The notes beneath the pieces were generated by a model that did no database searches, was not told where the DNA came from, and was given only the letters and a program-made list of their open reading frames with translations. 58,955 bases of DNA from NCBI GenBank assembly GCA_030834695.1, contig JAUQXK010000104.1, forward strand, positions 1 to 58,955. Direction: 5' to 3'. Positions 1-58,955 of the stretch are shown in pieces. Position 1 is the stretch's first letter. Each line of letters opens with the position of its first letter. The position numbers and the translations under genes are program-made. Source of the DNA: Desulfobacterales bacterium (GTDB lineage Bacteria > Desulfobacterota > Desulfobacteria > Desulfobacterales > SpSt-501).

Positions 1-2
1 TG

Positions 3-1178
3 CTGCTGCTCTTCAACACCGCCTATGGCGAGTCCACCAATTTTTTGCTGATCGCGGTGCCCCTGTTCATCTTCATGGCCAACCAGCTCAAGTTCACCGG
101 CATCGGCGATGAGCTCTATGCCATGATGTACCGGTGGCTGGGGCGGCTTCCCGGCGGGCTGGCCGTCGGGACCGTCATCATTTGCGCCGTGTTCGCGGCC
201 ATGGCCGGCATCAGCTCGGTCGCCACGGTCAGCATGGGTCTGATCGCCCTGCCGTCCATGCTCAACCGCGGCTACAACCGCTTCTTGGCCATTGGCTGCA
301 TCAGCGCCGGCGGTGCGCTGGGCATCCTCATCCCGCCTTCCATCATCATGGTGATTTACGGCGCGATTGCCGAGGTGTCCATCGGCAAGCTGTTCATCGG
401 CGGCATCATCCCGGGCATCCTGCTGACCGTTATCTACGTGGTCTACATCTTCGTGATGGCCTGGTGGAATCCGAGCCTCGCCCCACCGGTCGCCGAGACC
501 TTCACCTGGAAGGAAAAACTGAGCTCCGTGAAAGGGGTTTTCTTGCCGATTTTCCTGATCATCCTGGTGCTGGGGGTGATCTATGCCGGGATCTGCACCC
601 CCACCGAGGCGTCGGCGGTCGGGGCCTTCGGCGCCATTCTCTGCGCTCTTTTCTATAAAAAGCTGTCCTGGAAAAACCTCAAAGAAGCGCTGTTCCACAC
701 CATGAAGATCAACGCCATGGTGTTCTGGCTGATCATCGGGGCCATGTCCTTCACCCACTTCGCCGCCTATGCCGAAATCCAGACGCTGGTCCAGAACAGC
801 ATCCTCGCCCTGCCGGTCTCTCCCTGGACCATCATGATCGCCATGCAGTTCATCTTCTTCATCCTGGGCATGTTCCTGGACCCGGCCGGCATCATCATGC
901 TGACGGTCCCCATTTTCGTGCCGGTCGTCAAGGCGCTGGGGTTCGATACGCTCTGGTTCGGAATCCTGTTCGTGGTCAACATGGAGATGGCCTACATCAC
1001 CCCGCCGTTCGGGTTCAACCTGTTCATCATGCGCGCCATCGTTCCCCCCGGCATCAACATGACGGACATCTACCGGTCCATCGTCCCGTTCGTCGTCCTG
1101 CAGGCCATTTGCCTGGCCATGGTCATGATCTGGCCGGGGCTGGCGACCTGGCTGCCGGGATTGATGATCACGCGCTGA
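3..1178 (+). CDS. dctM: TRAP transporter large permease (DctM-like), 5' truncated by window edge
   Basis: This is the membrane subunit of a tripartite ATP-independent periplasmic transporter, which takes up organic acids using an ion gradient. The frame is open from the window edge (codon at 3) to the stop at 1178. About 391 residues are visible; the family is usually near 425, so roughly 35 N-terminal residues lie outside. Visible signatures are the hydrophobic stretch IPLFIF-like (AVPLFIFMANQ), the PGGLAVGTVI segment, the GGALGILIPPSIIMVIYG re-entrant region and a late FLDPAGIIMLTVPIF segment with many membrane helices. The enoyl-CoA hydratase starts 30 bases downstream on the same strand, so the transported acid probably enters a CoA-dependent pathway. 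The matching DctP and DctQ genes must lie upstream. Family assignment is firm; the substrate is unknown. Confidence 0.93.
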   Translation: MLLFNTAYGESTNFLLIAVPLFIFMANQLKFTGIGDELYAMMYRWLGRLPGGLAVGTVIICAVFAAMAGISSVATVSMGLIALPSMLNRGYNRFLAIGCISAGGALGILIPPSIIMVIYGAIAEVSIGKLFIGGIIPGILLTVIYVVYIFVMAWWNPSLAPPVAETFTWKEKLSSVKGVFLPIFLIILVLGVIYAGICTPTEASAVGAFGAILCALFYKKLSWKNLKEALFHTMKINAMVFWLIIGAMSFTHFAAYAEIQTLVQNSILALPVSPWTIMIAMQFIFFILGMFLDPAGIIMLTVPIFVPVVKALGFDTLWFGILFVVNMEMAYITPPFGFNLFIMRAIVPPGINMTDIYRSIVPFVVLQAICLAMVMIWPGLATWLPGLMITR

Positions 1179-1207
1179 AGGCCGGGCCGCGTGGAAAGGA
1201 GACAAGC

Positions 1208-1978
1208 GTGGAATACCGCAACCTAATCGTGGGCCGCAAGGGGCATGTCGCCCGAATCACGATCAACCATCCGCCGGCCAACACGTGGGATCTTGCCACC
1301 GTGCTCGAGTTCGAGGCGGCGGTGTCGGCCGTGGAAAGCGATGCGGCCATCCGCGTGGTCGTCATCAGCGGTGCCGGCGATACGTGCTTCTCGGCCGGGT
1401 TCGACGTCAAGGACGCGCGGAACGCGGCGCAGATCGGCGAAACCGCACGGGGCCTCTGGACCCGTCTGGACCGGTTCCCCAAGCCGGTCATCGCCGCGAT
1501 CAACGGGCATGCCATGGGCGGGGGGTTGGAGCTGGCGATCGCCTGCCACTTCCGGCTGGCGGCCGACCGGGCCGGGGTCAAGCTGGGCCTGACCGAACTC
1601 AATATCGGCATCATGCCGGCCTGGGGGGGAACTCAGCGGCTGCCGCGCCTGGTCGGTGACGGCCGGGCCTTGCGGATGATTCTTTTCAGCACCACGGTCG
1701 CTCCGGCGGCGGCGTTCGAGATCGGCCTGGTCGATTTCCTGTGCAAACCGGAGGAATTTGAGGACCGCGTCGACGAGCTGTCGCAGCGGCTGGCCGAGCG
1801 GCCGCCGATCGCCGTCCGCTGCACCCTGGAAGCGCTCAGCGCCGGCCGCTACGAAGGGCTCGAACAGGGCCTGCTCCTGGAAGCCCGGGGCAGCGCCCTC
1901 CTGCGGGACACGGAGGACCGTCAGGAAGGGTTTCGCGCCTTTTTGGAGAAGCGCAAGCCCCGGTTTGTCGGGCGCTGA
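1208..1978 (+). CDS. enoyl-CoA hydratase/isomerase family protein
   Basis: Crotonase-fold enzyme of 256 residues, the usual length. The GTG at 1208 is chosen because it follows an AAAGGAG-type ribosome site at the right distance and gives a standard crotonase N-terminus; a longer frame upstream would run back into the permease gene. The CoA oxyanion-hole motif is seen as CFSAGFD and HAMGGGLELAIA, and both catalytic glutamates are present, in GGGLEL (about residue 109) and GLTELNIG (about 130), followed by AWGGTQRLPRLVG. Two glutamates fit a hydratase rather than a pure isomerase. It probably acts in beta-oxidation-like breakdown of the acid imported by the TRAP system just upstream. It ends 5 bases from the convergent acyl-CoA dehydrogenase. 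The exact acyl substrate cannot be told. Confidence 0.92.
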   Translation: MEYRNLIVGRKGHVARITINHPPANTWDLATVLEFEAAVSAVESDAAIRVVVISGAGDTCFSAGFDVKDARNAAQIGETARGLWTRLDRFPKPVIAAINGHAMGGGLELAIACHFRLAADRAGVKLGLTELNIGIMPAWGGTQRLPRLVGDGRALRMILFSTTVAPAAAFEIGLVDFLCKPEEFEDRVDELSQRLAERPPIAVRCTLEALSAGRYEGLEQGLLLEARGSALLRDTEDRQEGFRAFLEKRKPRFVGR

Positions 1979-1983
1979 ATCGG

Positions 1984-3132
1984 TCAGAACTTGCCGAGGA
2001 TCTCCCGGGCGATGACGATCTTCTCGACTTCCTTGGTCCCCTCATAGATCTCCAGCACCTTGGCGGCGCGGTAAAAGCGCTCGATGTCGTAGTCGTTGAA
2101 ATAACCGTAGCCGCCGTGCAGCTGCAGGGCTTCGTCCACGACCTCCACGGCCATGTGGCAGGCGAAGAGCTTGGCCATGGCGGTCAGCTTGGTGTCGGGC
2201 TTGCCCCGGTCGAGCAGCCAGGCGGATTTGTAGACCGAGTTGCGCGCCATTTCGATTTTAGTAGCCATCTCGGCGATCTTGAACTGGGTGGCTTGAAAGG
2301 CGGCCAGGGGCTGGCCGAACTGTTTGCGGCCCTTCACGTGCTTGACCGCCAGGTCGAGCGCACCCTGGGCGATGCCCACGCCGTGACCGGCCACGTAGGA
2401 CCGGGAGTGGTCGAAGAACTTCATGAGCTGGATAAACCCGCTGCCCTCCGCCCCGAGCAGGTTTTCGCGAGGCACCCGCACGTTGTTGAAGTAGACGGCC
2501 GAGGTGTCGGAGGCGCGCAGGCCCATCTTGCCGTGCATGGGATCGGCCTTGTAGCCCGGCCGATCGGTTTCGACGATCAGGATGCTGTGGCGCCCGGTCT
2601 TCTTCTGGACCTCGGGATGGGTGAGGCAGTAAACCAGCAGAAAGGTTCCCACCGTGCCGTTGCCGATCATGATCTTGGACCCGTTGACGACATAGTGGTC
2701 CCCGTCCCGGACCGCGGTGGTGGCGGCCGCGGACGTGTCGCTGCCGGCATCCGGTTCGGTGATGGCGAAACCCATGATGCCGCCGCCCTCGAACAGCGGC
2801 GGCAGCCATTGCTTCTTCTGCGCCTCGGTCCCGAACAGCAGCAGTTCCTCCGCGCCGAAGGTCAGCGAACAGAGCTGCTGGCCGATGCCCGGGTCGACTT
2901 TCCAGAATTCCTCCAATACCAGGGCCTGTTCGAGAAAACCGAGCCCCGGTCCCCCGTAGGCCTCCGGGACGAATAGACCGATCAGGCCGAGCCGCCGCGC
3001 TTTCTTGATGATGTCGAACGGCACGCTTTCCTTGACATCGCACTCCAGCGCCACCTTGGGAAACTCGCCGCGGGCGAACTCCCGGGCGGCCTTCTGGATC
3101 TCCTTCTGTTCGCGGGTCAGGTCGAAATCCAT
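1984..3132 (-). CDS. acyl-CoA dehydrogenase
   Basis: Flavin enzyme of 382 residues oxidising an acyl-CoA to the 2-enoyl-CoA, passing electrons to ETF. The start is ATG at 3132 (MDFDLTREQ), preceded by an AAAGGA site. A longer upstream frame exists but adds residues encoded by the intergenic repeat. Family signatures run in order: GFAITEPDAGSD (FAD/substrate binding), GLRASDTSAVYFNNVRVP, the HGVGIAQGALDLAVKHVKGRKQFG-type helix region, LHGGYGY, and the C-terminal IYEGTKEVEKIVIARE. The glutamate of IYEGT is at the place of the catalytic base in short/medium-chain enzymes. It follows the carboxyltransferase gene on the same strand after a 264-base gap, so the two probably form one operon. Substrate unknown; a glutaryl-CoA- or short-chain-type role is possible given the carboxyltransferase. 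Confidence 0.94.
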   Translation of the reverse strand: MDFDLTREQKEIQKAAREFARGEFPKVALECDVKESVPFDIIKKARRLGLIGLFVPEAYGGPGLGFLEQALVLEEFWKVDPGIGQQLCSLTFGAEELLLFGTEAQKKQWLPPLFEGGGIMGFAITEPDAGSDTSAAATTAVRDGDHYVVNGSKIMIGNGTVGTFLLVYCLTHPEVQKKTGRHSILIVETDRPGYKADPMHGKMGLRASDTSAVYFNNVRVPRENLLGAEGSGFIQLMKFFDHSRSYVAGHGVGIAQGALDLAVKHVKGRKQFGQPLAAFQATQFKIAEMATKIEMARNSVYKSAWLLDRGKPDTKLTAMAKLFACHMAVEVVDEALQLHGGYGYFNDYDIERFYRAAKVLEIYEGTKEVEKIVIAREILGKF

Positions 3133-3170
3133 CGGGTACGATCCTTTCTGCTGAATCAATAAAGGCAGGA

Positions 3171-3396
3171 ATGAGAAATCCGAAATTCGAAGCATGAAAT
3201 CCGAAACAAATTCGAAATTCGAAAGATCAAAACATAGGTTTCAACAGCTCTTTTGTAATATGCCGCCGAAGATATTCATCAGCTCGGTTGAATCTCCAAT
3301 CAGAAAAATCCGATCCTTTTCAAGATCGGCAATGTCGCCGGTGTCGGTCAGCTTCAGCCAATATCCGCTTTCGAACTTCGTGCTTCGGATTTCTCT
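3171..3396. repeat. inverted pair of GAAATCCGAA/AATTCGAA quasi-repeats in the operon gap
   Basis: The left arm (3171-3231) is built from repeated AAATCCGAA and AAATTCGAA units. The right arm (3369-3394) is the inverse, reading TTCGAACTTCGTGCTTCGG then ATTTC. The arms flank about 135 bases that contain an open, protein-like stretch on the minus strand. One of at least eleven similar elements in this window, all at gene junctions. Function unknown. Confidence 0.7.
3241..3396 (-). pseudogene. possible gene remnant between carboxyltransferase and acyl-CoA dehydrogenase genes
   Basis: Directly after the carboxyltransferase stop, and in the same frame, there is an open stretch of about 51 codons ending in TGA at 3241. 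Its middle reads protein-like (SGYWLKLTDTGDIADLEKD, then RIFLIGDSTELMNIFGGIL). It has no ATG and no ribosome site of its own, and its first codons are the repeat arm. The carboxyltransferase C-terminus (KRHGNIPL) is the normal family end, so stop-codon readthrough is unlikely. I do not recognise the family. It may be the tail of a small gene disrupted by the flanking inverted repeats, or chance. Confidence 0.3.
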
Positions 3397-4959
3397 TCAG
3401 AGCGGTATATTTCCATGCCGCTTGGTCGGCGCCGGCCGTTCCTTGTTGCGGAGCATGCGCAGCGCTTTAATCAACTGGGGCCGGGTGTCGCGCGGCCGGA
3501 CGACGGTGTTCACCAGCATGTTCGAAGCGGCATGGAAGGGGTTCGAATACTTGTAGTCGTACGCCTCGATTTTCTGCCGGCGGCAGTCCTCCGGGTTCTC
3601 GGCGCTCTGGATTTCCTTTCGGAAGATGAGATCGACCGCCGCGGTCGTGTCCAGCACGACCAGCTGCGCAATCGGCCAGGCCAGCATCAGGTCGACACCC
3701 ATGCCCACGCAGCACATGCCCATGACCGCACCGCCGTATTCCTTGCGCAGCGCCAGCGTGATCTTCGGCACGGTGGCCTCCGCGTAGGCATACAGCATCT
3801 TGGCGCCGTGGCGGATGATGCCGGCGTGCTCCTGGGTGACGCCCGGAAAATAACCCGGCACGTCCACCAGGTTGATGAGCGGGATGTTGAAGCAATCGCA
3901 GAAACGGATGAAGCGCGCCGCCTTGTCGGACGCGTCCACGTCCAGGCAGCCGGCCTTGATGCGCGGCTGGTTGGCGACGATGCCGACGCTGCCTCCCTCC
4001 ATGCGCGCAAAGCCCACGATGATGTTGGCGGCAAAGCGCGGCAGCACTTCCAGAAACGAGCCGCGGTCGACGATGCGTTCGATCACGGCGCGCATGTCGT
4101 AGGATTTCTTGAAGTTGGCCGGCACGATCTGCTCGAGGGTGTCGTCGACCCGTTCGGGGTCGTCGCCGGTGTTCGCGACCGGGGGAGGCTCCATGTGGTT
4201 GGAGGGAAGATAGCCCAAGAGCTTCTGGATGGCGGCAATGCACTCCGCGTCGCTGGCAACGACGAAATGGGCCTGGCCGGTGATCTCGCTGTGAATCTTG
4301 GCGCCGCCGAGTTCTTCGAGATCGACGTTCTCTCCGGTCACGGCCTTGATCACCCCGGGACCGGTGATCACCATGTGGCTCGTGCCTTTCACCATCACGA
4401 TGAAGTCGGTCAATGCCGGCGAATACACCGAAACCCCGGCGCAGGAGCCCATCATGCCGGTGATCTGCGGGATCAACCCGGAGGCGGCGGTGTTCCGGAA
4501 GAACATGCCGGCCACTCCCTGCGAAGCGAAGAAGCCCTCGTGCAGCCGGCCGCCGCCCGAGTCGTTCAGAGCCACCAGAGGCGCTTTGACCTTGAGGGCC
4601 TCGTCCATGATCCGGCAGATTTTTGCGCCGTGAACGGTTCCAACCGAGCCTCCGAGCACCGTGACGTCCTGGGCATAGGCGAATACTCGCCGGCCGTCCA
4701 CCGTGCCGCAGCCGGTGACCACGCCGTCGCCCGGAACTTTCTTTTCCTGCATGCCGAAGTCGGCCGCCTGGCTTTCGGCCAGCCGGTTGATCTCAATGAA
4801 GCTGCGCGGGTCGAAGAGCAGTTCGAGACGCTCACGGGCGGTCAGCTTGCCGCGCTGGCGGTGGCGCTCGACGGCCTGGGGCCCGCCGCCCGACTCGGCG
4901 CGTTGTTCTAAGGAGGAAAGCCGCTCCAACTCGCTCTGGTGGGTTTTGTCGATCGCCAT
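3397..4959 (-). CDS. acyl-CoA carboxylase carboxyltransferase (beta) subunit
   Basis: Biotin-dependent carboxyltransferase of 520 residues, of the propionyl-CoA carboxylase beta / methylmalonyl- or glutaconyl-CoA decarboxylase alpha type. The start is ATG at 4959 with a GAGGG site. Both crotonase-like halves are present: the N-terminal half with RGKLTARERLELLFD, LGGSVGTVHGAKI, LNDSGGGRLHEG and ITGMMGSCAGVSVYSP, and the C-terminal half with GGSVGIVANQP, FCDCFNIPLINLVDVPGYFP and RKEYGGAVMGMCC. It ends in the usual HGNIPL. No biotin carboxylase or biotin carrier is in the window, so partners lie elsewhere. It heads a minus-strand unit with the acyl-CoA dehydrogenase. A promoter with a GntR-type operator lies about 110 bases upstream (5073-5100). 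Whether it carboxylates or decarboxylates cannot be read from sequence. Confidence 0.92.
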   Translation of the reverse strand: MAIDKTHQSELERLSSLEQRAESGGGPQAVERHRQRGKLTARERLELLFDPRSFIEINRLAESQAADFGMQEKKVPGDGVVTGCGTVDGRRVFAYAQDVTVLGGSVGTVHGAKICRIMDEALKVKAPLVALNDSGGGRLHEGFFASQGVAGMFFRNTAASGLIPQITGMMGSCAGVSVYSPALTDFIVMVKGTSHMVITGPGVIKAVTGENVDLEELGGAKIHSEITGQAHFVVASDAECIAAIQKLLGYLPSNHMEPPPVANTGDDPERVDDTLEQIVPANFKKSYDMRAVIERIVDRGSFLEVLPRFAANIIVGFARMEGGSVGIVANQPRIKAGCLDVDASDKAARFIRFCDCFNIPLINLVDVPGYFPGVTQEHAGIIRHGAKMLYAYAEATVPKITLALRKEYGGAVMGMCCVGMGVDLMLAWPIAQLVVLDTTAAVDLIFRKEIQSAENPEDCRRQKIEAYDYKYSNPFHAASNMLVNTVVRPRDTRPQLIKALRMLRNKERPAPTKRHGNIPL

Positions 4960-5298
4960 GAACCCTCACTAGTGATGCCGGAATTTTCTTGGGGCCGAAG
5001 GACAGCCGGAAGACGGATGCGGCGGAAGATTCGAGCAGGCGGAGGTCTTCCGTTCCAAATTATTCCGGGTACTGTATACTGTACACAACAAAGGTGTCAA
5101 TCATTTGAAATTCAACACCCGCGTAGAACGAAAAATCGGGATCGGGATTGACTTGCGCGACATACTCAACCATAGTTGCCGCATCGATGGGGGGCTGTTC
5201 AATCGGCTGTCAAGCACCGGGTTCGCTGCGAGATCCAGCCGCCGGCCGAACCGTGCAGCCAACTTCAACAGAGATGAAAAAGCCTTAGGAGGCAGCCA
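4960..5298. other. divergent regulatory gap between carboxyltransferase and QueG-like genes
   Basis: This 339-base gap separates two divergent genes. It holds the operator/promoter at 5073-5100 for the minus-strand carboxyltransferase and an AGGAGG ribosome site just before the GTG at 5299. No other gene or clear plus-strand promoter was seen. Confidence 0.6.
5073..5100 (-). promoter_or_regulatory. predicted sigma70 promoter overlapped by a GTATAC-type operator
   Basis: On the minus strand TTGACA (5100-5095) is followed after 16 bases by TATACA (5078-5073). The inverted-repeat sequence GTATACTGTACAC (plus strand 5074-5086) covers the -10 region, so a bound regulator would block transcription of the carboxyltransferase and acyl-CoA dehydrogenase genes. 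The same layout recurs at 11343-11372 upstream of the gene pair that encodes a GntR regulator. Confidence 0.6.
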
Positions 5299-6213
5299 GT
5301 GAGAAAGCGCGCCGATCTATCCGCGGACGGGATCCGAGAGCTGATCCGTCGTTTCATCGCCGCTTCACCCCAGAACACCATGAAGAACGAGAACGAAGAT
5401 CCGGCCTGGGACGATGCGCTGGTCGGGTTCGCCTCGGGTGCGGACCCGATCTGGCAGCAGTACAAGGAATATGTCGGCCCCTTCCACTGGACCCCCTGGG
5501 AGGTCTTCTCCCAGCACTGTCCAGAGACACCCGCGAAGGCTGAAGAACTCACCGTGATTTCATGGGTCCTGCCCCAGCGCGAAACGGTCCGCCGGGCCAA
5601 CCGCCGGGCCAAGAAATATCCGGCCGAGGAATGGGCCCGGATCCGGGTCTACGGCGAGGAGTTCAACGCCGCGCTGCGCCGTCACGTGGCCGACCGCCTC
5701 AGGCAGGCCGGCCATGCCGCCATCGCTCCGATGCTGGTTCCCAACTGGACCGTCGTCAAATCGGCACGCTTCTCCTACGCCTCTTCCTGGTCCGAACGCC
5801 ATGCGGCCCATGCAGCCGGCCTGGGCACCTTCGGCCTTTGCGACGGGCTCATCACCGCAAAAGGCAAGGCCATGCGGGTGGGATCGGTGGTGGCCAGGAT
5901 ATCGATCAAACCCACCCTCCGGCCGTATTCCGATCACCGTGCCTATTGCCTTTATTTTGCCGATGGAACCTGCGGCAAGTGCATCGACCGCTGCCCGGCC
6001 CATGCCATTACCAAGAGCGGTCACGACAAGGAGAAATGTCGACGGCACCTGGTTCGCTCCCGGGAGTATGTGAAAAAGACCTATCGGTTCGAAGGTTATG
6101 GATGCGGGTTGTGCCAGGTGGGCGTGCCGTGCGAAGCAGGCATTCCGGTGAAAGCCGCCCGCGAAGCCCTGGAGCAGGGAAAGCTGCCGCCTCCGCCTCC
6201 GCCTCTGGCTTGA
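5299..6213 (+). CDS. QueG-like double 4Fe-4S cluster protein (epoxyqueuosine-reductase-related)
   Basis: A 304-residue protein. The GTG start at 5299 is set by an AGGAGG site six bases upstream. The middle carries the block SERHAAHAAGLGTFGLCDG and GKAMRVGSVVARI, typical of the epoxyqueuosine-reductase-related family common in anaerobes. It is followed by a ferredoxin-type CGKCIDRCP with a later Cys and a second cluster GCGLCQVGVPC. The second cluster differs from QueG proper (CGWDVCQ...CPWN type), so tRNA queuosine synthesis is doubtful. These paralogues are thought to be redox enzymes, some binding a corrinoid. The C-terminus is a short proline tract (PPPPPP). It stands alone between the divergent regulatory gap and the convergent tctA gene. 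Real function unknown. Confidence 0.8.
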   Translation: MRKRADLSADGIRELIRRFIAASPQNTMKNENEDPAWDDALVGFASGADPIWQQYKEYVGPFHWTPWEVFSQHCPETPAKAEELTVISWVLPQRETVRRANRRAKKYPAEEWARIRVYGEEFNAALRRHVADRLRQAGHAAIAPMLVPNWTVVKSARFSYASSWSERHAAHAAGLGTFGLCDGLITAKGKAMRVGSVVARISIKPTLRPYSDHRAYCLYFADGTCGKCIDRCPAHAITKSGHDKEKCRRHLVRSREYVKKTYRFEGYGCGLCQVGVPCEAGIPVKAAREALEQGKLPPPPPPLA

Positions 6214-6285
6214 GTACGGAAGGCCGGCGATTCGCTTGCCTGAGGATAGACGGTTACAGAAGTCTTTGAATTAATGTCCGAGGCA

Positions 6286-6310
6286 TTCGGGAGGCGCCGT
6301 CACTCCCGAA
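6286..6310. terminator. short hairpin between convergent genes
   Basis: TTCGGGAG (6286-6293) pairs with CTCCCGAA (6303-6310), an 8-bp stem spanning the stop codon of tctA and close to the end of the QueG-like gene. There is no clear U tract on either strand, so it is at best a weak bidirectional terminator. Confidence 0.35.
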
Positions 6311-7799
6311 AGGCCTCTTCCCGTTTTTTGTGCATGGCCGGGAGGCTTGCGGCGATTACCGCGAGCGCGCCGAGTGCAAGCAGCGTCGCACTGATCGGGC
6401 GCGTGAAAAACACCGTGGGATCGCCGCGCGATAGGAGCAGTGCCCGGCGCATGTATTCCTCCATCATCGGGCCGAGGATATAAGCGAGCAGCATGGGAGC
6501 CGGCTCGCAGTCCAGCTTCACGAAAAGGTAGCCGATCAGTCCGAAGACGGCCATGGCGTGGACGTCGAATTCGGTGTTGTTCAGGCTGAATACGCCGATG
6601 CCGCAGAAAACGAGGATGGCCGGGAACAGCATCTGGTAAGGCACGCTCACGATGCGGACCCACATGCCGATCATGGGGAGGTTCAGGATGACGAGGAAGA
6701 GATTCCCGATCCACATGGACACGATGATGCCCCAGAAAAGGGTCGGCTGCTCGGTGATCACCGACGGCCCGGGCTGAATTCCCTGGATGATCATCGCCCC
6801 GATCATGAGCGCCATCACGGGGTTGGAGGGGATGCCCAGCGTGAGCATGGGGATAAACGAGGTCTGGGCTCCGGCATTGTTGGCCGACTCCGGAGCCGCG
6901 ACGCCCTCGATTGCACCCTTGCCGAATTCCTTGGAGTTCTTCGAGACTTTCTTCTCGATGGCATACGCCGCGAAGGACCCGAGAATCGACCCGCTGCCGG
7001 GCAGAATGCCGAGCGCCGAACCGATGCAGGTCCCCCGCAGAATAGGGCCGATCATGCGCTTCCAGTCCTCCCGGGTCGGCATCAGGCTGGAGACTTTGTT
7101 GACCACCATGGATCGATCTTCTTCGTTTTCCAGGTTCCGGGTGATCTCGGCGAGGCCGAACATTCCCATGGCCACCACAACGAACCCGACCCCGTCCGCA
7201 AGCCGCAAAAGCCCGAACGTAAACCGCTGGATTCCGGAATTCACATCCGTGCCCACCAGCCCGAGAAGCAGCCCCAGAACGACCATGCCGGCGGCGTGAA
7301 GGAGCGACCCCCTGGCCAAGACAATCGAGGCGAGCAGCCCCAGAACCATGAGGGAGAAAAACTCCGCAGGGCCGAACTTGAGCGCGACCGCCGCCAGCGG
7401 CGGGGCAAAGAGTGCCAGGATGACCGTCGCGACGGTGCCCGCGAAAAAGGAGCCGACGGCGGCCGTGGTTAGAGCAGCGCCGGCCCGGCCCTGACGGGCC
7501 ATTTGATAGCCGTCGAGGGCTGTAACCACGGAGGCTGCCTCGCCGGGGACATTGACCAGGATGGATGTCGTGGAGCCGCCGTACTGGGATCCATAGTAAA
7601 TGCCCGCCAGCATGATCAAGGCGGAAACCGGCGGCAGGGTGAAGGTGACCGGCAGCAGCATGGCTATGGTCGCCGTCGGCCCGAGGCCGGGCAGCACCCC
7701 GATCAGGGTCCCGAGAAAGACGCCGGCCAGGCAGTAGAGCAGATTAAGCGGCGTCAGCGAAGTAGAAAGTCCTAACCCAAGGTTGGCAAGAAGTTCCAT
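6300..7799 (-). CDS. tctA: tripartite tricarboxylate transporter permease TctA
   Basis: The large membrane subunit (499 residues, usual length) of a tripartite tricarboxylate-type uptake system. The family's hallmark blocks are present: [20 protein letters not shown] near residue 40 and [19 protein letters not shown] near 70, then [18 protein letters not shown] second, related block, [16 protein letters not shown], lies near residue 265, reflecting the internal duplication of the fold. Many membrane helices follow to the end. It is the last gene of tctC-tctB-tctA on the minus strand, 24 bases after tctB. The substrate is set by TctC and is not predictable here; the neighbouring amidohydrolase suggests an N-acylated or other carboxylic acid. 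Confidence 0.95.
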
Positions 7800-7823
7800 A
7801 ACGCCTCGATCAGAAGCATCCGG

Positions 7824-8285
7824 TCAGTTTCCGAACCACGACCCCAGAATCGGAAGCGGCACTCCCAGGCCTTTGAGGAAGATGACGATACAGAAGACGG
7901 TGATTCCGACAGCCTCGGCGATCGAGGTTTTCCAGCTGAAACGGACGCTCGCGGAAGCGCTGATGATGACCAGCAGCGGCAGCGCAACGACCACTCCGGC
8001 GCCGCGCACGATCACTCCGAAAAGCACGGTGGAAGCAACGATCAGGAAGAGTCCTTTCCATGCGACCGCACCGATCGGACTGCCCGACTTGAACATGGAG
8101 CGGAGGACGGAGACGATTCCGATCCCGACCAAAAGGACGCTCAGAAGGGTCGGGAAATAAGCAGGGCCCATTTTCACCGCTGTGCCCATGTCGTAATCCC
8201 TGCTGATGATCAACGCCGCGGAGCCGACGAAGATGTAGATGAGGCCGGTCCAGAAATCCTTTGGGTTGCGTGCGATCGGGTTCAA
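7824..8285 (-). CDS. tctB: tripartite tricarboxylate transporter TctB-like subunit
   Basis: The small membrane subunit, 153 residues. A longer frame begins at 8318, but the TTG at 8285 is preferred because a perfect AAGGAGG lies five bases before it, and the mature-looking start LNPIARNPKDFWTGLIYI then begins just ahead of helix 1. Four hydrophobic segments are seen: LIYIFVGSAALII, YFPTLLSVLLVGIGIV, LFLIVASTVLFGVIV with VVVALPLLVIISA, and VGITVFCIVIFLKGL. It ends in the family-typical GVPLPILGSW. It lies between tctC and tctA, as expected for the operon. Confidence 0.88.
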   Translation of the reverse strand: MNPIARNPKDFWTGLIYIFVGSAALIISRDYDMGTAVKMGPAYFPTLLSVLLVGIGIVSVLRSMFKSGSPIGAVAWKGLFLIVASTVLFGVIVRGAGVVVALPLLVIISASASVRFSWKTSIAEAVGITVFCIVIFLKGLGVPLPILGSWFGN

Positions 8286-8338
8286 TGCGTCCTCCTTACC
8301 CGTTCCCCCCCGGTACATCTACTAACGCCGCAAGCTTG

Positions 8339-9316
8339 TCAGTCGGCGTAGACGCCCGCCTTTTTGATGATCGGCCCCCATTTGTCGATTTCGGTCTTGA
8401 GGTGCGCTCGCAGGGCTTCCGGCGTAGCACGGTCCTGTGCCACGCCCTCGGCGCCCAGTTCCGAATAGCGTTGCTTCAGGTTGGGGTCCTTCAGGGCATC
8501 CTGCAGGGCCTTTGAGAGTGTGTCGATGACCGGTTTCGGGGTGCCCTTCGGTGCATACAGCGCATGCCAGACGGTCATGCGGTAGTTCGGAAGGCCGGCT
8601 TCGTGCATGGTCGGGACTTCCGGCATGGAAGGCAGCCGTTGCGGCGTGGTTACGGCATAAACCTGGATCTTGCCGGCTTTGATGTGGCTGGTGGTGTTGG
8701 TAGTCTGGTCGATCATGAAATCCACCTGGCCGCCGAGAAGGTCGTTCATGGCCGGCCCGGTGCCTTTATAAGGAATGGTGGTGAGATCCGTCTCGATCTC
8801 GGTCATGAACAGCAAGCCGGCCAGATGCGAGGCGGAACCTACGCCGGCATTGGCCAGGTTGACCTTGTCCTTGTTGGCCTTCACGTGCGCGATCAGTTCC
8901 TTGAGTGTCTTGACCGGGAAATCCTTCCGCGCGACCAGTGTCATCGCGCCGTCGTTGATCAAGCCAATGGGTTCGAAGTCCGTGATCGGACTGTACGTCA
9001 GTTTGCGGTAAAGGGCGGGCGCGGTTGCGTGGCCGATATGGTGCACGAAGAGTGTGTACCCGTCCGGCGGCGCTTGCGCCACGCGGGCGGCTCCGATGGT
9101 CCCTCCCGCACCGGCCACGTTTTCCACGATCACCTGAGTCTTGAGAGGGGCGCTCATGGTCTGGGCCAGCAGCCGGGCAATCGTGTCGGACGGGCCGCCG
9201 GCCGAGAACGGCACAATGATGGTGATTACCTTCGAAGGATAATCCGCAGCATTGCCCTGGGTTCCGCCAAGACAAAGGAGCGCACCGATCAGCATCAGCA
9301 AAACCCTTAAACCCAT
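8339..9316 (-). CDS. tctC: TctC/Bug-family periplasmic substrate-binding protein
   Basis: Extracytoplasmic solute receptor of 325 residues. The signal peptide is clear (MGLRVLLMLIGALLCLGG, cleavage after GNAA), and GGAGGTGG precedes the ATG. Bug-family hallmarks follow: YPSKVITIIVPFSAGGPSD, NVAGAGGTIGAARVAQAPPDGYTLF, and the later GTGPAMNDLLGGQVDFMID. The aspartate region after GGQVDFM usually contacts the carboxylate of the ligand. It is the first gene of tctCBA, with a good promoter about 60 bases upstream. The ligand is an organic acid of unknown identity. Confidence 0.95.
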   Translation of the reverse strand: MGLRVLLMLIGALLCLGGTQGNAADYPSKVITIIVPFSAGGPSDTIARLLAQTMSAPLKTQVIVENVAGAGGTIGAARVAQAPPDGYTLFVHHIGHATAPALYRKLTYSPITDFEPIGLINDGAMTLVARKDFPVKTLKELIAHVKANKDKVNLANAGVGSASHLAGLLFMTEIETDLTTIPYKGTGPAMNDLLGGQVDFMIDQTTNTTSHIKAGKIQVYAVTTPQRLPSMPEVPTMHEAGLPNYRMTVWHALYAPKGTPKPVIDTLSKALQDALKDPNLKQRYSELGAEGVAQDRATPEALRAHLKTEIDKWGPIIKKAGVYAD

Positions 9317-9371
9317 GGTCCACCTCCGTGATTGAATTCTCGATGAACGGTTTGCGATTCTTTCCGTAGCG

Positions 9372-9400
9372 AGATTAGAGTACCGTTAATAATAAGTCAA
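9372..9400 (-). promoter_or_regulatory. predicted sigma70 promoter for tctCBA
   Basis: On the minus strand TTGACT (9400-9395), a 17-base spacer and TAATCT (9377-9372) lie 56 bases before the tctC start. This matches sigma70 closely in an otherwise AT-rich patch. The rest of the gap (9317-9579) shows nothing else. Confidence 0.6.
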
Positions 9401-9579
9401 GCCAGGTGTGGGATCAGCGAAGTGGATGGAAGCACAAAAGGAGCATAAATTTTCTTTATCTTCCCATTACAGTCGTTGTCTTCGCCGTTCCCGAACGTTG
9501 GGAAATGGAAACCGATCGGAATGCCCCTCCGTGGCCGGGGGCGGCTCTGGAAGGGCGGATGTCACAACCGTGTCTGCGT

Positions 9580-11187
9580 CTACTCGCGCCGCAGCACCCG
9601 ACCCGAGGTCGCGCCGAGGATGCGGCCCTTCTCCACGGCCGGCCGGCCGTTTACGAAGACGTGGTCGATCCCGTCCGGGCCGCGGTTGGGTTCGTCGAAG
9701 GTCGACCGATCGATGATCGTGCTGGGGTCGAACACGACCAGGTCCGCATCGAAGCCCTCCTGGAGACGGCCCTTGCGTTTCAGCCCGAAGGTCGCGGCGG
9801 GCAGGGAGGTCATCTTGCGCACGGCTTCTTCGAGGCTCAGGACCGCTTCTTGCCGGACGTATTTCCCCAGGACTCTGGGGAACGTTCCGGTCATGCGCGG
9901 ATGGACCCGGTGCACACCGAAGCCGGGGATGCCGTCGCTTCCGATCATGGTCCAGGGGTCCTGCATGATCCGGCGGATATCCTCTTCGCACATCCCGAAC
10001 AGGATCGCGATCACGCCGATATTTTCCTCCGCAACGAGATCAAAAATCACCTCATAGGGACTCTTGCGCTCCATTTCGGCGATTTGCGCAATCGTTTTCC
10101 CGACATAATCGCGCTGCCGGGAGACGGAGATCAGGATGCCGTCGAACCCGGACCCCTTGAGGAGATTGTCCCAGCCGGGCTCGGTTCCGTCTTCGACGGC
10201 ACGAACGATGTCCCTGCGGAAAGCCTCATCCTTGAGCTTCCGGCTGAAGACGGAGGGCCCGCCGGCCAGAGCCCGCGGCGGGAGGATCGCTGCAAGATAG
10301 GTGGACCCGGCGCGGTAGGGATACTGGTCGCAGCTCACCCCGATGCCGCGGTTCCGGGCGTCCGCCATCTGACGGAGGGTTTCGCTGCTTTTCCCCCAGT
10401 TGCTCCGGCCGCCGATTTTGTGGTGGGCGATGTGGACGTGGACGCCGGCCTCCTCCCCGATCCGAATCGCCTCCGCGATGGCCTCCGTCTCACGCTCGCT
10501 TTCGCTGCGCATGTGGGTGGCGTAGATGCCTCCGAAAGGGGTGAGCATTTTGGCCAACGCGACGATCTCCTCCGTCGTCGCATAGTTTCCAGGCGCATAG
10601 ATCAGGCCCGTGGACAGGCCGAAGGCTCCCTCCTGCATGGCTCGGCTCACGAGCGACTGGATGTCCTTCAGCTCCCGGTCGGAAGGCGCCCGGTCGGCCA
10701 TGCCCATGCAGCACATGCGCACGGTGGAGTGGCCGACCAGCGCCATGACGTTGATTCCCGGCTTCACACCTTCGAGTTTGCGGAGATAGTCGTCGAACGA
10801 AGTCGAATTCAGGTCGGCCCGGTCGATCTGCGCGCTGCCGATGATTTTCAGAAAATCGGTGAGCATTTCCCGATGGGCCTCGTTGGACGGCGCAGCGGAT
10901 TGGCCGCAGTTGCCGATCACTTCGGTCGTGACGCCCTGACGGACTTTATCGTCGCAGGTGGGGCAGCTTAAGAGGTAGAGGTCGTCGTGCGTGTGGGTGT
11001 CGATGAAGCCCGGGCTGACCACCCGGTTTTCGGCGTCGACCGTTTGTCCGGCCCGGCCCGATTCTATCCTCTGGGCGATTCGACAAATTTTGCCTCCGGC
11101 GATGCCGACGTCGGCGCGGTAGCCGGATCGGCCGCTGCCGTCGACCAAACAGCCGTTTTGGATGACGAGGTCAAACTGGTCCGCCAT
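9580..11187 (-). CDS. amidohydrolase, N-acyl-D-amino-acid deacylase family
   Basis: Metal-dependent hydrolase of 535 residues, the size of D-aminoacylases. The ATG at 11187 (MADQFDLVIQNG) has AAGGAG five bases before it; another ATG lies two codons upstream. Family blocks: DLVIQNGCLVDGSGR, the metal motif GFIDTHTHDD near residue 65, GVTTEVIGNCGQSAAP with the metal-binding cysteine, GALVGHSTVR-like (MALVGHSTVR), HMRSESE, HIAHHK with two histidines, and IGSDGIPG with the catalytic aspartate, then the C-terminal GADLVVFDP-like GFDADLVVFDP. It lies upstream of tctCBA on the same strand and may deacylate the acid those genes import. Dihydropyrimidinase-like activities are a less likely alternative. 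Confidence 0.88.
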   Translation of the reverse strand: MADQFDLVIQNGCLVDGSGRSGYRADVGIAGGKICRIAQRIESGRAGQTVDAENRVVSPGFIDTHTHDDLYLLSCPTCDDKVRQGVTTEVIGNCGQSAAPSNEAHREMLTDFLKIIGSAQIDRADLNSTSFDDYLRKLEGVKPGINVMALVGHSTVRMCCMGMADRAPSDRELKDIQSLVSRAMQEGAFGLSTGLIYAPGNYATTEEIVALAKMLTPFGGIYATHMRSESERETEAIAEAIRIGEEAGVHVHIAHHKIGGRSNWGKSSETLRQMADARNRGIGVSCDQYPYRAGSTYLAAILPPRALAGGPSVFSRKLKDEAFRRDIVRAVEDGTEPGWDNLLKGSGFDGILISVSRQRDYVGKTIAQIAEMERKSPYEVIFDLVAEENIGVIAILFGMCEEDIRRIMQDPWTMIGSDGIPGFGVHRVHPRMTGTFPRVLGKYVRQEAVLSLEEAVRKMTSLPAATFGLKRKGRLQEGFDADLVVFDPSTIIDRSTFDEPNRGPDGIDHVFVNGRPAVEKGRILGATSGRVLRRE

Positions 11188-11474
11188 AATCACTCCTTAT
11201 TTTCCGATCCCGGTGCCGCCGGGTTCAATCGTGCTCTCCGGCCTACCATAACGGGCCAGCGCCTGCAAGATGCGGCATGGCCGCACATTCCAACGCGGAC
11301 ATTCGATGATGCGTTATCCGGCCGCATGCTGCGCTAATCATCTTGACATCCCAAATTTGTATACTGTATACAGCATTTGAATCCGATTCAGCATCTGCTT
11401 CGCTCTCCGGATGGTCATCGATCGTCCGGCCGTTACCCGCTACCCGGCACACTGCAACCAGCAAGGGAGGAGCG
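11188..11474. other. divergent regulatory gap between amidohydrolase and CoA-transferase genes
   Basis: This 287-base gap carries the operator/promoter at 11343-11372 for the plus strand. No convincing minus-strand promoter for the amidohydrolase was found, and no small gene with a ribosome site was seen. Confidence 0.55.
11343..11372 (+). promoter_or_regulatory. predicted promoter with GTATAC-N-GTATAC operator
   Basis: TTGACA (11343-11348), an 18-base spacer and TATACA (11367-11372). The perfect inverted repeat GTATACTGTATAC (11359-11371) overlaps the -10 box. It matches the site at 5074-5086 in 12 of 13 positions. The GntR-family regulator encoded at 12682 is the obvious candidate to bind here, giving autoregulation of the catabolic run that follows. 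Confidence 0.65.
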
Positions 11475-12665
11475 ATGGACCTCTTCAAACGCCTTACCGT
11501 GCTATCCCTCGAGCAGGCGACCGTCTTGCCCTACCTCACCTACCGGCTGGCCCAGGACGGCATGAACGTCATCCGCCTCGAACACCCGGTCCACAGCGAT
11601 CCCAACCGGATGATCGGCGACAACGTGCTCGGCGAGGAGCGCATGAACGCCTACTTCCTGTGCATCAATGCCGGGAAGAAGGCCCTCACCCTGAACCTGG
11701 CCGATCCGCCGGGCCGGGAGCTGTTTCACGACCTGATCCGCCGGCTGCCGGTGGACATCTTCACCACCAACCAGCTGCCGCGCAACTATGCCAAGCTCGG
11801 GATCGACTACGATACGCTGAAGACAATCAAGCCCGATCTGATCTGGCTGGGAGTCACCGGCTTCGGCCCGGACTGCAGCGAGGGTGCCTATGATCCCGTC
11901 CTGCAGGCGCGCTCCGGATTGATGGAGCTGACCGGTGAGAGCGGCGGCGATCCCCAGGTGCTCGGAATCCCGCTTCCCGACATGGGCACCAGCGAGCACG
12001 CATACGGATCCCTGATGAAGGCGCTCTTTCAGCGCCAGGCAACGGGCGCTGGCGCCTGCATTCACCTGTCGATGCTGGAATCGTCCGTGTCCTGGCTCAC
12101 GGTCCCGATCACGTTCACCGCCACGTTCAACCAGACCCTCTCACGCCGGGGCAACACCCACGAGTTTTTCTGCCCGGTGTCGGTTTACCCGACTCGAAAC
12201 GGCTTCGTTTATATGGCGGTCGGCAACGACCGCCAATGGAAGGCGCTCGTCTCGCTGGAGAGGTTCCAATCGCTCGACCGGCCGGCCTATGCTAAAAACG
12301 CCGGCCGCATTGCCGACGTGAAAAACCTGAACCGGTCGATCAGTGCGATCACGCAGCAGCTGAGCTCGGAGGAACTGGTGGAAACGCTCAATGCCATCAC
12401 TGTCCCGGCCAGCAAAATCAAGACGATCCGCGAGGTGGTCGCCGATCCGCTGGTCGAGCGCCGGCTCTTGCATGCGACGGACCCGGTCACGGGGAGGCGC
12501 ATTACCCTGGCGCCGGCGCCCGGCATGACGCCGTTTCTGGAAGCATCCGGGCGGGCACTTTCCTTTCCGCCGCGCTGCGGAGAAAACAATACGGAAATCT
12601 ACGGCGGGCTTCTGGGCCGCGCACCCTCCGATCTCGCCGAATGGAAGGCCCGCGGAATCATCTGA
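11475..12665 (+). CDS. class III (CaiB/BaiF-type) CoA-transferase
   Basis: Transfers CoA between an acyl-CoA and a free acid; 396 residues, the usual length. The ATG at 11475 (MDLFKRLTVLSLEQATVLP) has GGGAGG four bases upstream and is preferred over upstream in-frame starts that fall within the promoter. Family blocks: an early RLEHP, NAGKKALTLNL, FTTNQLPRNYAKLGIDYDTLK, LIWLGVTGFG, GLMELTGESG, and PDMGTSEHAYGSLMKALFQR, where the Asp of PDMG sits at the catalytic position. The C-terminal part carries VTVPASKI-like (ITVPASKIKTIREVVADP). It starts the plus-strand catabolic run and probably activates the imported acid. The second helix of the fold is well kept; the substrate is unknown. Confidence 0.92.
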   Translation: MDLFKRLTVLSLEQATVLPYLTYRLAQDGMNVIRLEHPVHSDPNRMIGDNVLGEERMNAYFLCINAGKKALTLNLADPPGRELFHDLIRRLPVDIFTTNQLPRNYAKLGIDYDTLKTIKPDLIWLGVTGFGPDCSEGAYDPVLQARSGLMELTGESGGDPQVLGIPLPDMGTSEHAYGSLMKALFQRQATGAGACIHLSMLESSVSWLTVPITFTATFNQTLSRRGNTHEFFCPVSVYPTRNGFVYMAVGNDRQWKALVSLERFQSLDRPAYAKNAGRIADVKNLNRSISAITQQLSSEELVETLNAITVPASKIKTIREVVADPLVERRLLHATDPVTGRRITLAPAPGMTPFLEASGRALSFPPRCGENNTEIYGGLLGRAPSDLAEWKARGII

Positions 12666-12681
12666 CGGGCTGCGAGCCGCC

Positions 12682-13398
12682 ATGCGAATCAAACCCCTGC
12701 AGCCCGAAGCGAACCTTAAGATCGCCCTGCGGCCGATGCGGGGCCTGAGCGCGCGCAAGTCGCTCGGCGAGTTGGTGTACGACAATCTCCGGCAGGCCAT
12801 CGTGCGGGGGGACCTCGCTCCCGGAACACGGCTGGTGGAGAGCCGCATCGCCGGCGCCCAGGGGATCAGCCGCACGCCGGTGCGGGAGGCGATTCACAAG
12901 CTGGAGCGGGAACGGTTCATTGAAAGGCTTCCGCGCGGCGGCTTCGGCGTGCTCGGCTTGAACCGGCAGGATATCGTCGAGACCTTCGGCATCCGCAGCG
13001 TGCTGGAAGGATATGCCGCCCGGCTGGCCGCCATCAATTACCAGGCGGATGACTTGAAGCCGTTGGAGGCCAAGATCGATGAATTCGAACGCCTGCTGCG
13101 CCGGAACCGGCTGAGGGGTCTGCCGGACGTGAACACCCAGTTTCACGACCTGCTCTATGCCCTCAGCCGCAGCCCGCGGCTGGTGGGGATGATCGATGCC
13201 CTGCGGGATCACATTTTCCGCTTCCGACAGATCATCCTGCGGAACGCGCACCAGGCTTGGGTCAGCAACGATGACCACCGCCTGATCCTAGAGCACATCC
13301 GGCGACGGGACGCCGAAGGGGCCGAGCGCCTGGTTCGGGAACACATCGTGAGAGGGCAGGCGATGGTGCTCAAGACATTCGACCGTACATTGGAATAA
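12682..13398 (+). CDS. GntR-family transcriptional regulator (FCD/FadR type)
   Basis: 238 residues. The N-terminal winged helix (about 25-95) shows SLGELVYDNLRQAIVRGDLA, PGTRLVESRIA and the recognition segment ISRTPVREAIHKLEREREF-like (ISRTPVREAIHKLE). The C-terminal FCD ligand-binding domain has FHDLLYALSRSPRL, DDHRLILEHI and LVREHIVRG, with the Asp/His residues that bind a metal in this class. It probably senses an acyl-CoA or carboxylic acid and binds the GTATAC-type sites at 11359 and 5074. It lies 16 bases after the CoA-transferase and 9 bases before the mutase small subunit, so it is part of the operon it likely controls. The start is not firm: another ATG lies 18 codons in, and neither has a strong ribosome site. 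Confidence 0.9.
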   Translation: MRIKPLQPEANLKIALRPMRGLSARKSLGELVYDNLRQAIVRGDLAPGTRLVESRIAGAQGISRTPVREAIHKLERERFIERLPRGGFGVLGLNRQDIVETFGIRSVLEGYAARLAAINYQADDLKPLEAKIDEFERLLRRNRLRGLPDVNTQFHDLLYALSRSPRLVGMIDALRDHIFRFRQIILRNAHQAWVSNDDHRLILEHIRRRDAEGAERLVREHIVRGQAMVLKTFDRTLE

Positions 13399-13407
13399 GG
13401 TGAGGCG

Positions 13408-13803
13408 ATGTCGGGAAAAATCATCAAGATACTCGTGGGCAAGCCGGGCCTGGACGGCCATGACCGCGGAGCCAAGGTGGTGGCGTTGGCCTTGAGGGAT
13501 GCGGGCATGGAAGTCATCTACACCGGACTGCACCGGACGCTGGAGCAGATCGTAGCCGCCGCGGTTCAGGAGGCGGTGGATGTCATCGGCCTCAGCATCA
13601 TGTCCGGCGCGCATCTGCCGATCTGCCGGCGGCTGCTCGATCTGATGGCCGCCGAAGGCATCCAGGACATTCCGGTGGTGGTGGGCGGCGTGATCCCCAA
13701 ACAGGACGTCTCCGAATTGAAGAAGATGGGCATCCAGGGGGTCTTTCCCGGCGGCACCCCTTTCGACGAGATCGTCGCCGGGATCCGGGCCGTGGCCGCA
13801 TGA
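13408..13803 (+). CDS. B12-binding small subunit of an acyl-CoA mutase
   Basis: 131 residues forming a stand-alone cobalamin-binding domain like the C-terminus of methylmalonyl-CoA mutase. The signature [18 protein letters not shown] contains the DxHxxG motif whose histidine replaces dimethylbenzimidazole as the lower ligand of cobalt. SIMSGAH and [11 protein letters not shown] follow, as expected for the nucleotide-loop pocket. A GAGG site precedes the ATG. It lies 50 bases before the large subunit, giving the two-polypeptide arrangement of isobutyryl-CoA and 2-hydroxyisobutyryl-CoA mutases and some methylmalonyl-CoA mutases. Confidence 0.94.
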
Positions 13804-13853
13804 GCCGGACCCATCGCCGTCGGCGCAACACACCAGAAGCAGGATGAGGGACC

Positions 13854-15488
13854 ATGGGGGTTGCCAGATACATCAAAGACGAAAAGGACGCCATCCGGGA
13901 TGTCGTCTACCAATCCGGTATTCGGGTCAAGCCCAGCTATTCACCCCGGGATCTGGAGGAGGTCGGGTTCGACTATGCCAAAGACCTCGGCGACCCCGGC
14001 GAATACCCTTTCACGCGCAGCCTGCATCCGCTGGGCTACCGCAGCCGGGCCTGGACCACCCGCCAGTACACGGGATTCGGGACGCCCGCGGAGACCAACC
14101 GGCGCTTCAAACTGATGATCTCCCACGGCCAGACGGGTCTGAACGTCGCCTTTGACCTGCCGACCCAGATGGGCTACGACTCGGACGACCCCCGCGTGGT
14201 GGGAGAGGTCGGCCGGGTCGGCATGGCCGTGGACTCGCTGCGGGATTTCGAAACCGCCTTCAAGGACATCCCCCTGGACCGGATCGGGTCCGGGCTGACG
14301 ATCAACGCGGTGGCCTGCATCATGCTGGCCATGTACCAGGCGGTCGCCGAGAAATCCGGCTACCCGGCCGAAGCGATCAGCGCCACCCCGCAGAACGACA
14401 TCCTCAAGGAGATGGTCGGCCGCGGCGCCTGGATCTTTCCGGTGGACCCGGCCGTGCGGCTGGTGGGCGATGCCATCGAATATGCGGTGCGGGCGCTGCC
14501 GCGCTGCAACCCGGTCAGCATCTGCGGCTACCATATCCGCGAGTCCGGGGCGACGCCGGCCCAGGAAATCGCCTATGCCTTCGAAATCGCGAAGACCTAC
14601 ATCGCCGAGGTGCAGGGCCGCGGGCTCCAGGTGGACGAGTTCGTCGGCAGCTTCTCCTTCAACCTGAACGTCTACGGCAACCTCTGGGAGCAGATCGCCA
14701 AGTTCCGCGCGGCGCGCAAGCTGTGGGCGCGGATGCTGCAGGAAGAGTTCGGCGTGACCCAGAAGAAAAACCTCTTCCTGCGGGGGTTGTTCGGCGGCGG
14801 GGGCAGCGGCCTGACCAAGGCCCAGCCGGAAAACAACATCATGCGCAGCGCGTTCTACGCCCTGGCCGCGGCCCTGAGCGGCGCCCAGACCACGGCGCTG
14901 TGCTCCTTCGACGAGGCTTACACCATCCCCACGCCGCGCGCGGCCCTGCTGTCCCTGCGCACCCTTGAGCTGCTCATGGACGAAGTCGGGCTGCGGGACA
15001 CGGTCGATCCGCTGGCGGGGTCCTATTTCATCGAGACCCTGACCAAGCAGATGGAGGAGCGGATCCTGTCGGAGATGGCCGATGTCCAGAAGATCGGCGG
15101 CATGCGCCGGGCCGTAGCCCTCGGCCACATCCAGCGCAAGGTGTCCCGGCAGGCGTACGAATTCGAGCGCGGGATCCAGAACGGGGACTACATCAAGGTG
15201 GGCGTCAACAAATACATCGAAGGCGTCGAGGACCAGCCGGACGTTGAGTTGCACGCCTATGACGAATCCTGGGCGGTCCAGCAGATCGACGGGCTGCGGG
15301 AGCTGCGCCGCGTGCGCGACAACCGCGCGGTGAGCCGGGCGCTGAACGATCTCGAGCAGGGCGCCCGCTCCGGACGGAACGTCATGCCCTGCCTGGTGGA
15401 CTGCTGCCGGGCGTATGCCACCGTCGGCGAGATGGCCGGCGTGCTGCGGCAGGTGTTCGGGGAGTGGGAAGAACCGTCCATCTTTTAA
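13854..15488 (+). CDS. acyl-CoA mutase large (TIM-barrel) subunit, divergent
   Basis: Catalyses a B12-dependent carbon-skeleton rearrangement of an acyl-CoA with the small subunit just upstream. 544 residues; GAGGGACC precedes ATG 13854. YPFTRSLHPLGYRSRAW, TTRQYTGFGTPAETN, GYDSDDPRVVGEVG, the catalytic histidine in GYHIRESGATP and DTVDPLAGSYFIE are all clear. Aligned by eye with methylmalonyl-CoA mutase, the Tyr89 (RQYTGFG) and Arg207 (GRGAWIFP) equivalents are kept; 2-hydroxyisobutyryl-CoA mutase has Ile and Gln there. But the usual R-x-H-x-QT-S segment is replaced by LRGLFGGGGSGLT, and the HTNS before DEA by ALCS. So the substrate probably carries a carboxylate, but is not simply methylmalonyl-CoA. 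The neighbours (HyuA/B, CoA ligase, Mo hydroxylase) point to a special catabolic pathway. Confidence 0.9.
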   Translation: MGVARYIKDEKDAIRDVVYQSGIRVKPSYSPRDLEEVGFDYAKDLGDPGEYPFTRSLHPLGYRSRAWTTRQYTGFGTPAETNRRFKLMISHGQTGLNVAFDLPTQMGYDSDDPRVVGEVGRVGMAVDSLRDFETAFKDIPLDRIGSGLTINAVACIMLAMYQAVAEKSGYPAEAISATPQNDILKEMVGRGAWIFPVDPAVRLVGDAIEYAVRALPRCNPVSICGYHIRESGATPAQEIAYAFEIAKTYIAEVQGRGLQVDEFVGSFSFNLNVYGNLWEQIAKFRAARKLWARMLQEEFGVTQKKNLFLRGLFGGGGSGLTKAQPENNIMRSAFYALAAALSGAQTTALCSFDEAYTIPTPRAALLSLRTLELLMDEVGLRDTVDPLAGSYFIETLTKQMEERILSEMADVQKIGGMRRAVALGHIQRKVSRQAYEFERGIQNGDYIKVGVNKYIEGVEDQPDVELHAYDESWAVQQIDGLRELRRVRDNRAVSRALNDLEQGARSGRNVMPCLVDCCRAYATVGEMAGVLRQVFGEWEEPSIF

Positions 15489-15572
15489 GGGCTGAGGACT
15501 GAGTGATGAGGACTGAGAGGGACTTAGATTGGTGCGATGCGGTTTTTTCGCAGTCCTCAGTCCTCGGTACGC
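15489..15572. repeat. inverted GAGGACTGAG quasi-repeat between mutase and HyuA-like genes
   Basis: Left arm: two GAGGACTGAG-type units separated by TGAT. Right arm: CAGTCCTCAGTCCTC, the inverse. The arms can fold into a hairpin with a 30-40-base loop containing TTTTTT. Same class as the elements at 3171, 17684, 22473 and 34554. It may act as a partial terminator inside the operon. Confidence 0.65.
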
Positions 15573-15595
15573 ATCGCTTTTTATAAGGGGGTTTT

Positions 15596-17683
15596 GTGCC
15601 CAAAGGCTTGTACCGTCTGGGTTGCGACATCGGGGGCACTTTTACGGATTTCGTGCTGGTCAACGACCGGGCCGGGCGGTTCACCGTCTACAAGTGTCTG
15701 ACCACGCCGGCCGATCCGTCCGATGCGGTGGAGCAGGGTATCCGCGCGCTGCTCGACCAGATCCCCGGCCGGAAGCCGGACATCGACGAGATCATCCACG
15801 GCACCACTTTGGTGATCAACGCCATCATCGAGCGCAAGGGAGCCGTCACCGGCCTGATCACCACGCGCGGGTTCCGGGACGTGCTGGAGCTCGGACGCGA
15901 GCTGCGCTACGACGCCTACGACATCTTCGCCGAATATCCCAGCCCGTTGGTGCCGCGCCGGCTGCGCTTGGAAGTCGATGAGCGCATCACCAGCGACGGC
16001 CGGGTCATGCGCCGGCTCGACCCGCAGGCGGTCCGAGGGGTGCTGGCGGAGCTGCGCCGCGCCGGGGTCGAGTCGCTGGCGGTCTGCCTGATCAACTCCT
16101 ACCGCAACCCCAATCACGAGAAGGAGATCAAGGCCCTGGTGGAGCAGGAGTGGCCCGAGGTGTTTCTGTCCACCTCGGTGGAGGTCCTGCCCCAGATCCG
16201 CGAGTACGAGCGCACCTGCACCACCGCCACCAACGCCTACGTCAAGCCGATCACCGCACGCTACCTGAAGAAGCTCGCCGGCCGGCTGGAATCCCAGGGA
16301 TTCGGCGGCAAGCTGTACATCATGCTCTCCAGCGGCGGGATCACCTCGGTGGAAACCGCCCGGGAATTCCCGGTCCGGATCATCGAGTCGGGCCCCACGG
16401 CGGCCGTCATCGCCTCCCAGCATTACGGGCGGATGTTCAAAATCCCGGACATCTTCTGCTTCGACATGGGAGGGACCACCGCCAAATCCTGCCTGATTCA
16501 GAACGGCCAGGCGGGCCTGGTCTCGACCTTCGAGGTCGGCCGGGTGCAGCGCTTCAAGAAGGGCAGCGGCCTGCCGATCCAGGTGCCGGTGGTGGACCTG
16601 ATGGAAATCGGCGCCGGCGGCGGCAGCATCGCCCGGATGAGCAAAATGGGGCTGTTGCAGGTCGGGCCCCAGAGCGCGGGCGCCGACCCCGGTCCGGTCT
16701 GCTACGCCCGCGGCGGCCGGGAGCCGACGGTCACGGATGCCGATCTGGTGCTGGGCTATCTGGACCCCGATTATTTCCTGGGCGGTACCATGCCCCTGGA
16801 CAAGGCCGCCGCGGAGGCGGCCATCGCCGAAAAGGTCGCCGGACCCCTGGGAACATCGCCGCTGGAGGCCGCCTTCGGCATCCACGATCTGATCAATGAA
16901 ACCATGGCCGCCGCCGCCAAGACCCATATCGCCGAGAAAGGCGGCAACCCCAAGATCATCACGATCGCGGCCTTCGGCGGGGCCGGACCGGTGCACGCCT
17001 ACGGGCTGGCCAAGAAGATCGGAGCGCCGCGGATCATCGTGCCGCCGCTGGCCGGGGTGGGCTCCGCCATGGGGTTCTTCACGGCGCCCGTGGCGTTCGA
17101 CCTCTCGCGCAGCCAGCGCACCGCTCTCGATGACGCCGACTTCAGCCAGATCGAGGCGCTGTTCCAGGAACTCGAAGCAGAAGGGGCGGCCATCCTGCAG
17201 CAGTCCGACCCAAGCCGACGGGTGAGCTTCGAGCGCACCCTCATGATGCGTTTCGTGGGACAGGGCGCCGAAACGGATCTGGCGATCGAGCGCAAACCGT
17301 TTCAGAAGTTGGGCAAGACCCTGATCCGGCGGCGGTTCGACGCGGTCTATCAAAAACTTTACGGCCGGACCTACCCCGAGAATCCGGTCGAGTTCGTCAC
17401 CTTCAAGGTGCGGGCGAGTCTGCCGGAGCGTCCCTTTCGCCTGCCGCCGCTGGACCGGCGCAGGGGCAGAATTTCCGAATGCGTCAAGGGCCGGCGGCCG
17501 GCCTTTTCCGTGCTCAAAAAGAAATTCGTACCCTTTACCGTGTACGATCGATCGATGCTTTACCCGGGTGCACGGATGCCCGGGCCGGCCATCGTCGAAG
17601 AAAAAGAATCCACCATCGTCGTCGGCGAGGATGCCCGGGCACGGGTGGATGAATACGGCTTTGTGTGGATCGATATTAAATGA
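15596..17683 (+). CDS. hydantoinase/oxoprolinase HyuA-like subunit (ATP-binding)
   Basis: 695 residues, the standard length for HyuA. GTG start at 15596 with AAGGGGG four bases before. The N-terminus carries the sugar-kinase/Hsp70-like phosphate motif LGCDIGGTFTDFVLV; later blocks are IHGTTLVINAIIERKGA, LITTRGFRDVLELGR, SGGITSVETA, ESGPTAAVIAS, CFDMGGTTAKSCLI, EIGAGGGSIARM, GADPGPVCYARGG and AFGGAGPVHAYGLAKKIG. Known relatives open hydantoin or oxoproline rings, or carboxylate acetone or acetophenone, in each case with ATP. It pairs with the HyuB-like gene 87 bases downstream. No third acetone-carboxylase subunit is present, which argues against acetone carboxylase. Placement next to a mutase suggests a role in breaking a cyclic or ketonic intermediate; this is inference. 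Confidence 0.92.
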   Translation: MPKGLYRLGCDIGGTFTDFVLVNDRAGRFTVYKCLTTPADPSDAVEQGIRALLDQIPGRKPDIDEIIHGTTLVINAIIERKGAVTGLITTRGFRDVLELGRELRYDAYDIFAEYPSPLVPRRLRLEVDERITSDGRVMRRLDPQAVRGVLAELRRAGVESLAVCLINSYRNPNHEKEIKALVEQEWPEVFLSTSVEVLPQIREYERTCTTATNAYVKPITARYLKKLAGRLESQGFGGKLYIMLSSGGITSVETAREFPVRIIESGPTAAVIASQHYGRMFKIPDIFCFDMGGTTAKSCLIQNGQAGLVSTFEVGRVQRFKKGSGLPIQVPVVDLMEIGAGGGSIARMSKMGLLQVGPQSAGADPGPVCYARGGREPTVTDADLVLGYLDPDYFLGGTMPLDKAAAEAAIAEKVAGPLGTSPLEAAFGIHDLINETMAAAAKTHIAEKGGNPKIITIAAFGGAGPVHAYGLAKKIGAPRIIVPPLAGVGSAMGFFTAPVAFDLSRSQRTALDDADFSQIEALFQELEAEGAAILQQSDPSRRVSFERTLMMRFVGQGAETDLAIERKPFQKLGKTLIRRRFDAVYQKLYGRTYPENPVEFVTFKVRASLPERPFRLPPLDRRRGRISECVKGRRPAFSVLKKKFVPFTVYDRSMLYPGARMPGPAIVEEKESTIVVGEDARARVDEYGFVWIDIK

Positions 17684-17757
17684 AGGCGGAAGGCTGAAGG
17701 TGATGCGGTAAAGCGGCAAGACTATTTTTTTTCTTCAGCCTTCGGTCTTCAGTCTTA
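17684..17757. repeat. inverted GGAAGGCTGAAGG quasi-repeat between HyuA- and HyuB-like genes
   Basis: GAAGGCGGAAGGCTGAAGG just after the HyuA stop, then about 25 bases with a run of eight T, then TTCAGCCTTCGGTCTTCAG, the inverse arm. The T run sits inside the loop. Same class as the other junction elements. Confidence 0.65.
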
Positions 17758-17770
17758 ATGCGGGGTTTTT

Positions 17771-19585
17771 ATGCCGAACAAACGCAGGCAGGCAACAGGC
17801 CAGACCGCGCCAGGGAAACGGGCGCGGCCGAAATCATCGCGGAGTCGCTTCGATCCCATCACGCTGGAGATCCTGTGGCGGCGGCTGGTGTCCATCGTGG
17901 ACGAGGCCGATGCATCGGTTGCGCGGACCGCTTTCTCCAGCCTGCTGCGCGACGCCCACGACTACACCTGCATGTTCACCGACAGCCGCGGCCAGGAACT
18001 CGTGCAGGGGACCTTCTGCACGCCGGGGCAGGCCGGCGCCATGGCCTTGGGCGTGAAGAAAATCGTCGGCTCCATGCCGCTCAGCGGCTACCGGCCCGGG
18101 GATGTATTCATCGTGAACGACCCCTGGCTGCTGGCCGGGCATTTGAACGATGTCTGCGTGCTGAGCCCGATCTTCTTCAAGGGACGAGTGGTGGCCTTCA
18201 CCGCCTGCGTCTTTCACCATGCGGACATCGGCGGTCGGGTGGCCTCGGACAATCGCGAGGTGCACGAAGAAGGCCTCTTCATTCCGCTCACCCGGCTCTA
18301 CCAGGCCGGCACGCTCAACGAGGACGTCCTGCGCATGATCCGCTGGAACGTGCGCACCCCGGAGGAAGTGACCGGCGACATCCGCTCGCAAGTCGCGGCC
18401 AACCATGTCTGCGCCGAAAAAATCGTCGAAATGATGAGGGACGAAAGGCTGGACACGCTGGACGACCTGGCCGATGAGATCATCACCCGCACCGAGCGCA
18501 GCATGCGCTCGGCGATCGCGCGGATTCCCGACGGGGTCTACCCGTACGAAGGAGTGATCGAAGGCGCCGGCAAACGCCGCGACGTAACCATCCGCCTGAC
18601 CGTAACCGTCAAGGGCAGCGATCTGCATGTGGATTTCAGCGGCACCTCGCCCCAGGTGGACTGGGGCGGGAACGTGGTCTACAACTTCACCTACGCTTAC
18701 GTGTTCATGGCCGTCAAGAGCGCCTTCGACCCGGACGTGCCCATCAACGAGGGCGCCATCCGGCCGGTGAAAATGACCGCCCCGGAGGGCTGCGTCGTCA
18801 ACTGCCGCTTCCCGGCGGCGGTGGCCGCGCGCATGCAGATCGGCCATTTCATGACCGAGATGGTGTTCAAAGCCTTGGCCGCGGCGGCCCCGCACCACAT
18901 CATCGCCGGCAGCGGCGGGACGCCGGCCCAGACCAACATTTTCTACGGCCGGCGGCACGATTCAAAACCCTGGCATACCATGATCATCCGGGGCGGCGGC
19001 CTGGGAGCGAGCAGCCGCCTGGACGGCCATCACTGCGCCATCTTCCCGGCCAACGGCGCCAACACGCCGGTCGAGATCTTCGAGAGCGACACCCCGCTGA
19101 TCGTGTCCGAGCGCGGGCTGATCATCGATTCCGGCGGACCCGGCCGGATGCGCGGCGGCCTGGGCCGCAAAATGGCGATCGCGGTTCCGGACGACGAGTT
19201 CGGGCCGCAGCCGCCGGTCACGGTGGCGGTGCAGGCCGGCCGCTTCCGCTATCCGCCGGATGGCATGTTCGGCGGCCGGCCGGGCTCCAGGGCGCGATTC
19301 GAGCGCAACCGCCAGCCCGCCGATCCGAGCGGATTGACGCACTGCCAGCGCGGCGACGTGATCGAATTCCACAGCGCCGGCGGAGGCGGCTACGGCCATC
19401 CCTTCGAGCGCGACCCGGAGGCGGTGGAATCCGATGCGGCCAACGGCTACGTCAGCATCGAGCGCGCCCGGGAGGATTATGGGGTGGTGATCGATCCGGC
19501 CACGCTGAAAGTGGACATCGAAGCGACTGACGTTCTGCGGGAAGAATTCGGAAGGCGGAATTTGGAAGGCGGAACAAAGAACTGA
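17771..19585 (+). CDS. hydantoinase/oxoprolinase HyuB-like subunit
   Basis: 604 residues, partner of the HyuA-like protein. After a basic, likely disordered N-terminus (about 25 residues) the family core begins at DPITLEILWRRLVSIVDEAD, followed by ARTAFSSLLRDAHDYTC, GQAGAMALGVKKI, PGDVFIVNDPWLLAGHLNDVC, CVFHHADIGGRV, EGLFIPLTRLY, DFSGTSPQVDWGGN, and the glycine-rich GGPGRMRGGLGRKM and SAGGGGYGHPFERDP near the end. The acid/amide substrate is unknown. The last 14 residues (EEFGRRNLEGGTKN) are encoded by the GGAAGGCGGAA-type junction repeat, so the native C-terminus may have been extended or replaced by it. Ribosome site weak (GGGG then five T). Confidence 0.92.
   Translation: MPNKRRQATGQTAPGKRARPKSSRSRFDPITLEILWRRLVSIVDEADASVARTAFSSLLRDAHDYTCMFTDSRGQELVQGTFCTPGQAGAMALGVKKIVGSMPLSGYRPGDVFIVNDPWLLAGHLNDVCVLSPIFFKGRVVAFTACVFHHADIGGRVASDNREVHEEGLFIPLTRLYQAGTLNEDVLRMIRWNVRTPEEVTGDIRSQVAANHVCAEKIVEMMRDERLDTLDDLADEIITRTERSMRSAIARIPDGVYPYEGVIEGAGKRRDVTIRLTVTVKGSDLHVDFSGTSPQVDWGGNVVYNFTYAYVFMAVKSAFDPDVPINEGAIRPVKMTAPEGCVVNCRFPAAVAARMQIGHFMTEMVFKALAAAAPHHIIAGSGGTPAQTNIFYGRRHDSKPWHTMIIRGGGLGASSRLDGHHCAIFPANGANTPVEIFESDTPLIVSERGLIIDSGGPGRMRGGLGRKMAIAVPDDEFGPQPPVTVAVQAGRFRYPPDGMFGGRPGSRARFERNRQPADPSGLTHCQRGDVIEFHSAGGGGYGHPFERDPEAVESDAANGYVSIERAREDYGVVIDPATLKVDIEATDVLREEFGRRNLEGGTKN
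19547..19582. repeat. GGAAGGCGGAA quasi-repeat overlapping the 3' end of the HyuB-like gene
   Basis: Two units of the form GAATT(C/T)GGAAGGCGGAA in direct order. Unlike most of the elements it lies inside coding sequence and forms the last codons. Confidence 0.55.
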
Positions 19586-19602
19586 ATCAAGGGGGCCGGC
19601 AT

Positions 19603-20895
19603 ATGGTCAAGACCTTCATGCCATCTTTCAAGTGCGGTGCTGAACTTTGCGACCACCAGCTGAGGGGCCTGCAGTGGACGGTGGCGCACGCGTATGCCGG
19701 CTCGCCGTTCTATCGCCGGCGGTTCGATCAGGCCGGGGTCCGGCCGCAGGATGTGCGTTCGCTCGAGGATATCCGCCGGCTGCCTTTCACCGCCGCCGAC
19801 GATCTGCGCGAAGACTACCCGTTTCCGCTGCTGTCGGTGCCCGAGGACCGGGTGGTGCGCATCCATGCCTCTTCGGGTACCACCGGCAAGAAGAAGGTGC
19901 TGGCCTACACCCAAAAAGATGTGGACGACTGGGCCCAGTTTTTCGCCCGGTGCTACGAGATGGCCGGGCTCACGAACGAGGACCGCGTGCAGATCGCCGT
20001 GGGCTACGGCCTGTGGACCGCGGGCGTGGGGTTTCAGCTCGGCTGCGAGCGCTTCGGCGCCATGGCCCTGCCCATCGGCCCCGGAAACCTGGAGATGCAG
20101 TGCCAGTTTCTGGAGGATCTTCAATCGACCGTCATGTGCTGCACCGCCTCCATGGGGCTGCTGGTCGCGGAGGAAGTCAACCGGCGGGGCCTCCGGGACA
20201 AAATACGGCTCCGCAAGATGATCTTCGGCTCGGAGCGCAGCAGCGATGCCATGCGGCGCCGGATCAGGGAACTGCTGGGGCTGGAGGACATGTTCGACAT
20301 CCCGGGCATGACCGAGCTCTACGGCCCGGGAACCGGCCTCGACTGCCGCAAGCACGAGGGGATTCATTATTGGGCGGATTACTATATCCTGGAGGTCCTC
20401 GAGCCCAACACGCTGCAGCCGGTCGCCCCCGGGGAAATGGGTGAAATGGTGGTCACCACCCTGTGCAAGGAGGCGTCGCCGTTGATCCGCTACCGCACCC
20501 GGGACCTGACGCGGCTGATCCCGCAGCCCTGCTCGTGCGGAAATCTGCTGCCGCTGCACGACCGGATCCTGGGCCGCTCGGACGACATGATCATCTTCCG
20601 CGGGGTCAATATCTATCCCTCCCAGATCGACCAGGTGCTGTCCAGAATCCCGGCGGCCAACTGCGAGTTCCAGGTCATTCTGGAGCGGCGGGAGGACGGC
20701 AAGGACCACATGACCATCCGGCTGGAGTGCTGCCAGGGGCTGGAGGCCGGCTGCCGGTCGGAACTCGCCCGGAACGTGGCGGAACAGATCCGCGGCAGCA
20801 TCATGGTGCGGCCGGAAGTGGAAATCGTGGATTACTGCAGCCTGCCGCGTTCGGAACGCAAGTCCAAACGCATTTTCGACAACCGCCCCCTGTGA
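19603..20895 (+). CDS. phenylacetate-CoA ligase (PaaK)-family AMP-forming ligase
   Basis: 430 residues, the length of PaaK-type ligases. It activates a carboxylic acid with ATP and CoA through an acyl-AMP. Core motifs in order: LRGLQWTVAHAYAGSPFYRRRF, the P-loop-like IHASSGTTGKKKVLAYT near residue 90, PIGPGNLEMQ, IFGSERSSDAMR, DIPGMTELYGPG, LIRYRTRDLTRL, and the hinge GRSDDMIIFRGVNIYPSQID with the C-terminal catalytic lysine region near RSERKSKRI. A cysteine pattern CSCGN lies in the usual place for family members. It lies between the HyuB-like gene and the molybdenum hydroxylase genes, so it likely prepares or recovers the CoA ester of the same compound. Aromatic acids are typical substrates, but this is not proven here. 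Confidence 0.92.
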   Translation: MVKTFMPSFKCGAELCDHQLRGLQWTVAHAYAGSPFYRRRFDQAGVRPQDVRSLEDIRRLPFTAADDLREDYPFPLLSVPEDRVVRIHASSGTTGKKKVLAYTQKDVDDWAQFFARCYEMAGLTNEDRVQIAVGYGLWTAGVGFQLGCERFGAMALPIGPGNLEMQCQFLEDLQSTVMCCTASMGLLVAEEVNRRGLRDKIRLRKMIFGSERSSDAMRRRIRELLGLEDMFDIPGMTELYGPGTGLDCRKHEGIHYWADYYILEVLEPNTLQPVAPGEMGEMVVTTLCKEASPLIRYRTRDLTRLIPQPCSCGNLLPLHDRILGRSDDMIIFRGVNIYPSQIDQVLSRIPAANCEFQVILERREDGKDHMTIRLECCQGLEAGCRSELARNVAEQIRGSIMVRPEVEIVDYCSLPRSERKSKRIFDNRPL

Positions 20896-20927
20896 GACCC
20901 GGGCGCCGCAGACGCTGAGAGGAGCGC

Positions 20928-21812
20928 ATGCGCAACTTCACCTACCTCGTGCCCCGCAGCCTGAACGAGGCCATTTCCATGCACGAATCCCGCCGCGGGC
21001 GGGCCAAGTACATTGCGGGCGGCACGGACGTGCTCGTCAAAATGAAGGAAGGCAAACTGGCGCCGGACGGTCTGATCTCCCTCCGACACATCATCGGCCA
21101 GGACCGTCCCTTTCTGAACACCGAAACCGGCGAGCTTTACATCGGCGCGTTCATGACCCACCGTTCGATCGAGCGGTCGCCCCTCGTGCAGCACCGCTAC
21201 CCCGTTCTGCACGACGCGGTGAAAAACATCGGCTCGGTCCAGATCCGCAACGTGGCCACGATCGGCGGCAACCTGGTCAACGCCGTGCCGTCGGCCGACG
21301 GTGCCATCCCCCTCATCGCGTTGGACGGCAAGGCCCACATTTACGGAGCCAAGGGGTATCGCCTGATCGACCTGGCGCGCTTCTTCCTCGGACCGGGACA
21401 ATGCGACCTGCAGGGCGCCGAGATCCTGACTGAGATCATCATCCCGCCCCTATCCCCGCGGACCGGCGGGGCCTATGTCAAGCACGGCCGCCGGGAGGCC
21501 ATGGAGCTGCCGATGCTGGGGGTCGGGGTCCTGCTCAGCCTGGAGGCGGACCTGACGACCTGCGCAAAAGCACGCGTCTGTTTAGGCGTGGCCGCGCCCA
21601 CGCCGTTCCGCGCACGTGAAGCCGAGGCCTATCTGACCGGCCGGCCGGTCACGGAGGAGACGCTATCCGAGGCCGGCCGCATTGCCGCCGGCGAATCGCG
21701 CGTGCGGGACAGCATCCGCGGGGTGGCGTGGTATCGCCGTGAAATGGTGGGAGTGCTGGTGAAGCGCATGGGAATGTTGGCGTTGGAAAGAGCCAAGAAG
21801 CGTAACGAGTGA
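20928..21812 (+). CDS. molybdenum hydroxylase FAD-binding (medium) subunit
   Basis: 294 residues, like CoxM, XdhB or NdhF-type subunits. It carries electrons from the Fe-S subunit to an acceptor. Seen are the FAD-binding blocks AKYIAGGTDVLVKMKEGKL near residue 27, QIRNVATIGGNLVNAVPSADG near 105, and GAYVKHGRREAMELPMLGVGV in the C-terminal half. There is no cysteine-rich insert, so it lacks the extra 4Fe-4S cluster of 4-hydroxybenzoyl-CoA reductase. GAGGAGC precedes the ATG. It is the first of the three hydroxylase subunit genes (medium, small, large), a common order. Confidence 0.93.
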   Translation: MRNFTYLVPRSLNEAISMHESRRGRAKYIAGGTDVLVKMKEGKLAPDGLISLRHIIGQDRPFLNTETGELYIGAFMTHRSIERSPLVQHRYPVLHDAVKNIGSVQIRNVATIGGNLVNAVPSADGAIPLIALDGKAHIYGAKGYRLIDLARFFLGPGQCDLQGAEILTEIIIPPLSPRTGGAYVKHGRREAMELPMLGVGVLLSLEADLTTCAKARVCLGVAAPTPFRAREAEAYLTGRPVTEETLSEAGRIAAGESRVRDSIRGVAWYRREMVGVLVKRMGMLALERAKKRNE

Positions 21813-21905
21813 CAAAAGGAAGTGGGAAGTTGGAAGGGGGAAGCGGGAAGTTTGAAGGGCGAAGGCGGAATCCAGTATCGAGCATCCAGTATCCCGCACC
21901 GCCCA
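21813..21905. repeat. GA-rich quasi-repeat (GGAAGTGGGAAGTTGGAAG) and ATCCAGTATC repeat
   Basis: Directly after the FAD-subunit stop: seven or more GGAAG-type units of seven to eight bases, then two copies of CATCCAGTATC-like sequence. The small-subunit gene begins 58 bases later. Close relatives occur at 36690 and 37668. Confidence 0.65.
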
Positions 21906-21962
21906 TCAAGCCGCAAAACCATGAATCCACCTCGTGCCACAAGCTTTAGAGCGAGGAGTCAT

Positions 21963-22472
21963 ATGTCGAAGGAGATCACCTTTACGTTCAACGGCAACCG
22001 GATGACGGCTCGGGTTGAGGACCATTGGACCCTGCTGCACTTCATCCGGGAGGAACTGGGCTATACCGGGACCAAGGAGGGCTGCGGCAGCGGCGAATGC
22101 GGGGCCTGCACCGTGATCGTCGACGGCGCCGCCGTCAATTCGTGTCTCTACCTGACCGTTGAGCTCGACGGCCGGAGCCTGATGACGATCGAAGGCCTGG
22201 CGGCCGCCGACGGCAGCCTGCACCCGCTTCAAAAGGCCTTCGTGGAGCACGGCGGCATCCAGTGCGGCTTCTGTTCCCCGGGGATGATCCTATCGGCCAA
22301 GGCGCTCCTGGATGAGAACCCGGCCGCCTCCGACGAGGACATCCGGACGGCCATCGCCGGGAATCTCTGCCGCTGCACGGGATATATCCAGATCATCGAC
22401 TCCATCAAAAGCGTGCGCGGCGAAGCGCCGGAAGGGCCCCGTGTGGTGGCCTGGCGGGATGAAGAACGCTGA
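21963..22472 (+). CDS. molybdenum hydroxylase 2Fe-2S (small) subunit
   Basis: 169 residues. ATG at 21963 (MSKEITFTFNG) follows GAGGAG; a longer frame would be encoded by the repeat and is rejected. The plant-type ferredoxin cluster is seen as EGCGSGECGACTV with a later Cys (NSCLYL). The second, alpha-helical cluster is QCGFCSPGM and CRCTGY. Together they pass electrons from the molybdenum centre to the FAD subunit. Standard length (150-170). Located between the medium and large subunit genes. Confidence 0.95.
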   Translation: MSKEITFTFNGNRMTARVEDHWTLLHFIREELGYTGTKEGCGSGECGACTVIVDGAAVNSCLYLTVELDGRSLMTIEGLAAADGSLHPLQKAFVEHGGIQCGFCSPGMILSAKALLDENPAASDEDIRTAIAGNLCRCTGYIQIIDSIKSVRGEAPEGPRVVAWRDEER

Positions 22473-22540
22473 AAAGGTTCAAGGTTCACGGTTGGGAAAG
22501 CATGAAAATTGGATTAACCGTTGAACCTAATAACCCCTGC
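22473..22540. repeat. inverted GGTTCAAGGTTCACGGTT element
   Basis: GGTTCAAGGTTCACGGTT just after the small-subunit stop, and the inverse AACCGTTGAACC some 20 bases later (22517-22528). Hairpin-forming, in the 136-base gap before the large subunit. Same general class as the other junction elements but with a different unit. Confidence 0.6.
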
Positions 22541-22608
22541 ATGGATATCGCTCCGCCAAAGGTGGGCGTTTCATACTACCAGAATCCACTCTATGGAGAA
22601 ATAAAGCG

Positions 22609-24936
22609 ATGCCGAGTTTCAACACGGTCGGAAAGCGAGTTCCCAAGCTGGATGCCGCCGACAAGGCGACCGGGCGCAGCCGCTACATTCAGGACCTCAA
22701 GCTGCCCGGCATGCTCTTCGGACGGATTCTGTACAGCAAGTACGCCCATGCCCGCATCGTCAAAATCGACGCCTCCAAAGCCCGGGCTCTGCCGGGGGTG
22801 CGGGCGGTGTTGACCGGCGAGGACATCCCCGAGATCAAGATGGGCGTTTACAAGGACAACCGCCCTCTGAAAAAAGGCAAGGTCCGGTCGTATCGGGACG
22901 AAATCGCCGCGGTGGCCGCCGTCGACCCGCAGACCGCCCGGGAGGCCCTCGAACTGATCGACGTCGTCTACGATCCCCTGCCGGCGGTCTTCGACCCGGA
23001 AGCCGCCATGCAAGAAGGGGCGCCCCTGGTGCACGAGGCGCACCAGACCAACGTGCTGCGCATGCCCTGGAAGCTGCACTACGGCGACGTGGAAGCCGCT
23101 CGCCGCGAGGCGGCCTTCACGGTGAGCGAACGGTTCACCACCACCTGGGTGACGCACTGCTGCATGGGAACCAGCGGAGCCATCGCCGAATTCGATCCGG
23201 GCAACAACCTGACGATCCACTCCAACACCCAGATCCCCTCCCTGGCCCAGAAGGAATTCCTGGAAGCTCTGGCGGCGATGGGGCTTCCGGACCGGCGGGT
23301 GCGGGTGATCAAGCCCTGTATCGGCGGCGGGTTCGGCAGCAAACTCGACACGTACGCCTACGAGTATATCGCCATCCTGCTGGCTTACCATACCCGCCGG
23401 CCGGTCAAGATCGAGTTCGACCGCACCGAGGAATTCATCGCCACCTCCGCGCGCCAGCCCACGATCACCACCATTTCGCAGGGTTGCGACCGCAACGGGA
23501 AGCTCCTGTTCCGGGACGTTAAGATGATTCTGGACAACGGCGCCTACACCTCCTGGGGGGCTACGACCCCCTCGGTCATGATGATGCCGATCACCACGCT
23601 TTACCGGGTGCCCAATGTCCGCTACGAGGCCAGCTGCGTTTACACCAACAACACTTATTCCCAGGCCATGCGCGGCTACGGCAACCCCCAGGCCACCTTC
23701 GCCATCGAGAGCACCATCGACATGCTGGCCGAGGCCGCCGGCATCGAACCGTTGGAGTTCCGCCGCATCAACGCCAATCAGCCCGGCGACGTCTCCACCC
23801 AGGGGCTGCGCATCACCACCTGCGGGCTGGCCGAGTGCATGGAAGCCGTGAAGGCCCAGCTCGGCTGGGAGCAGTCGAGATCGCGGGGCGAGGGTGTGGG
23901 GATCGCCTCGCTGATACATGTGGGCGGCGGGGCGCGGGTCTACAAATCTGACGGCTGCGGCGCGATGTTGAAGATGGACGATTTCGGCAAGGTCGATATC
24001 TTCACCGGTGCGACCGACATGGGCCAGGGCTCAGACACGGTGATCGCCCAGATCGTGGCCGAGGAACTGGGGCTGAACATCGAGGACATCCACGTGATCC
24101 ATTCGGATACGGACGTCTGCCCCTGGGATGTGGGCGCTCATGCCAGCCGCACGACCTTCGTCGCCGGAAATGCCGCACTGGGGGCCGCGCGCAAGATCAA
24201 GTCCCGGATCCTGGAGATGGCCGCCAAGGAGCTCTATGCGCCGCTGGAGAAGCTGGTGTTGGGCCGCCGGCACATCCAGCACGTGGACGAGCCCGACCGC
24301 AGGGTGGAGATCGGCAAGCTGCTGCGCAAAGCACACTTCAGCCACGGCGGCCAGATGCTCATGGCCGAAAGCTTCTACGACCCGGCCAACGAGAACATGG
24401 GCAAGGATTTCCGGGGGAACATGTCCATGACCTACACCTTCGGCGTCCACGGCGTGCGCGTCAAGGTCGACGAGGAAACCGGCAAGGTCAAAGTCCTCAA
24501 TTATGTGGCCGCGCACGACGTGGGCCGGGCCATCAACCCGATGCTGCTCGAAGGTCAGGTATACGGCGGCGTGATGATGGGCCTCGGCTACGCCTTGAGC
24601 GAGCAGGTGATCATGGAAAGAGGGGAGAACATGAACCCCAATTTCCGCGACTACAAAATCCTCACGGCCCGGGACGTGGTGCCCATCGCGGCACCGGTGC
24701 TGGAGACGCCCGACAAGGACGGACCTTACGGCGCCAAGGGGATCGGCGAACCGGGCTGCGTGCCGACAGCGCCGGCCGTCGCGAACGCCATCTACAACGC
24801 CGTCGGCGTGCGCATCAAGGACCTGCCGATCACCCCCGAACGCGTCCTGGCCGCCATCCGCGCGAAGAAGGGCATGGATCTGTGCGGCCGTAAAACCGGA
24901 ACGGATTCGGGTGAGGCCTGCGTGATAGAGGAATGA
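22609..24936 (+). CDS. molybdenum hydroxylase large (molybdopterin-binding) subunit
   Basis: 775 residues; catalytic subunit of a xanthine-dehydrogenase-family enzyme that hydroxylates an electron-poor carbon with water. Motifs in order: GKRVPKLDAADKATGRSRYI at the start, GGGFGSKLD near residue 240, the pterin-binding RGYGNPQATFAIES near 355, FTGATDMGQGSD near 465 and the active-site GAKGIGEPG near 710 with the catalytic glutamate. GYGNPQ in place of GFGGPQ or GFGAPQ marks it as distant from well-studied enzymes. The YqeB, YqeC, MocA-like and XdhC genes that follow are the accessory set typical of selenium-dependent molybdenum hydroxylases, so a Se ligand on Mo is likely (inference from Haft and Self's co-occurrence work). 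Substrate unknown. Confidence 0.94.
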   Translation: MPSFNTVGKRVPKLDAADKATGRSRYIQDLKLPGMLFGRILYSKYAHARIVKIDASKARALPGVRAVLTGEDIPEIKMGVYKDNRPLKKGKVRSYRDEIAAVAAVDPQTAREALELIDVVYDPLPAVFDPEAAMQEGAPLVHEAHQTNVLRMPWKLHYGDVEAARREAAFTVSERFTTTWVTHCCMGTSGAIAEFDPGNNLTIHSNTQIPSLAQKEFLEALAAMGLPDRRVRVIKPCIGGGFGSKLDTYAYEYIAILLAYHTRRPVKIEFDRTEEFIATSARQPTITTISQGCDRNGKLLFRDVKMILDNGAYTSWGATTPSVMMMPITTLYRVPNVRYEASCVYTNNTYSQAMRGYGNPQATFAIESTIDMLAEAAGIEPLEFRRINANQPGDVSTQGLRITTCGLAECMEAVKAQLGWEQSRSRGEGVGIASLIHVGGGARVYKSDGCGAMLKMDDFGKVDIFTGATDMGQGSDTVIAQIVAEELGLNIEDIHVIHSDTDVCPWDVGAHASRTTFVAGNAALGAARKIKSRILEMAAKELYAPLEKLVLGRRHIQHVDEPDRRVEIGKLLRKAHFSHGGQMLMAESFYDPANENMGKDFRGNMSMTYTFGVHGVRVKVDEETGKVKVLNYVAAHDVGRAINPMLLEGQVYGGVMMGLGYALSEQVIMERGENMNPNFRDYKILTARDVVPIAAPVLETPDKDGPYGAKGIGEPGCVPTAPAVANAIYNAVGVRIKDLPITPERVLAAIRAKKGMDLCGRKTGTDSGEACVIEE

Positions 24937-24959
24937 GGCGCGGAGGCGAACGGGAACCA

Positions 24960-25087
24960 AATCCCCCCGGCCCCCCTTTCAAAGGGGGAGCGGTTATCCG
25001 GCCTGTCCGCCGCGCATTGGTTAATGGGGAACGAATTTGTGCCGCCATGCTCCCCCTATTTCAAAGGGGGTCGGGGGGATTTTTCTT
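24960..25087. terminator. AATCCCCC-type palindromic repeats acting as a two-way terminator
   Basis: Left unit AATCCCCCCGG then CCCCCTTTCAAAGGGGG; right unit CCCCCTATTTCAAAGGGGG then TCGGGGGGATTTTTC. Each unit folds on itself (CCCCCTTTcAAAGGGGG) and the two are inverse to one another across about 60 bases. The right unit followed by TTTTTC gives a terminator for the plus strand after the hydroxylase genes. This repeat type is widespread in many proteobacterial genomes. It also encodes the last residues of the convergent MocA-like gene. Confidence 0.7.
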
Positions 25088-25753
25088 AGGGCTTTTTTTG
25101 ACGGTCAATCGGGATTCAAGCAGTGCGGAGACCGTCTCGGCGTCCTCCCGGCGGTCGATGTCGAGGAAGACCAGTGGGTCGGGGACCTCTACCGAAAGCA
25201 CCTCCTCCGGATATGCCGTAATCAGGCGGCGGGCGCCGGTGTCGCCGGATAGGTTCAGGATGGCGGGATAATGAGGCTTCCCGAACAGAGTCGGGTTTCC
25301 GCGGGTGCCGCGGTGAGCCGGCATGCAGATCGATTTTTCGGATTGAGCGAACTGCCGCAGCAAGAGGTTGATGAGAGCGGCGTTCACCATGGGTTGATCG
25401 CCGAGCAGAAACATGGCCGACGGGAAGTTGTCCCTAAGGCTTGCGATGCCCGCCTTCAGGGATGTGCTCAGCCCGGACCGGTAATCGGGGTTCACCCGAA
25501 CTGCGCATTTCGGATGCGCGGTCCACTTGAGCAGGCTGCGCTGGATCCGGTCATGTTCGCATCCCAGGACCAGCACGACGCGGTCCAGATTGGATTCCAG
25601 GGCCGCCTGCAAGACCCACTCGATGAGGAAGCGTCCGCCCAGCCGGAGCAACTGCTTGGGTTCTCCGAATCGTTTCGATTCGCCGGCTGCGAGAATGATT
25701 CCCGCTGTGGGCGTTTTCGCGCTGAGGCTTCCTGGGGATACGGCGTGAGCCAT
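25061..25753 (-). CDS. MobA/MocA-like molybdenum cofactor nucleotidyltransferase
   Basis: 230 residues. The ATG at 25753 is chosen because longer frames run through a palindromic repeat. The NTP-transferase signature is complete: GIILAAGESKRFGEPKQLL near residue 18, then LVLGCEHDRI, YRSGLSTSLKAGI, MFLLGDQPMV with the metal-binding aspartate, RGNPTLFGKPHYP, LSGDTGARRL and FLDIDRREDAE. Such proteins add CMP (MocA) or GMP (MobA) to molybdopterin; the short form next to a xanthine-dehydrogenase-type enzyme fits MocA. It is convergent with the hydroxylase genes. The tail KKNPPDPL is encoded by the palindromic repeat at 25061-25087. Confidence 0.9.
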   Translation of the reverse strand: MAHAVSPGSLSAKTPTAGIILAAGESKRFGEPKQLLRLGGRFLIEWVLQAALESNLDRVVLVLGCEHDRIQRSLLKWTAHPKCAVRVNPDYRSGLSTSLKAGIASLRDNFPSAMFLLGDQPMVNAALINLLLRQFAQSEKSICMPAHRGTRGNPTLFGKPHYPAILNLSGDTGARRLITAYPEEVLSVEVPDPLVFLDIDRREDAETVSALLESRLTVKKSPKKNPPDPL

Positions 25754-25835
25754 TGAATGTCTTTCGGGATTCGAATTTCGAATATGGATCCGCCTCGTAC
25801 GGTTTGCGACTACTAATCGTCCCGAAATCGTATCG

Positions 25836-25900
25836 TCATGCCGGACTTGATCCGGCATCCAGAAAACCAATGGATTCCGGCCTTCGCCGGAATGACAACG
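25836..25900. repeat. palindromic GTCATGCCGGAC / CCGGAATGAC repeat
   Basis: GTCATGCCGGACTTGATCCGG, CATCCAG, a short spacer, then TGGATTCCGGCCTTCGCCGG, AATGAC. Two small hairpins (CCGGACTTGATCCGG and CCGGCCTTCGCCGG) within a larger inverse pair. This REP-like sequence is common across many bacterial genomes. It lies upstream of the MocA-like gene and before the divergent transglutaminase-like gene. Confidence 0.75.
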
Positions 25901-25945
25901 CAAGGACGATTATGAGAAAATTAATATAAGCTCATCGGGTGACGG

Positions 25946-26662
25946 ATGTCCACTGCTTCAATGACAATGAACGGTCTGAAAGCCTATCTGTCTCCGACAG
26001 CGACCATCGACTCGGATCATCCGGCGGTGGTCGCGTATGCGTGCAACGCGATCGACGGAATTTCGGGCGGCGCCGTGGGAAAAGCCGTCCGACTTTATTA
26101 CGCCGTCCGGGACGGAATCTGGTATGATCCGTACCAGCCGTTCTACAAACCGGAGCACTATCGCGCCAGCCGTGTGCTGCAGATCGGCCGGGCTTTCTGC
26201 GTGGGCAAGGCGGCCCTGCTGTGTGCGCTGGGCCGCGCCTGCGGGATCCCGGCGCGGGTCGGGTTTGCCGACGTGCGCAATCATTTGACGACCCGGCAGC
26301 TGCGCGATTTCATGGGAACGGACCTGTTCGTTTTTCACGGGTACACCGAGTTCCTGCTCGACGGAAAATGGGTCAAGGCAACTCCGGCCTTCAACGTCGA
26401 ATTGTGCCGCCGGCATCGGGTGAAGGCGTTGGAATTCGACGGACAAGCCGACTCGCTTTTCCACCCTTACAACGAGAAATCTCAACTCTTTATGGAATAC
26501 GTGCGCGAGCACGGCACGTTCCCGGACGTTCCCACGGAGCGGATCGTGTCCGCGTGGGAAGCGGCCTACGGCTCGGAGCGCGTGCAGGGCTGGATCCGGG
26601 GCTTTGAAGAGGCCGGGGGCTGCTCCGCCAAACATTTCGAGCGCGAAGATGTGATTGGCTGA
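25946..26662 (+). CDS. transglutaminase-like domain protein
   Basis: 238 residues. The papain-like transglutaminase core is seen at FCVGKAALLCALGRACGIPARVGFADVRNH (described here in two parts: GRAFCVGKAALLCALGRA with the nucleophilic Cys, and GIPARVGFADV), then FHGYTEFLLDGKWVKATPAFN with the catalytic His and the Asp/Asn position. It has no signal peptide, so it acts in the cytoplasm, probably as a peptidase or amide hydrolase rather than a cross-linker. It lies between the cofactor gene and a TRAP system. Start uncertain: a second ATG lies six codons downstream and neither has a clear ribosome site. Role in the pathway unknown. Confidence 0.85.
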   Translation: MSTASMTMNGLKAYLSPTATIDSDHPAVVAYACNAIDGISGGAVGKAVRLYYAVRDGIWYDPYQPFYKPEHYRASRVLQIGRAFCVGKAALLCALGRACGIPARVGFADVRNHLTTRQLRDFMGTDLFVFHGYTEFLLDGKWVKATPAFNVELCRRHRVKALEFDGQADSLFHPYNEKSQLFMEYVREHGTFPDVPTERIVSAWEAAYGSERVQGWIRGFEEAGGCSAKHFEREDVIG

Positions 26663-26761
26663 TGAAAGCCGTGAGAGGGAGAGCCGATCATAGAACAGGA
26701 GGCGTAAGCAGGAACAAGCAGCTGGGTTAACTCTACCGTCACCCTTCAAGGAGGTGTTAAA

Positions 26762-27790
26762 ATGAAACGTCAGATTGCACTCACGATGGTTGCAGTGTTG
26801 GTCAGCACCCTGATCGGCGTCATGATTGCGCCGGTCAGCTACGGGCAGGAGATCAAACTGACCTATGCCAACTTCCCGCCGGCGCCCACGTTCCCCTGCG
26901 TGCAGATGGAGCGCTGGGCCAAAGAGGTCGATCAACGCACCTCGGGCAAAGTCAAGGTGCAGACGTTCCCCGGCGGGACCCTGCTGGCCGCCAAGAACAT
27001 CTTCGACGGCGTCATGTCCGGGACGGCCGACATCGGCAATTTCGCCATGAGTTACCAGCCGGGGCGGTTCCCCGTCTCCGAGGCGATCGATCTCCCCCTC
27101 GGGTTCACCAGCGCCAAGGCGGCCAGCCTGACGCTCTACGACCTGATCGAAAAATACCAACCCAAGGAATTCCAAGGCGTCAAGGTCCTCACCCTGTTCA
27201 CTTGCCCGCCGGCCAACATCATGACCCGCACGCCGGTCAAAACCCTGGCGGACCTCAAGGGCATGGAACTCCGGGTCGGCGGCACCCAGGCCGACATCAT
27301 CAAGCGGTTGGGCGGGATCCCCGTGGCCATGCCTCAGTCCGACACCCCGGAAGCCCTGCAGAAGGGCGTGGTCAAGGGGCATGTCTCCTCCATGGAGGTG
27401 CTCAAGGATTTCAACTACGCGGCCTATACGGCCAACGCGACCATCGCCAACCTCTGGGTGGTCAGCTTCGGCGTGGTGATGAACAAGGACAAGTGGGCGG
27501 CCCTGCCGGACGATGTCAAAAAAGTGTTCGACGAGCTGAGAAAAGAACAGGCCCTGTGGACCGGCGCTTACGTGGACGATCACGTCCTCGAGGCCGTCAA
27601 ATGGTCCAAGGAAAAGTACAACCTGCAGATCTTCGATCTTCCGGCCGACCAAACCGCGGAGATACCCAAATTGTTGGCGCCCATGGTGGACGATTACGTG
27701 AAGAAAGTGACCGCCGCGGGGATGCCGGGCGACCAGATCATCAAGGATGTCATGGCGCTGAAAGCCAAATACGAAAAAGAATACAAGTGA
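26762..27790 (+). CDS. dctP: TRAP transporter substrate-binding protein (DctP family)
   Basis: 342 residues with a signal peptide (MKRQIALTMVAVLVSTLIGV, cleavage near SYGQE). A strong AAGGAGGTG site precedes the ATG at 26762. DctP hallmarks: LTYANFPPAPTFPCVQMERW, FPGGTLLAAKNIFDGVMSGTADIG, and the ligand-arginine region LADLKGMELRVGGTQADIIKRLGG. The arginine of GMELRV normally binds the substrate carboxylate. This gene begins a complete DctP-DctQ-DctM set on the plus strand. A 9-bp hairpin lies in the gap before dctQ. The ligand is an organic acid, possibly the substrate of the CoA ligase and hydroxylase encoded upstream. Confidence 0.95.
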   Translation: MKRQIALTMVAVLVSTLIGVMIAPVSYGQEIKLTYANFPPAPTFPCVQMERWAKEVDQRTSGKVKVQTFPGGTLLAAKNIFDGVMSGTADIGNFAMSYQPGRFPVSEAIDLPLGFTSAKAASLTLYDLIEKYQPKEFQGVKVLTLFTCPPANIMTRTPVKTLADLKGMELRVGGTQADIIKRLGGIPVAMPQSDTPEALQKGVVKGHVSSMEVLKDFNYAAYTANATIANLWVVSFGVVMNKDKWAALPDDVKKVFDELRKEQALWTGAYVDDHVLEAVKWSKEKYNLQIFDLPADQTAEIPKLLAPMVDDYVKKVTAAGMPGDQIIKDVMALKAKYEKEYK

Positions 27791-27917
27791 ACGGGCAGGG
27801 CGTGGCGCCGTCCGAATCTTAATACTCCGGCAATAAGACTCGGCAAATTCGGCTATGCCACTCATCGCCGGGGCGGTATCCCGGATAAGGTTAAATGTTC
27901 AATGGCCGGAGGAACAA

Positions 27918-27954
27918 GCCCCCTTCTCGCTGCCTGGCCGGAAGGGAAGGGGGC
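27918..27954 (+). promoter_or_regulatory. stem-loop between dctP and dctQ
   Basis: GCCCCCTTC (27918-27926) pairs perfectly with GAAGGGGGC (27946-27954) over a 19-base loop, without a following U tract. Such hairpins behind binding-protein genes often protect the upstream mRNA and keep the receptor in excess over the membrane subunits. Confidence 0.5.
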
Positions 27955-27984
27955 GCCGTCCCATAGCGACAAGGGAGGGGATCG

Positions 27985-28470
27985 ATGGAATTTATGGAAA
28001 GGCTGAACCGGATGCTGAACCAATGGCTCCTGGTCATCGGCGGGGCGGCCGTGCTGGCCTTGATGACGCTGGCGACGGGCAACGTCCTGCTGCGGATCTT
28101 CGGCATGCCGTTTCGCGGAGCCTACGAACTCGTCTCCTTCCTGGGTGCCGTGGTCACCGCCTTCGCGTTGGGCTATACCCAAAAGCGCAAATTCAACATT
28201 GTCGTCGACATCCTGTCGGACAAGTTTCCGCCGGACGTCAAGCGATTCCTCGACGGCGTCGGCTACCTCATCGGCCTGCTTTTCTTTGCCGTCGTCGCAT
28301 GGGTGATCCTCCAGTGGGGGCTGAGGATCGCCGCTTCCGGAGAGGTATCGGAAACCCTGAAAATCGTCTACTACCCCTTCGTATTCTGCGTGGCGCTGGG
28401 TTTTGCCGTGCTGGCCCTGACGCTGGCGATCGACTGGATCGGAACGTTTCGGAAGAAGGGAGCCAACTGA
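27985..28470 (+). CDS. dctQ: TRAP transporter small permease (DctQ family)
   Basis: 161 residues with four membrane helices: LLVIGGAAVLALMTLATGNV, AYELVSFLGAVVTAFALGYT, GVGYLIGLLFFAVVAWVIL and YPFVFCVALGFAVLALTLAI. The family motif after helix 1 (NVLLRIFGMPFRGAYEL) is present. GGGAGGGG precedes the ATG. It lies between dctP and dctM, four bases before the latter, so translation is probably coupled. Confidence 0.93.
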   Translation: MEFMERLNRMLNQWLLVIGGAAVLALMTLATGNVLLRIFGMPFRGAYELVSFLGAVVTAFALGYTQKRKFNIVVDILSDKFPPDVKRFLDGVGYLIGLLFFAVVAWVILQWGLRIAASGEVSETLKIVYYPFVFCVALGFAVLALTLAIDWIGTFRKKGAN

Positions 28471-28474
28471 ATCC

Positions 28475-29782
28475 ATGAGCGGGCCAACGGTCGGAATCAT
28501 CGGAATTCTCGTCATGTTCGCGGTGCTGTTCGTCTTCCGGTTGCCGGCCGCGTTCACCATGATGCTGGTCGGGTTTTTGGGGGTGGCCTACGTGACCTCT
28601 TTCAAGGCGGCCCTTGGGATGATCGGACCGGAGCTCTGGAACATATTTTCAAACTACGGCTTAACGGTGATTCCGATGTTCATCCTGGTGGGCGAGTTCG
28701 TTCATCAGGGTGGATACAACAACAGCCTTTACCATGCGACCTATCGTTGGTTCGGGCATTACCGCGGGGGGCTGGCGATTACCACGATCATGGCGTGCGC
28801 GGCCTTCTCGGCCATCAGCGGATCGAACACGGCCACCGCCGCCACCATGAGCACCGTCGCCATTCCGGAAATGAAGAAGTACAACTATCACCCCATCCTC
28901 AACGCGGGCTCCGTGGCGGCCGGCGCGACGCTGGGCGTCCTGATCCCGCCCAGCATCGTTCTGGTGGTCTATGGGCTCTACACCGGGCAGTCCATCGGCA
29001 AGCTGTTTTTCGGCAACGTCATTCCGAGCGTCATCCTGACGCTGCTGATAGCGGCGACCGTGCTCTACATCTGCTTCCGCCATCCGCAGTGGGGCCCCAA
29101 GGGGCCGAAAAGCAGCTGGCGCGAACGGATGAGGGCGCTGCCGGAGGTCACCGACATCCTGCTTCTGTTCGCCATCATCATGTATGCGCTTTTCACCGGT
29201 GTCGTGACCGCCACCGAAGCGGCCGCCGCCAGCTGCGCCCTGGCGCTGGCGATCTGTCTGGTCCGGCGCAAGCTCAGCTGGAAGGGATTCGTCGACTCCA
29301 TTACGGGCACGCTGCGCATTTCCTGCATGGTGTTCATGATCCTGGCCGGGGCCACCGTGTTCGGCCGATTCCTGGCCGTCACCCGGCTGCCGTTCGAAGC
29401 CGCCGCGCTGATCGGCGCCCTGGCCCTGCCGAAGTGGATGCTGTTCTGGTTGATCCTGGTCTGCTACATCATCGGCGGCTGCGTCATGGACGCTCTGGCG
29501 TTTCTGCTGATTTCGCTGCCGATCTTCTTCCCCCTGGTCACCCAGATGGGCTATGACCCCATATGGTTCGGGCAGGTCGTGTGCATCGTCACCACCATGG
29601 GCTCCATCATGCCCCCGATCGGCATTTGCTGCTACGTGGTGGCCGCGATGGCGCCCGGCATTTCGCTCCGGACCGTGTTCCGCGGTGGAATTTACTATAT
29701 ACCCGCGTATATCCTTTCAATTATTGTTCTCATGCTTTCACCCTATTGGACGGTCCTGGTGCTTTCGGACCTGGTGCCTTGA
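28475..29782 (+). CDS. dctM: TRAP transporter large permease (DctM family)
   Basis: 435 residues, full length. Hydrophobic throughout, with the family blocks VIPMFILVGEFVHQGG near residue 65, YRGGLAITTIMACAAFSAISGS, AGATLGVLIPPSIVLVVYGLYTGQ, and GGCVMDALAFLLISLPIFFPLV near residue 330. It forms the transport channel with DctQ. It is complete, unlike the truncated copy at the window start, and belongs to a different system (sequence clearly not identical). It ends just before the YqeB gene, with the stop 25 bases ahead of that gene's likely start. Confidence 0.95.
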   Translation: MSGPTVGIIGILVMFAVLFVFRLPAAFTMMLVGFLGVAYVTSFKAALGMIGPELWNIFSNYGLTVIPMFILVGEFVHQGGYNNSLYHATYRWFGHYRGGLAITTIMACAAFSAISGSNTATAATMSTVAIPEMKKYNYHPILNAGSVAAGATLGVLIPPSIVLVVYGLYTGQSIGKLFFGNVIPSVILTLLIAATVLYICFRHPQWGPKGPKSSWRERMRALPEVTDILLLFAIIMYALFTGVVTATEAAAASCALALAICLVRRKLSWKGFVDSITGTLRISCMVFMILAGATVFGRFLAVTRLPFEAAALIGALALPKWMLFWLILVCYIIGGCVMDALAFLLISLPIFFPLVTQMGYDPIWFGQVVCIVTTMGSIMPPIGICCYVVAAMAPGISLRTVFRGGIYYIPAYILSIIVLMLSPYWTVLVLSDLVP

Positions 29783-29807
29783 AATATTACGAGGAGGCCG
29801 CATCCAG

Positions 29808-30605
29808 CTGCAAGAACTCATCGTTGTGGTGAAAGGTGCCGGTGAAATGGCCAGCGCCGCGGCTTGGCGTCTTTTCATGGCCAACATCCGCCGGATCGTG
29901 ATGTTGGAAACCACCATGCCGCTCGCCGTGCGGCGGGAGGTCGCTTTCAGCGAAGCGGTCTGCGGCGGTTCGAAAACGGTCGAGGGCGTGGAGGCGGTGA
30001 GGGCTGCGGGAGCTGCGCAATTCCGTCGCATCTGGGCTCAGGGCCAAATCGCCGTAACGGTTGACCCGGAAGCGGCCACGCTTCGGGAAATCCGGCCGGA
30101 TGTGCTGGTGGATGCCATTCTGGCCAAACAGAATCTCGGCACCCGTTTAAGCGACGCGCCTCTGGTCATCGGCCTGGGGCCCGGGTTTGCTGCCGGCGAA
30201 GACGTCCATGTCGTCGTCGAAACCCAGCGCGGCCACCATTTGGGACGCATCCTCACGGCCGGGTCGGCCGAACCCAACACCGGAATTCCGGGGGCGGTCG
30301 ACGGCGTTACCGAAAACCGGGTTCTGAGGGCGCCGGGCGAGGGGGAGTTTCTGTCATCATGCCGGATCGGAGACCGGGTCGAGAAAGGCAAAACCATCGG
30401 CCTGGTTGCGGGCATGGAGGTCGTCGGCCGCATCGATGGGGTTCTGCGCGGGCTGATCCGCCCCGGCACATGGGTGACCAGCGGGCTTAAAATCGGCGAC
30501 ATCGATCCGCGCGGAAACGTCAGCCATTGCTACACCATCTCGGACAAGGCGCGGGCCATTGCCGGCTCGGTCCTGGAAGCGGTTCTGAGGACTTACAACA
30601 GATAA
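29808..30605 (+). CDS. yqeB: YqeB/EF2563-family selenium-dependent molybdenum hydroxylase maturation protein
   Basis: About 265 residues, normal for the family. Blocks: VVVKGAGEMASAAAWRLFMANIRRIVMLE (here cited as KGAGEMASAAAWRLF, then RRIVMLE), PLAVRREVAFSEAVCGG, VLVDAILAKQNLGT, LVIGLGPGFAAGEDVHVVVE and the C-terminal GLIRPGTWVTSGLKIGDIDPRG. The family is tied by gene neighbourhood to labile-selenium molybdenum hydroxylases. The start is unusual: an AGGAGG at 29792-29797 is followed by no ATG, GTG or TTG at a normal distance. In frame, an ATC follows after 4 bases and a CTG (29808) after 10; the first GTG is at 29826. I give CTG, which fits the family's N-terminus. It follows dctM and precedes yqeC. 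Confidence 0.88.
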   Translation: MQELIVVVKGAGEMASAAAWRLFMANIRRIVMLETTMPLAVRREVAFSEAVCGGSKTVEGVEAVRAAGAAQFRRIWAQGQIAVTVDPEAATLREIRPDVLVDAILAKQNLGTRLSDAPLVIGLGPGFAAGEDVHVVVETQRGHHLGRILTAGSAEPNTGIPGAVDGVTENRVLRAPGEGEFLSSCRIGDRVEKGKTIGLVAGMEVVGRIDGVLRGLIRPGTWVTSGLKIGDIDPRGNVSHCYTISDKARAIAGSVLEAVLRTYNR

Positions 30606-30657
30606 AATGGCGCATAGGAGTCATCCGGCCTGCCGAAAGGTAGCGTGAGCACCCCCT

Positions 30658-30700
30658 GATTTGAAAATTCGAAGCGCGAAATCCGAAATCTGAGACCCGT
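30658..30700. repeat. AAATTCGAAGCGCGAAATCCGAA quasi-repeat
   Basis: Direct copies of AAATTCGAA / AAATCCGAAATC in the gap between yqeB and yqeC. The same unit as at 3171-3231, and also hinted at 25771-25785 (GATTCGAATTTCGAATATGG). Confidence 0.6.
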
Positions 30701-30809
30701 CTAAGATTTACATCCCCCATTGAAAAACCTGCTTTGAATTCCAGCCGTTTGGATATAAGAAAAGGTGTCGGTTTTCACGTCCGGTTTGCGGATGGAGGTG
30801 GCGCCCGAA

Positions 30810-31592
30810 ATGTCGCATGGGTTGGCGGATGCGTTGCTCCTCGCCGGAGGCGGGATGGTCAGCCTGGTGGGGGCGGGCGGCAAGACGAGCCTGATGTATC
30901 GTCTGGCGCACGAACTGGCCGGGAGCGGCCGGACCGTTTTGACGACCACCTCGACGCGCATCTATCCTCCCGGGATGGACCAATGCGGCCTCTGCATCCT
31001 GGCGCCGACGGCCGAGGGCATCCTGGAGCGGGCAGCCCGTGCGCTGAGCGAACACCGGCATATTACCGCCGCTGCCGGGCGGAACCTCGAATCCGGGAAG
31101 CTCTCCGGATTGGCCCCGGAGGAGATCGACCGACTGCAGGCGTCGCGGATATTCGATTGGATCATTGTCGAAGCGGACGGCGCCGCCGGGCGGCCGCTGA
31201 AGGCGCCCGCGGCGCATGAACCGGTGATACCGTCAGGATCCGGGTGGGTGGTGGGCATGGTCGGTCTGCAGGCGATCGGCAACCCATTGACGGGGCAGTG
31301 GGTCTTTCGCCCGGAGGTGTTTGCACGGATCACCGGCTTGGCGCCCGGCGCGGCCATCACCGAAGAAGTTATCGCAGCGTCCCTTGCGCACACCTCCGGG
31401 GTGCTGAAAGGTGCGCCGGCCGATTGCCGCTGCCTGGCGTTTTTGAACCGGGCCGATACCCCCGCGCGAAGGGCGGCCGGCCTGCGGATCGCAGATTTTC
31501 TCGATCGGATCGACGACGCTCCGATTCAACGGACGATCGTCGGCCGGGTGTTGGATGATCCGCCGGTATCGGACGTCTTCGATCGGAGCTGA
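30810..31592 (+). CDS. yqeC: YqeC-family selenium cofactor accessory protein
   Basis: About 260 residues. ATG 30810 (MSHGLADALLLAGGG) is chosen because GGAGGTGG lies nine bases upstream; GTG 30765 and ATG 30792 are alternatives in the same frame. A P-loop is seen at GMVSLVGAGGKTSLMYRLA, followed by TVLTTTSTRIYPP, a second block DWIIVEADGAAGRPLKAPAAHEPVIP (cited as IVEADGAAGRPLKAP and HEPVIP), and a C-terminal FLNRADTPARR. The family is known only from its co-occurrence with YqeB and selenium-dependent molybdenum hydroxylases; it probably acts as an NTPase in maturation. It lies between yqeB and xdhC. Confidence 0.88.
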   Translation: MSHGLADALLLAGGGMVSLVGAGGKTSLMYRLAHELAGSGRTVLTTTSTRIYPPGMDQCGLCILAPTAEGILERAARALSEHRHITAAAGRNLESGKLSGLAPEEIDRLQASRIFDWIIVEADGAAGRPLKAPAAHEPVIPSGSGWVVGMVGLQAIGNPLTGQWVFRPEVFARITGLAPGAAITEEVIAASLAHTSGVLKGAPADCRCLAFLNRADTPARRAAGLRIADFLDRIDDAPIQRTIVGRVLDDPPVSDVFDRS

Positions 31593-31674
31593 CGCCGGTT
31601 TCTGCGGGATGGCGGCTGCCCGACGAAACCGCACGCGCCGCTTGAACCGTTGCCGTGCTTGAGGAGCGTACTGA

Positions 31675-32793
31675 ATGACCGATGTTTACCAGGAACTACA
31701 GCGTGCCCTGACCACCGGAGAAAAATGCATTCTGGCGCGGATCGTCCGCCAGACCGGCTCGGCGCCTCGGACGGTGGGAACGAAACTGCTCGTCCGGGCC
31801 GACGGGCGTCCGGTTGGGACGATCGGCGGCGGGCTTCTGGAGCACGAGGTCCTCCGTAAGGCCCGAGAGGTGCTAACCAGCGGCCGGCCGGCTGTGCTGG
31901 AGGTTCGCCTGACGGGCCAGGACGTCGCGGCCAGCGGGATGATCTGCGGTGGAAACGTGGACGTCCTGGTCGAACCCGTGTCTCCCGAGGATGCCGGCGC
32001 CGCATCCGTGTTTCAGGAACTGGCTGAGCTGACCGCGCGGGGCCGGCGCGGAGTGCTGGTTACGGTCCTAACGGAAGGCTGGCGCAGCGTGCTGCGGGCG
32101 ATCGTCACCGAAGCCGGCTGCGTCGTCGGTGACGCCCCCGCGCGGTTCGAGGCGGCCGGTGTCGATCTGCAACGGTGGGCCGGCACCCGCGGATTTGCGC
32201 TCGAGACGCCGGCTCGAGGCGCCGGCCCGGCGGCGGTCTTTGTGGAACCGGTGGAACCTGAAGCGGTGCTGGTGCTGTTCGGGGCCGGTCATATTTCGAC
32301 GTTTGTCGCACCGATCGCCCGTACGGTCGGTTTTCGCGTATGCGTGATCGACGACCGCGAGGAGTTCGCCAATCCCGAGCGCTTTCCGGATGCGGACCGG
32401 CTCCTGGTTTGCTCGGTGATCGAAGCCTTCGAGCGGATCGCCGTTACACCGGCAACCTACCTGGTGATCGTAACGCGCGGACACATCCATGACCGGGACG
32501 CCCTCCGGGTGGCGCTGACGACCCGGCCGGCCTACCTCGGCATGATCGGAAGCCGACGCAAGCGGGACCTGATCTATGCCGCGCTGATGGAAGAAGGGGT
32601 TGCTGCGGAAGACCTCCGGCGGGTCCACTGCCCCATCGGGGTTTCCATCGGTGCGGAGACGCCGCAGGAGATCGCGGTCAGCATCGTGGCCGAACTGATC
32701 CAGGTCCGGGCGAGCGGAGGGCTGCCAATCCGCGCCGATGCCTCGCCTATTCAGAATACCCGTTCGGCACATCGGATGGGGCCTGGCTCATGA
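31675..32793 (+). CDS. xdhC: XdhC/CoxI-family molybdenum hydroxylase maturation protein
   Basis: 372 residues with both family domains. The N-terminal domain has GEKCILARIVRQTGSAPRTVGTKLLV (cited as RIVRQTGSAPRTVGTK) and GTIGGGLLEHEV. The C-terminal Rossmann domain has LVLFGAGHISTFVAPIARTVG, VCVIDDREEFANPERFP, YLVIVTRGHIHDRDAL, YLGMIGSRRKRDLI and HCPIGVSIGAETPQEIAVSI. XdhC proteins help sulfurate (or here perhaps selenate) the molybdenum cofactor before insertion. GAGGAGCG precedes the ATG. The stop overlaps the MFS gene's start by four bases. Confidence 0.93.
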   Translation: MTDVYQELQRALTTGEKCILARIVRQTGSAPRTVGTKLLVRADGRPVGTIGGGLLEHEVLRKAREVLTSGRPAVLEVRLTGQDVAASGMICGGNVDVLVEPVSPEDAGAASVFQELAELTARGRRGVLVTVLTEGWRSVLRAIVTEAGCVVGDAPARFEAAGVDLQRWAGTRGFALETPARGAGPAAVFVEPVEPEAVLVLFGAGHISTFVAPIARTVGFRVCVIDDREEFANPERFPDADRLLVCSVIEAFERIAVTPATYLVIVTRGHIHDRDALRVALTTRPAYLGMIGSRRKRDLIYAALMEEGVAAEDLRRVHCPIGVSIGAETPQEIAVSIVAELIQVRASGGLPIRADASPIQNTRSAHRMGPGS

Positions 32794-34013
32794 AACCCGC
32801 GCGTTCGGAGGGGAAGGCCTCGACCCATCCCGCAATGGGCTCGGAGTCGTTCCGCACGATGGTCGGGCCGCTCCTGCTGCTGACCACCATTTTTTTCCTG
32901 AACTTCATGGCGCGGATCATCCAGGCGCCACTGATGCCGGCCATCGAGGCGGAGCTCGGAATTTCTCACGGAGCGGCCGGTTCGCTCTTCTTCACGATTT
33001 CGATCGGCTATTTCATATCGCTGATGGGCTCCGGGTTCGTTTCGGCGAGACTCAAGCACCGGGGCGTCATCATACTCTCCAGCCTCTCGGTCGGCCTGAT
33101 TCTAATGGTCATCGCCGCCAGCAGCAGCCTGTGGGCCATCCGCGGGAGTCTGGTGGTCCTTGGCCTCGCGGCGGGCCTGTACCTTCCCTGCGGCATCGCC
33201 ACGCTCACCGATTTCGTCGGCCGCCAGCACTGGGGGAAGGCCATCGCCATCCACGAGCTGGCCCCCAACCTGAGCTTTGTGGTGGCGCCGCTTTTCGCCG
33301 AAGCGGTGTTGATCTGGTTCTCGTGGCGCGGCGCGCTGGTGCTGCTGGGTGCCGTCGCCATCCTGATCACCCTGTTGTTCGCCAGCCGGAGCCGCGCCGG
33401 CGATTTTGCGGGAGAGGCACCCAACTTCAGGTCCCTGAAGGCTCTGGCCGGGGAGCCGTCGTTCTGGTTGATGGTGCTGCTGTTCAGCCTCGGCATCAGC
33501 AGCACCCTGGGCATCTACACCATGCTGCCGCTTTATTTGGTGAGCGAGCACGGTTTCGAGCGGGATTTCGCCAACACGGTCGTGGCCTTCTCCCGTTTAA
33601 TCGGCCTGGTCATGGCTCTGGTCGGCGGTTGGGTGACCGACCGGTTCGGCCCCAAGCGAACGCTGGGGATCGTATTTCTGCTTACCGGCGGCTTCACCCT
33701 GCTGCTGGGCCTGTCCCCGACCCGCTGGGTGTCGGCCGTCGTTTTCCTGCAGCCGATGGTGGCCGTCTGTTTCTTTCCGGCGGGGTTCGCGGCGCTCGGG
33801 ATGGTCGTGCCCCCGAGTGCCCGCAACATTGCCGTCTCCTTCACCACTCCCGTGGCGTTCATGATCGGCGCCGGGGCCGTTCCGACCCTGATCGGCGTGA
33901 TCGGCGACATACGGTCTTTCGGGCTGGGGGTTTCCCTGGTGGGGGGATTGATCCTGGCCGGAGCTCTTCTGCCCCGGTTCCTGAAAATCGAAAGACCGCC
34001 CGAAACCTCGTGA
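32790..34013 (+). CDS. MFS transporter
   Basis: 407 residues with about twelve membrane helices. ATGA overlap with xdhC indicates coupled translation. The loop between helices 2 and 3 carries a degenerate GSGFVSARLKHRG, and the helix 8-9 loop VGGWVTDRFGPKRTLG is a clear MFS motif A. Other helices include LILTTIFFLNFMARIIQ-like LLLLTTIFFLNFMARI and LVVLGLAAGLYLPCGI. The substrate is unknown. Being in the same operon as the cofactor genes, it may export or import a pathway compound or, less likely, an oxyanion. No residues point to a particular ligand. Confidence 0.9.
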   Translation: MKPARSEGKASTHPAMGSESFRTMVGPLLLLTTIFFLNFMARIIQAPLMPAIEAELGISHGAAGSLFFTISIGYFISLMGSGFVSARLKHRGVIILSSLSVGLILMVIAASSSLWAIRGSLVVLGLAAGLYLPCGIATLTDFVGRQHWGKAIAIHELAPNLSFVVAPLFAEAVLIWFSWRGALVLLGAVAILITLLFASRSRAGDFAGEAPNFRSLKALAGEPSFWLMVLLFSLGISSTLGIYTMLPLYLVSEHGFERDFANTVVAFSRLIGLVMALVGGWVTDRFGPKRTLGIVFLLTGGFTLLLGLSPTRWVSAVVFLQPMVAVCFFPAGFAALGMVVPPSARNIAVSFTTPVAFMIGAGAVPTLIGVIGDIRSFGLGVSLVGGLILAGALLPRFLKIERPPETS

Positions 34014-34035
34014 GACCGCATGGAGGCCGATAGAC

Positions 34036-34554
34036 ATGAATCTGACCGTATTTGAATCGATGGACGCCCGGCAGCTCAGGCAATACATCCGCTTCCTCCT
34101 GTGGCACTATCGGGTGATGGATTCATTCTGGTATCTCAACATCGCCGAGCAGTTCGACGACGCCACGGCCGACCGGTTGAACGAAAAGGTGTGGGACCGC
34201 ATCGCAGCTATGGCGGCTAAGGACCTCGTCAAACGTTTCGAGATCGCCGAACAAGGTTTGAAGGGATTCGTGGCCGCGTTGCGCTACTGGCCCTGGTGTA
34301 TCCTGGTGGACTATCGCATCGCCGAAAGCCCCGCAGAGGTGTTGATCACCGTGCCGTCCTGTCCCACCCAGGAGGCGCGGACGCGCCGGGGGCTGAAGGA
34401 ATACAACTGCCGCGACATGCACCGCCGCGAGTTCAGCAGCTTTGCCCGGCAGATCGATCCGCTCATCGAGACCCACTGCCTGTTCGCCCCGCCTGATCCG
34501 CGGCAGGACGGAGTGATGTGCAAGTGGCGGTTTACGATGGGAAGAATGGACTGA
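34036..34554 (+). CDS. DUF6125-like protein
   Basis: 172 residues; GGAGG lies nine bases before the ATG. I recognise the family as one of small cytosolic proteins found in anaerobes, with no known activity. Visible features are RFLLWHYRVMDSFWYLNIAE near residue 17, WDRIAAMAAKDLVKRF, the WPWCILVDYRIAESP segment, a C-P-T-Q motif (PSCPTQEARTRRGLKEYNC, with Cys at about 108 and 123) and HCLFAPPDP with MCKWRFTMGR at the end. Four spaced cysteines could bind a metal or cluster. It starts a group with two activases and a ferredoxin, suggesting a role with a radical or low-potential enzyme. Confidence 0.7.
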   Translation: MNLTVFESMDARQLRQYIRFLLWHYRVMDSFWYLNIAEQFDDATADRLNEKVWDRIAAMAAKDLVKRFEIAEQGLKGFVAALRYWPWCILVDYRIAESPAEVLITVPSCPTQEARTRRGLKEYNCRDMHRREFSSFARQIDPLIETHCLFAPPDPRQDGVMCKWRFTMGRMD

Positions 34555-34580
34555 GTGCTGAGTGCTGAGGACTGAGAGAA
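34554..34580. repeat. GAGTGCTGAGTGCTGAGGACTGAG quasi-repeat
   Basis: Begins at the final base of the stop codon of the DUF6125-like gene and ends just before the next ATG, so it is the whole junction. Four direct units of GAGTGCT or GAGGACT; same unit as at 15489. It leaves only GAGAG close to the start codon as a possible ribosome site for the activase. Confidence 0.6.
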
Positions 34581-34581
34581 A

Positions 34582-35358
34582 ATGATTACGGCCGGGATTG
34601 ATTGCGGTGCCAAGAACACCAAGACCGTCATCATGAAGGATGGCAGGGTCATCGGAAAGGGTTTGGCGCCGACCGGTTTCGACCCGGCCAAGGCGGTTGC
34701 AGACTCGCTGAACAAGGCTATGCAGCAGGCCGGCATCAATCGGGCCGAAATCCAGCGGGTATGCGGGACCGGTTCGGGGAAGAACGGCGTCAAGATCGCC
34801 GATGCATCCGTGAACGAGATCAAGGCCATGGCCAAGGGGGCCTTCTACTTCTTCCCGGGCGCGCGTACGGTGGCCGATGTCGGCGCCGAAGAGGGACGGG
34901 CGGTCAAGCTGGATGACCAGGGCAACCCCGTGGACTTCGCCATCAACGAAAAGTGTGCGGCCGGCGCCGGCGCCTTCGTCGAGGCCATGGCCCGGGCGCT
35001 AGAGGTGAGCGTTGAGGAACTGGGGTCGCTCTGCCTGCAGTCCGACCGGGAGATTCCCATGAACGCCCAGTGCGTGATTTTTGCCGAATCCGAAGTGGTC
35101 GGGCTGATTCATTCCAATACGGCCAAGCCGGATATCAGCAGGGCCATTCACGACTGCATCGCCGGCCGGATCGTTTCCATCATCCGGCGGGTCGGCCTCC
35201 ATGAGGACGTGGTCCTGATCGGGGGGCTGGCCCGCAGCCCGGGTTTCTTGTCCGCCATGCACCGGCAGCTCAAGGTGAACCGGATTTGCGCTCCGGATGA
35301 CCCGGAGTTCGGCGCCGCCGTGGGTGCGGCCGTGCTAGCGGCCGAAGGATGCGTTTGA
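34582..35358 (+). CDS. BadF/BcrD/HgdC-type ATPase (activase), variant
   Basis: 258 residues with the acetate-kinase/Hsp70-type ATPase fold. The N-terminal phosphate loop is AGIDCGAKNTKTVIMKDG. The two cysteines that hold the inter-subunit 4Fe-4S cluster are in NEKCAAGAGAFVEA and MNAQCVIFAESEVVG. The second phosphate motif, normally DIGGQDSK, reads DVGAEEGRAVK, so the conserved Gln-Asp is lost. The adenosine motif VLIGGLARSPGF and C-terminal FGAAVGAAV are kept. These ATPases feed low-potential electrons to 2-hydroxyacyl-CoA dehydratases or class I benzoyl-CoA reductases. A canonical partner follows; neither catalytic subunit type is in the window. Confidence 0.88.
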   Translation: MITAGIDCGAKNTKTVIMKDGRVIGKGLAPTGFDPAKAVADSLNKAMQQAGINRAEIQRVCGTGSGKNGVKIADASVNEIKAMAKGAFYFFPGARTVADVGAEEGRAVKLDDQGNPVDFAINEKCAAGAGAFVEAMARALEVSVEELGSLCLQSDREIPMNAQCVIFAESEVVGLIHSNTAKPDISRAIHDCIAGRIVSIIRRVGLHEDVVLIGGLARSPGFLSAMHRQLKVNRICAPDDPEFGAAVGAAVLAAEGCV

Positions 35359-35492
35359 ACGGAGGGTTGCGGATCGCTGCGGCCGAACAACCGCCCTGCC
35401 GGACCTCGACGGAAACTGCACTTGCCCGAGTAATACTCATAGAAGCCGCAGGGGTGTGCCCGATACCGATTTGATCTGGAGTGGCAGCGATA

Positions 35493-36383
35493 ATGGTTGC
35501 GGATGAGAAACCCGAATTTTGGCGTTGGACGGAGTCGAACTGGAAAAACCCCGACCTGGACTGGCGTGGGTCCCGGTTCATCACGGTCGGTATCGATGTG
35601 GGCTCGGTCAGCTCGCAGGCCGTTCTGGTCGCCGACGGTCTCATCCTGGGTTACGGCAGCATGCGGACCGGCGCCGACAGCCCGAACAGCGCCCGCCGGG
35701 CGCTCGCGTTCGCTCTGGAAGCGGTCGGCCTGCCCGAGGACCGCCTGAATTACCGCATCGGGACCGGCTACGGCCGCGTGAACGTGCCCTTCGCCAACCG
35801 CACCATTACCGAGATCGCCTGCCACGCCCGCGGCGCGAGCTTCGTCTACGGCTCCGCGGTGCGCACGGTGCTGGATGTCGGCGGGCAGGACATCAAGTGC
35901 ATCCAGTGCGATGAGAATGGCAAGGTCACGAACTTCCTGATGAACGACAAGTGTGCGGCCGGCACCGGCCGCGGCATGGAAGTCCTGGCCGATCTGCTCG
36001 GGGTGCCCATCACCGACGTCGGCGATCGTTCCTTCGATTTCGAGGGCGACGAACCCGCTGCGGTTTCCAGCACCTGCGTTGTCTACGCCCGATCGGAGGT
36101 GACCGGTCTGCTGCGCCAGGGCCGAAGTCAGGGGGAAGTGCTCGCCGCCTACTGCAGGGCCATGGCGGATCGGATCTTCTCCCTGGTGGAGCGGGTCGGG
36201 GTTAAACCCGGCTTTGCCGTGACCGGCGGTATGGCCAAGAACCGCGGCGTCATGGACCGATTGATGAAGAAGATCGGCATCGAACGCATGCAGACTCAAT
36301 GGGACACTCAGATCGCCGGTGCCGTCGGCGCGGCCCTGTTCGCATATGCCCTGTGTCTTAAAGCCGATCGAAAATCAGGGTGA
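35493..36383 (+). CDS. BadG/BcrA/HgdC-type ATPase (activase), canonical
   Basis: 296 residues from ATG 35493; an in-frame GTG lies four codons earlier. Short N-terminal extension (PEFWRWTESNWKNPDLDWR), then TVGIDVGSVSSQAVLV, the second phosphate motif LDVGGQDIKCIQ, cluster cysteines in NDKCAAGTGRGMEVLA and SSTCVVYARSEVTGL, and the adenosine motif FAVTGGMAKNRGVMDRL. All catalytic features are intact. With the upstream variant it may form an unequal pair as BcrA/BcrD do in benzoyl-CoA reductase. The extension resembles that seen in BzdQ/BcrD-like proteins (weak memory, not verified). The ferredoxin gene starts nine bases after. Confidence 0.9.
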   Translation: MVADEKPEFWRWTESNWKNPDLDWRGSRFITVGIDVGSVSSQAVLVADGLILGYGSMRTGADSPNSARRALAFALEAVGLPEDRLNYRIGTGYGRVNVPFANRTITEIACHARGASFVYGSAVRTVLDVGGQDIKCIQCDENGKVTNFLMNDKCAAGTGRGMEVLADLLGVPITDVGDRSFDFEGDEPAAVSSTCVVYARSEVTGLLRQGRSQGEVLAAYCRAMADRIFSLVERVGVKPGFAVTGGMAKNRGVMDRLMKKIGIERMQTQWDTQIAGAVGAALFAYALCLKADRKSG

Positions 36384-36392
36384 GGGCGGGCC

Positions 36393-36683
36393 GTGCTGGC
36401 ACACTACGGTTATCAGGATGCCTCGGGGGATTTTTTCATTACCATCGACACGGGTTTCTGCAACGGCTGCGGGGATTGCGCCGACGCCTGCCCCGCGAAG
36501 CTGTTCGGCGTGGTCGAGGAGGACCCCAACGACCCCCTGCGTCCGGAACCGGTGGCGATCGTCGCGGGAGATAAGCGCAACCGGCTGAAATACGAGTGCC
36601 ATTCCTGCAAACCTACGTCCAACCGGCCGCCGCTGCCCTGCGTGGAAGCATGCAAGACCCGAGCGATCCAACACTCGTGGTGA
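36393..36683 (+). CDS. ferredoxin-type 2[4Fe-4S] protein
   Basis: 96 residues; GTG start at 36393, nine bases after the activase stop, with GAGGGCGGG nearby. First cluster motif: CNGCGDCADACPAKLFG near residue 24. The second cluster is less regular: YECHSCKPTS, then LPCVEACKTRAI, with a 14-residue insert between its Cys pairs. It likely donates electrons to the activases for ATP-driven reduction. The irregular second motif is similar to that in ferredoxin partners of corrinoid or dehydratase systems, but no closer assignment can be made. Confidence 0.9.
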   Translation: MLAHYGYQDASGDFFITIDTGFCNGCGDCADACPAKLFGVVEEDPNDPLRPEPVAIVAGDKRNRLKYECHSCKPTSNRPPLPCVEACKTRAIQHSW

Positions 36684-36689
36684 ACGCTC

Positions 36690-36728
36690 CGAAGTCGGAA
36701 GTGCGAAGTGGGAAGTGGTAAGGCGGAG
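36690..36728. repeat. GGAAGTGCGAAGTGGGAAGTGG quasi-repeat
   Basis: Five GAAGT-type units of seven to eight bases between the convergent ferredoxin and GNAT genes. No inverse arm nearby. Same unit as at 21813. Confidence 0.6.
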
Positions 36729-36769
36729 TAGATAACGACTAAGATAGAATAGCGTCGACTGGCGGCCTG

Positions 36770-37207
36770 TTATTCAAGGACCTTGCGCAGGTTGATGAAA
36801 TTGCTGCGGTCGAAACCGAGCGTCTTGAAAAAGGACAGCATATCGGTTGAGTCCCAGCGGACCGATGTATAGACATTTTCGATACCCCGGCTGCGGTAGA
36901 AGTCAAACGTCTCCTGGGCCAGTGCGGCGCCGATCCCCTGGCCCATCTGGTCTGGGCTGACTCCCATGGTGGCGATCCAGGCGCTCTGGGCCATACCGAA
37001 CCCCGCGGTCAGAATATAAGTGATCATGAAGCCGGCCACCTTCCCGGCGATTTCGGCGACAAAGCAGGCGCTGTCCTCGCGTTCGGCATGGTCCGCTACG
37101 ACGCGTTTGAAATCGACGCTGACCGGTTTGCGGGTGATCGCCGTGTATATCCGGCCGACCTCGTCGGCGTCCTCATTTTTCAGTCTGCGAATGCGCATGT
37201 TCTCCAC
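36770..37207 (-). CDS. GNAT-family N-acetyltransferase
   Basis: 145 residues, a single GNAT domain. The acetyl-CoA binding motif is ATMGVSPDQMGQGIGAALAQ (Q-x-x-G-x-G). Other typical parts are MRIRRLKNEDADEVGRIYTA at the start and the C-terminal WDSTDMLSFFKTLGFDRSNF. GTG at 37207 or the ATG three codons later may be the start; AGGGAG precedes the GTG and GGAG the ATG. It lies 17 bases after the small DUF2080-like gene on the same strand, so they share a transcript. The substrate (amino acid, peptide or small amine) is unknown. Confidence 0.9.
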   Translation of the reverse strand: MENMRIRRLKNEDADEVGRIYTAITRKPVSVDFKRVVADHAEREDSACFVAEIAGKVAGFMITYILTAGFGMAQSAWIATMGVSPDQMGQGIGAALAQETFDFYRSRGIENVYTSVRWDSTDMLSFFKTLGFDRSNFINLRKVLE

Positions 37208-37224
37208 GGCGGTGATATCTCCCT

Positions 37225-37452
37225 TCAGTCGATCCGGATGATTTTCACTTTGTGTCCGACCCAGTCCGGAGGCAGATAGACCCTGCCGCTGTTGCCGCTG
37301 GCCTTCACCCGCTTCTCGATCATTTCTTCGCCGAAGATTTCGAATTTGACCCGGGTGCTCAAGTTTGCCGGCGGCAGGCTGGCATCGGTATCACCGGCGG
37401 ATTCGTCATTTTCGTCCGGGCGATTCAGGGCCGTCTTTTTATCTTCTGCCAC
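37225..37452 (-). CDS. DUF2080-like small protein
   Basis: 75 residues from GTG 37452, chosen for the AGGAGA nine bases before it. The N-terminal half is acidic and likely disordered. The last 30 residues (KRVKASGNSGRVYLPPDWVG, then HKVKIIRID) resemble DUF2080, a short AbrB-like beta fold first noted near transposases and common in archaea and Desulfobacterota. It may be an antitoxin-like or DNA-binding protein. It precedes the GNAT gene. A sigma70-type promoter lies about 175 bases upstream. Confidence 0.75.
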   Translation of the reverse strand: MAEDKKTALNRPDENDESAGDTDASLPPANLSTRVKFEIFGEEMIEKRVKASGNSGRVYLPPDWVGHKVKIIRID

Positions 37453-37625
37453 GTCAAGGTTTCTCCTCACGATCAAGCAAGCATTGCCGAAGGCGCAAAC
37501 TATCGCTTTTCCTATTCATCCGAAAGTTCCGGCAGCCGGCGGGCGGAGCTTTCGTTTTTCCGGACAGACTTGGGCGATCTGATAAGATCGGCGAGTACAT
37601 GCACGATGGCGCGCATGACAGAGCT

Positions 37626-37654
37626 ACATTAAAGCTACAATGTGATGGAGTCAA
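37626..37654 (-). promoter_or_regulatory. predicted sigma70 promoter for the DUF2080-like/GNAT pair
   Basis: On the minus strand TTGACT (37654-37649), 17-base spacer, TAATGT (37631-37626), in a locally AT-rich patch of the 267-base gap 37453-37719. Confidence 0.5.
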
Positions 37655-37667
37655 GAAAAAAGCAATC

Positions 37668-37716
37668 GTGAAAGGCGGAAGTTGGAAGGGGGAAAGCGGA
37701 GGGTGGAAAGAGAAGG
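37668..37716. repeat. GGAAGTTGGAAGGGGGAAAG quasi-repeat
   Basis: Six or more GGAAG/GGAGGG-type units just downstream of the HdrD-like gene's stop (read from the minus strand). Same unit as at 21813 and 36690. Confidence 0.6.
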
Positions 37717-37719
37717 GGA

Positions 37720-38937
37720 TTATCCGATCACCAAGGCATCCGCCACCAGTTCCCACAAATATTTCACCTCCAGATCCGCCATGCCGTAATGCTGCTTGAT
37801 GTTCTCCAGCTGGCCATGGCAGCTGTGGCAGGGTACGACGATCATCTGCGCACCGGTCGCCTTGATCTGTTCCATTTTGCGGCGGCCGTAGAAGACACGC
37901 TCATCGTTGTAACCGGTGGTGAGGGTGCCGCCGCCTCCGCCGCAGCAGGTTTGGTTCAATCGGTCGGGATACAGGTCCACCCAGCGCTCGACGCACTGGC
38001 TCAAGATCCAGCGCGGTTCTTCGAAGAATCCGTGGCCGAACCGCATGTGGGCCTTGCGGCCGTAGTTGCAGGGATCGTGGTAGGTGGCGAGCCCGGAAAA
38101 CCGGCTACGGTCGACCCGGATCCGTCCCTCGCGGATGTATTCCATAAGCAGATCGAACACCGTGACGAAACGGTACTTTTTCAGTGCTTCCGGAAAGTGA
38201 GTTTCGAACCCGGACCGGGTTGCGAGGTAGGCGTGGCCTCATTCCGGCCACAACAGAGTGTCGATCTCCAGCGCCTCCATCTGGCTCAGGATCCGGCCGG
38301 CCATGGCCTTCATGGCGTCGTCGTCGCCCGTAAAATAGCCCCAGCTGGTTCCCTCCCAGTTTTCGGATGAGACGGTCCAGCTTTCCCCTGCCGCGTGAAA
38401 GATCTTCCACCAGTGCTTCAGGTCTTCGGTGTGCGTGTTGACCAGTTTGTTGTGGATGGTGGTCAGCACGCGGGCGCCTTTTTTATCCACCTGCACCTGG
38501 AGGCCCTCGAAGCCCGGTTCCTCGCGGATTTCTCCGGCCACGTCCTCCAGAATGAAGAGAAAGTCGTCTTTCGGCAGCCGCAGGTTGTTGCCGGTTTCTA
38601 GCGCGGCCTGAAGCCCCTTATGCAGGATGCCCGGCACCTGAGCGCGGTCCCGCAGGGAGCGGATCCGGCGCACCACGTCGGCGATGCGCACCTCCATGGG
38701 GCAGGCCTGTTCGCACTTCCCGCACATGGTGCAGATCCATGGCCAGCGGGATTCCACCAGCTCCTGCTCCAGGCCCATAGCAGCCAACCGTACGACCTTG
38801 CGGGGATCGAAACCGTCGACGCCGGACACGGGGCAGGTGCAGGCGCACATGCCGCAGGTCATGCACACGTCCTGCGAGAACGGCCAGCGCGGCCGATCGT
38901 TGGATCGAAGGGTCGCCACGTCTATGGGGGTCGTCAT
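37720..38937 (-). CDS. HdrD/GlpC-like Fe-S selenoprotein (UGA-encoded selenocysteine)
   Basis: One gene of 405 residues if the in-frame TGA at 38241-38239 is read as selenocysteine (residue 233). N-terminal 2[4Fe-4S] part: CMTCGMCACTCP and CTMCGKCEQACP. The C-terminal part has one complete CCG domain (HDPCNYGRK, NQTCCGGGGG, PCHSCHGQ; spacing CX40CCX37CxxC). Before it is a degenerate one whose CxxC reads W-P-E-U, in DTLLWPE-U-GHAYLATR, where relatives have CPECGH. The frame stays protein-like on both sides, and a GGUC-loop hairpin follows the UGA. ATGA overlap with the upstream HdrA/MvhD-like gene shows coupling. Related to heterodisulfide reductase D and to BamD of the class II benzoyl-CoA reductase complex; it would pass electrons between the flavin subunit and a disulfide, quinone or CoA reductase. 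A plain nonsense mutation is the alternative but far less likely. Confidence 0.87.
38207..38241 (-). promoter_or_regulatory. SECIS-like hairpin with UGA (HdrD-like gene)
   Basis: Read on the minus strand: UGA (38241-38239), 22 bases, then stem AACCC, apical loop GGUCC, stem GGGUU (38221-38207). An exposed GGU at the loop tip some 16-37 bases after UGA is the SelB recognition signature of bacterial SECIS elements. Stem of 5 bp. Confidence 0.7.
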
Positions 38938-40538
38938 GTCAGCTCCTTTTCCGGCGTTCGAGCGGAACGGGCATTGGGTTTCAGGTCGCGCAGGGTGGCG
39001 CTGAACGCGGTTACGATGGCCGCCGCCTCAGCCGGCATATTGGAAGCCAGCGTCTTGAAAACCAGACGTCCGGGGCCGGCGCCGCAGCGATCGAGAAAGG
39101 CGGCCGACAGCTCCGCGCGTTGGTGCGCCAGTTGGTTGCCGTGGCGCGAGTGGCAGTTGTCTGCGTGGCAGGCGAGGATCAAGACGCCGTCGGCTTCCTG
39201 GCGGAAGGCCGAGAGGATGACGTCCGGAGCGATGCTGCCGGCGCAGGGCACCTCGATGATGTTCAACGTCGCGGCCCAGCAGCTGCCGGCGGCGACGGCT
39301 GCGCGAAGCGCCGGCGCTGCCGAGCGCCGGCAGCAGAAAGCCACCACCGAGGGGCTGTCGCCGGCCGGGTCGGCCGTCCGTCCGGCGGCAATGAAGCGGT
39401 GAAAGTCCTCGCGTTCAAGCCCGGCGATGCGGATGGCCTCCCGCGGGCATGCGGCGGCGCAGATGCCGCAGCGCTCGCAGGCCGCCGGCAGCACCTGGGG
39501 ACGGCCGTCGAGCGCCACCGCACGGTAGGGGCAGACCCGCAGACAGGTGAGGCAGCGGATGCATCGACCGGATTCGATCTGTGCCGCCGTCGAAACATCG
39601 GCGGTCGCAGCCGCCAGGCCGATCAGCACCTCCAGGGCGGCGTTGGACGCTTCGACGGCCGCGTCCGCTCCGACGGTCCGCGCCGGTCCGGCGACGATGA
39701 CCCCGCGCCGGTTGGTGGCCACCGGCAGGCGATGCACATTGTCGGCTTGCACGAATCCGGCCGGGTCGGACTCGATCCCCAGAACGCGGGCAAGCTCCGT
39801 CGCAGCGTCCGAGGGCCGGACGGTTTCATCGACGACGACCAGGTCCGGTGCGAGCACGAACTCTTTGCCGGTCGGATCGTCGACGAAGCGAACGCGGGCG
39901 CTGCCGTCGTCGGCCTGAAGCAGTGTGGGACCCGAGTTCGTAAATTTGAAGAACAACACCCCGGCGGCTCTGGCCTCCCGCGAGAGGGCCTCGAGGCCCT
40001 CTCCGGCCACCTTCAGGTTGCGGGTCAAGATGCAGCACTGCACGCCGTGCTCGTTTTGCAGCTGCAGCGCCGCCCGCATGATGTCTCCGGCCATCACGGG
40101 CTGGCTTTCGGTTCGGAGGCCGTTCAGGAAAACCACCTGCTTCCATGGCGCCGCGCCGGCCGGGGGGCGGCAGCCGCCATCCAGAAGGCTGGACAGCGGC
40201 ACGATACCCGTGGCCGGCTTCAGGTCGTAAAAAGCCTGATTGGGGCGACGTTCGTCTGATTCAGCCAGTACAACGGCCGAGACCGTCTGGCGAATGACCG
40301 CATCCCGGCTCTCAAAGACCAGGTCGAATCGTCCGAGCTGGCCGCTGCAGGAGCTGAGGCGCACGCCGGAGAGGGTTTCCACATGAGGATACACGGCGCG
40401 CCGTCTGGCGTGTGGCCGCGGGTCGCCCGCTTCATCCGTAGCGGCGAGAATAACCTTCACCTGGGCCGTGTCCAGCCGGTCGGCGATTTCCCAGGCGCAG
40501 GCGTTGTTGCCGAGCACACAAATCCGAAAGGCCGTCAT
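38934..40538 (-). CDS. HdrA-like/ferredoxin/MvhD-like fusion protein
   Basis: 534 residues. The N-terminal 320 residues are a degenerate HdrA-like flavoprotein domain (NADP/FAD-type folds with VLAPDLVVVDETVRPSD and NRRGVIVAGPAR). Two 4Fe-4S motifs follow near 325 and 355 (CIRCLTCLRVCP, CERCGICAAACP). The last 140 residues are MvhD-like: VVAFCCRRSAAPAL, IIEVPCAGSIAPDVILSAFRQ, GVLILACHADNCHSRHGN. The MvhD part binds a 2Fe-2S cluster and links HdrA to an electron donor. It lies 22 bases after the HdrA-like gene and overlaps the HdrD-like gene by four bases. The order HdrA, HdrA-MvhD, HdrD parallels BamE/F/D and Hdr-Flox modules for electron bifurcation. Confidence 0.88.
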   Translation of the reverse strand: MTAFRICVLGNNACAWEIADRLDTAQVKVILAATDEAGDPRPHARRRAVYPHVETLSGVRLSSCSGQLGRFDLVFESRDAVIRQTVSAVVLAESDERRPNQAFYDLKPATGIVPLSSLLDGGCRPPAGAAPWKQVVFLNGLRTESQPVMAGDIMRAALQLQNEHGVQCCILTRNLKVAGEGLEALSREARAAGVLFFKFTNSGPTLLQADDGSARVRFVDDPTGKEFVLAPDLVVVDETVRPSDAATELARVLGIESDPAGFVQADNVHRLPVATNRRGVIVAGPARTVGADAAVEASNAALEVLIGLAAATADVSTAAQIESGRCIRCLTCLRVCPYRAVALDGRPQVLPAACERCGICAAACPREAIRIAGLEREDFHRFIAAGRTADPAGDSPSVVAFCCRRSAAPALRAAVAAGSCWAATLNIIEVPCAGSIAPDVILSAFRQEADGVLILACHADNCHSRHGNQLAHQRAELSAAFLDRCGAGPGRLVFKTLASNMPAEAAAIVTAFSATLRDLKPNARSARTPEKELT

Positions 40539-40560
40539 CGTCCTACCTTGGGGAAGGGGT

Positions 40561-41718
40561 TCATCTCACGTCGCCCGCTTTGCATGCGCCCTGCGGGATG
40601 ACCAGATGGCTGCACGGCGGGCGAGGCGCAGCCGGGAGCCTCTCGGCCAGGCTCCACGGGCGGTCGAGAAAGGCAAGCACCCGCGCCGCTGCATCGCGGG
40701 CGTCCGCCATGCTGTCGGCGATGCTCATGGGGCCTCGCACCGCTCCGGCCGCGAAAATCCCGTTTGCGGGGTCTCGAGATGCATAGCCGGTATCGGCCAG
40801 GATCAGCCCCAGACGGGCGGCCAGTTCATCCAAACCGGCGGGCGGCACCATTCCCGTGGACAGCACCACGAGATCAAAGACCGCTTCCGTGGCGGGATGC
40901 AGGGCGCCTTCGGTATAGATCAGCCGGACCCCGCCGCCGTCCACCGCAAAGGCCTCGCTCGGGATGGCGCGGATCAAGCGCAGATCCTGCTGGCTTTGAC
41001 GGTAGAAGGTCTCGAAGTCCCGCCCGAAACTCTGAATGTCGATGTAGAAAACGGTGATCTCGGTTTGCGGCCGGAGGGATTTGATCCGCCGGGCGGCGCG
41101 CAGAGCGGCTCCGCAGCAGAATTGCGAGCACCACAGGTGGCCCAGCTTGGCATCGCGGCTGCCGACGCATTGGATAAACGCGATGCGCTGCGGAGCAGAG
41201 CCGTCCGACGGCCGTTTGAGCCCGCCCGGCTGGCGCAGCTCCTGCTCCATTTCCAGAAGGGTGATGACGTTCGGGAAAACCCCGTGGCCGTAGGCCTTGT
41301 CTTTGGGATCGAAGGCGTCGAATCCGGCGGCGAGCACGACGGCATCGGCCGAGGCGGCGGCGGGCGGAGCGGCATCGCGCCCGGCTCCCGGGGCTCGGCC
41401 GCCGCCGGGCATGGCCTCTCCCGACCGCTCGATCGTAAACTCAAAGCGCTGCGATGTTCGGCGGAATTCGCCCACCCGGCTTTCGGCATGAATCCGGATT
41501 CGGGGATCGGACGTTGCCGCGGCGATCGCTTCGGTAACGAGGCAGGCGCCGCATTTGACGCAGCGGTCGGTCGCTTTGCAGGCGAATCGGGCGGCGTGGC
41601 CGCCGAGCGCCGTGCGGCGTTCCACGAGATCGACCTGGACTCCGAAGAGCGCCAGTGCACTGGCGGCGGTCAGTCCGCCGATCCCTGCCCCGATCACGAG
41701 AACGCGATGATCCGGCAT
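40561..41718 (-). CDS. HdrA-like FAD protein
   Basis: About 385 residues. The FAD motif is at the very start: VLVIGAGIGGLTAASALALF. It is followed by LVERRTALGGHAARFACKAT and the cluster motif DRCVKCGACLV, as in HdrA where a Cys-rich insert binds 4Fe-4S. Further blocks are IAFIQCVGSRDAKLGHLWCS, with FCCGAALRAARRIKSLRPQTE, VFYIDIQSFGRDFETFY, and the C-terminal GIFAAGAVRGPMSIADSMADAR. The ATG at 41718 (MPDHR) is preferred since HdrA starts here; in-frame ATGs at 41730 and 41736 and a TTG farther up are alternatives. It is probably the bifurcating flavin subunit. The isochorismatase-like gene ends 43 bases upstream. Confidence 0.9.
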   Translation of the reverse strand: MPDHRVLVIGAGIGGLTAASALALFGVQVDLVERRTALGGHAARFACKATDRCVKCGACLVTEAIAAATSDPRIRIHAESRVGEFRRTSQRFEFTIERSGEAMPGGGRAPGAGRDAAPPAAASADAVVLAAGFDAFDPKDKAYGHGVFPNVITLLEMEQELRQPGGLKRPSDGSAPQRIAFIQCVGSRDAKLGHLWCSQFCCGAALRAARRIKSLRPQTEITVFYIDIQSFGRDFETFYRQSQQDLRLIRAIPSEAFAVDGGGVRLIYTEGALHPATEAVFDLVVLSTGMVPPAGLDELAARLGLILADTGYASRDPANGIFAAGAVRGPMSIADSMADARDAAARVLAFLDRPWSLAERLPAAPRPPCSHLVIPQGACKAGDVR

Positions 41719-41761
41719 TGGGTTCCCCATCGCCATCAAGCCCGGGGCTTGATCCCGTACG

Positions 41762-42301
41762 TCATTTGACAATTTTCAGGATTTCCTTGAAAAGCGGTCC
41801 TTCGGCGACTTTCAAAAGCTCAAACAAGGCCGTTTCAACACTGGTGACGGTGGCGCCGGCCGCACGCATCTTGTCGAGGCCGATCTGCTTGTTTTCCGGG
41901 GTGCGCGACGAACACGCGTCGGCGACAATTTCTACGTGGTAGCCTCCGGCCAGAAGCTCCCGCGCCGTCTGGTAGACACAGACATGCGTTTCGATACCGG
42001 CCACCAGGACGTTGCGGGCAGCGCCGGCCCGCAGGGCACCAAGGAAGTCCTCGGAGGCGCAGCAACCGAAGCTGAGCTTGCTGATGGGTCGAACGCCCGA
42101 CAGATGGGCGGTAATTTCAGGAACGGTGGCTCCCAAACCTTTCGGGTTTTGTTCGGTGGTCAGGATCGGAACGTTCAAGACGCGTGCGCCCTGGACCAGC
42201 TGTTGAGCCCGGATCAAGAGCTCCTCGCGGGCGTGCATCGCCCGCACCAGCTTTTCCTGGATGTCGACGACGACCAGCAACGTGTCCGCGCAAGTGAGCA
42301 T
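41762..42301 (-). CDS. isochorismatase-like cysteine hydrolase
   Basis: 179 residues. ATG at 42301 follows AGGAGG seven bases upstream. Isochorismatase-fold blocks: TLLVVVDIQEKLVRAM with the catalytic Asp, LTTEQNPKGLG, ISKLSFGCCAS with the Lys, and GIETHVCVYQTARELLAGGY with the nucleophilic Cys followed by ADACSSR. All three catalytic residues are present. The type is close to YcaC/nicotinamidase-like proteins of unknown substrate. It lies in the Hdr operon, which is unusual; it may remove an amide or carbamoyl by-product. Confidence 0.9.
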   Translation of the reverse strand: MLTCADTLLVVVDIQEKLVRAMHAREELLIRAQQLVQGARVLNVPILTTEQNPKGLGATVPEITAHLSGVRPISKLSFGCCASEDFLGALRAGAARNVLVAGIETHVCVYQTARELLAGGYHVEIVADACSSRTPENKQIGLDKMRAAGATVTSVETALFELLKVAEGPLFKEILKIVK

Positions 42302-42370
42302 GGCATTCCTCCTGTCCATAAGCGGCCGGGTTATAACGCTGAACGCTGTTCGGCGGGCAACGGAACGAGC

Positions 42371-42607
42371 CTATCGGGTCGAACCGAAAACGCAGACGCT
42401 GCGCCATTTCGAAACCTGCAGCCAGCCGTCGCGACGCTCTGCGGTCTGGCGGCGGTCTTCGGTCCGGCGCCGCTCCCGGCCGCCTTGGAGAAAGTAGACG
42501 CGACCGGCATCGCGGCGCTTGTCTGCGCCCGAGCGCCGCTCGACCCCCGAACGCACGATCCAGGTGTTGTTCGAGGATGGAGGCGTTGCCGCCGCCACTT
42601 CAGGCAT
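42371..42607 (-). CDS. small basic protein with ERR/DRR repeats
   Basis: 78 residues from ATG 42607 (AAAGG five bases upstream). The middle has spaced arginine-pair repeats: VERRSGADKRRD, GGRERRRTEDRRQTAERRDG, ending in WLQVSKWRSVCVFG. Such ERRxxxDRR strings are common in Desulfobacterota, often at the ends of PilZ or signalling proteins, and could bind nucleic acid or cyclic dinucleotide. It is directly downstream of the best sigma70 promoter of the window and is followed after 69 bases by the isochorismatase gene. Function unknown. Confidence 0.65.
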   Translation of the reverse strand: MPEVAAATPPSSNNTWIVRSGVERRSGADKRRDAGRVYFLQGGRERRRTEDRRQTAERRDGWLQVSKWRSVCVFGSTR

Positions 42608-42743
42608 AGAACCTTTCACTGCGCCACCATTCAAGCCGGCATCCCGGGTCGCCCCAGTTCAATCCCTTCGCCGAATTGATCCCAACAAGAAAGAAGTTCC
42701 ATCATTGCGGCGAAGCGCTCGGAAAAGCTCGAAGGTCCTTGAT

Positions 42744-42772
42744 TTTATACGAGTTCGGCCCGGCTCTGTCAA
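42744..42772 (-). promoter_or_regulatory. strong predicted sigma70 promoter for the Hdr operon
   Basis: On the minus strand TTGACA (42772-42767), a 17-base spacer and TATAAA (42749-42744): the closest match to consensus in the window. Transcription would begin near 42737 and run through the small basic protein, the isochorismatase and the three Hdr genes. Confidence 0.7.
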
Positions 42773-42835
42773 CCCCAAAACCGTTCCGGAATAAAGGCCT
42801 TGCCAGGGAGCGGATGGCTTTGATAAGGAAAAAAC

Positions 42836-43606
42836 ATGCCGTTGCCCGACCGTACTGAATGCCCGCATCCTCCGGAGCCGATGATCTGTCTGCGGGATGT
42901 GCACAAGTGGTACGGGGACCTGTATGTCTTGAAAGGCATCGATCTGCGGGTCGAAAAGCAGGAGCGGATCGTTATCTGCGGGCCTTCCGGTTCGGGGAAA
43001 TCCACGCTCATCCGGTGTATCAACCGACTGGAAGACTATCAGCGCGGAAGCATCACCATCGACTGCATCGAGCTGACCGGGCACCCCCGCACTCTCGCAA
43101 AGATCCGTGCCGAGGTCGGAATGGTTTTTCAGAGCTTCAACCTTTTCCCGCACCTCAGCATTCTTGAGAATCTGACGTTGGGCCCGATCTGGGTGCGCCG
43201 GATGGCCCGGCGCCAGGCTGACGACCTGGCCATGGCCTACCTCGAGAAGGTGCGCATCGCCGATCAGGCGCGGAAGTATCCCGGGCAACTGTCCGGCGGC
43301 CAGCAGCAGCGGGCGGCCATTGCGCGCAGTCTGTGCATGGAACCCAAGATCATGCTGTTCGACGAGCCGACCTCCGCGATCGACCCGGAAATGAGCCAGG
43401 AGGTGCTGGATGTCATGATCGAACTCGCCGCGGACGGCATGACCATGATCGTGGTGACCCACGAAATGGCCTTTGCCCGGCGGGTCGCCCACCGCCTGAT
43501 GTTCATGGACGAGGGCCGCATCATCGAAGGGAACGCGCCGGAAGAGATTTTTCGGCATCCGCAACACGAACGCACCCGCCGCTTTCTGCGGCAGATCATC
43601 CATTAG
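42836..43606 (+). CDS. polar amino acid-type ABC transporter ATP-binding protein
   Basis: 256 residues. Walker A GPSGSGKST near residue 49, Q-loop VFQSFNLFPHLSILEN, signature LSGGQQQRAAIARSL, Walker B IMLFDEPTSAIDPEM and the H-loop VVTHEM are all present. The sequence is of the GlnQ/HisP class. AAGGA lies seven bases before the ATG. No permease or binding protein is next to it, so it is an orphan or works with distant partners. The cinA gene follows after 18 bases. Confidence 0.93.
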   Translation: MPLPDRTECPHPPEPMICLRDVHKWYGDLYVLKGIDLRVEKQERIVICGPSGSGKSTLIRCINRLEDYQRGSITIDCIELTGHPRTLAKIRAEVGMVFQSFNLFPHLSILENLTLGPIWVRRMARRQADDLAMAYLEKVRIADQARKYPGQLSGGQQQRAAIARSLCMEPKIMLFDEPTSAIDPEMSQEVLDVMIELAADGMTMIVVTHEMAFARRVAHRLMFMDEGRIIEGNAPEEIFRHPQHERTRRFLRQIIH

Positions 43607-43624
43607 AAAGGCACCGAAGCCGGG

Positions 43625-44908
43625 ATGAAACCTCAACCGAACCATGCGGCCGTCGCCGAGATTCTGGCCACCGGAGAAGAGATCCGCACCGGCGCCCTGG
43701 TGGATTCCAACTCGGCCTACATCGCTGAACAACTGGAACTGGCCGGCCTGAAAGTGGTGCGGCTGAACGGGGTCGGCGACGAACTGGACCGGCTGACCGC
43801 CGTCCTGAAGGAGATCGGCAACCGCGCCGACGTGTGCGTCGTGACCGGAGGTCTGGGGCCCACCGTCGACGATCTCTCCGCCCAGGCGGCGGCCGATGCG
43901 GCCGGGGTCGGCCTTCACCCGGACCCGGCCGCTCTGGCGTCGATCGAGGATTTTTTCCGCCGGCGCAACCGTCCGATGAACCCATCCATCCACAAGCAGG
44001 CAATGCTGCCCGCCGGCGCGGAGGTGCTCTTCAACCCGGTCGGCACGGCACCCGGCTTTCAGCTGATGATCGGACGTTGCGGGTTCTTCTTTCTGCCGGG
44101 GGTGCCCTTCGAGATGAAACGCATGCTGGCCGACCAGGTGCTGCCGAGAATCGAGGGGATGCTGGGCGGCCGCCGGGACGTCCGCCGGATCAAGACCCTG
44201 TCCTGTTTCGGGCTGACCGAATCCCTGACCGGCGAACGGCTCGAGGGGCTGGGGAAGCAATTTCCCGACGTTCAACTCGGGTTGCGGGCCCGGTTCCCCG
44301 AGATTCAGGTCAAGCTTTACGCCAGCGGTGCGGACGAGACGCGGGTGTCCGCGGCGCTCGATCAAGCGGCGGTTTGGGCGCGCGAACGATTGGGGGATCT
44401 CGTATTCAGCGACAGCGGGGAGCCGATGGAAGCTGTCGTCGGGCGCCTGTTGCGGGGGCGGAACGCCAGCCTGGCCGTGGCGGAGAGCTGCACCGGTGGA
44501 TTGATTTCGCACTGGCTGACCGAGGTCCCGGGAAGCTCGGACTATTTTCGGCTCGCGGCGGTGACTTACGCGAACGAGGCCAAGACGCGCGTGCTGGGGG
44601 TTGCCGAAGAGACGCTGGCACGGTGCGGCGCGGTGCACGCGGATACCGTGCGGGACATGGCGGACGGGGTGCGCCGGCTGGCCGGGGCGACCTACGGCAT
44701 CGCCACCAGCGGGATCGCCGGGCCCACGGGCGGTTCCGCTGAAAAGCCCGTCGGCACGGTCTGCATCGGCCTGGCCGGCCCGGGTCCAGTCCTTGGCTAC
44801 CAGTTCCATTTCAACTACGGCCGGCGCTCCATGAACAAACAGATGTTCGCCATGAAAGCGCTGGATGTGCTCAGGCGGGAACTGCTCGGCCTGGCGCACA
44901 CTCCTTGA
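43625..44908 (+). CDS. cinA: CinA (competence/damage-inducible protein; NMN deamidase)
   Basis: 427 residues, full length, with both domains. The N-terminal molybdopterin-binding-like (COG1058) domain shows ILATGEEIRTGALVDSNSAYIAEQL, VVTGGLGPTVDDLS, NPVGTAPGFQL and FLPGVPFEMKRML. The C-terminal deamidase domain shows LAVAESCTGGLISHWLTEVPGSSDYF (cited as AESCTGGLISHWLTEVPG), TYANEAKTRVLGV, GIATSGIAGPTGGS and KPVGTVCIGLA. It recycles nicotinamide mononucleotide. The downstream hydrolase gene starts in its stop codon. Confidence 0.95.
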   Translation: MKPQPNHAAVAEILATGEEIRTGALVDSNSAYIAEQLELAGLKVVRLNGVGDELDRLTAVLKEIGNRADVCVVTGGLGPTVDDLSAQAAADAAGVGLHPDPAALASIEDFFRRRNRPMNPSIHKQAMLPAGAEVLFNPVGTAPGFQLMIGRCGFFFLPGVPFEMKRMLADQVLPRIEGMLGGRRDVRRIKTLSCFGLTESLTGERLEGLGKQFPDVQLGLRARFPEIQVKLYASGADETRVSAALDQAAVWARERLGDLVFSDSGEPMEAVVGRLLRGRNASLAVAESCTGGLISHWLTEVPGSSDYFRLAAVTYANEAKTRVLGVAEETLARCGAVHADTVRDMADGVRRLAGATYGIATSGIAGPTGGSAEKPVGTVCIGLAGPGPVLGYQFHFNYGRRSMNKQMFAMKALDVLRRELLGLAHTP

Positions 44909-45807
44909 GCCGTTATTTTTTCGGCGATTCGCCCGTGCAGACACTCCTATACGCCATCGGTGGTTTGATCGTCACCTACCTGATCCTGTCACTGGTTTTC
45001 ACCTACCTGGTCCAGGAATATCCGCGCAAGCCGTTTCGGGACCCGCCGGATTGGGGGCGGGTCACGGACACGTCGATTGCGGCGGCCGAGGGCGGCCGGT
45101 TGGAAGTGTGGCGTGTGGCGCCCGAGGGGCTGTCGCGCGGGATCGTGGTGCTGGCCCACGGCTGGGGACGCAACCGGGACCGCATGGTGCAGCGCGCGCG
45201 CCATTTCGGCCGCTGGGGATTCACCTGCGTGATCCACAGCGCCCGCGATCACGGAGGGTCCAGCCCCCGGCGATTCATGAACGCCGCACGAATGGCCGAG
45301 GACATCGAGGCGGTTCTGAACTGGGTCGGCGAGCCGGTCCTGCTCTACGGCCATTCGGCCGGCGCCGGCGCGGCTATTCTCGCAGCACACCGCCGTCCCG
45401 AGCAAGTGCGCCTGTTGTTTCTGGAAGCCTGCTATGCGGACACCCATGAGGCGCTCCTAAGTCTCTACCGCTGGTTCAACCGCTTCTTCGGATTGGCGTT
45501 CGGGCCTATGATCGTCTTCTGGATGGACCTGTTTTACCGCAACCGGCTCAAAGACGTGAGCCCCGCCCGCCTGGCCCCGTCCCTGGGTATGCCGGTGATG
45601 ATCATCCATGGGGCCGACGACCGGCGGTTCCCGCTGGCCTTCGCCCTCAAACTCAAGGCCTGCTTGCCGCCCGACCGGGTCGATCTGTTCATCGCCGCCG
45701 GCGCGCGACACAGCGAATCCAGTTTCGACCCGGACTATCCCGGTGCCGTGCGGAAATTCATCGCGCGGCATCTGGGCGGGATGGATGACAGCCGGGGGGC
45801 CGCATGA
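44905..45807 (+). CDS. membrane-anchored alpha/beta hydrolase
   Basis: About 300 residues. A single N-terminal membrane helix (LLYAIGGLIVTYLILSLVFTYL) is followed by the hydrolase fold: GIVVLAHGWGRNRDRM with the oxyanion loop, the nucleophile elbow LLYGHSAGAGAAIL (G-x-S-x-G), MIIHGADDRRFP with the acid and ARHSESS with the His. TTG at 44905 overlaps the cinA stop; a GTG at 44935 is an alternative. The stop overlaps the start of the amidohydrolase gene by four bases, suggesting related jobs. Probably an esterase or lysophospholipase-like enzyme facing the cytoplasm or periplasm. Confidence 0.87.
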   Translation: MSRYFFGDSPVQTLLYAIGGLIVTYLILSLVFTYLVQEYPRKPFRDPPDWGRVTDTSIAAAEGGRLEVWRVAPEGLSRGIVVLAHGWGRNRDRMVQRARHFGRWGFTCVIHSARDHGGSSPRRFMNAARMAEDIEAVLNWVGEPVLLYGHSAGAGAAILAAHRRPEQVRLLFLEACYADTHEALLSLYRWFNRFFGLAFGPMIVFWMDLFYRNRLKDVSPARLAPSLGMPVMIIHGADDRRFPLAFALKLKACLPPDRVDLFIAAGARHSESSFDPDYPGAVRKFIARHLGGMDDSRGAA

Positions 45808-47150
45808 ACCCCATGGGTTGGATCGTCGCCTGGCTGAAACGATGGAAGGGCCTGCCGGCAGGCCGGGTGGAGGACCGCCGTTGCGCCCAGGCCGCCGGCG
45901 GACCATGGCACCCGCCGGCTCAGCCGAATGCGGTCGGAAAATTTTCCGGCCGATCCGCCACGTTCCGTGTCGGCTGGCTCATCGACGGAAGCGGCGGGCC
46001 GATCCGCCAGGGGGTGCGGCTCGATATCATGGACGGCATCCTTCATCGCATCACGGAGGGGTCCGCGACGTCCCGCTCTTCGTTCGAAGCGCCGAACGAT
46101 CCCGCCGGTGATCTGAGTGAATGCACGGTGCTTCCCGGCCTGGTCGACAGCCACGTGCACCTGGCCATGACCGGTTCCATGGATGACGGGCAGCGTCTCC
46201 GGCTGCGCCAGGCGCCGGTTGAAGTCGTTTTCCGGACGATCCAGGAGAACCTGAGGGAGCACCTGCGCTGCGGGGTGGTGGCCGTTCGGGACGGGGGCGG
46301 GGCCCGGGGCAATGCGCTGCGGTTTGCCAAGGGACCCGGGCGCCGCACCGATCCGGCCATAAGGATCTTTGCAGCCGGCAGGGCCTGGCATCGGCACGGC
46401 CGCTACGGCCGGTTCATCGGACGGTCGCCGGTTGACGGCTTGCGCCTGGCGGAGTCCATTGTCCAGGACGACAGCCCGTGCGATCTGGTGAAAATCGTCA
46501 ATTCGGGGGTGAACAGCCTGACCGAGTTCGGCCGGCGAACCGCGCCGCAGTTCAGCCTGGAGGAAATGACCGCCGCCGTGCAGGCCTGCGGGCGGAAAGG
46601 CTTGCCCGTGATGGTCCACGCCAACGGCGAAGAACCCGTGGGGATTGCGATCGGCGCGGGATGCCGCTCGGTCGAGCATGGGTTCTTCATGGGGCCGGAA
46701 AACCTCCGGCGCCTGGCGGAGTCCGGGGTGGTCTGGGTGCCGACGGTCGTTCCCATGCACGCCTATGGCCGGAAGCAGGACCCGTCCGACCGGCGGGCGC
46801 AGGTGGCCCGGCGGTCGGTCGACCATCAGATGGAGCAGCTGCAGCGGGCGCGCCTCTTGAATGTGACGGTGGCCCTGGGCACCGATTCCGGCAGTCCGGG
46901 CGTGGATCACGGCGCCGCGGTGGTCGACGAAATGAAGCTCTTGGTGGCGGCGGGGTTTTCGCTCGCCGAGGCCGTTCGCTGTGCGTCCTTCAACGGAGCG
47001 GGCCTTGTCGGAGGCGGCTTCGGGCTCCTGGCGGAGGGACGGCCGGCGACCTTCGCCGCGGTTCCGGGAGACCCCTCCGGATTGCCCGATTCATTAAGGC
47101 ATGTTCGCGCGGTCTACGTGGACGGCGAGCGGGTGGTTGCGGCCGGGTGA
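45804..47150 (+). CDS. amidohydrolase (imidazolonepropionase/prolidase-like)
   Basis: 448 residues; ATGA overlap with the preceding hydrolase. Metal-binding motifs are complete: LPGLVDSHVHLAM (HxH) near residue 113, DLVKIVNSGVN with the lysine, VMVHANGEE, GCRSVEHGFFMGPENL and ALGTDSGSPGVDHG with the catalytic Asp. A charged 40-residue N-terminal stretch precedes the usual beta-sandwich (FRVGWLIDGSGGPIRQGVRL). No signal peptide. Relatives hydrolyse dipeptides or cyclic amides; the substrate here is unknown. Confidence 0.88.
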   Translation: MNPMGWIVAWLKRWKGLPAGRVEDRRCAQAAGGPWHPPAQPNAVGKFSGRSATFRVGWLIDGSGGPIRQGVRLDIMDGILHRITEGSATSRSSFEAPNDPAGDLSECTVLPGLVDSHVHLAMTGSMDDGQRLRLRQAPVEVVFRTIQENLREHLRCGVVAVRDGGGARGNALRFAKGPGRRTDPAIRIFAAGRAWHRHGRYGRFIGRSPVDGLRLAESIVQDDSPCDLVKIVNSGVNSLTEFGRRTAPQFSLEEMTAAVQACGRKGLPVMVHANGEEPVGIAIGAGCRSVEHGFFMGPENLRRLAESGVVWVPTVVPMHAYGRKQDPSDRRAQVARRSVDHQMEQLQRARLLNVTVALGTDSGSPGVDHGAAVVDEMKLLVAAGFSLAEAVRCASFNGAGLVGGGFGLLAEGRPATFAAVPGDPSGLPDSLRHVRAVYVDGERVVAAG

Positions 47151-47178
47151 GCGGCCCGCCGCAGAGCCGCGCAGCCGG

Positions 47179-47919
47179 CTATCCGGCCGCCGGCATGACC
47201 AGCGTCTGATGGAACCAGAGCGCCGCTTCGCGGATGAACTCCTGCTGATGGCGGGGATCGCTCATGGGGTGATCTCCGCTTTTTTGGATGATCAGGCGCT
47301 TGGGGCTGGCGGCGCCCTGGATGATTTCATGGGCGTGGGCGACGGGGACCACCTCGTCCACATCGCCGTGGAAGACGAGAAGGTTGCCGATCTTCGGCAG
47401 GTCGTCGATCAGGTCAAATTCGTTTTTCAGCAGCGACACGGCCCGGCCGTGAGGTCCGGCGGCGTCGAAGGCCGCTTTCAGGGGCCGGCTGCGGACCGGA
47501 GCGGCGCAAGTGACGATCGCGGCGGCACCCGCCGGGCCGGCCGCCCGGATGCATACGGCGCCTCCCATGCTGCTGCCGAACAGCCCCAGCCGTTTTTGGA
47601 TGTCCGGCCGCCGATAGAGATGCCGGACCGCGTGCAGGAGGTCGCTTACGCGGTGGTCCAGGGAGGTGTCCGTTTCCAGGCGGCCATCGCTTTCCCCGCA
47701 GCCGCGGTGATCGAATCGGAAATAGGCCATGCCCTGCCGCTGACACGCTTCGGCCAAAGCGATCTGCTTGGGCGAGCGGCGGTCGCTCAACAGGCCGTGG
47801 CATCCGACCACCAGCGGCGCCGGCCGGCTGGCGGGCAGGTGCAGGCTCCCGCGCAGCCGAAACCCGTCCGCGCTGAACAGCAGCTCTTCAACCGCCTGTT
47901 CTTGAAATGTGGTCTTCAT
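47179..47919 (-). CDS. alpha/beta hydrolase (dienelactone hydrolase/BAAT-like)
   Basis: 246 residues from ATG 47919 (MKTTFQEQAVEELLF); a longer frame upstream has no support. Fold markers: LRGSLHLPASRPAPLVVGCHG, FRFDHRGCGESDG, the elbow LGLFGSSMGGAVCI, FHGDVDEVVPVAHA with the acid and SGDHPMSDPRHQ with the His. Probably a cytosolic serine esterase or peptidase. It is convergent with the amidohydrolase and divergent from the rRNA methyltransferase gene. Confidence 0.9.
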   Translation of the reverse strand: MKTTFQEQAVEELLFSADGFRLRGSLHLPASRPAPLVVGCHGLLSDRRSPKQIALAEACQRQGMAYFRFDHRGCGESDGRLETDTSLDHRVSDLLHAVRHLYRRPDIQKRLGLFGSSMGGAVCIRAAGPAGAAAIVTCAAPVRSRPLKAAFDAAGPHGRAVSLLKNEFDLIDDLPKIGNLLVFHGDVDEVVPVAHAHEIIQGAASPKRLIIQKSGDHPMSDPRHQQEFIREAALWFHQTLVMPAAG

Positions 47920-47998
47920 ACCGGCCCCATGGCAGTGCTCCGGCGCTTTGACTATTTCGCTTGCAGTTCCGGGCGCCATTTCTTAGTCTATCCTCAAT

Positions 47999-49402
47999 AT
48001 GAGCAGAAGGAAATACCCGCAAATTGCAGCCGAGATCACCGGCATGGCGTTCGGAGGCCGGGGTATCGCCCGGCTCGACGGGCTGGCCGTCTTCGTGCAG
48101 AATGCCGTGCCGGGGGACCGCGCCCTCATCCAGATCACGCGCAAGAAGAAAAATTTCGCCGAAGCCTATCTGGCGGAGCTGATTGCGCCCTCGTCCGACC
48201 GGGTGGAGGCTCCCTGCCGCTACAGCGGCTTTTGCGGCGGGTGCAGCTGGCAGTTCCTGCGCTACGAAAAACAGCTGGAGTACAAGCGCCGGCATGTGGC
48301 CGAGTCCCTCGAGCACATCGGTGGAATAAAGGACACACCCGTTCACGCGACCGTTCCGTCGCCGGCCGTTTTCGAATATCGCAACAAGATGGAGTTCACC
48401 TGCGCCGACCGGCGCTGGCTGATGCCCGCCGAACTGCTGGACCCTGAAGCCGGAAAAGACTTCGCGCTGGGACTGCACGTGCCCGGGACCTTCCACAAAG
48501 TAATCGACACGCAGGCCTGTCTGCTCCAGCCCGGCCTCGGCAACCGGATTCTCTCCGAGATCCGCGCTTCCATCCAGTCCTCGGGGCGGCCGGCCTACGG
48601 GCTGCGCAGCCACGAGGGGTTCTGGCGGTTCGTGGTGCTGCGCAGTTCGACGGCCAACGGACGCTGGCTGGTCAACCTCGTCACCGCTTTTGAAGATGGC
48701 GCGATGGTGAGACCGCTGGCCGAGCGCCTGTGCGGAGCGTTTCCAGAGGTCGCGGCGGTCGTGAACAATATGACCGCCCGCAAGGCCGCCGTCGCCGTGG
48801 GCGAATTCGAGCGGGTCATCGCCGGGGAGCCCTGCCTGCGCGACCGCATCGGTCGATTCGATTTCGAAATATCGGCGAACTCGTTCTTTCAGACCAACAC
48901 CCGCAGCGCCGAGCGCCTCTATGAAATCGTGGCGGCCTATGCCGGGCTCGATGGCGGTGAGACCGTGCTGGATCTTTACAGCGGCACCGGCACGATCCCC
49001 ATCATGCTCTCCGGCGGCTGCCGCGAGGTCATCGGAATCGAGGTGGTCGCGAGCGCCGTGGCCGATGCCCGCAGCAACTGCCGGTTGAACGGAATCGCCA
49101 ACTGCCGATTCGTCCTCGGCGACATCCAGGACTGTCTGCCCGCGCTGGACGTGCGTCCGGAGGTGGTCGTCATCGATCCGCCCCGGGTCGGCATGGCCAA
49201 GGAGGTGGTGCAGGAGGTTCTGCGACTGGCGCCGGAACGCATGGTCTATGTTTCATGCAATCCGGCGACGCTGGCGCGCGACCTGGCCCTGTTCCAGCCG
49301 GCCTATCAGGTGCACGAAGTCCAACCGATCGACATGTTTCCGCATACCTTTCACGTGGAATCAGTTGCCCGCTTGAGCAAACGAAACGAAAGGAGGCCGT
49401 GA
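47999..49402 (+). CDS. rlmD: 23S rRNA (uracil-C5)-methyltransferase, RlmD/RumA family
   Basis: 467 residues. N-terminal TRAM domain (IAAEITGMAFGGRGIARLDG), the 4Fe-4S cysteines in APCRYSGFCGGCSWQFL and an additional earlier/later Cys, SAM motif VLDLYSGTGTIPIML, VIDPPRVGM and the catalytic cysteine in VYVSCNPATLARDL. Whether it acts on U1939 (RlmD) or U747 (RlmC) cannot be told. Its stop overlaps the start of the deacetylase-fold gene by one base (TGATG). Confidence 0.93.
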   Translation: MSRRKYPQIAAEITGMAFGGRGIARLDGLAVFVQNAVPGDRALIQITRKKKNFAEAYLAELIAPSSDRVEAPCRYSGFCGGCSWQFLRYEKQLEYKRRHVAESLEHIGGIKDTPVHATVPSPAVFEYRNKMEFTCADRRWLMPAELLDPEAGKDFALGLHVPGTFHKVIDTQACLLQPGLGNRILSEIRASIQSSGRPAYGLRSHEGFWRFVVLRSSTANGRWLVNLVTAFEDGAMVRPLAERLCGAFPEVAAVVNNMTARKAAVAVGEFERVIAGEPCLRDRIGRFDFEISANSFFQTNTRSAERLYEIVAAYAGLDGGETVLDLYSGTGTIPIMLSGGCREVIGIEVVASAVADARSNCRLNGIANCRFVLGDIQDCLPALDVRPEVVVIDPPRVGMAKEVVQEVLRLAPERMVYVSCNPATLARDLALFQPAYQVHEVQPIDMFPHTFHVESVARLSKRNERRP

Positions 49403-50145
49403 TGAAGGTGGTCTTTCATGCCGATTTTTACAGCGTGTACGCCGATGACCCTGCCGCCGCTGCCGGACGTATGGAAGCCATCATATCGGTGATCGAGCCC
49501 TACGTCGAATTCGTGCAGGCTTGTCCGGCGACCGAAGCCGAGATCGCCGCGGTCCACAGCCCGGCCCACATCGAGCGCATTCGGCGCATCGGGCTTTACG
49601 ACATTGCGGCCCTGGCCGCGGGCGGCGCCGTCCAGGCGGCGACCCTCGGGCTGGGAGAGGCCTGTTTCGCGGCGATCCGTCCGCCCGGCCACCATGCCTC
49701 GGCAGGGTCCTGCTGGGGGTTTTGTTTTTTCAACAACATGGCGGTGGCCATCGAGGCGTTGAAGCAGCAGGGCCGGATCCGGTCGGCCTACATCCTGGAT
49801 TTCGACCTGCATTTCGGCGACGGCACCGAAAACATCTTGGGCCGCAAGAGCTATGTCAGCATCCACAATCCCGGTTCCTACGACCGGGAGGCCTATCTGC
49901 AGGAGGTGGGGCGAGAACTGGAGCGGTTTCCCGTCGACCTGATCGGCATTTCAGCCGGCTTCGACAACCATCGCCAGGACTGGGGCGGACTGCTCCGGAC
50001 CGACGACTATTTCGCGATGGGGCGCATGGTGCGGGATGCCGCGCAGCGCAACGGCGGCGGGTGTTTTGCGGTTCTCGAGGGGGGCTACAACCACGACGTG
50101 CTGGGCCAGAACGCCTTGGCGTTGATCAACGGGCTCAGTCCATAG
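49402..50145 (+). CDS. histone deacetylase-fold (AcuC/acetylpolyamine amidohydrolase-like) protein
   Basis: 247 residues from ATG 49402 with AGGAGG five bases before it. Zn-dependent deacetylase motifs: the general-acid pair RPPGHHAS, CFFNNMAVAIEAL, ILDFDLHFGDGT with the Asp and His ligands, ISAGFDNHRQDWGG with the other Asp and LEGGYNHDVLG with the active-site Tyr. It lacks about 60-100 residues compared with typical members, mostly in loops, but all catalytic residues are present. It probably removes acetyl groups from small amines or lysines. Coupled to the rRNA methyltransferase gene. Confidence 0.9.
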   Translation: MKVVFHADFYSVYADDPAAAAGRMEAIISVIEPYVEFVQACPATEAEIAAVHSPAHIERIRRIGLYDIAALAAGGAVQAATLGLGEACFAAIRPPGHHASAGSCWGFCFFNNMAVAIEALKQQGRIRSAYILDFDLHFGDGTENILGRKSYVSIHNPGSYDREAYLQEVGRELERFPVDLIGISAGFDNHRQDWGGLLRTDDYFAMGRMVRDAAQRNGGGCFAVLEGGYNHDVLGQNALALINGLSP

Positions 50146-51178
50146 CACCTTCGAAGTCCAACAAGCGTTCCTCGGTGGCCGGGTGGGTGGACAGGTAGTT
50201 CGACCAGGGGCCCGGCAGGTCCAAACCCTCGAGTTGTTTTTGCTCCTGGAGGCGGCGCATCAGGTTGGCGAAATGCCGCGGCGATACGGCCTGTGAGCGC
50301 AGGTAGCGCAGCGCGTATTGGTCCGCCTCGCGTTCGAATTCGCGCGAGTAGGCCAGTTCGGTCAACACCACCGGCAACCCCAGAAACATCTCCGACGTCC
50401 CCGACACGTCTCCCGTAACGGCGCGGATCGCAAACGCCAGCAGAGAGTCCTGGATGATCCGCTGGATGCCGTGGCGGTGCGCCACATGCCCGGCCTCATG
50501 CGCCAGGACGGCCAGCAGCTCGTCGTCGCTGCGGGCGAGGCGGACCATTTCATCCGTGAAGACGATGGTGCCGTTCGGCAGGGCGAAGGCATTGGCGCCC
50601 AGCCGGCCGCCGCGGCGGAACGCCACGCGGAGGCCGAAGTCCGCATGGGCCTGCACCAATGCCCGGAAGTGAGTGCCCAGTCGCTCCTGTTCCGAAGGCT
50701 CCAGACGGGAGGGCCGGAAGATCGCGCGATCCAGCATGGCCAGGGTCTGGCCCCCGACGCTTTCGACGACGGATGGCGGCAGATGATGCGCGATGCCGCG
50801 TGCAACGGCGGGAACGCCATAGCGGCCGGCGACCCACGCGATCGCAAGCATAACCGCCAGGCAGACGAGGAGGTAGCGTTTGCGGCTTTCCATCTGATGG
50901 ACGGCATGCAGCCACGGCCGCTTCCGGAATCGCGCCAGCACCTCGTCCACGGCGCGGTTGTCTTCGGTCTCGAAGGTCTGGCCTTGAGGGAAATAGAGAT
51001 AACGCTGGGTGTGGGCCAGGCGGGCCGAGGCCCTCAGCTCGAAACAGGGCAGCTTGAGGAGACTCTCACCGCTCTTCGCTGCGACCACCTGAACGGCTCC
51101 GCTGTCATATACCCGGCAATCCGCCGGCACCTGGGCCGAGGTTTTTCCGTCGTAGAAATAGCCGCGGAGGACAATCAT
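50135..51178 (-). CDS. M48-family metalloprotease, membrane anchored
   Basis: 347 residues; ATG 51178 (MIVLRGYFYDG) overlaps the stop of the DUF898 gene by four bases. The N-terminal 100 residues form a cytoplasmic domain, then one membrane helix (YLLVCLAVMLAIAWVAGRYG). The Zn-protease motif HEAGHVAHRH follows LLAVLA near residue 230, with EFEREADQYALRYL as the third-ligand helix and STHPATEERL near the end. It is of the BepA/HtpX-related type lacking TPR repeats. Likely outer-membrane quality control. It slightly overlaps (11 bases) the convergent deacetylase-fold gene. Confidence 0.92.
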   Translation of the reverse strand: MIVLRGYFYDGKTSAQVPADCRVYDSGAVQVVAAKSGESLLKLPCFELRASARLAHTQRYLYFPQGQTFETEDNRAVDEVLARFRKRPWLHAVHQMESRKRYLLVCLAVMLAIAWVAGRYGVPAVARGIAHHLPPSVVESVGGQTLAMLDRAIFRPSRLEPSEQERLGTHFRALVQAHADFGLRVAFRRGGRLGANAFALPNGTIVFTDEMVRLARSDDELLAVLAHEAGHVAHRHGIQRIIQDSLLAFAIRAVTGDVSGTSEMFLGLPVVLTELAYSREFEREADQYALRYLRSQAVSPRHFANLMRRLQEQKQLEGLDLPGPWSNYLSTHPATEERLLDFEGAMD

Positions 51179-52548
51179 AGCCCCAGGTCGAAGTCGAAGA
51201 AGTCGCCGGTGGCGTCGCCCACGGCGCCGACCGCTTTCTGCTTGCCCGCGACAAAGGCATTCAGGTCGCCGGCCGGCATCAGGCTGAGGTGCCGGGCCTT
51301 GTAGCGCAGGGTGCGGACTTTGGCCCAAGGATGGAAAATCCCCAGGGTCAGCGCGGTGGCCAGGGTATTGGTCAGCACCAGCCACGAATAGCTCTTGAGC
51401 CCCATGGTGGATTCCAGACGATGACGGCCCAGGCGGCTCGAGTTGTAGAAGAGGTTTCCGCTTTTAACCGAAAAATAGGCAAAGACGTACAGATAAATGG
51501 GCAGGGCCAGAAGCACGAGCGGCGCGACCGTGAAGGCGGCGATGCCGACCACGGCCACCGCCAGGAGCGCTAGAAGCGAGGCGACCATGAGGATGCGGTA
51601 GTAGTCTTTCCATGTGGCGTGGAAGCTGAAGCGGCTTTGACCGAAGGAGCTGTTCTCGACCAGAAACTTCTTCTGGCGGTAGAACACGTAGGCCGAGAAA
51701 ACGCCGAGCGTCACCACGGCCAGCAAGGGCCACAGAACGTAGACTTTGAAGGCCTCCTTGTAGCCGGCGGAAAAGCCGAAGCGGATATTTCTCCAGGCGC
51801 TGTTGTGCGCATTGAACGCGAGCGAGCGCACGATCAGCCAGGGAAAGGCGAATACGAACGCGAGGAAGAAGACCGCCTCGACATAGGGCAAGAAGAGGCT
51901 GAGCCCCCAGTACGCAATCATAACCCCGCCGACCAACGCGCGGCCTCTGAGAATTTGGGCCGGACTGGCCAGGTATTCGAAACCGCCGCCGAGGAGTCGG
52001 GTGTTTCCATAGAAATACTGTTTGTTCCGCACTTTGGCCCAGGCCGAATAGATCCCCAGCGTGATGATGGTCAACAGGATGTTGACGATCCAGATCCGGA
52101 AGTACTCGGAGCCGTTGCCGTTGAATTCGAAGGGAACGCGTGCCGGGGCGGCCGTTGCAACGGGCTGAGGCCGGTCGCCCGCAGGCGCCTGGTTTTCGAT
52201 CGGCGCGGGAGCCGGGCCCCCGGCTGGCGGCGGAATGGAAGCGTGCTCGGAAGACGGGGTCTCGGACTTCACCGGCGGCGGTGCGGCGGCGGTGCGGTCC
52301 ACCTTAGATTCGGGCTGGGGCACGCCCAGGGCGACCCGGATGCCGGCCTTCTTGAAGAGGATGCACTGCCTTCTGGCCGTCGCTTCATCCAGGCCTTTTT
52401 TCAATACGACCCGCTTGCCGTTAATGATCTTGGCCACCGTTTCCGGGTGGATGGCCATGATTTTGGCCACATCCTGGAAAACGGTCTCTTTTTTAAACCC
52501 CTCTAGAATTTCGCCCTTGTAGATGATCTGATAGTTGTTTGCTCCCAT
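51175..52548 (-). CDS. DUF898 (YjgN-like) membrane protein with N-terminal extension
   Basis: 457 residues. The first 75 residues (YQIIYKGEILEGFKKETVFQ, later GKRVVLKKGLDEATARRQCI) form a small separate domain seen in several bacterial proteins. Then comes a proline-rich linker (about 80-135), then the DUF898 part with repeated ITLGIYSAWAKVRNKQYFYGNT-type and VTLGVFSAYVFYRQKKFLVEN and LTLGIFHPWAKVRTLRYKARH blocks: a threefold motif of membrane helix followed by W-A-K-V-R and an aromatic strand. Function unknown. The M48 protease start overlaps its stop, so the two are translated together, and they likely act on one envelope process. Confidence 0.9.
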   Translation of the reverse strand: MGANNYQIIYKGEILEGFKKETVFQDVAKIMAIHPETVAKIINGKRVVLKKGLDEATARRQCILFKKAGIRVALGVPQPESKVDRTAAAPPPVKSETPSSEHASIPPPAGGPAPAPIENQAPAGDRPQPVATAAPARVPFEFNGNGSEYFRIWIVNILLTIITLGIYSAWAKVRNKQYFYGNTRLLGGGFEYLASPAQILRGRALVGGVMIAYWGLSLFLPYVEAVFFLAFVFAFPWLIVRSLAFNAHNSAWRNIRFGFSAGYKEAFKVYVLWPLLAVVTLGVFSAYVFYRQKKFLVENSSFGQSRFSFHATWKDYYRILMVASLLALLAVAVVGIAAFTVAPLVLLALPIYLYVFAYFSVKSGNLFYNSSRLGRHRLESTMGLKSYSWLVLTNTLATALTLGIFHPWAKVRTLRYKARHLSLMPAGDLNAFVAGKQKAVGAVGDATGDFFDFDLGL

Positions 52549-52738
52549 GCCTGGACCCGCCCTTTTGATTTTTATCGGAAATGAATTTCATGATACGGAT
52601 TAGGAGAGATTGATGTTACTATCGGTCGAAACGGCACATACTTTAGATGGCATCCCCCCAGCGGTGACGGAAACGCAGGGCGGAAGGACGCAGGGCATGG
52701 AACTTCAGAAATTATTATTGGCTCGGATCGGTGGCGGA

Positions 52739-53131
52739 ATGAATGCAACCAAACTGTATGGAATCATGCTGCTCTCAGTTGCCATGGCGATGGCGTCGGC
52801 TCCCGCTTCAGCTGAAACGGTGACCTACACTTGCCAGTATGAATCTTACAGCGATGAGAAGGGACTGCACAAGGTGCAGGACGAATTCAAACTGGTCTTT
52901 GTCGTCGACACGTCAAAAAGTTCGGCTCAACAACTGACCGATCGAGGCAAATTCGACGTTGAGATGATGCCGGCGCTAAACGGGGGCATGACGCTCGTTG
53001 AAATGATCGACGGAGGAAAGGTTCTATCGACCTCGATTGATAAATCCGGCCAATCGGTGCACAGCCGGAACATCATCCTTGAGGGACACATCGCTCCTTC
53101 GCAGTACTATGGGAAGTGCTCTAAAAGGTGA
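52739..53131 (+). CDS. small secreted protein of unknown function
   Basis: 130 residues from ATG 52739, giving a signal peptide (YGIMLLSVAMAMASAPASA, cleavage before ETVTY). An in-frame ATG 14 codons upstream has a better ribosome site (AAGGA) but would put extra residues before the signal peptide. The mature part has two cysteines, TYTCQYESY at the start and YYGKCSKR at the end, probably a disulfide, and is rich in beta-prone residues. Not recognised. Its neighbours are envelope genes. Confidence 0.65.
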   Translation: MNATKLYGIMLLSVAMAMASAPASAETVTYTCQYESYSDEKGLHKVQDEFKLVFVVDTSKSSAQQLTDRGKFDVEMMPALNGGMTLVEMIDGGKVLSTSIDKSGQSVHSRNIILEGHIAPSQYYGKCSKR

Positions 53132-53151
53132 GACCGGCACCGACGGGCTGC

Positions 53152-53295
53152 TCACGCCAGCCTCCGTGCTTCGACCACCAGCCACCCCAACTCATGCAAC
53201 CGCCGCAGCACATATTTCGCGTTGGCTTCCTTGGTGAGCGTGATCACGCCTTTTCTGACCTCGTTTTGTTTCTTGATGGCGAGCGAAATCTTCAT
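53152..53295 (-). CDS. 47-residue protein of unknown family
   Basis: Complete frame with ATG at 53295, GGAG seven bases upstream, and TGA at 53154-53152. Basic and helical (KISLAIKKQNEVRKGVITL, then TKEANAKYVLRRLHELGWLV). The pattern suggests a small winged-helix or helical DNA-/partner-binding protein. No assignment. Convergent with the secreted-protein gene. Confidence 0.6.
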   Translation of the reverse strand: MKISLAIKKQNEVRKGVITLTKEANAKYVLRRLHELGWLVVEARRLA

Positions 53296-53710
53296 GTCGG
53301 ACTCCGGTTATCTTTTTAATGCGCAACGGACACAGGCACAATGCAAAAGGCGTGCAGGAATTTGGGATATCATCGGCAATTGAATAATTTCAGATAGATA
53401 AGAAAAATGTCAAACGGCGTTGGCGAATGGAAGCGGAAGTGGAATCAAAAAAAGAGAGAAAAAATTTCCATAATTCACTTGGGGTCATAGAGCGATGGCC
53501 GTGGCGTGCAGCCCTTCGACAAATGCCGATGCGTTTAAACCAAATTGGGTGCCATCCATCAATCTCCATTATCGTTCGTTTGACAAATTGTTTTCGGAAA
53601 AATTCTGGTATATGTTTTAATATAAAAAGCTTGATTTGCGCATGATAGCTTGGTAAAAGCTGCCACGTTTTACGATATAAATACAAAAAAAATGTCAAAG
53701 GAGAATGGCA
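53296..53710. other. AT-rich gap upstream of the HTH/AbrB-like gene
   Basis: This 415-base gap is visibly poorer in GC than the neighbouring genes. It holds an inverted repeat GTAAAA-N9-TTTTAC (53653-53673) about 40 bases before the next start, a possible operator. AAAAATGTCAAA occurs as a direct repeat at 53403-53414 and 53688-53699. An open frame at 53427-53645 has no ribosome site and no recognisable content. Confidence 0.5.
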
Positions 53711-54037
53711 ATGCCCAAGAGAAAAAAAATCGATTCTAAAACGTTGATCAAGGCGGTAGAGGCCGGCAAAACGCAAACTGAAATCATGTCGGAGTTCGGA
53801 TACAAGTCTTCGGCTCAGGTAAAAGCCGCTTACATGAATGCGCTGATCGAAGCGGGAAAAGTGATCCCGATCACCGGCGGCCGTAGATCGAAGGCGGCCA
53901 AAGCCAAAACGATAGGGGTCGGCAAGCGCGGCAGTATCATTATCGCAAAAGAACTTGTCGATAGTCTCGAAATCGGCGCCGATGACAAGTTCACGATTCG
54001 AAAAACGAGGGCGGGGATTGCGTTGAAGAGGGTATGA
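53711..54037 (+). CDS. small HTH plus AbrB-like regulator
   Basis: 108 residues. ATG 53711 is taken because AAAGGAG lies seven bases before it; another ATG two codons earlier is too close to the site. Residues 8-50 look like a helix-turn-helix (LIKAVEAGKTQTEIMSEFGY, then KSSAQVKAAYMNALIEAG); residues 68-108 resemble an AbrB/SpoVT swapped-hairpin half (GKRGSIIIAKELVDSLEIGA, then DDKFTIRKTRAGIALKRV). Such proteins act as DNA-binding regulators or antitoxins; no toxin gene is adjacent. A strong terminator follows at 54076, so it is monocistronic. The upstream inverted repeat may be its own operator. Confidence 0.75.
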   Translation: MPKRKKIDSKTLIKAVEAGKTQTEIMSEFGYKSSAQVKAAYMNALIEAGKVIPITGGRRSKAAKAKTIGVGKRGSIIIAKELVDSLEIGADDKFTIRKTRAGIALKRV

Positions 54038-54075
54038 TATCACCCCGGCTTTTGTCACTTGCGAATGAATTTTAC

Positions 54076-54110
54076 ATGAAGGGCAGGAGAGATCCTGCTC
54101 TTCATATTTT
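54076..54110 (+). terminator. intrinsic terminator after the HTH/AbrB-like gene
   Basis: ATGAAGGGCAGGA (54076-54088) pairs with TCCTGCTCTTCAT (54093-54105) over a GAGA loop, a 13-bp stem with one G-U pair, followed by ATTTT. The rest of the gap 54038-54299 holds nothing recognisable. Confidence 0.8.
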
Positions 54111-54299
54111 CAGGGCTTGATGCAATTCATCCCATTTTCATTTTCGGGATCACCCTCGCCCGGTTCCTATCCGTTTGCGCATTTCTTCCGTACGTCATGC
54201 GGAGATTTCTCCTGCGGCATAAATTTTGAATTGATTTAAACAGGTCGACTAAAGTTATAAAAATTGGCTCATTTCTTATCGATTTGACGAGGTTTCTTT

Positions 54300-55406
54300 A
54301 TGCCGAAAATGGACATTGCAGGGTCGGGGAAGGGTATTTTTTCAATTTGGGTGGTCACTATTGTGCTGCATGTTTTTATAGGAGGATCGAACGCGCAGAC
54401 CGGTCCGACGTTGGAGGGGTGCCCGGTGTTTCCGATGGACAACGTCTGGAACACCCCGGTGGCGGATCTTCCGCTGGCCTCCAACTCGAGCGCTTTTATC
54501 AATACCATCGGTCCGACGCGGGGGCTGCACCCGGACTTCGGGTCCGGTACCTGGAACGGCGGCCCGATCGGGATTCCATACAACGTGGTGGATGCATCCG
54601 AGCCTAACGTCTCTGTTTCCTTCGACTATGCCGATGAGAGCGACCCCGGCCCTTACCCCATCCCGTCGGATGCGCTGATCGAGGGCGGCAGCCAGTCTAC
54701 GGGAGACCGCCACGTGCTGGTCCTCGACCGCGGCAGCTGCCTTCTCTACGAGCTTTTCTCCGCTTATCCGCAGCCGGATGGAAGCTGGCAGGCCGGCTCC
54801 GGCGCTGTCTTTGACCTCCATTCGAATGAGCTCCGGCCGAGCGGCTGGACGTCGGCGGACGCGGCGGGACTGGCGATCCTCCCCGGGCTGGTGCGCTACG
54901 ACGAGGTGGCGGCCGGCGAGATCCGGCACGCGCTGCGGTTTACTGCCCCTCAGACCCGCAGCGACTATGTCTGGCCTGCCCGCCACCAGGCATCGAGTCT
55001 CACCGGCGCCGAGATTCCGCCGATGGGGCAGCGCTTTCGCCTGAAAGCCGGTTTCGATATTTCGCCGTTTTCCGCTCCGGTCCGGGTCATCCTGCAAGCC
55101 ATGAAGACCTACGGCCTGATCCTGGCCGACAACGGCTCGGCCTGGTACCTGTCGGGAGTGCCGGATTCGCGCTGGGATGACGACACGCTGGTCAGCGAGC
55201 TGGCGCGGGTCAAGGGTTCGGATTTCGAGGCGGTCGATGCCTCCGGATTGATGGTGGACCCCGATTCCGGCCTCGCGATTCAGGGCACGGATGCGGGAGG
55301 CGGCTCAACCGGCGGCGGCGGAGAAACAGGCGGCGGCTCCGGCAGCAGCAGCGGCGGGGGAGGCGGGGGAGGGGGCGGCTGCTTTATCTCGATCCTCGGC
55401 AACTGA
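54300..55406 (+). CDS. secreted protein with glycine-rich CFIS tail
   Basis: 368 residues. Signal-like hydrophobic start (IFSIWVVTIVLHVFIGGSNA) then a domain beginning CPVFPMDNVWNTPVADLPLA with GLHPDFGSGTWNGGPIGIPY and, later, STGDRHVLVLDRGSCLLYEL. This domain occurs in secreted proteins of soil and aquatic bacteria and has no known activity. The C-terminal 35 residues are almost only Gly, Ser and Thr (GGSGSSSGGGGGGGGGCF), ending CFISILGN. This looks like a sorting or lipidation signal in which the Cys may be processed; I cannot name the system. Start: ATG 54300, no clear ribosome site. Confidence 0.8.
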   Translation: MPKMDIAGSGKGIFSIWVVTIVLHVFIGGSNAQTGPTLEGCPVFPMDNVWNTPVADLPLASNSSAFINTIGPTRGLHPDFGSGTWNGGPIGIPYNVVDASEPNVSVSFDYADESDPGPYPIPSDALIEGGSQSTGDRHVLVLDRGSCLLYELFSAYPQPDGSWQAGSGAVFDLHSNELRPSGWTSADAAGLAILPGLVRYDEVAAGEIRHALRFTAPQTRSDYVWPARHQASSLTGAEIPPMGQRFRLKAGFDISPFSAPVRVILQAMKTYGLILADNGSAWYLSGVPDSRWDDDTLVSELARVKGSDFEAVDASGLMVDPDSGLAIQGTDAGGGSTGGGGETGGGSGSSSGGGGGGGGGCFISILGN

Positions 55407-55487
55407 GAAGGCGATCGGTGCCGGATAGAGCGCTGTCTTTTCGGGAGAAAAAAACGTTAAACCTGCGGACGCTTCAGAAGTGTGAAG

Positions 55488-55652
55488 CTATTTTCCGCGG
55501 CGCTCCAGCAGCATGATCACACCCGCGATGATGAGCGTGATCGGCCACCACTTTCGAAGAAGCGGCCAGACCTGCGGGACCCAGCCGAGATTCGACAAGA
55601 GAAAAAGAACACCCACGACAATCAGGACCAGAGCACCGAAACTGGATCGCAT
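55488..55652 (-). CDS. 54-residue membrane protein, LiaF/LiaI-like transmembrane type
   Basis: ATG 55652 to TAG at 55490-55488. Two hydrophobic helices, SFGALVLIVVGVLFLLSNLG and WWPITLIIAGVIMLL, separated by WVPQVWPLLRK and ending in ERRGK. This pattern (helix, NLG, W..WPL, helix) is the short LiaF-type transmembrane domain. AGGGGG lies ten bases upstream. It directly follows the OmpA-family gene (14 bases) and could be a stress-sensing accessory. Confidence 0.75.
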   Translation of the reverse strand: MRSSFGALVLIVVGVLFLLSNLGWVPQVWPLLRKWWPITLIIAGVIMLLERRGK

Positions 55653-55666
55653 AGATCGTTTGCCCC

Positions 55667-56525
55667 CTACTTAGCCACCAATTCCACTCTCCGGTTCCTG
55701 GCGCGCCCTTCTTCGTTGGTGTTGGAGGCCACCGGAGCCGTAGGGCCGGCACCGAAAGGAGCCAGGCGGTTGGCGGCAACTGTGTAATTATTGACCAGAG
55801 AGCTAACCACCGCCGCCGCGCGGGCTTGCGACAGCTTGAGATTGTAGTCGAAAGCACCGGCGTTGTCGGTGTGGCCGACGACGTAGAGCTTGAGCTTGGC
55901 ATCGGCCCTAAGCAGTTTGACGATCTCGCTGACGGCCGGCTCCGATTCGGGCTTGCCCCCGGACTTGCCGGTATCGAAATAGATCCCATAAACAGCCGCC
56001 CGGCCGGTCGTCTGAATACTCCCGGCCAGGCTTTCGGCATTGGCCACCACATCCTGGTTCATGCGCTGCTTTTGGACAACATGGATCTTGTACATTCCAT
56101 TGCCCGCAGCCGATACCGCGGCCCATGCCTCGGGGTTGTCCTTGATAATTTTCAGTGTAACGTTCTGAAGGCCGCCGTCTTCAAATTCATATACGGTTTC
56201 ACCGCCGACGGCCAGGGCGGCGTTTATATAGTTGCGCGCAATCTGCAAGGCGCACGGGACCTTGATCCCGTCGTTGGCGTGATAGTCCACATAGTAATGG
56301 CGGCCTTCTACGGCCTCGGTCTTATCGGGACCTGCCGGAAACGAGTAGCGGTCGAAGTCCAGTTGCTGATAGTTGTAGATATAAAACCCGGGCATGCGGC
56401 TGAATGCTGAATAAGGCCGGATCTTTGGCGCCCTTGGCATCCTTGGGGTCTCCGGCGGCCGAAACCGGATGCAGCGGGCCTGCGCATGTAACCAGAAGTA
56501 GAATTCCGATGATTCGGCCCAGCAT
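55667..56525 (-). pseudogene. OmpA-family lipid/peptidoglycan-associated protein gene, frameshifted by a 7-bp duplication
   Basis: The start ATG at 56525 (AAAGGA six bases upstream) opens a frame with a signal peptide (MLGRIIGILLLVTCAGPLHP) that reads to KDPALFS and then goes out of frame. The second frame holds MPGFYIYNYQQLDFDRY and the OmpA C-terminal domain: GIYFDTGKSGG, VVGHTDNAGAFDYNLKLSQA and GRARNRRVELVAK at the end. A tandem GCTGAATGCTGAAT at 56399-56412 (7 bp twice) causes the shift. Deleting one copy gives KDPALFSRMPGFYIYN, a smooth join. So it is a recent mutation, a phase-variable tract or an assembly error. The intact protein would be about 283 residues and bind peptidoglycan in the periplasm. 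Confidence 0.85.
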
Positions 56526-56618
56526 GACGTTTCCTTTCAGGTCCATATCGGTATGACCAGTTATAAGTTGAAGCTACGAAAAACTCAATCCAATCCTTTG
56601 GTTTACCGAATGCAAAAG

Positions 56619-56654
56619 AAGGGGGCAGCGTAGCAGAAGCCACGCTGCCCCCTT
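56619..56654 (-). terminator. strong intrinsic terminator
   Basis: AAGGGGGCAGCGT (56619-56631) pairs with ACGCTGCCCCCTT (56642-56654), a 13-bp perfect stem. On the minus strand it is followed by CTTTTGC, so it ends transcription of the gene at 56689-57432. Confidence 0.8.
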
Positions 56655-56688
56655 GAGCTATTGGGAACTGCAGTCTCTATCTCACAGT

Positions 56689-57432
56689 CTAATAAAGCAC
56701 CCATACATTGTCGAAGTATACGGTGCACGTTTCCCCGGCCTCAGCTGTGTTGACTGCTCTCACCCCGATGCCCTTGAAAAAGAGGTCGGGATTGGTGATT
56801 TTTTTCACTTCCTCGGAGGAAATGGGGCTGGTAATCCAACCATTGTATTTGAGCACCCCGTAGGTCAAGGCCTGCCTGTTAAAATGGATCTCCAGCGTAA
56901 TCCATTCGCCGGTCAGATCATCCGGTGCTTCATAGGTTCCTGATAACGGTTTCTTAAAGCCCCCCGTAACAAGATCCTGAAGTGTAACGTTCGTGTCATT
57001 GGCATCCAAGAAGGTTGCGGCAAACTCAACTGCCTGGTAATATTCGTCTGCTTCGTTTTGATAGGTCCGGAGTCGAATCTGGTTCCACAGTGGGTTGCCG
57101 TCATCGTCCTCGCCCATATATCCGCCAATTCGGCATAACACGTTCGTTTCGTTCGATGCGATCTTCACCCTGGCACGAATTGCCTTGATTTTTTCGGGGG
57201 ACTTCTTGAAAAGAAGCCAGCTCGAATCATTTATTATCCCTTTATCTTGAATGAATTTTGCCGCGCCATTTTCCACAACGATCGGACCGGTGAGCCCGGA
57301 GATGTCTTGGGTCCATTTGTTAGGATTAATTTCGCCCGAATTGAAATTGTCGTAAAGCACCCATTCGGCGAAGCTGGCCAGTGGAAAGCAGACGAACAAT
57401 ACCGCGGTCATGATGGCGAGCGTTCTTTTCAT
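56689..57432 (-). CDS. secreted beta-sandwich protein of unknown function
   Basis: 247 residues; GGAGGTGAAG precedes ATG 57432. Signal peptide MKRTLAIMTAVLFVCFPLAS, cleaved near FAEW. The mature part starts WVLYDNFNSGEINPNKWTQD, a phrase typical of concanavalin-like (LamG or glycoside hydrolase family 16-like) folds; it continues with INDSSWLLFKKS, IRARVKIASNETNV, WITLEIHFN and ends YFDNVWVLY. No catalytic Glu pair (ExDxxE) is seen, so it is likely a binding rather than a hydrolytic protein. Confidence 0.8.
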   Translation of the reverse strand: MKRTLAIMTAVLFVCFPLASFAEWVLYDNFNSGEINPNKWTQDISGLTGPIVVENGAAKFIQDKGIINDSSWLLFKKSPEKIKAIRARVKIASNETNVLCRIGGYMGEDDDGNPLWNQIRLRTYQNEADEYYQAVEFAATFLDANDTNVTLQDLVTGGFKKPLSGTYEAPDDLTGEWITLEIHFNRQALTYGVLKYNGWITSPISSEEVKKITNPDLFFKGIGVRAVNTAEAGETCTVYFDNVWVLY

Positions 57433-57967
57433 CTTCACCTCCATTGGATTGAGTAGGGTTTGACAGATGGACACGGCTGCTCCCCAATTTGGAATCATTA
57501 TTGAATGGCGCAGCAGTTCGAATTCCAAATTTCAAGGGTATGTTGGTATTATGCTTAATCCGAAAGCGAAAGAACCGCTTCGAATGATGAAATTAAAAAG
57601 ACTAATGGGGCCTAAATCGGAGTCGAATGAAACGCGAAGACAGCAGGAATTCAGGGTCGTTGTTCAGCCCAGTTCAATTAGCAAACATAGAAGTTTTTAC
57701 TACACATCGAACGTAAAATCAACATAAAAATTTTTGCTCGAATCGCCATAACTATTCAATTTGCTATAGAATTATGCACAAATTAATATGTGTGTAGCCT
57801 CTCGGCGGTCAGCCTGATTTGTAATCTTCAGCATCGATCCTGAGCATGCTGTTTGCTTCTTTCCTCCTTTTCCTTTAGTAGTTTCTTTGCGGAACAAATG
57901 CTCAACGGGTATTCCATCCCATTTGCGCTTTCAGCGTGTGGCCCTCGGCTAAAACACTATCCGCTTA
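57433..57967. other. AT-rich intergenic region
   Basis: 535 bases, AT-rich, with several stops in all frames. The open frame at 57467-57727 has no ribosome site. Nothing else recognisable apart from CCAATTTGGAATC and GAATTCCAAATTTC, a short inverse pair near 57482-57535. It presumably contains the promoter of the MerB-like gene, but no clear -35/-10 pair was found. Confidence 0.45.
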
Positions 57968-58690
57968 ATGGTTTTAATGGGAAGCAAAGAAATGGAGCCA
58001 TCACGAAAAAGAGGAATTACTGATCTCGACGTTCGCCATTTTATTTATAGGACGTTTGTCGGAACATCCCGTCCGCCGACAACCCTCGAAACGGCGGATC
58101 ATTTCAAAATCACCATAGCCGCCGTGGAAAGCGCCTATGAACGGTTGGCGAGCGCCCATCAAATCGCGCTCGCTCCTGGATCTCATGCCATCTGGATGGC
58201 CCACCCGTTTTCAGGTCTACCAACGAACTATGTGACCGGAGTTGAAAATAAACGGTATTGGGGGAACTGAGTGTGGGATATCCTCGGTATCTCTGCCATA
58301 CTGGGTAAAGATGCCGTAGGGTACACCCCGTGCGGGTGTGGAGAGTGCCACGAGAAGCTCGACCTTGTGATTCGTTTAGGCCAGCCGATGAATTCAGATT
58401 GGCTTGTTCACTTCGTGGTTCCTGCAGTGCGGTTTTGGGAAAACATCGGCTATACCTGAGCAACAATTCTCGCCTTCAGGTCGAAGGATCATCTTGATGC
58501 GTGGTTATTACGACGGAATCTGGCAGCAGGATATGTGATGCCAATACAAACATGTTGGGAGCTTGCTCAGAGCTGGTATTCAGGCCGTCTTGATCATGAT
58601 TGGCAGCGCCCCGATCAAACAAAGATTCAACAGCTTTTTGACAAAATTGGGCTCAAGGGAACATTTTGGGATCTTGGCAGGACAGCCTGA
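57968..58690 (+). CDS. MerB-like (alkylmercury lyase family) protein with two UGA-encoded selenocysteines
   Basis: One frame of 240 residues if TGA at 58268 and 58457 is read as selenocysteine; it ends at TGA 58688. Residues 10-95 form the winged-helix-like N-terminus of MerB (DLDVRHFIYRTFVGTS, TTLETADHFKITIAAVESAY). The core runs ENKRYWGN-U-VWDILGISAILGKDA, TPCGCGECHEKL, VHFVVPAVRFWENIGYT-U-ATILAFRSKDHLDAW, QTCWELAQSWYSGRL. Counting from ATG 57968, U101, D104, C122 and U164 match C96, D99, C117 and C159 of plasmid R831b MerB with identical spacing. MerB splits the carbon-mercury bond by protonation through these residues. Internal ATGs at 57977 and 57992 are alternative starts. A pseudogene is the alternative, but stops falling exactly on both catalytic cysteines argue strongly against it. 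No merA, merR or merP is near. Confidence 0.9.
58268..58293 (+). promoter_or_regulatory. possible SECIS after the first UGA of the MerB-like gene
   Basis: UGA at 58268, then GGGAUA (58275-58280) pairing with UAUCUC (58288-58293) around a UCCUCGG loop. The loop has the two guanines but not in the typical first positions, so this is weaker than the second element. Confidence 0.4.
58457..58487 (+). promoter_or_regulatory. SECIS element after the second UGA of the MerB-like gene
   Basis: UGA at 58457-58459, then 13 bases, stem CCUUC (58473-58477), loop AGGUC, stem GAAGG (58483-58487). The GGU begins 19 bases after UGA. The loop is practically that of the E. coli fdhF SECIS, in which GGU begins about 18 bases after UGA. 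Confidence 0.8.
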
Positions 58691-58955
58691 TTCGAATATC
58701 CAATTAACCTTCAATTTGGGTTTGACATGGGTGAGCCAACAGGGAATAGAGTAGGATATGCCAAACTAATCTGCTATGATTTTATATTGTTGGATACTTT
58801 AAATTTATCCGACGAAATCACCGAACGGCCATTTCTGAAATTGTTTCCGCGAATCGCATTAGCCTGTTGCCCCAAGAACCCACCAACGTCTGAACAAATC
58901 TGCAATTCCCCGAATCGATACCTTTGATCTGCTAAACCAACCCCGCCTTCAGCCC
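58691..58955. other. terminal AT-rich stretch without a recognisable gene
   Basis: 265 bases to the window edge. An open frame at 58727-58927 has no ribosome site and no family resemblance. Nothing else seen. Confidence 0.4.

Follow-up and report, generated by a model that had tools for sequence, protein, structure and literature searches.

A MerB-like protein from a Desulfobacterales bacterium in which both metal-gripping cysteines are very probably replaced by selenocysteine

The organomercurial lyase MerB (PF03243; NF009710, NF033555; PDB 3f0o, 5c17) is the known demethylase of methylmercury, and its chemistry turns on Cys96, Cys159 and Asp99 (PMC4525700, PMC8261052). One MerB relative is already known to be a selenoprotein: SaoL (NF040728), the MerB-like organometallic lyase of the Sec-assisted organometallic (SAO) system, which has a single Sec in a CU motif (PMC13188914). 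Other bacterial proteins contain two Sec (e.g., MbdU NF045648, MduS, TsoB, and NF041115 with UxxU), but these are listed under other domains or motifs, and none is listed as a MerB-family protein (PMC13188914). SaoL is the proper reference point for the gene described here.

The DNA analysed (the window) is a stretch of 58,955 nucleotides from a Desulfobacterales bacterium (assembly GCA_030834695.1, contig JAUQXK010000104.1). An initial annotation had proposed that a frame near its end encodes a MerB-like protein with Sec at both catalytic cysteine positions, having counted 63 codons between two in-frame TGAs, with Asp at +3 and Cys at +21 from the first, and having noted a hairpin after the second. 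We confirmed each of these observations. The frame has 241 codons, two internal TGAs and a terminal TGA, and no TAA or TAG. Its features are as follows.

57968-58690 (+): coding sequence of the predicted di-Sec MerB-like protein, 240 aa including two Sec (other in-frame ATG starts at 57977 and 57992)
58268-58270 (+): UGA, predicted Sec101, equivalent to MerB Cys96
58277-58279 (+): Asp104 codon, equivalent to MerB Asp99
58282-58319 (+): hairpin after the first UGA, probable SECIS 1
58331-58333 (+): Cys122 codon, equivalent to MerB Cys117
58457-58459 (+): UGA, predicted Sec164, equivalent to MerB Cys159
58473-58487 (+): hairpin CCUUC-AGGUC-GAAGG after the second UGA (+17 to +31 from its U), SECIS 2
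58688-58690 (+): UGA used as the true stop

Gene calling with translation table 11 stops at 58270, giving a product of 100 aa. When read through, however, the protein matches PF03243 across both TGAs (E 7.7e-20; 71.6 bits against a cut-off of 27), which is more than chance. It is far below the NCBIfam cut-offs for the MerB equivalog (17.8 of 193 bits) and for SaoL (17 of 140 bits), and where SaoL has CU at the Cys159 position and Cys at 96, the window protein has TU and a second predicted Sec. A phmmer search with the single protein found no PDB relative, but a profile built from the window protein and 36 relatives found MerB2 (5c17) at E 3.7e-21 and MerB at about 1e-10. In these alignments the first UGA column falls on Cys96, Asp104 on Asp99 (Ser in MerB2 and in the D99S mutant), Cys122 on Cys117 and the second UGA column on Cys159. 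Both Sec/Cys columns, Trp103 and Asp104 are invariant in those 37 rows, but Cys122 is not. The AlphaFold model (pLDDT 93.6, pTM 0.88) has the MerB fold, with Z 17.5 to MerB2 (rmsd 3.5 over 187 residues) and 14.4 to MerB (3f0o). The MerB match covers model residues 16-209, leaving about 30 further C-terminal residues uncovered.

We then looked for relatives. A protein search of 96 related genomes found 8 with a match, all with exactly two in-frame TGAs, at 23-99% identity. PF03243 searches found matches in 55 of 389 genomes of the order and 50 of 395 of the phylum. In the order-wide search, 50 of 63 match rows carried two TGAs, 8 none, 4 one TGA and 1 one TAG; in the phylum-wide search, 36 of 60 carried two TGAs, 16 none, 7 one TGA and 1 one TAA (two genes are in both lists, and the rows with TAG or TAA are perhaps decayed copies). 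The two-TGA genes are not accompanied by scattered TAA or TAG in the matched stretch; this count rests on the two profile searches, because the frames we extracted were split at TAA and TAG. Aligning every match from the three searches gave 124 rows after removal of 4 duplicates. Writing the residues at the Cys96 and Cys159 positions in that order, 85 were U/U, 23 C/C, 6 C/U, and 10 were fragments or had a broken frame (5 -U, 1 C-, 1 -C, 1 --, 1 U-, and 1 UC; one further locus is split over two frames). A scan of named GTDB genomes added 80 loci: 62 C/U, 10 U/U and 8 C/C. The 10 U/U loci are MAGs named Deltaproteobacteria, Desulfobacterales, Desulfobacteraceae, Desulfobacula or Desulfuromonas, plus one Anaerolineae MAG whose clade-A gene (5427-6071 of locus L143) reflects either lateral transfer or a misbinned contig. 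The C/U loci form a large single-Sec family and include Gemmatimonadota, Acidobacteriota, Chloroflexota, Marinimicrobia and actinobacterial MAGs. The 8 C/C loci are all actinobacterial, among them named strains of Sinosporangium and Planobispora.

Of the 114 intact rows plus these 80, 7 were removed as duplicates or too short, leaving 187 distinct relatives: 90 U/U (12 labelled clade A, with the window; 51 clade B; 27 clade C), 67 C/U and 30 C/C. Every relative with a letter at either position has U or C there, and no intact one has Sec at the Cys96 position alone, the single UC row being a broken frame. The residue at the Asp99 position is Asp in 12 of 12 clade A, 27 of 27 clade C, 66 of 67 C/U and 14 of 30 C/C genes, but Glu in 50 of 51 clade B (the other has Asp) and in 15 of 30 C/C, so the di-Sec trait does not always go with Asp. 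In a tree of 118 of the 187 sequences, 11 of the 12 clade A rows form one group with the window (support 100), which joins C/U rows (support 96), while U/U also appears apart, in clade B, in clade C and in one further locus (L022). The simplest reading is that Sec arose at the 159 position first and at the 96 position later, more than once. However, this is not proven, as the tree was made by a quick method and is unrooted, so gain and loss cannot be told apart on it.

If the UGAs are decoded as Sec, each should be followed by a SECIS hairpin. At the second site, the loop GGUC lies at exactly +23 to +26 from the UGA in 51 of 51 clade B, 26 of 27 clade C, 3 of 12 clade A and 52 of 67 C/U genes, and in 0 of 30 C/C genes at the homologous Cys codon. 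Seven other clade A genes have AGUUC in the same place, and the window has AGGUC. In 11 clade A sequences, 93.9% of cells of this hairpin pair, against 24-67% when slid and 86.2% in shuffles (0 of 500 as high); 3 of 6 pairs have changes on both sides (9 of 500 shuffles as high), although the number of pair types is not raised (461 of 500).

At the first site, clade B mostly has GCUGGC around a GGUC loop, with every pair forming in 50 or 51 of 51 genes and GGUC in the loop region of 38 of 51, but the pairs hardly vary, so this helix says little by covariation. Clade A has a longer hairpin without a GGUC loop (columns 15-24 with 43-52), which showed when 54-63 nt were considered, the consensus within 45 nt being poor. 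In 11 clade A sequences it is 90.9% paired, against 41-50% when slid and 88.0% in shuffles (6 of 500), with 8 cells changed on both sides (6 of 500) and a covariation score reached by 1 of 500. However, the number of pairs with changes on both sides (3) was reached by 123 of 500 shuffles, and the hairpin was derived from the same sequences on which it was then counted. For columns 14-24, pairing is 92% in clade A and 22-52% in the other groups. In clade C, a proposed helix for this site did not fit in register, so that hairpin rests on single-sequence folds.

Folding energy against synonymous shuffles is lower at Sec codons (mean z: clade A sites 1 and 2, -1.59 and -1.00; clade B, -0.83 and -1.98; clade C, -0.91 and -0.32; C/U site 2, -0.90) than at Cys codons (C/U site 1, -0.20; C/C sites 1 and 2, -0.16 and -0.02), although clade C site 2 is weak. 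A permissive search for any stem of 5 or more pairs near the right distance does not discriminate, as such stems also occur at 21 of 30 C/C site 2 and 48 of 67 C/U site 1. The case for SECIS elements therefore rests on the fixed GGUC loop, the covariation at both clade A sites and the energies, not on the mere presence of a stem. Nothing in the window reached the Rfam gathering threshold.

The genome also has the decoding machinery: SelA (615 bits), two SelD each with one in-frame TGA (379 and 363 bits; contig C65, 4743-5663, and contig C5, 32516-33436), two SelB over cut-off (375 and 281 bits) and two tRNA-Sec genes over the Rfam gathering score, both also called by ARAGORN. A second SelB gene begins a few tens of bases after a second tRNA-Sec gene, besides the usual SelB and tRNA-Sec elsewhere (contig C11, 4805-6066; contig C140, 15126-15219; contig C54, 6883-8778). 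SelB passes its cut-off in 84 of 96 related genomes, and some relatives also list a second SelB over cut-off.

Two alternatives to Sec insertion, a decaying Cys/Cys merB pseudogene with two nonsense mutations and reassignment of UGA to Trp or another sense codon, were tested and rejected, and we consider both very unlikely. The pseudogene reading draws on the two in-frame stops and on the G+C of the gene, 0.50 in a window of 0.62 (a possible recent acquisition; the contig ends 265 bases after the gene, in a draft genome with about 5% contamination). However, Sec/Sec occurs in 90 of 187 distinct relatives, the hairpins are kept with compensatory changes, and nonsynonymous divergence is well below synonymous before, between and after the TGAs. 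For the window against one relative (L003), pN and pS are 0.137 and 0.540 between the TGAs and 0.205 and 0.685 after the second, while a closer pair of relatives (L141 and L142) gives dN and dS of 0.04 and 0.37, then 0.04 and 0.24. We found nothing in favour of reassignment: TGA ends 33 of 43 long mechanically called ORFs of the window, Trp is written TGG in the same gene, and homologues have Cys, not Trp, at both places. The terminal TGA is read as an ordinary stop, since full-length clade A proteins end within a few residues of each other, and of the 7 clade A genes whose end was listed, 3 end with TGA, 2 with TAA and 1 with TAG, and 1 runs off its contig.

The interpretation in the initial annotation, a di-Sec lyase-type enzyme, is thus supported, although lyase activity and substrate remain inference. 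Our preferred explanation, held with reasonable but not full confidence, is that the locus encodes a full-length protein of predicted MerB fold with two co-translationally inserted Sec, each UGA being decoded by SelB and tRNA-Sec as directed by its own downstream hairpin. That it is a selenoprotein is near certain. We infer that the two selenolates with Asp104 form a site that binds R-Hg+ (or another organometal cation), that Asp104 assists proton transfer to the leaving carbon as Asp99 does in MerB, and that the metal ion is handed to cellular thiols, sulfide or selenide rather than to MerA. Organometal lyase chemistry is somewhat more likely than not, and cleavage or capture of organomercury is the most likely role. 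The substrate is the least certain step, and mercury as the main substrate is only tentative.

In the window's genome, MerA and HgcA (mercury methylation) do not pass their cut-offs (351 of 454 and 69.6 of 275 bits). Over the order sample, MerA passes in 7 of 389 genomes, only 1 of which is among the 45 with a two-TGA MerB (4 candidates scored per genome). HgcA passes in 162 of 389 genomes: by our count from the best E-values, 28 of 45 two-TGA genomes and 134 of 344 others (Fisher p 0.0036, not corrected for kinship, genome size or completeness). We also sought a conserved neighbour in 51 loci (the window, 10 named loci and 40 regions; 2 of the 51 hold Cys/Cys genes, two are the same locus, and several flanks are cut by contig ends) by clustering ORFs of 90 aa or more within 8.5 kb. 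No shared partner gene was found, although neighbours were not named by profile, so single mer or sao genes beside individual loci are not excluded. Clusters seen in 3 or more loci were at varying distances and strands or were local synteny of near relatives, and one is a MerR-type regulator near 3 loci. Viral contigs gave no match to patterns from the single protein, which reach close relatives only and spell the Sec as Cys.

A di-Sec MerB-fold protein acting on another organometal(loid) (organotin, organolead, organoarsenic, or methyl-selenium/tellurium species) is unlikely but plausible: MerA passes its cut-off in only 1 of the 45 two-TGA genomes, there is no conserved neighbour, SaoL is called an organometallic lyase with no substrate given in the text we examined, and MerB-like 99Ser variants have been suggested to be wider organometalloid enzymes (PMC8261052, which also discusses MerB without MerA as an open question). 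On the other hand, the window protein keeps Asp99 and both ligand positions, and the association with HgcA, if real, points to mercury. We consider it less likely still that the protein is a non-lyase, i.e., a bis-selenolate metal binder, sensor or diselenide redox protein on the MerB scaffold. Two Sec at the ligand positions could form a diselenide, no partner gene is conserved, and model residues 16-80 match winged-helix DNA-binding proteins such as LexA (Z about 10), but solved MerB is matched over the same N-terminal part, and Asp104 is invariant in the 37 rows of the profile. Against our preferred explanation, 50 of 51 clade B di-Sec proteins have Glu, not Asp, at the Asp99 position, and Hg-Se bonds, which are probably very strong, could slow product release.

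What distinguishes this protein from known MerB is that both metal-ligating Cys are predicted Sec, and from SaoL that there are two Sec rather than one. Two C/U loci are SaoL by cut-off (L026, 165 bits; L082, 175 bits), which places the Sec of SaoL at Cys159. In NCBIfam, none of 7 di-Sec proteins tested passes any cut-off, and 9 of 11 C/U proteins tested pass none. A review of May 2026 lists 119 selenoprotein families or subfamilies, and its only MerB-family entry is SaoL (PMC13188914), so we found no earlier di-Sec form, with the proviso that one could be mentioned in the two papers defining the SAO and Tso selenoproteins (PMC9879109, PMC12013261), which our survey did not cover. Other papers consulted were PMC9312934, PMC12013277, PMC2398784, PMC10418091 and PMC5029168 (no occurrence of the term sought in the last).

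It is possible, though still doubtful, that these proteins are bis-selenolate organometal lyases, an enzyme family frequent in the sampled relatives of this genome in which both metal-ligating catalytic residues became Sec, the Cys159 position probably first. Such a family would give a MerA-independent route for breaking methylmercury under sulfidic conditions, with mercury leaving as sulfide or selenide. A family in which both mercury ligands are selenium, an element that probably has a very high affinity for mercury, allows a direct test of why selenium is used in metal chemistry and not only in redox. Table-11 gene calling cuts these proteins to about 100 residues, so surveys of mercury genes that need both Cys would miss them. 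In the order sample, 45 of the 55 genomes with a MerB-domain match carry a two-TGA gene, and if these cleave methylmercury, the set of possible demethylators is undercounted.
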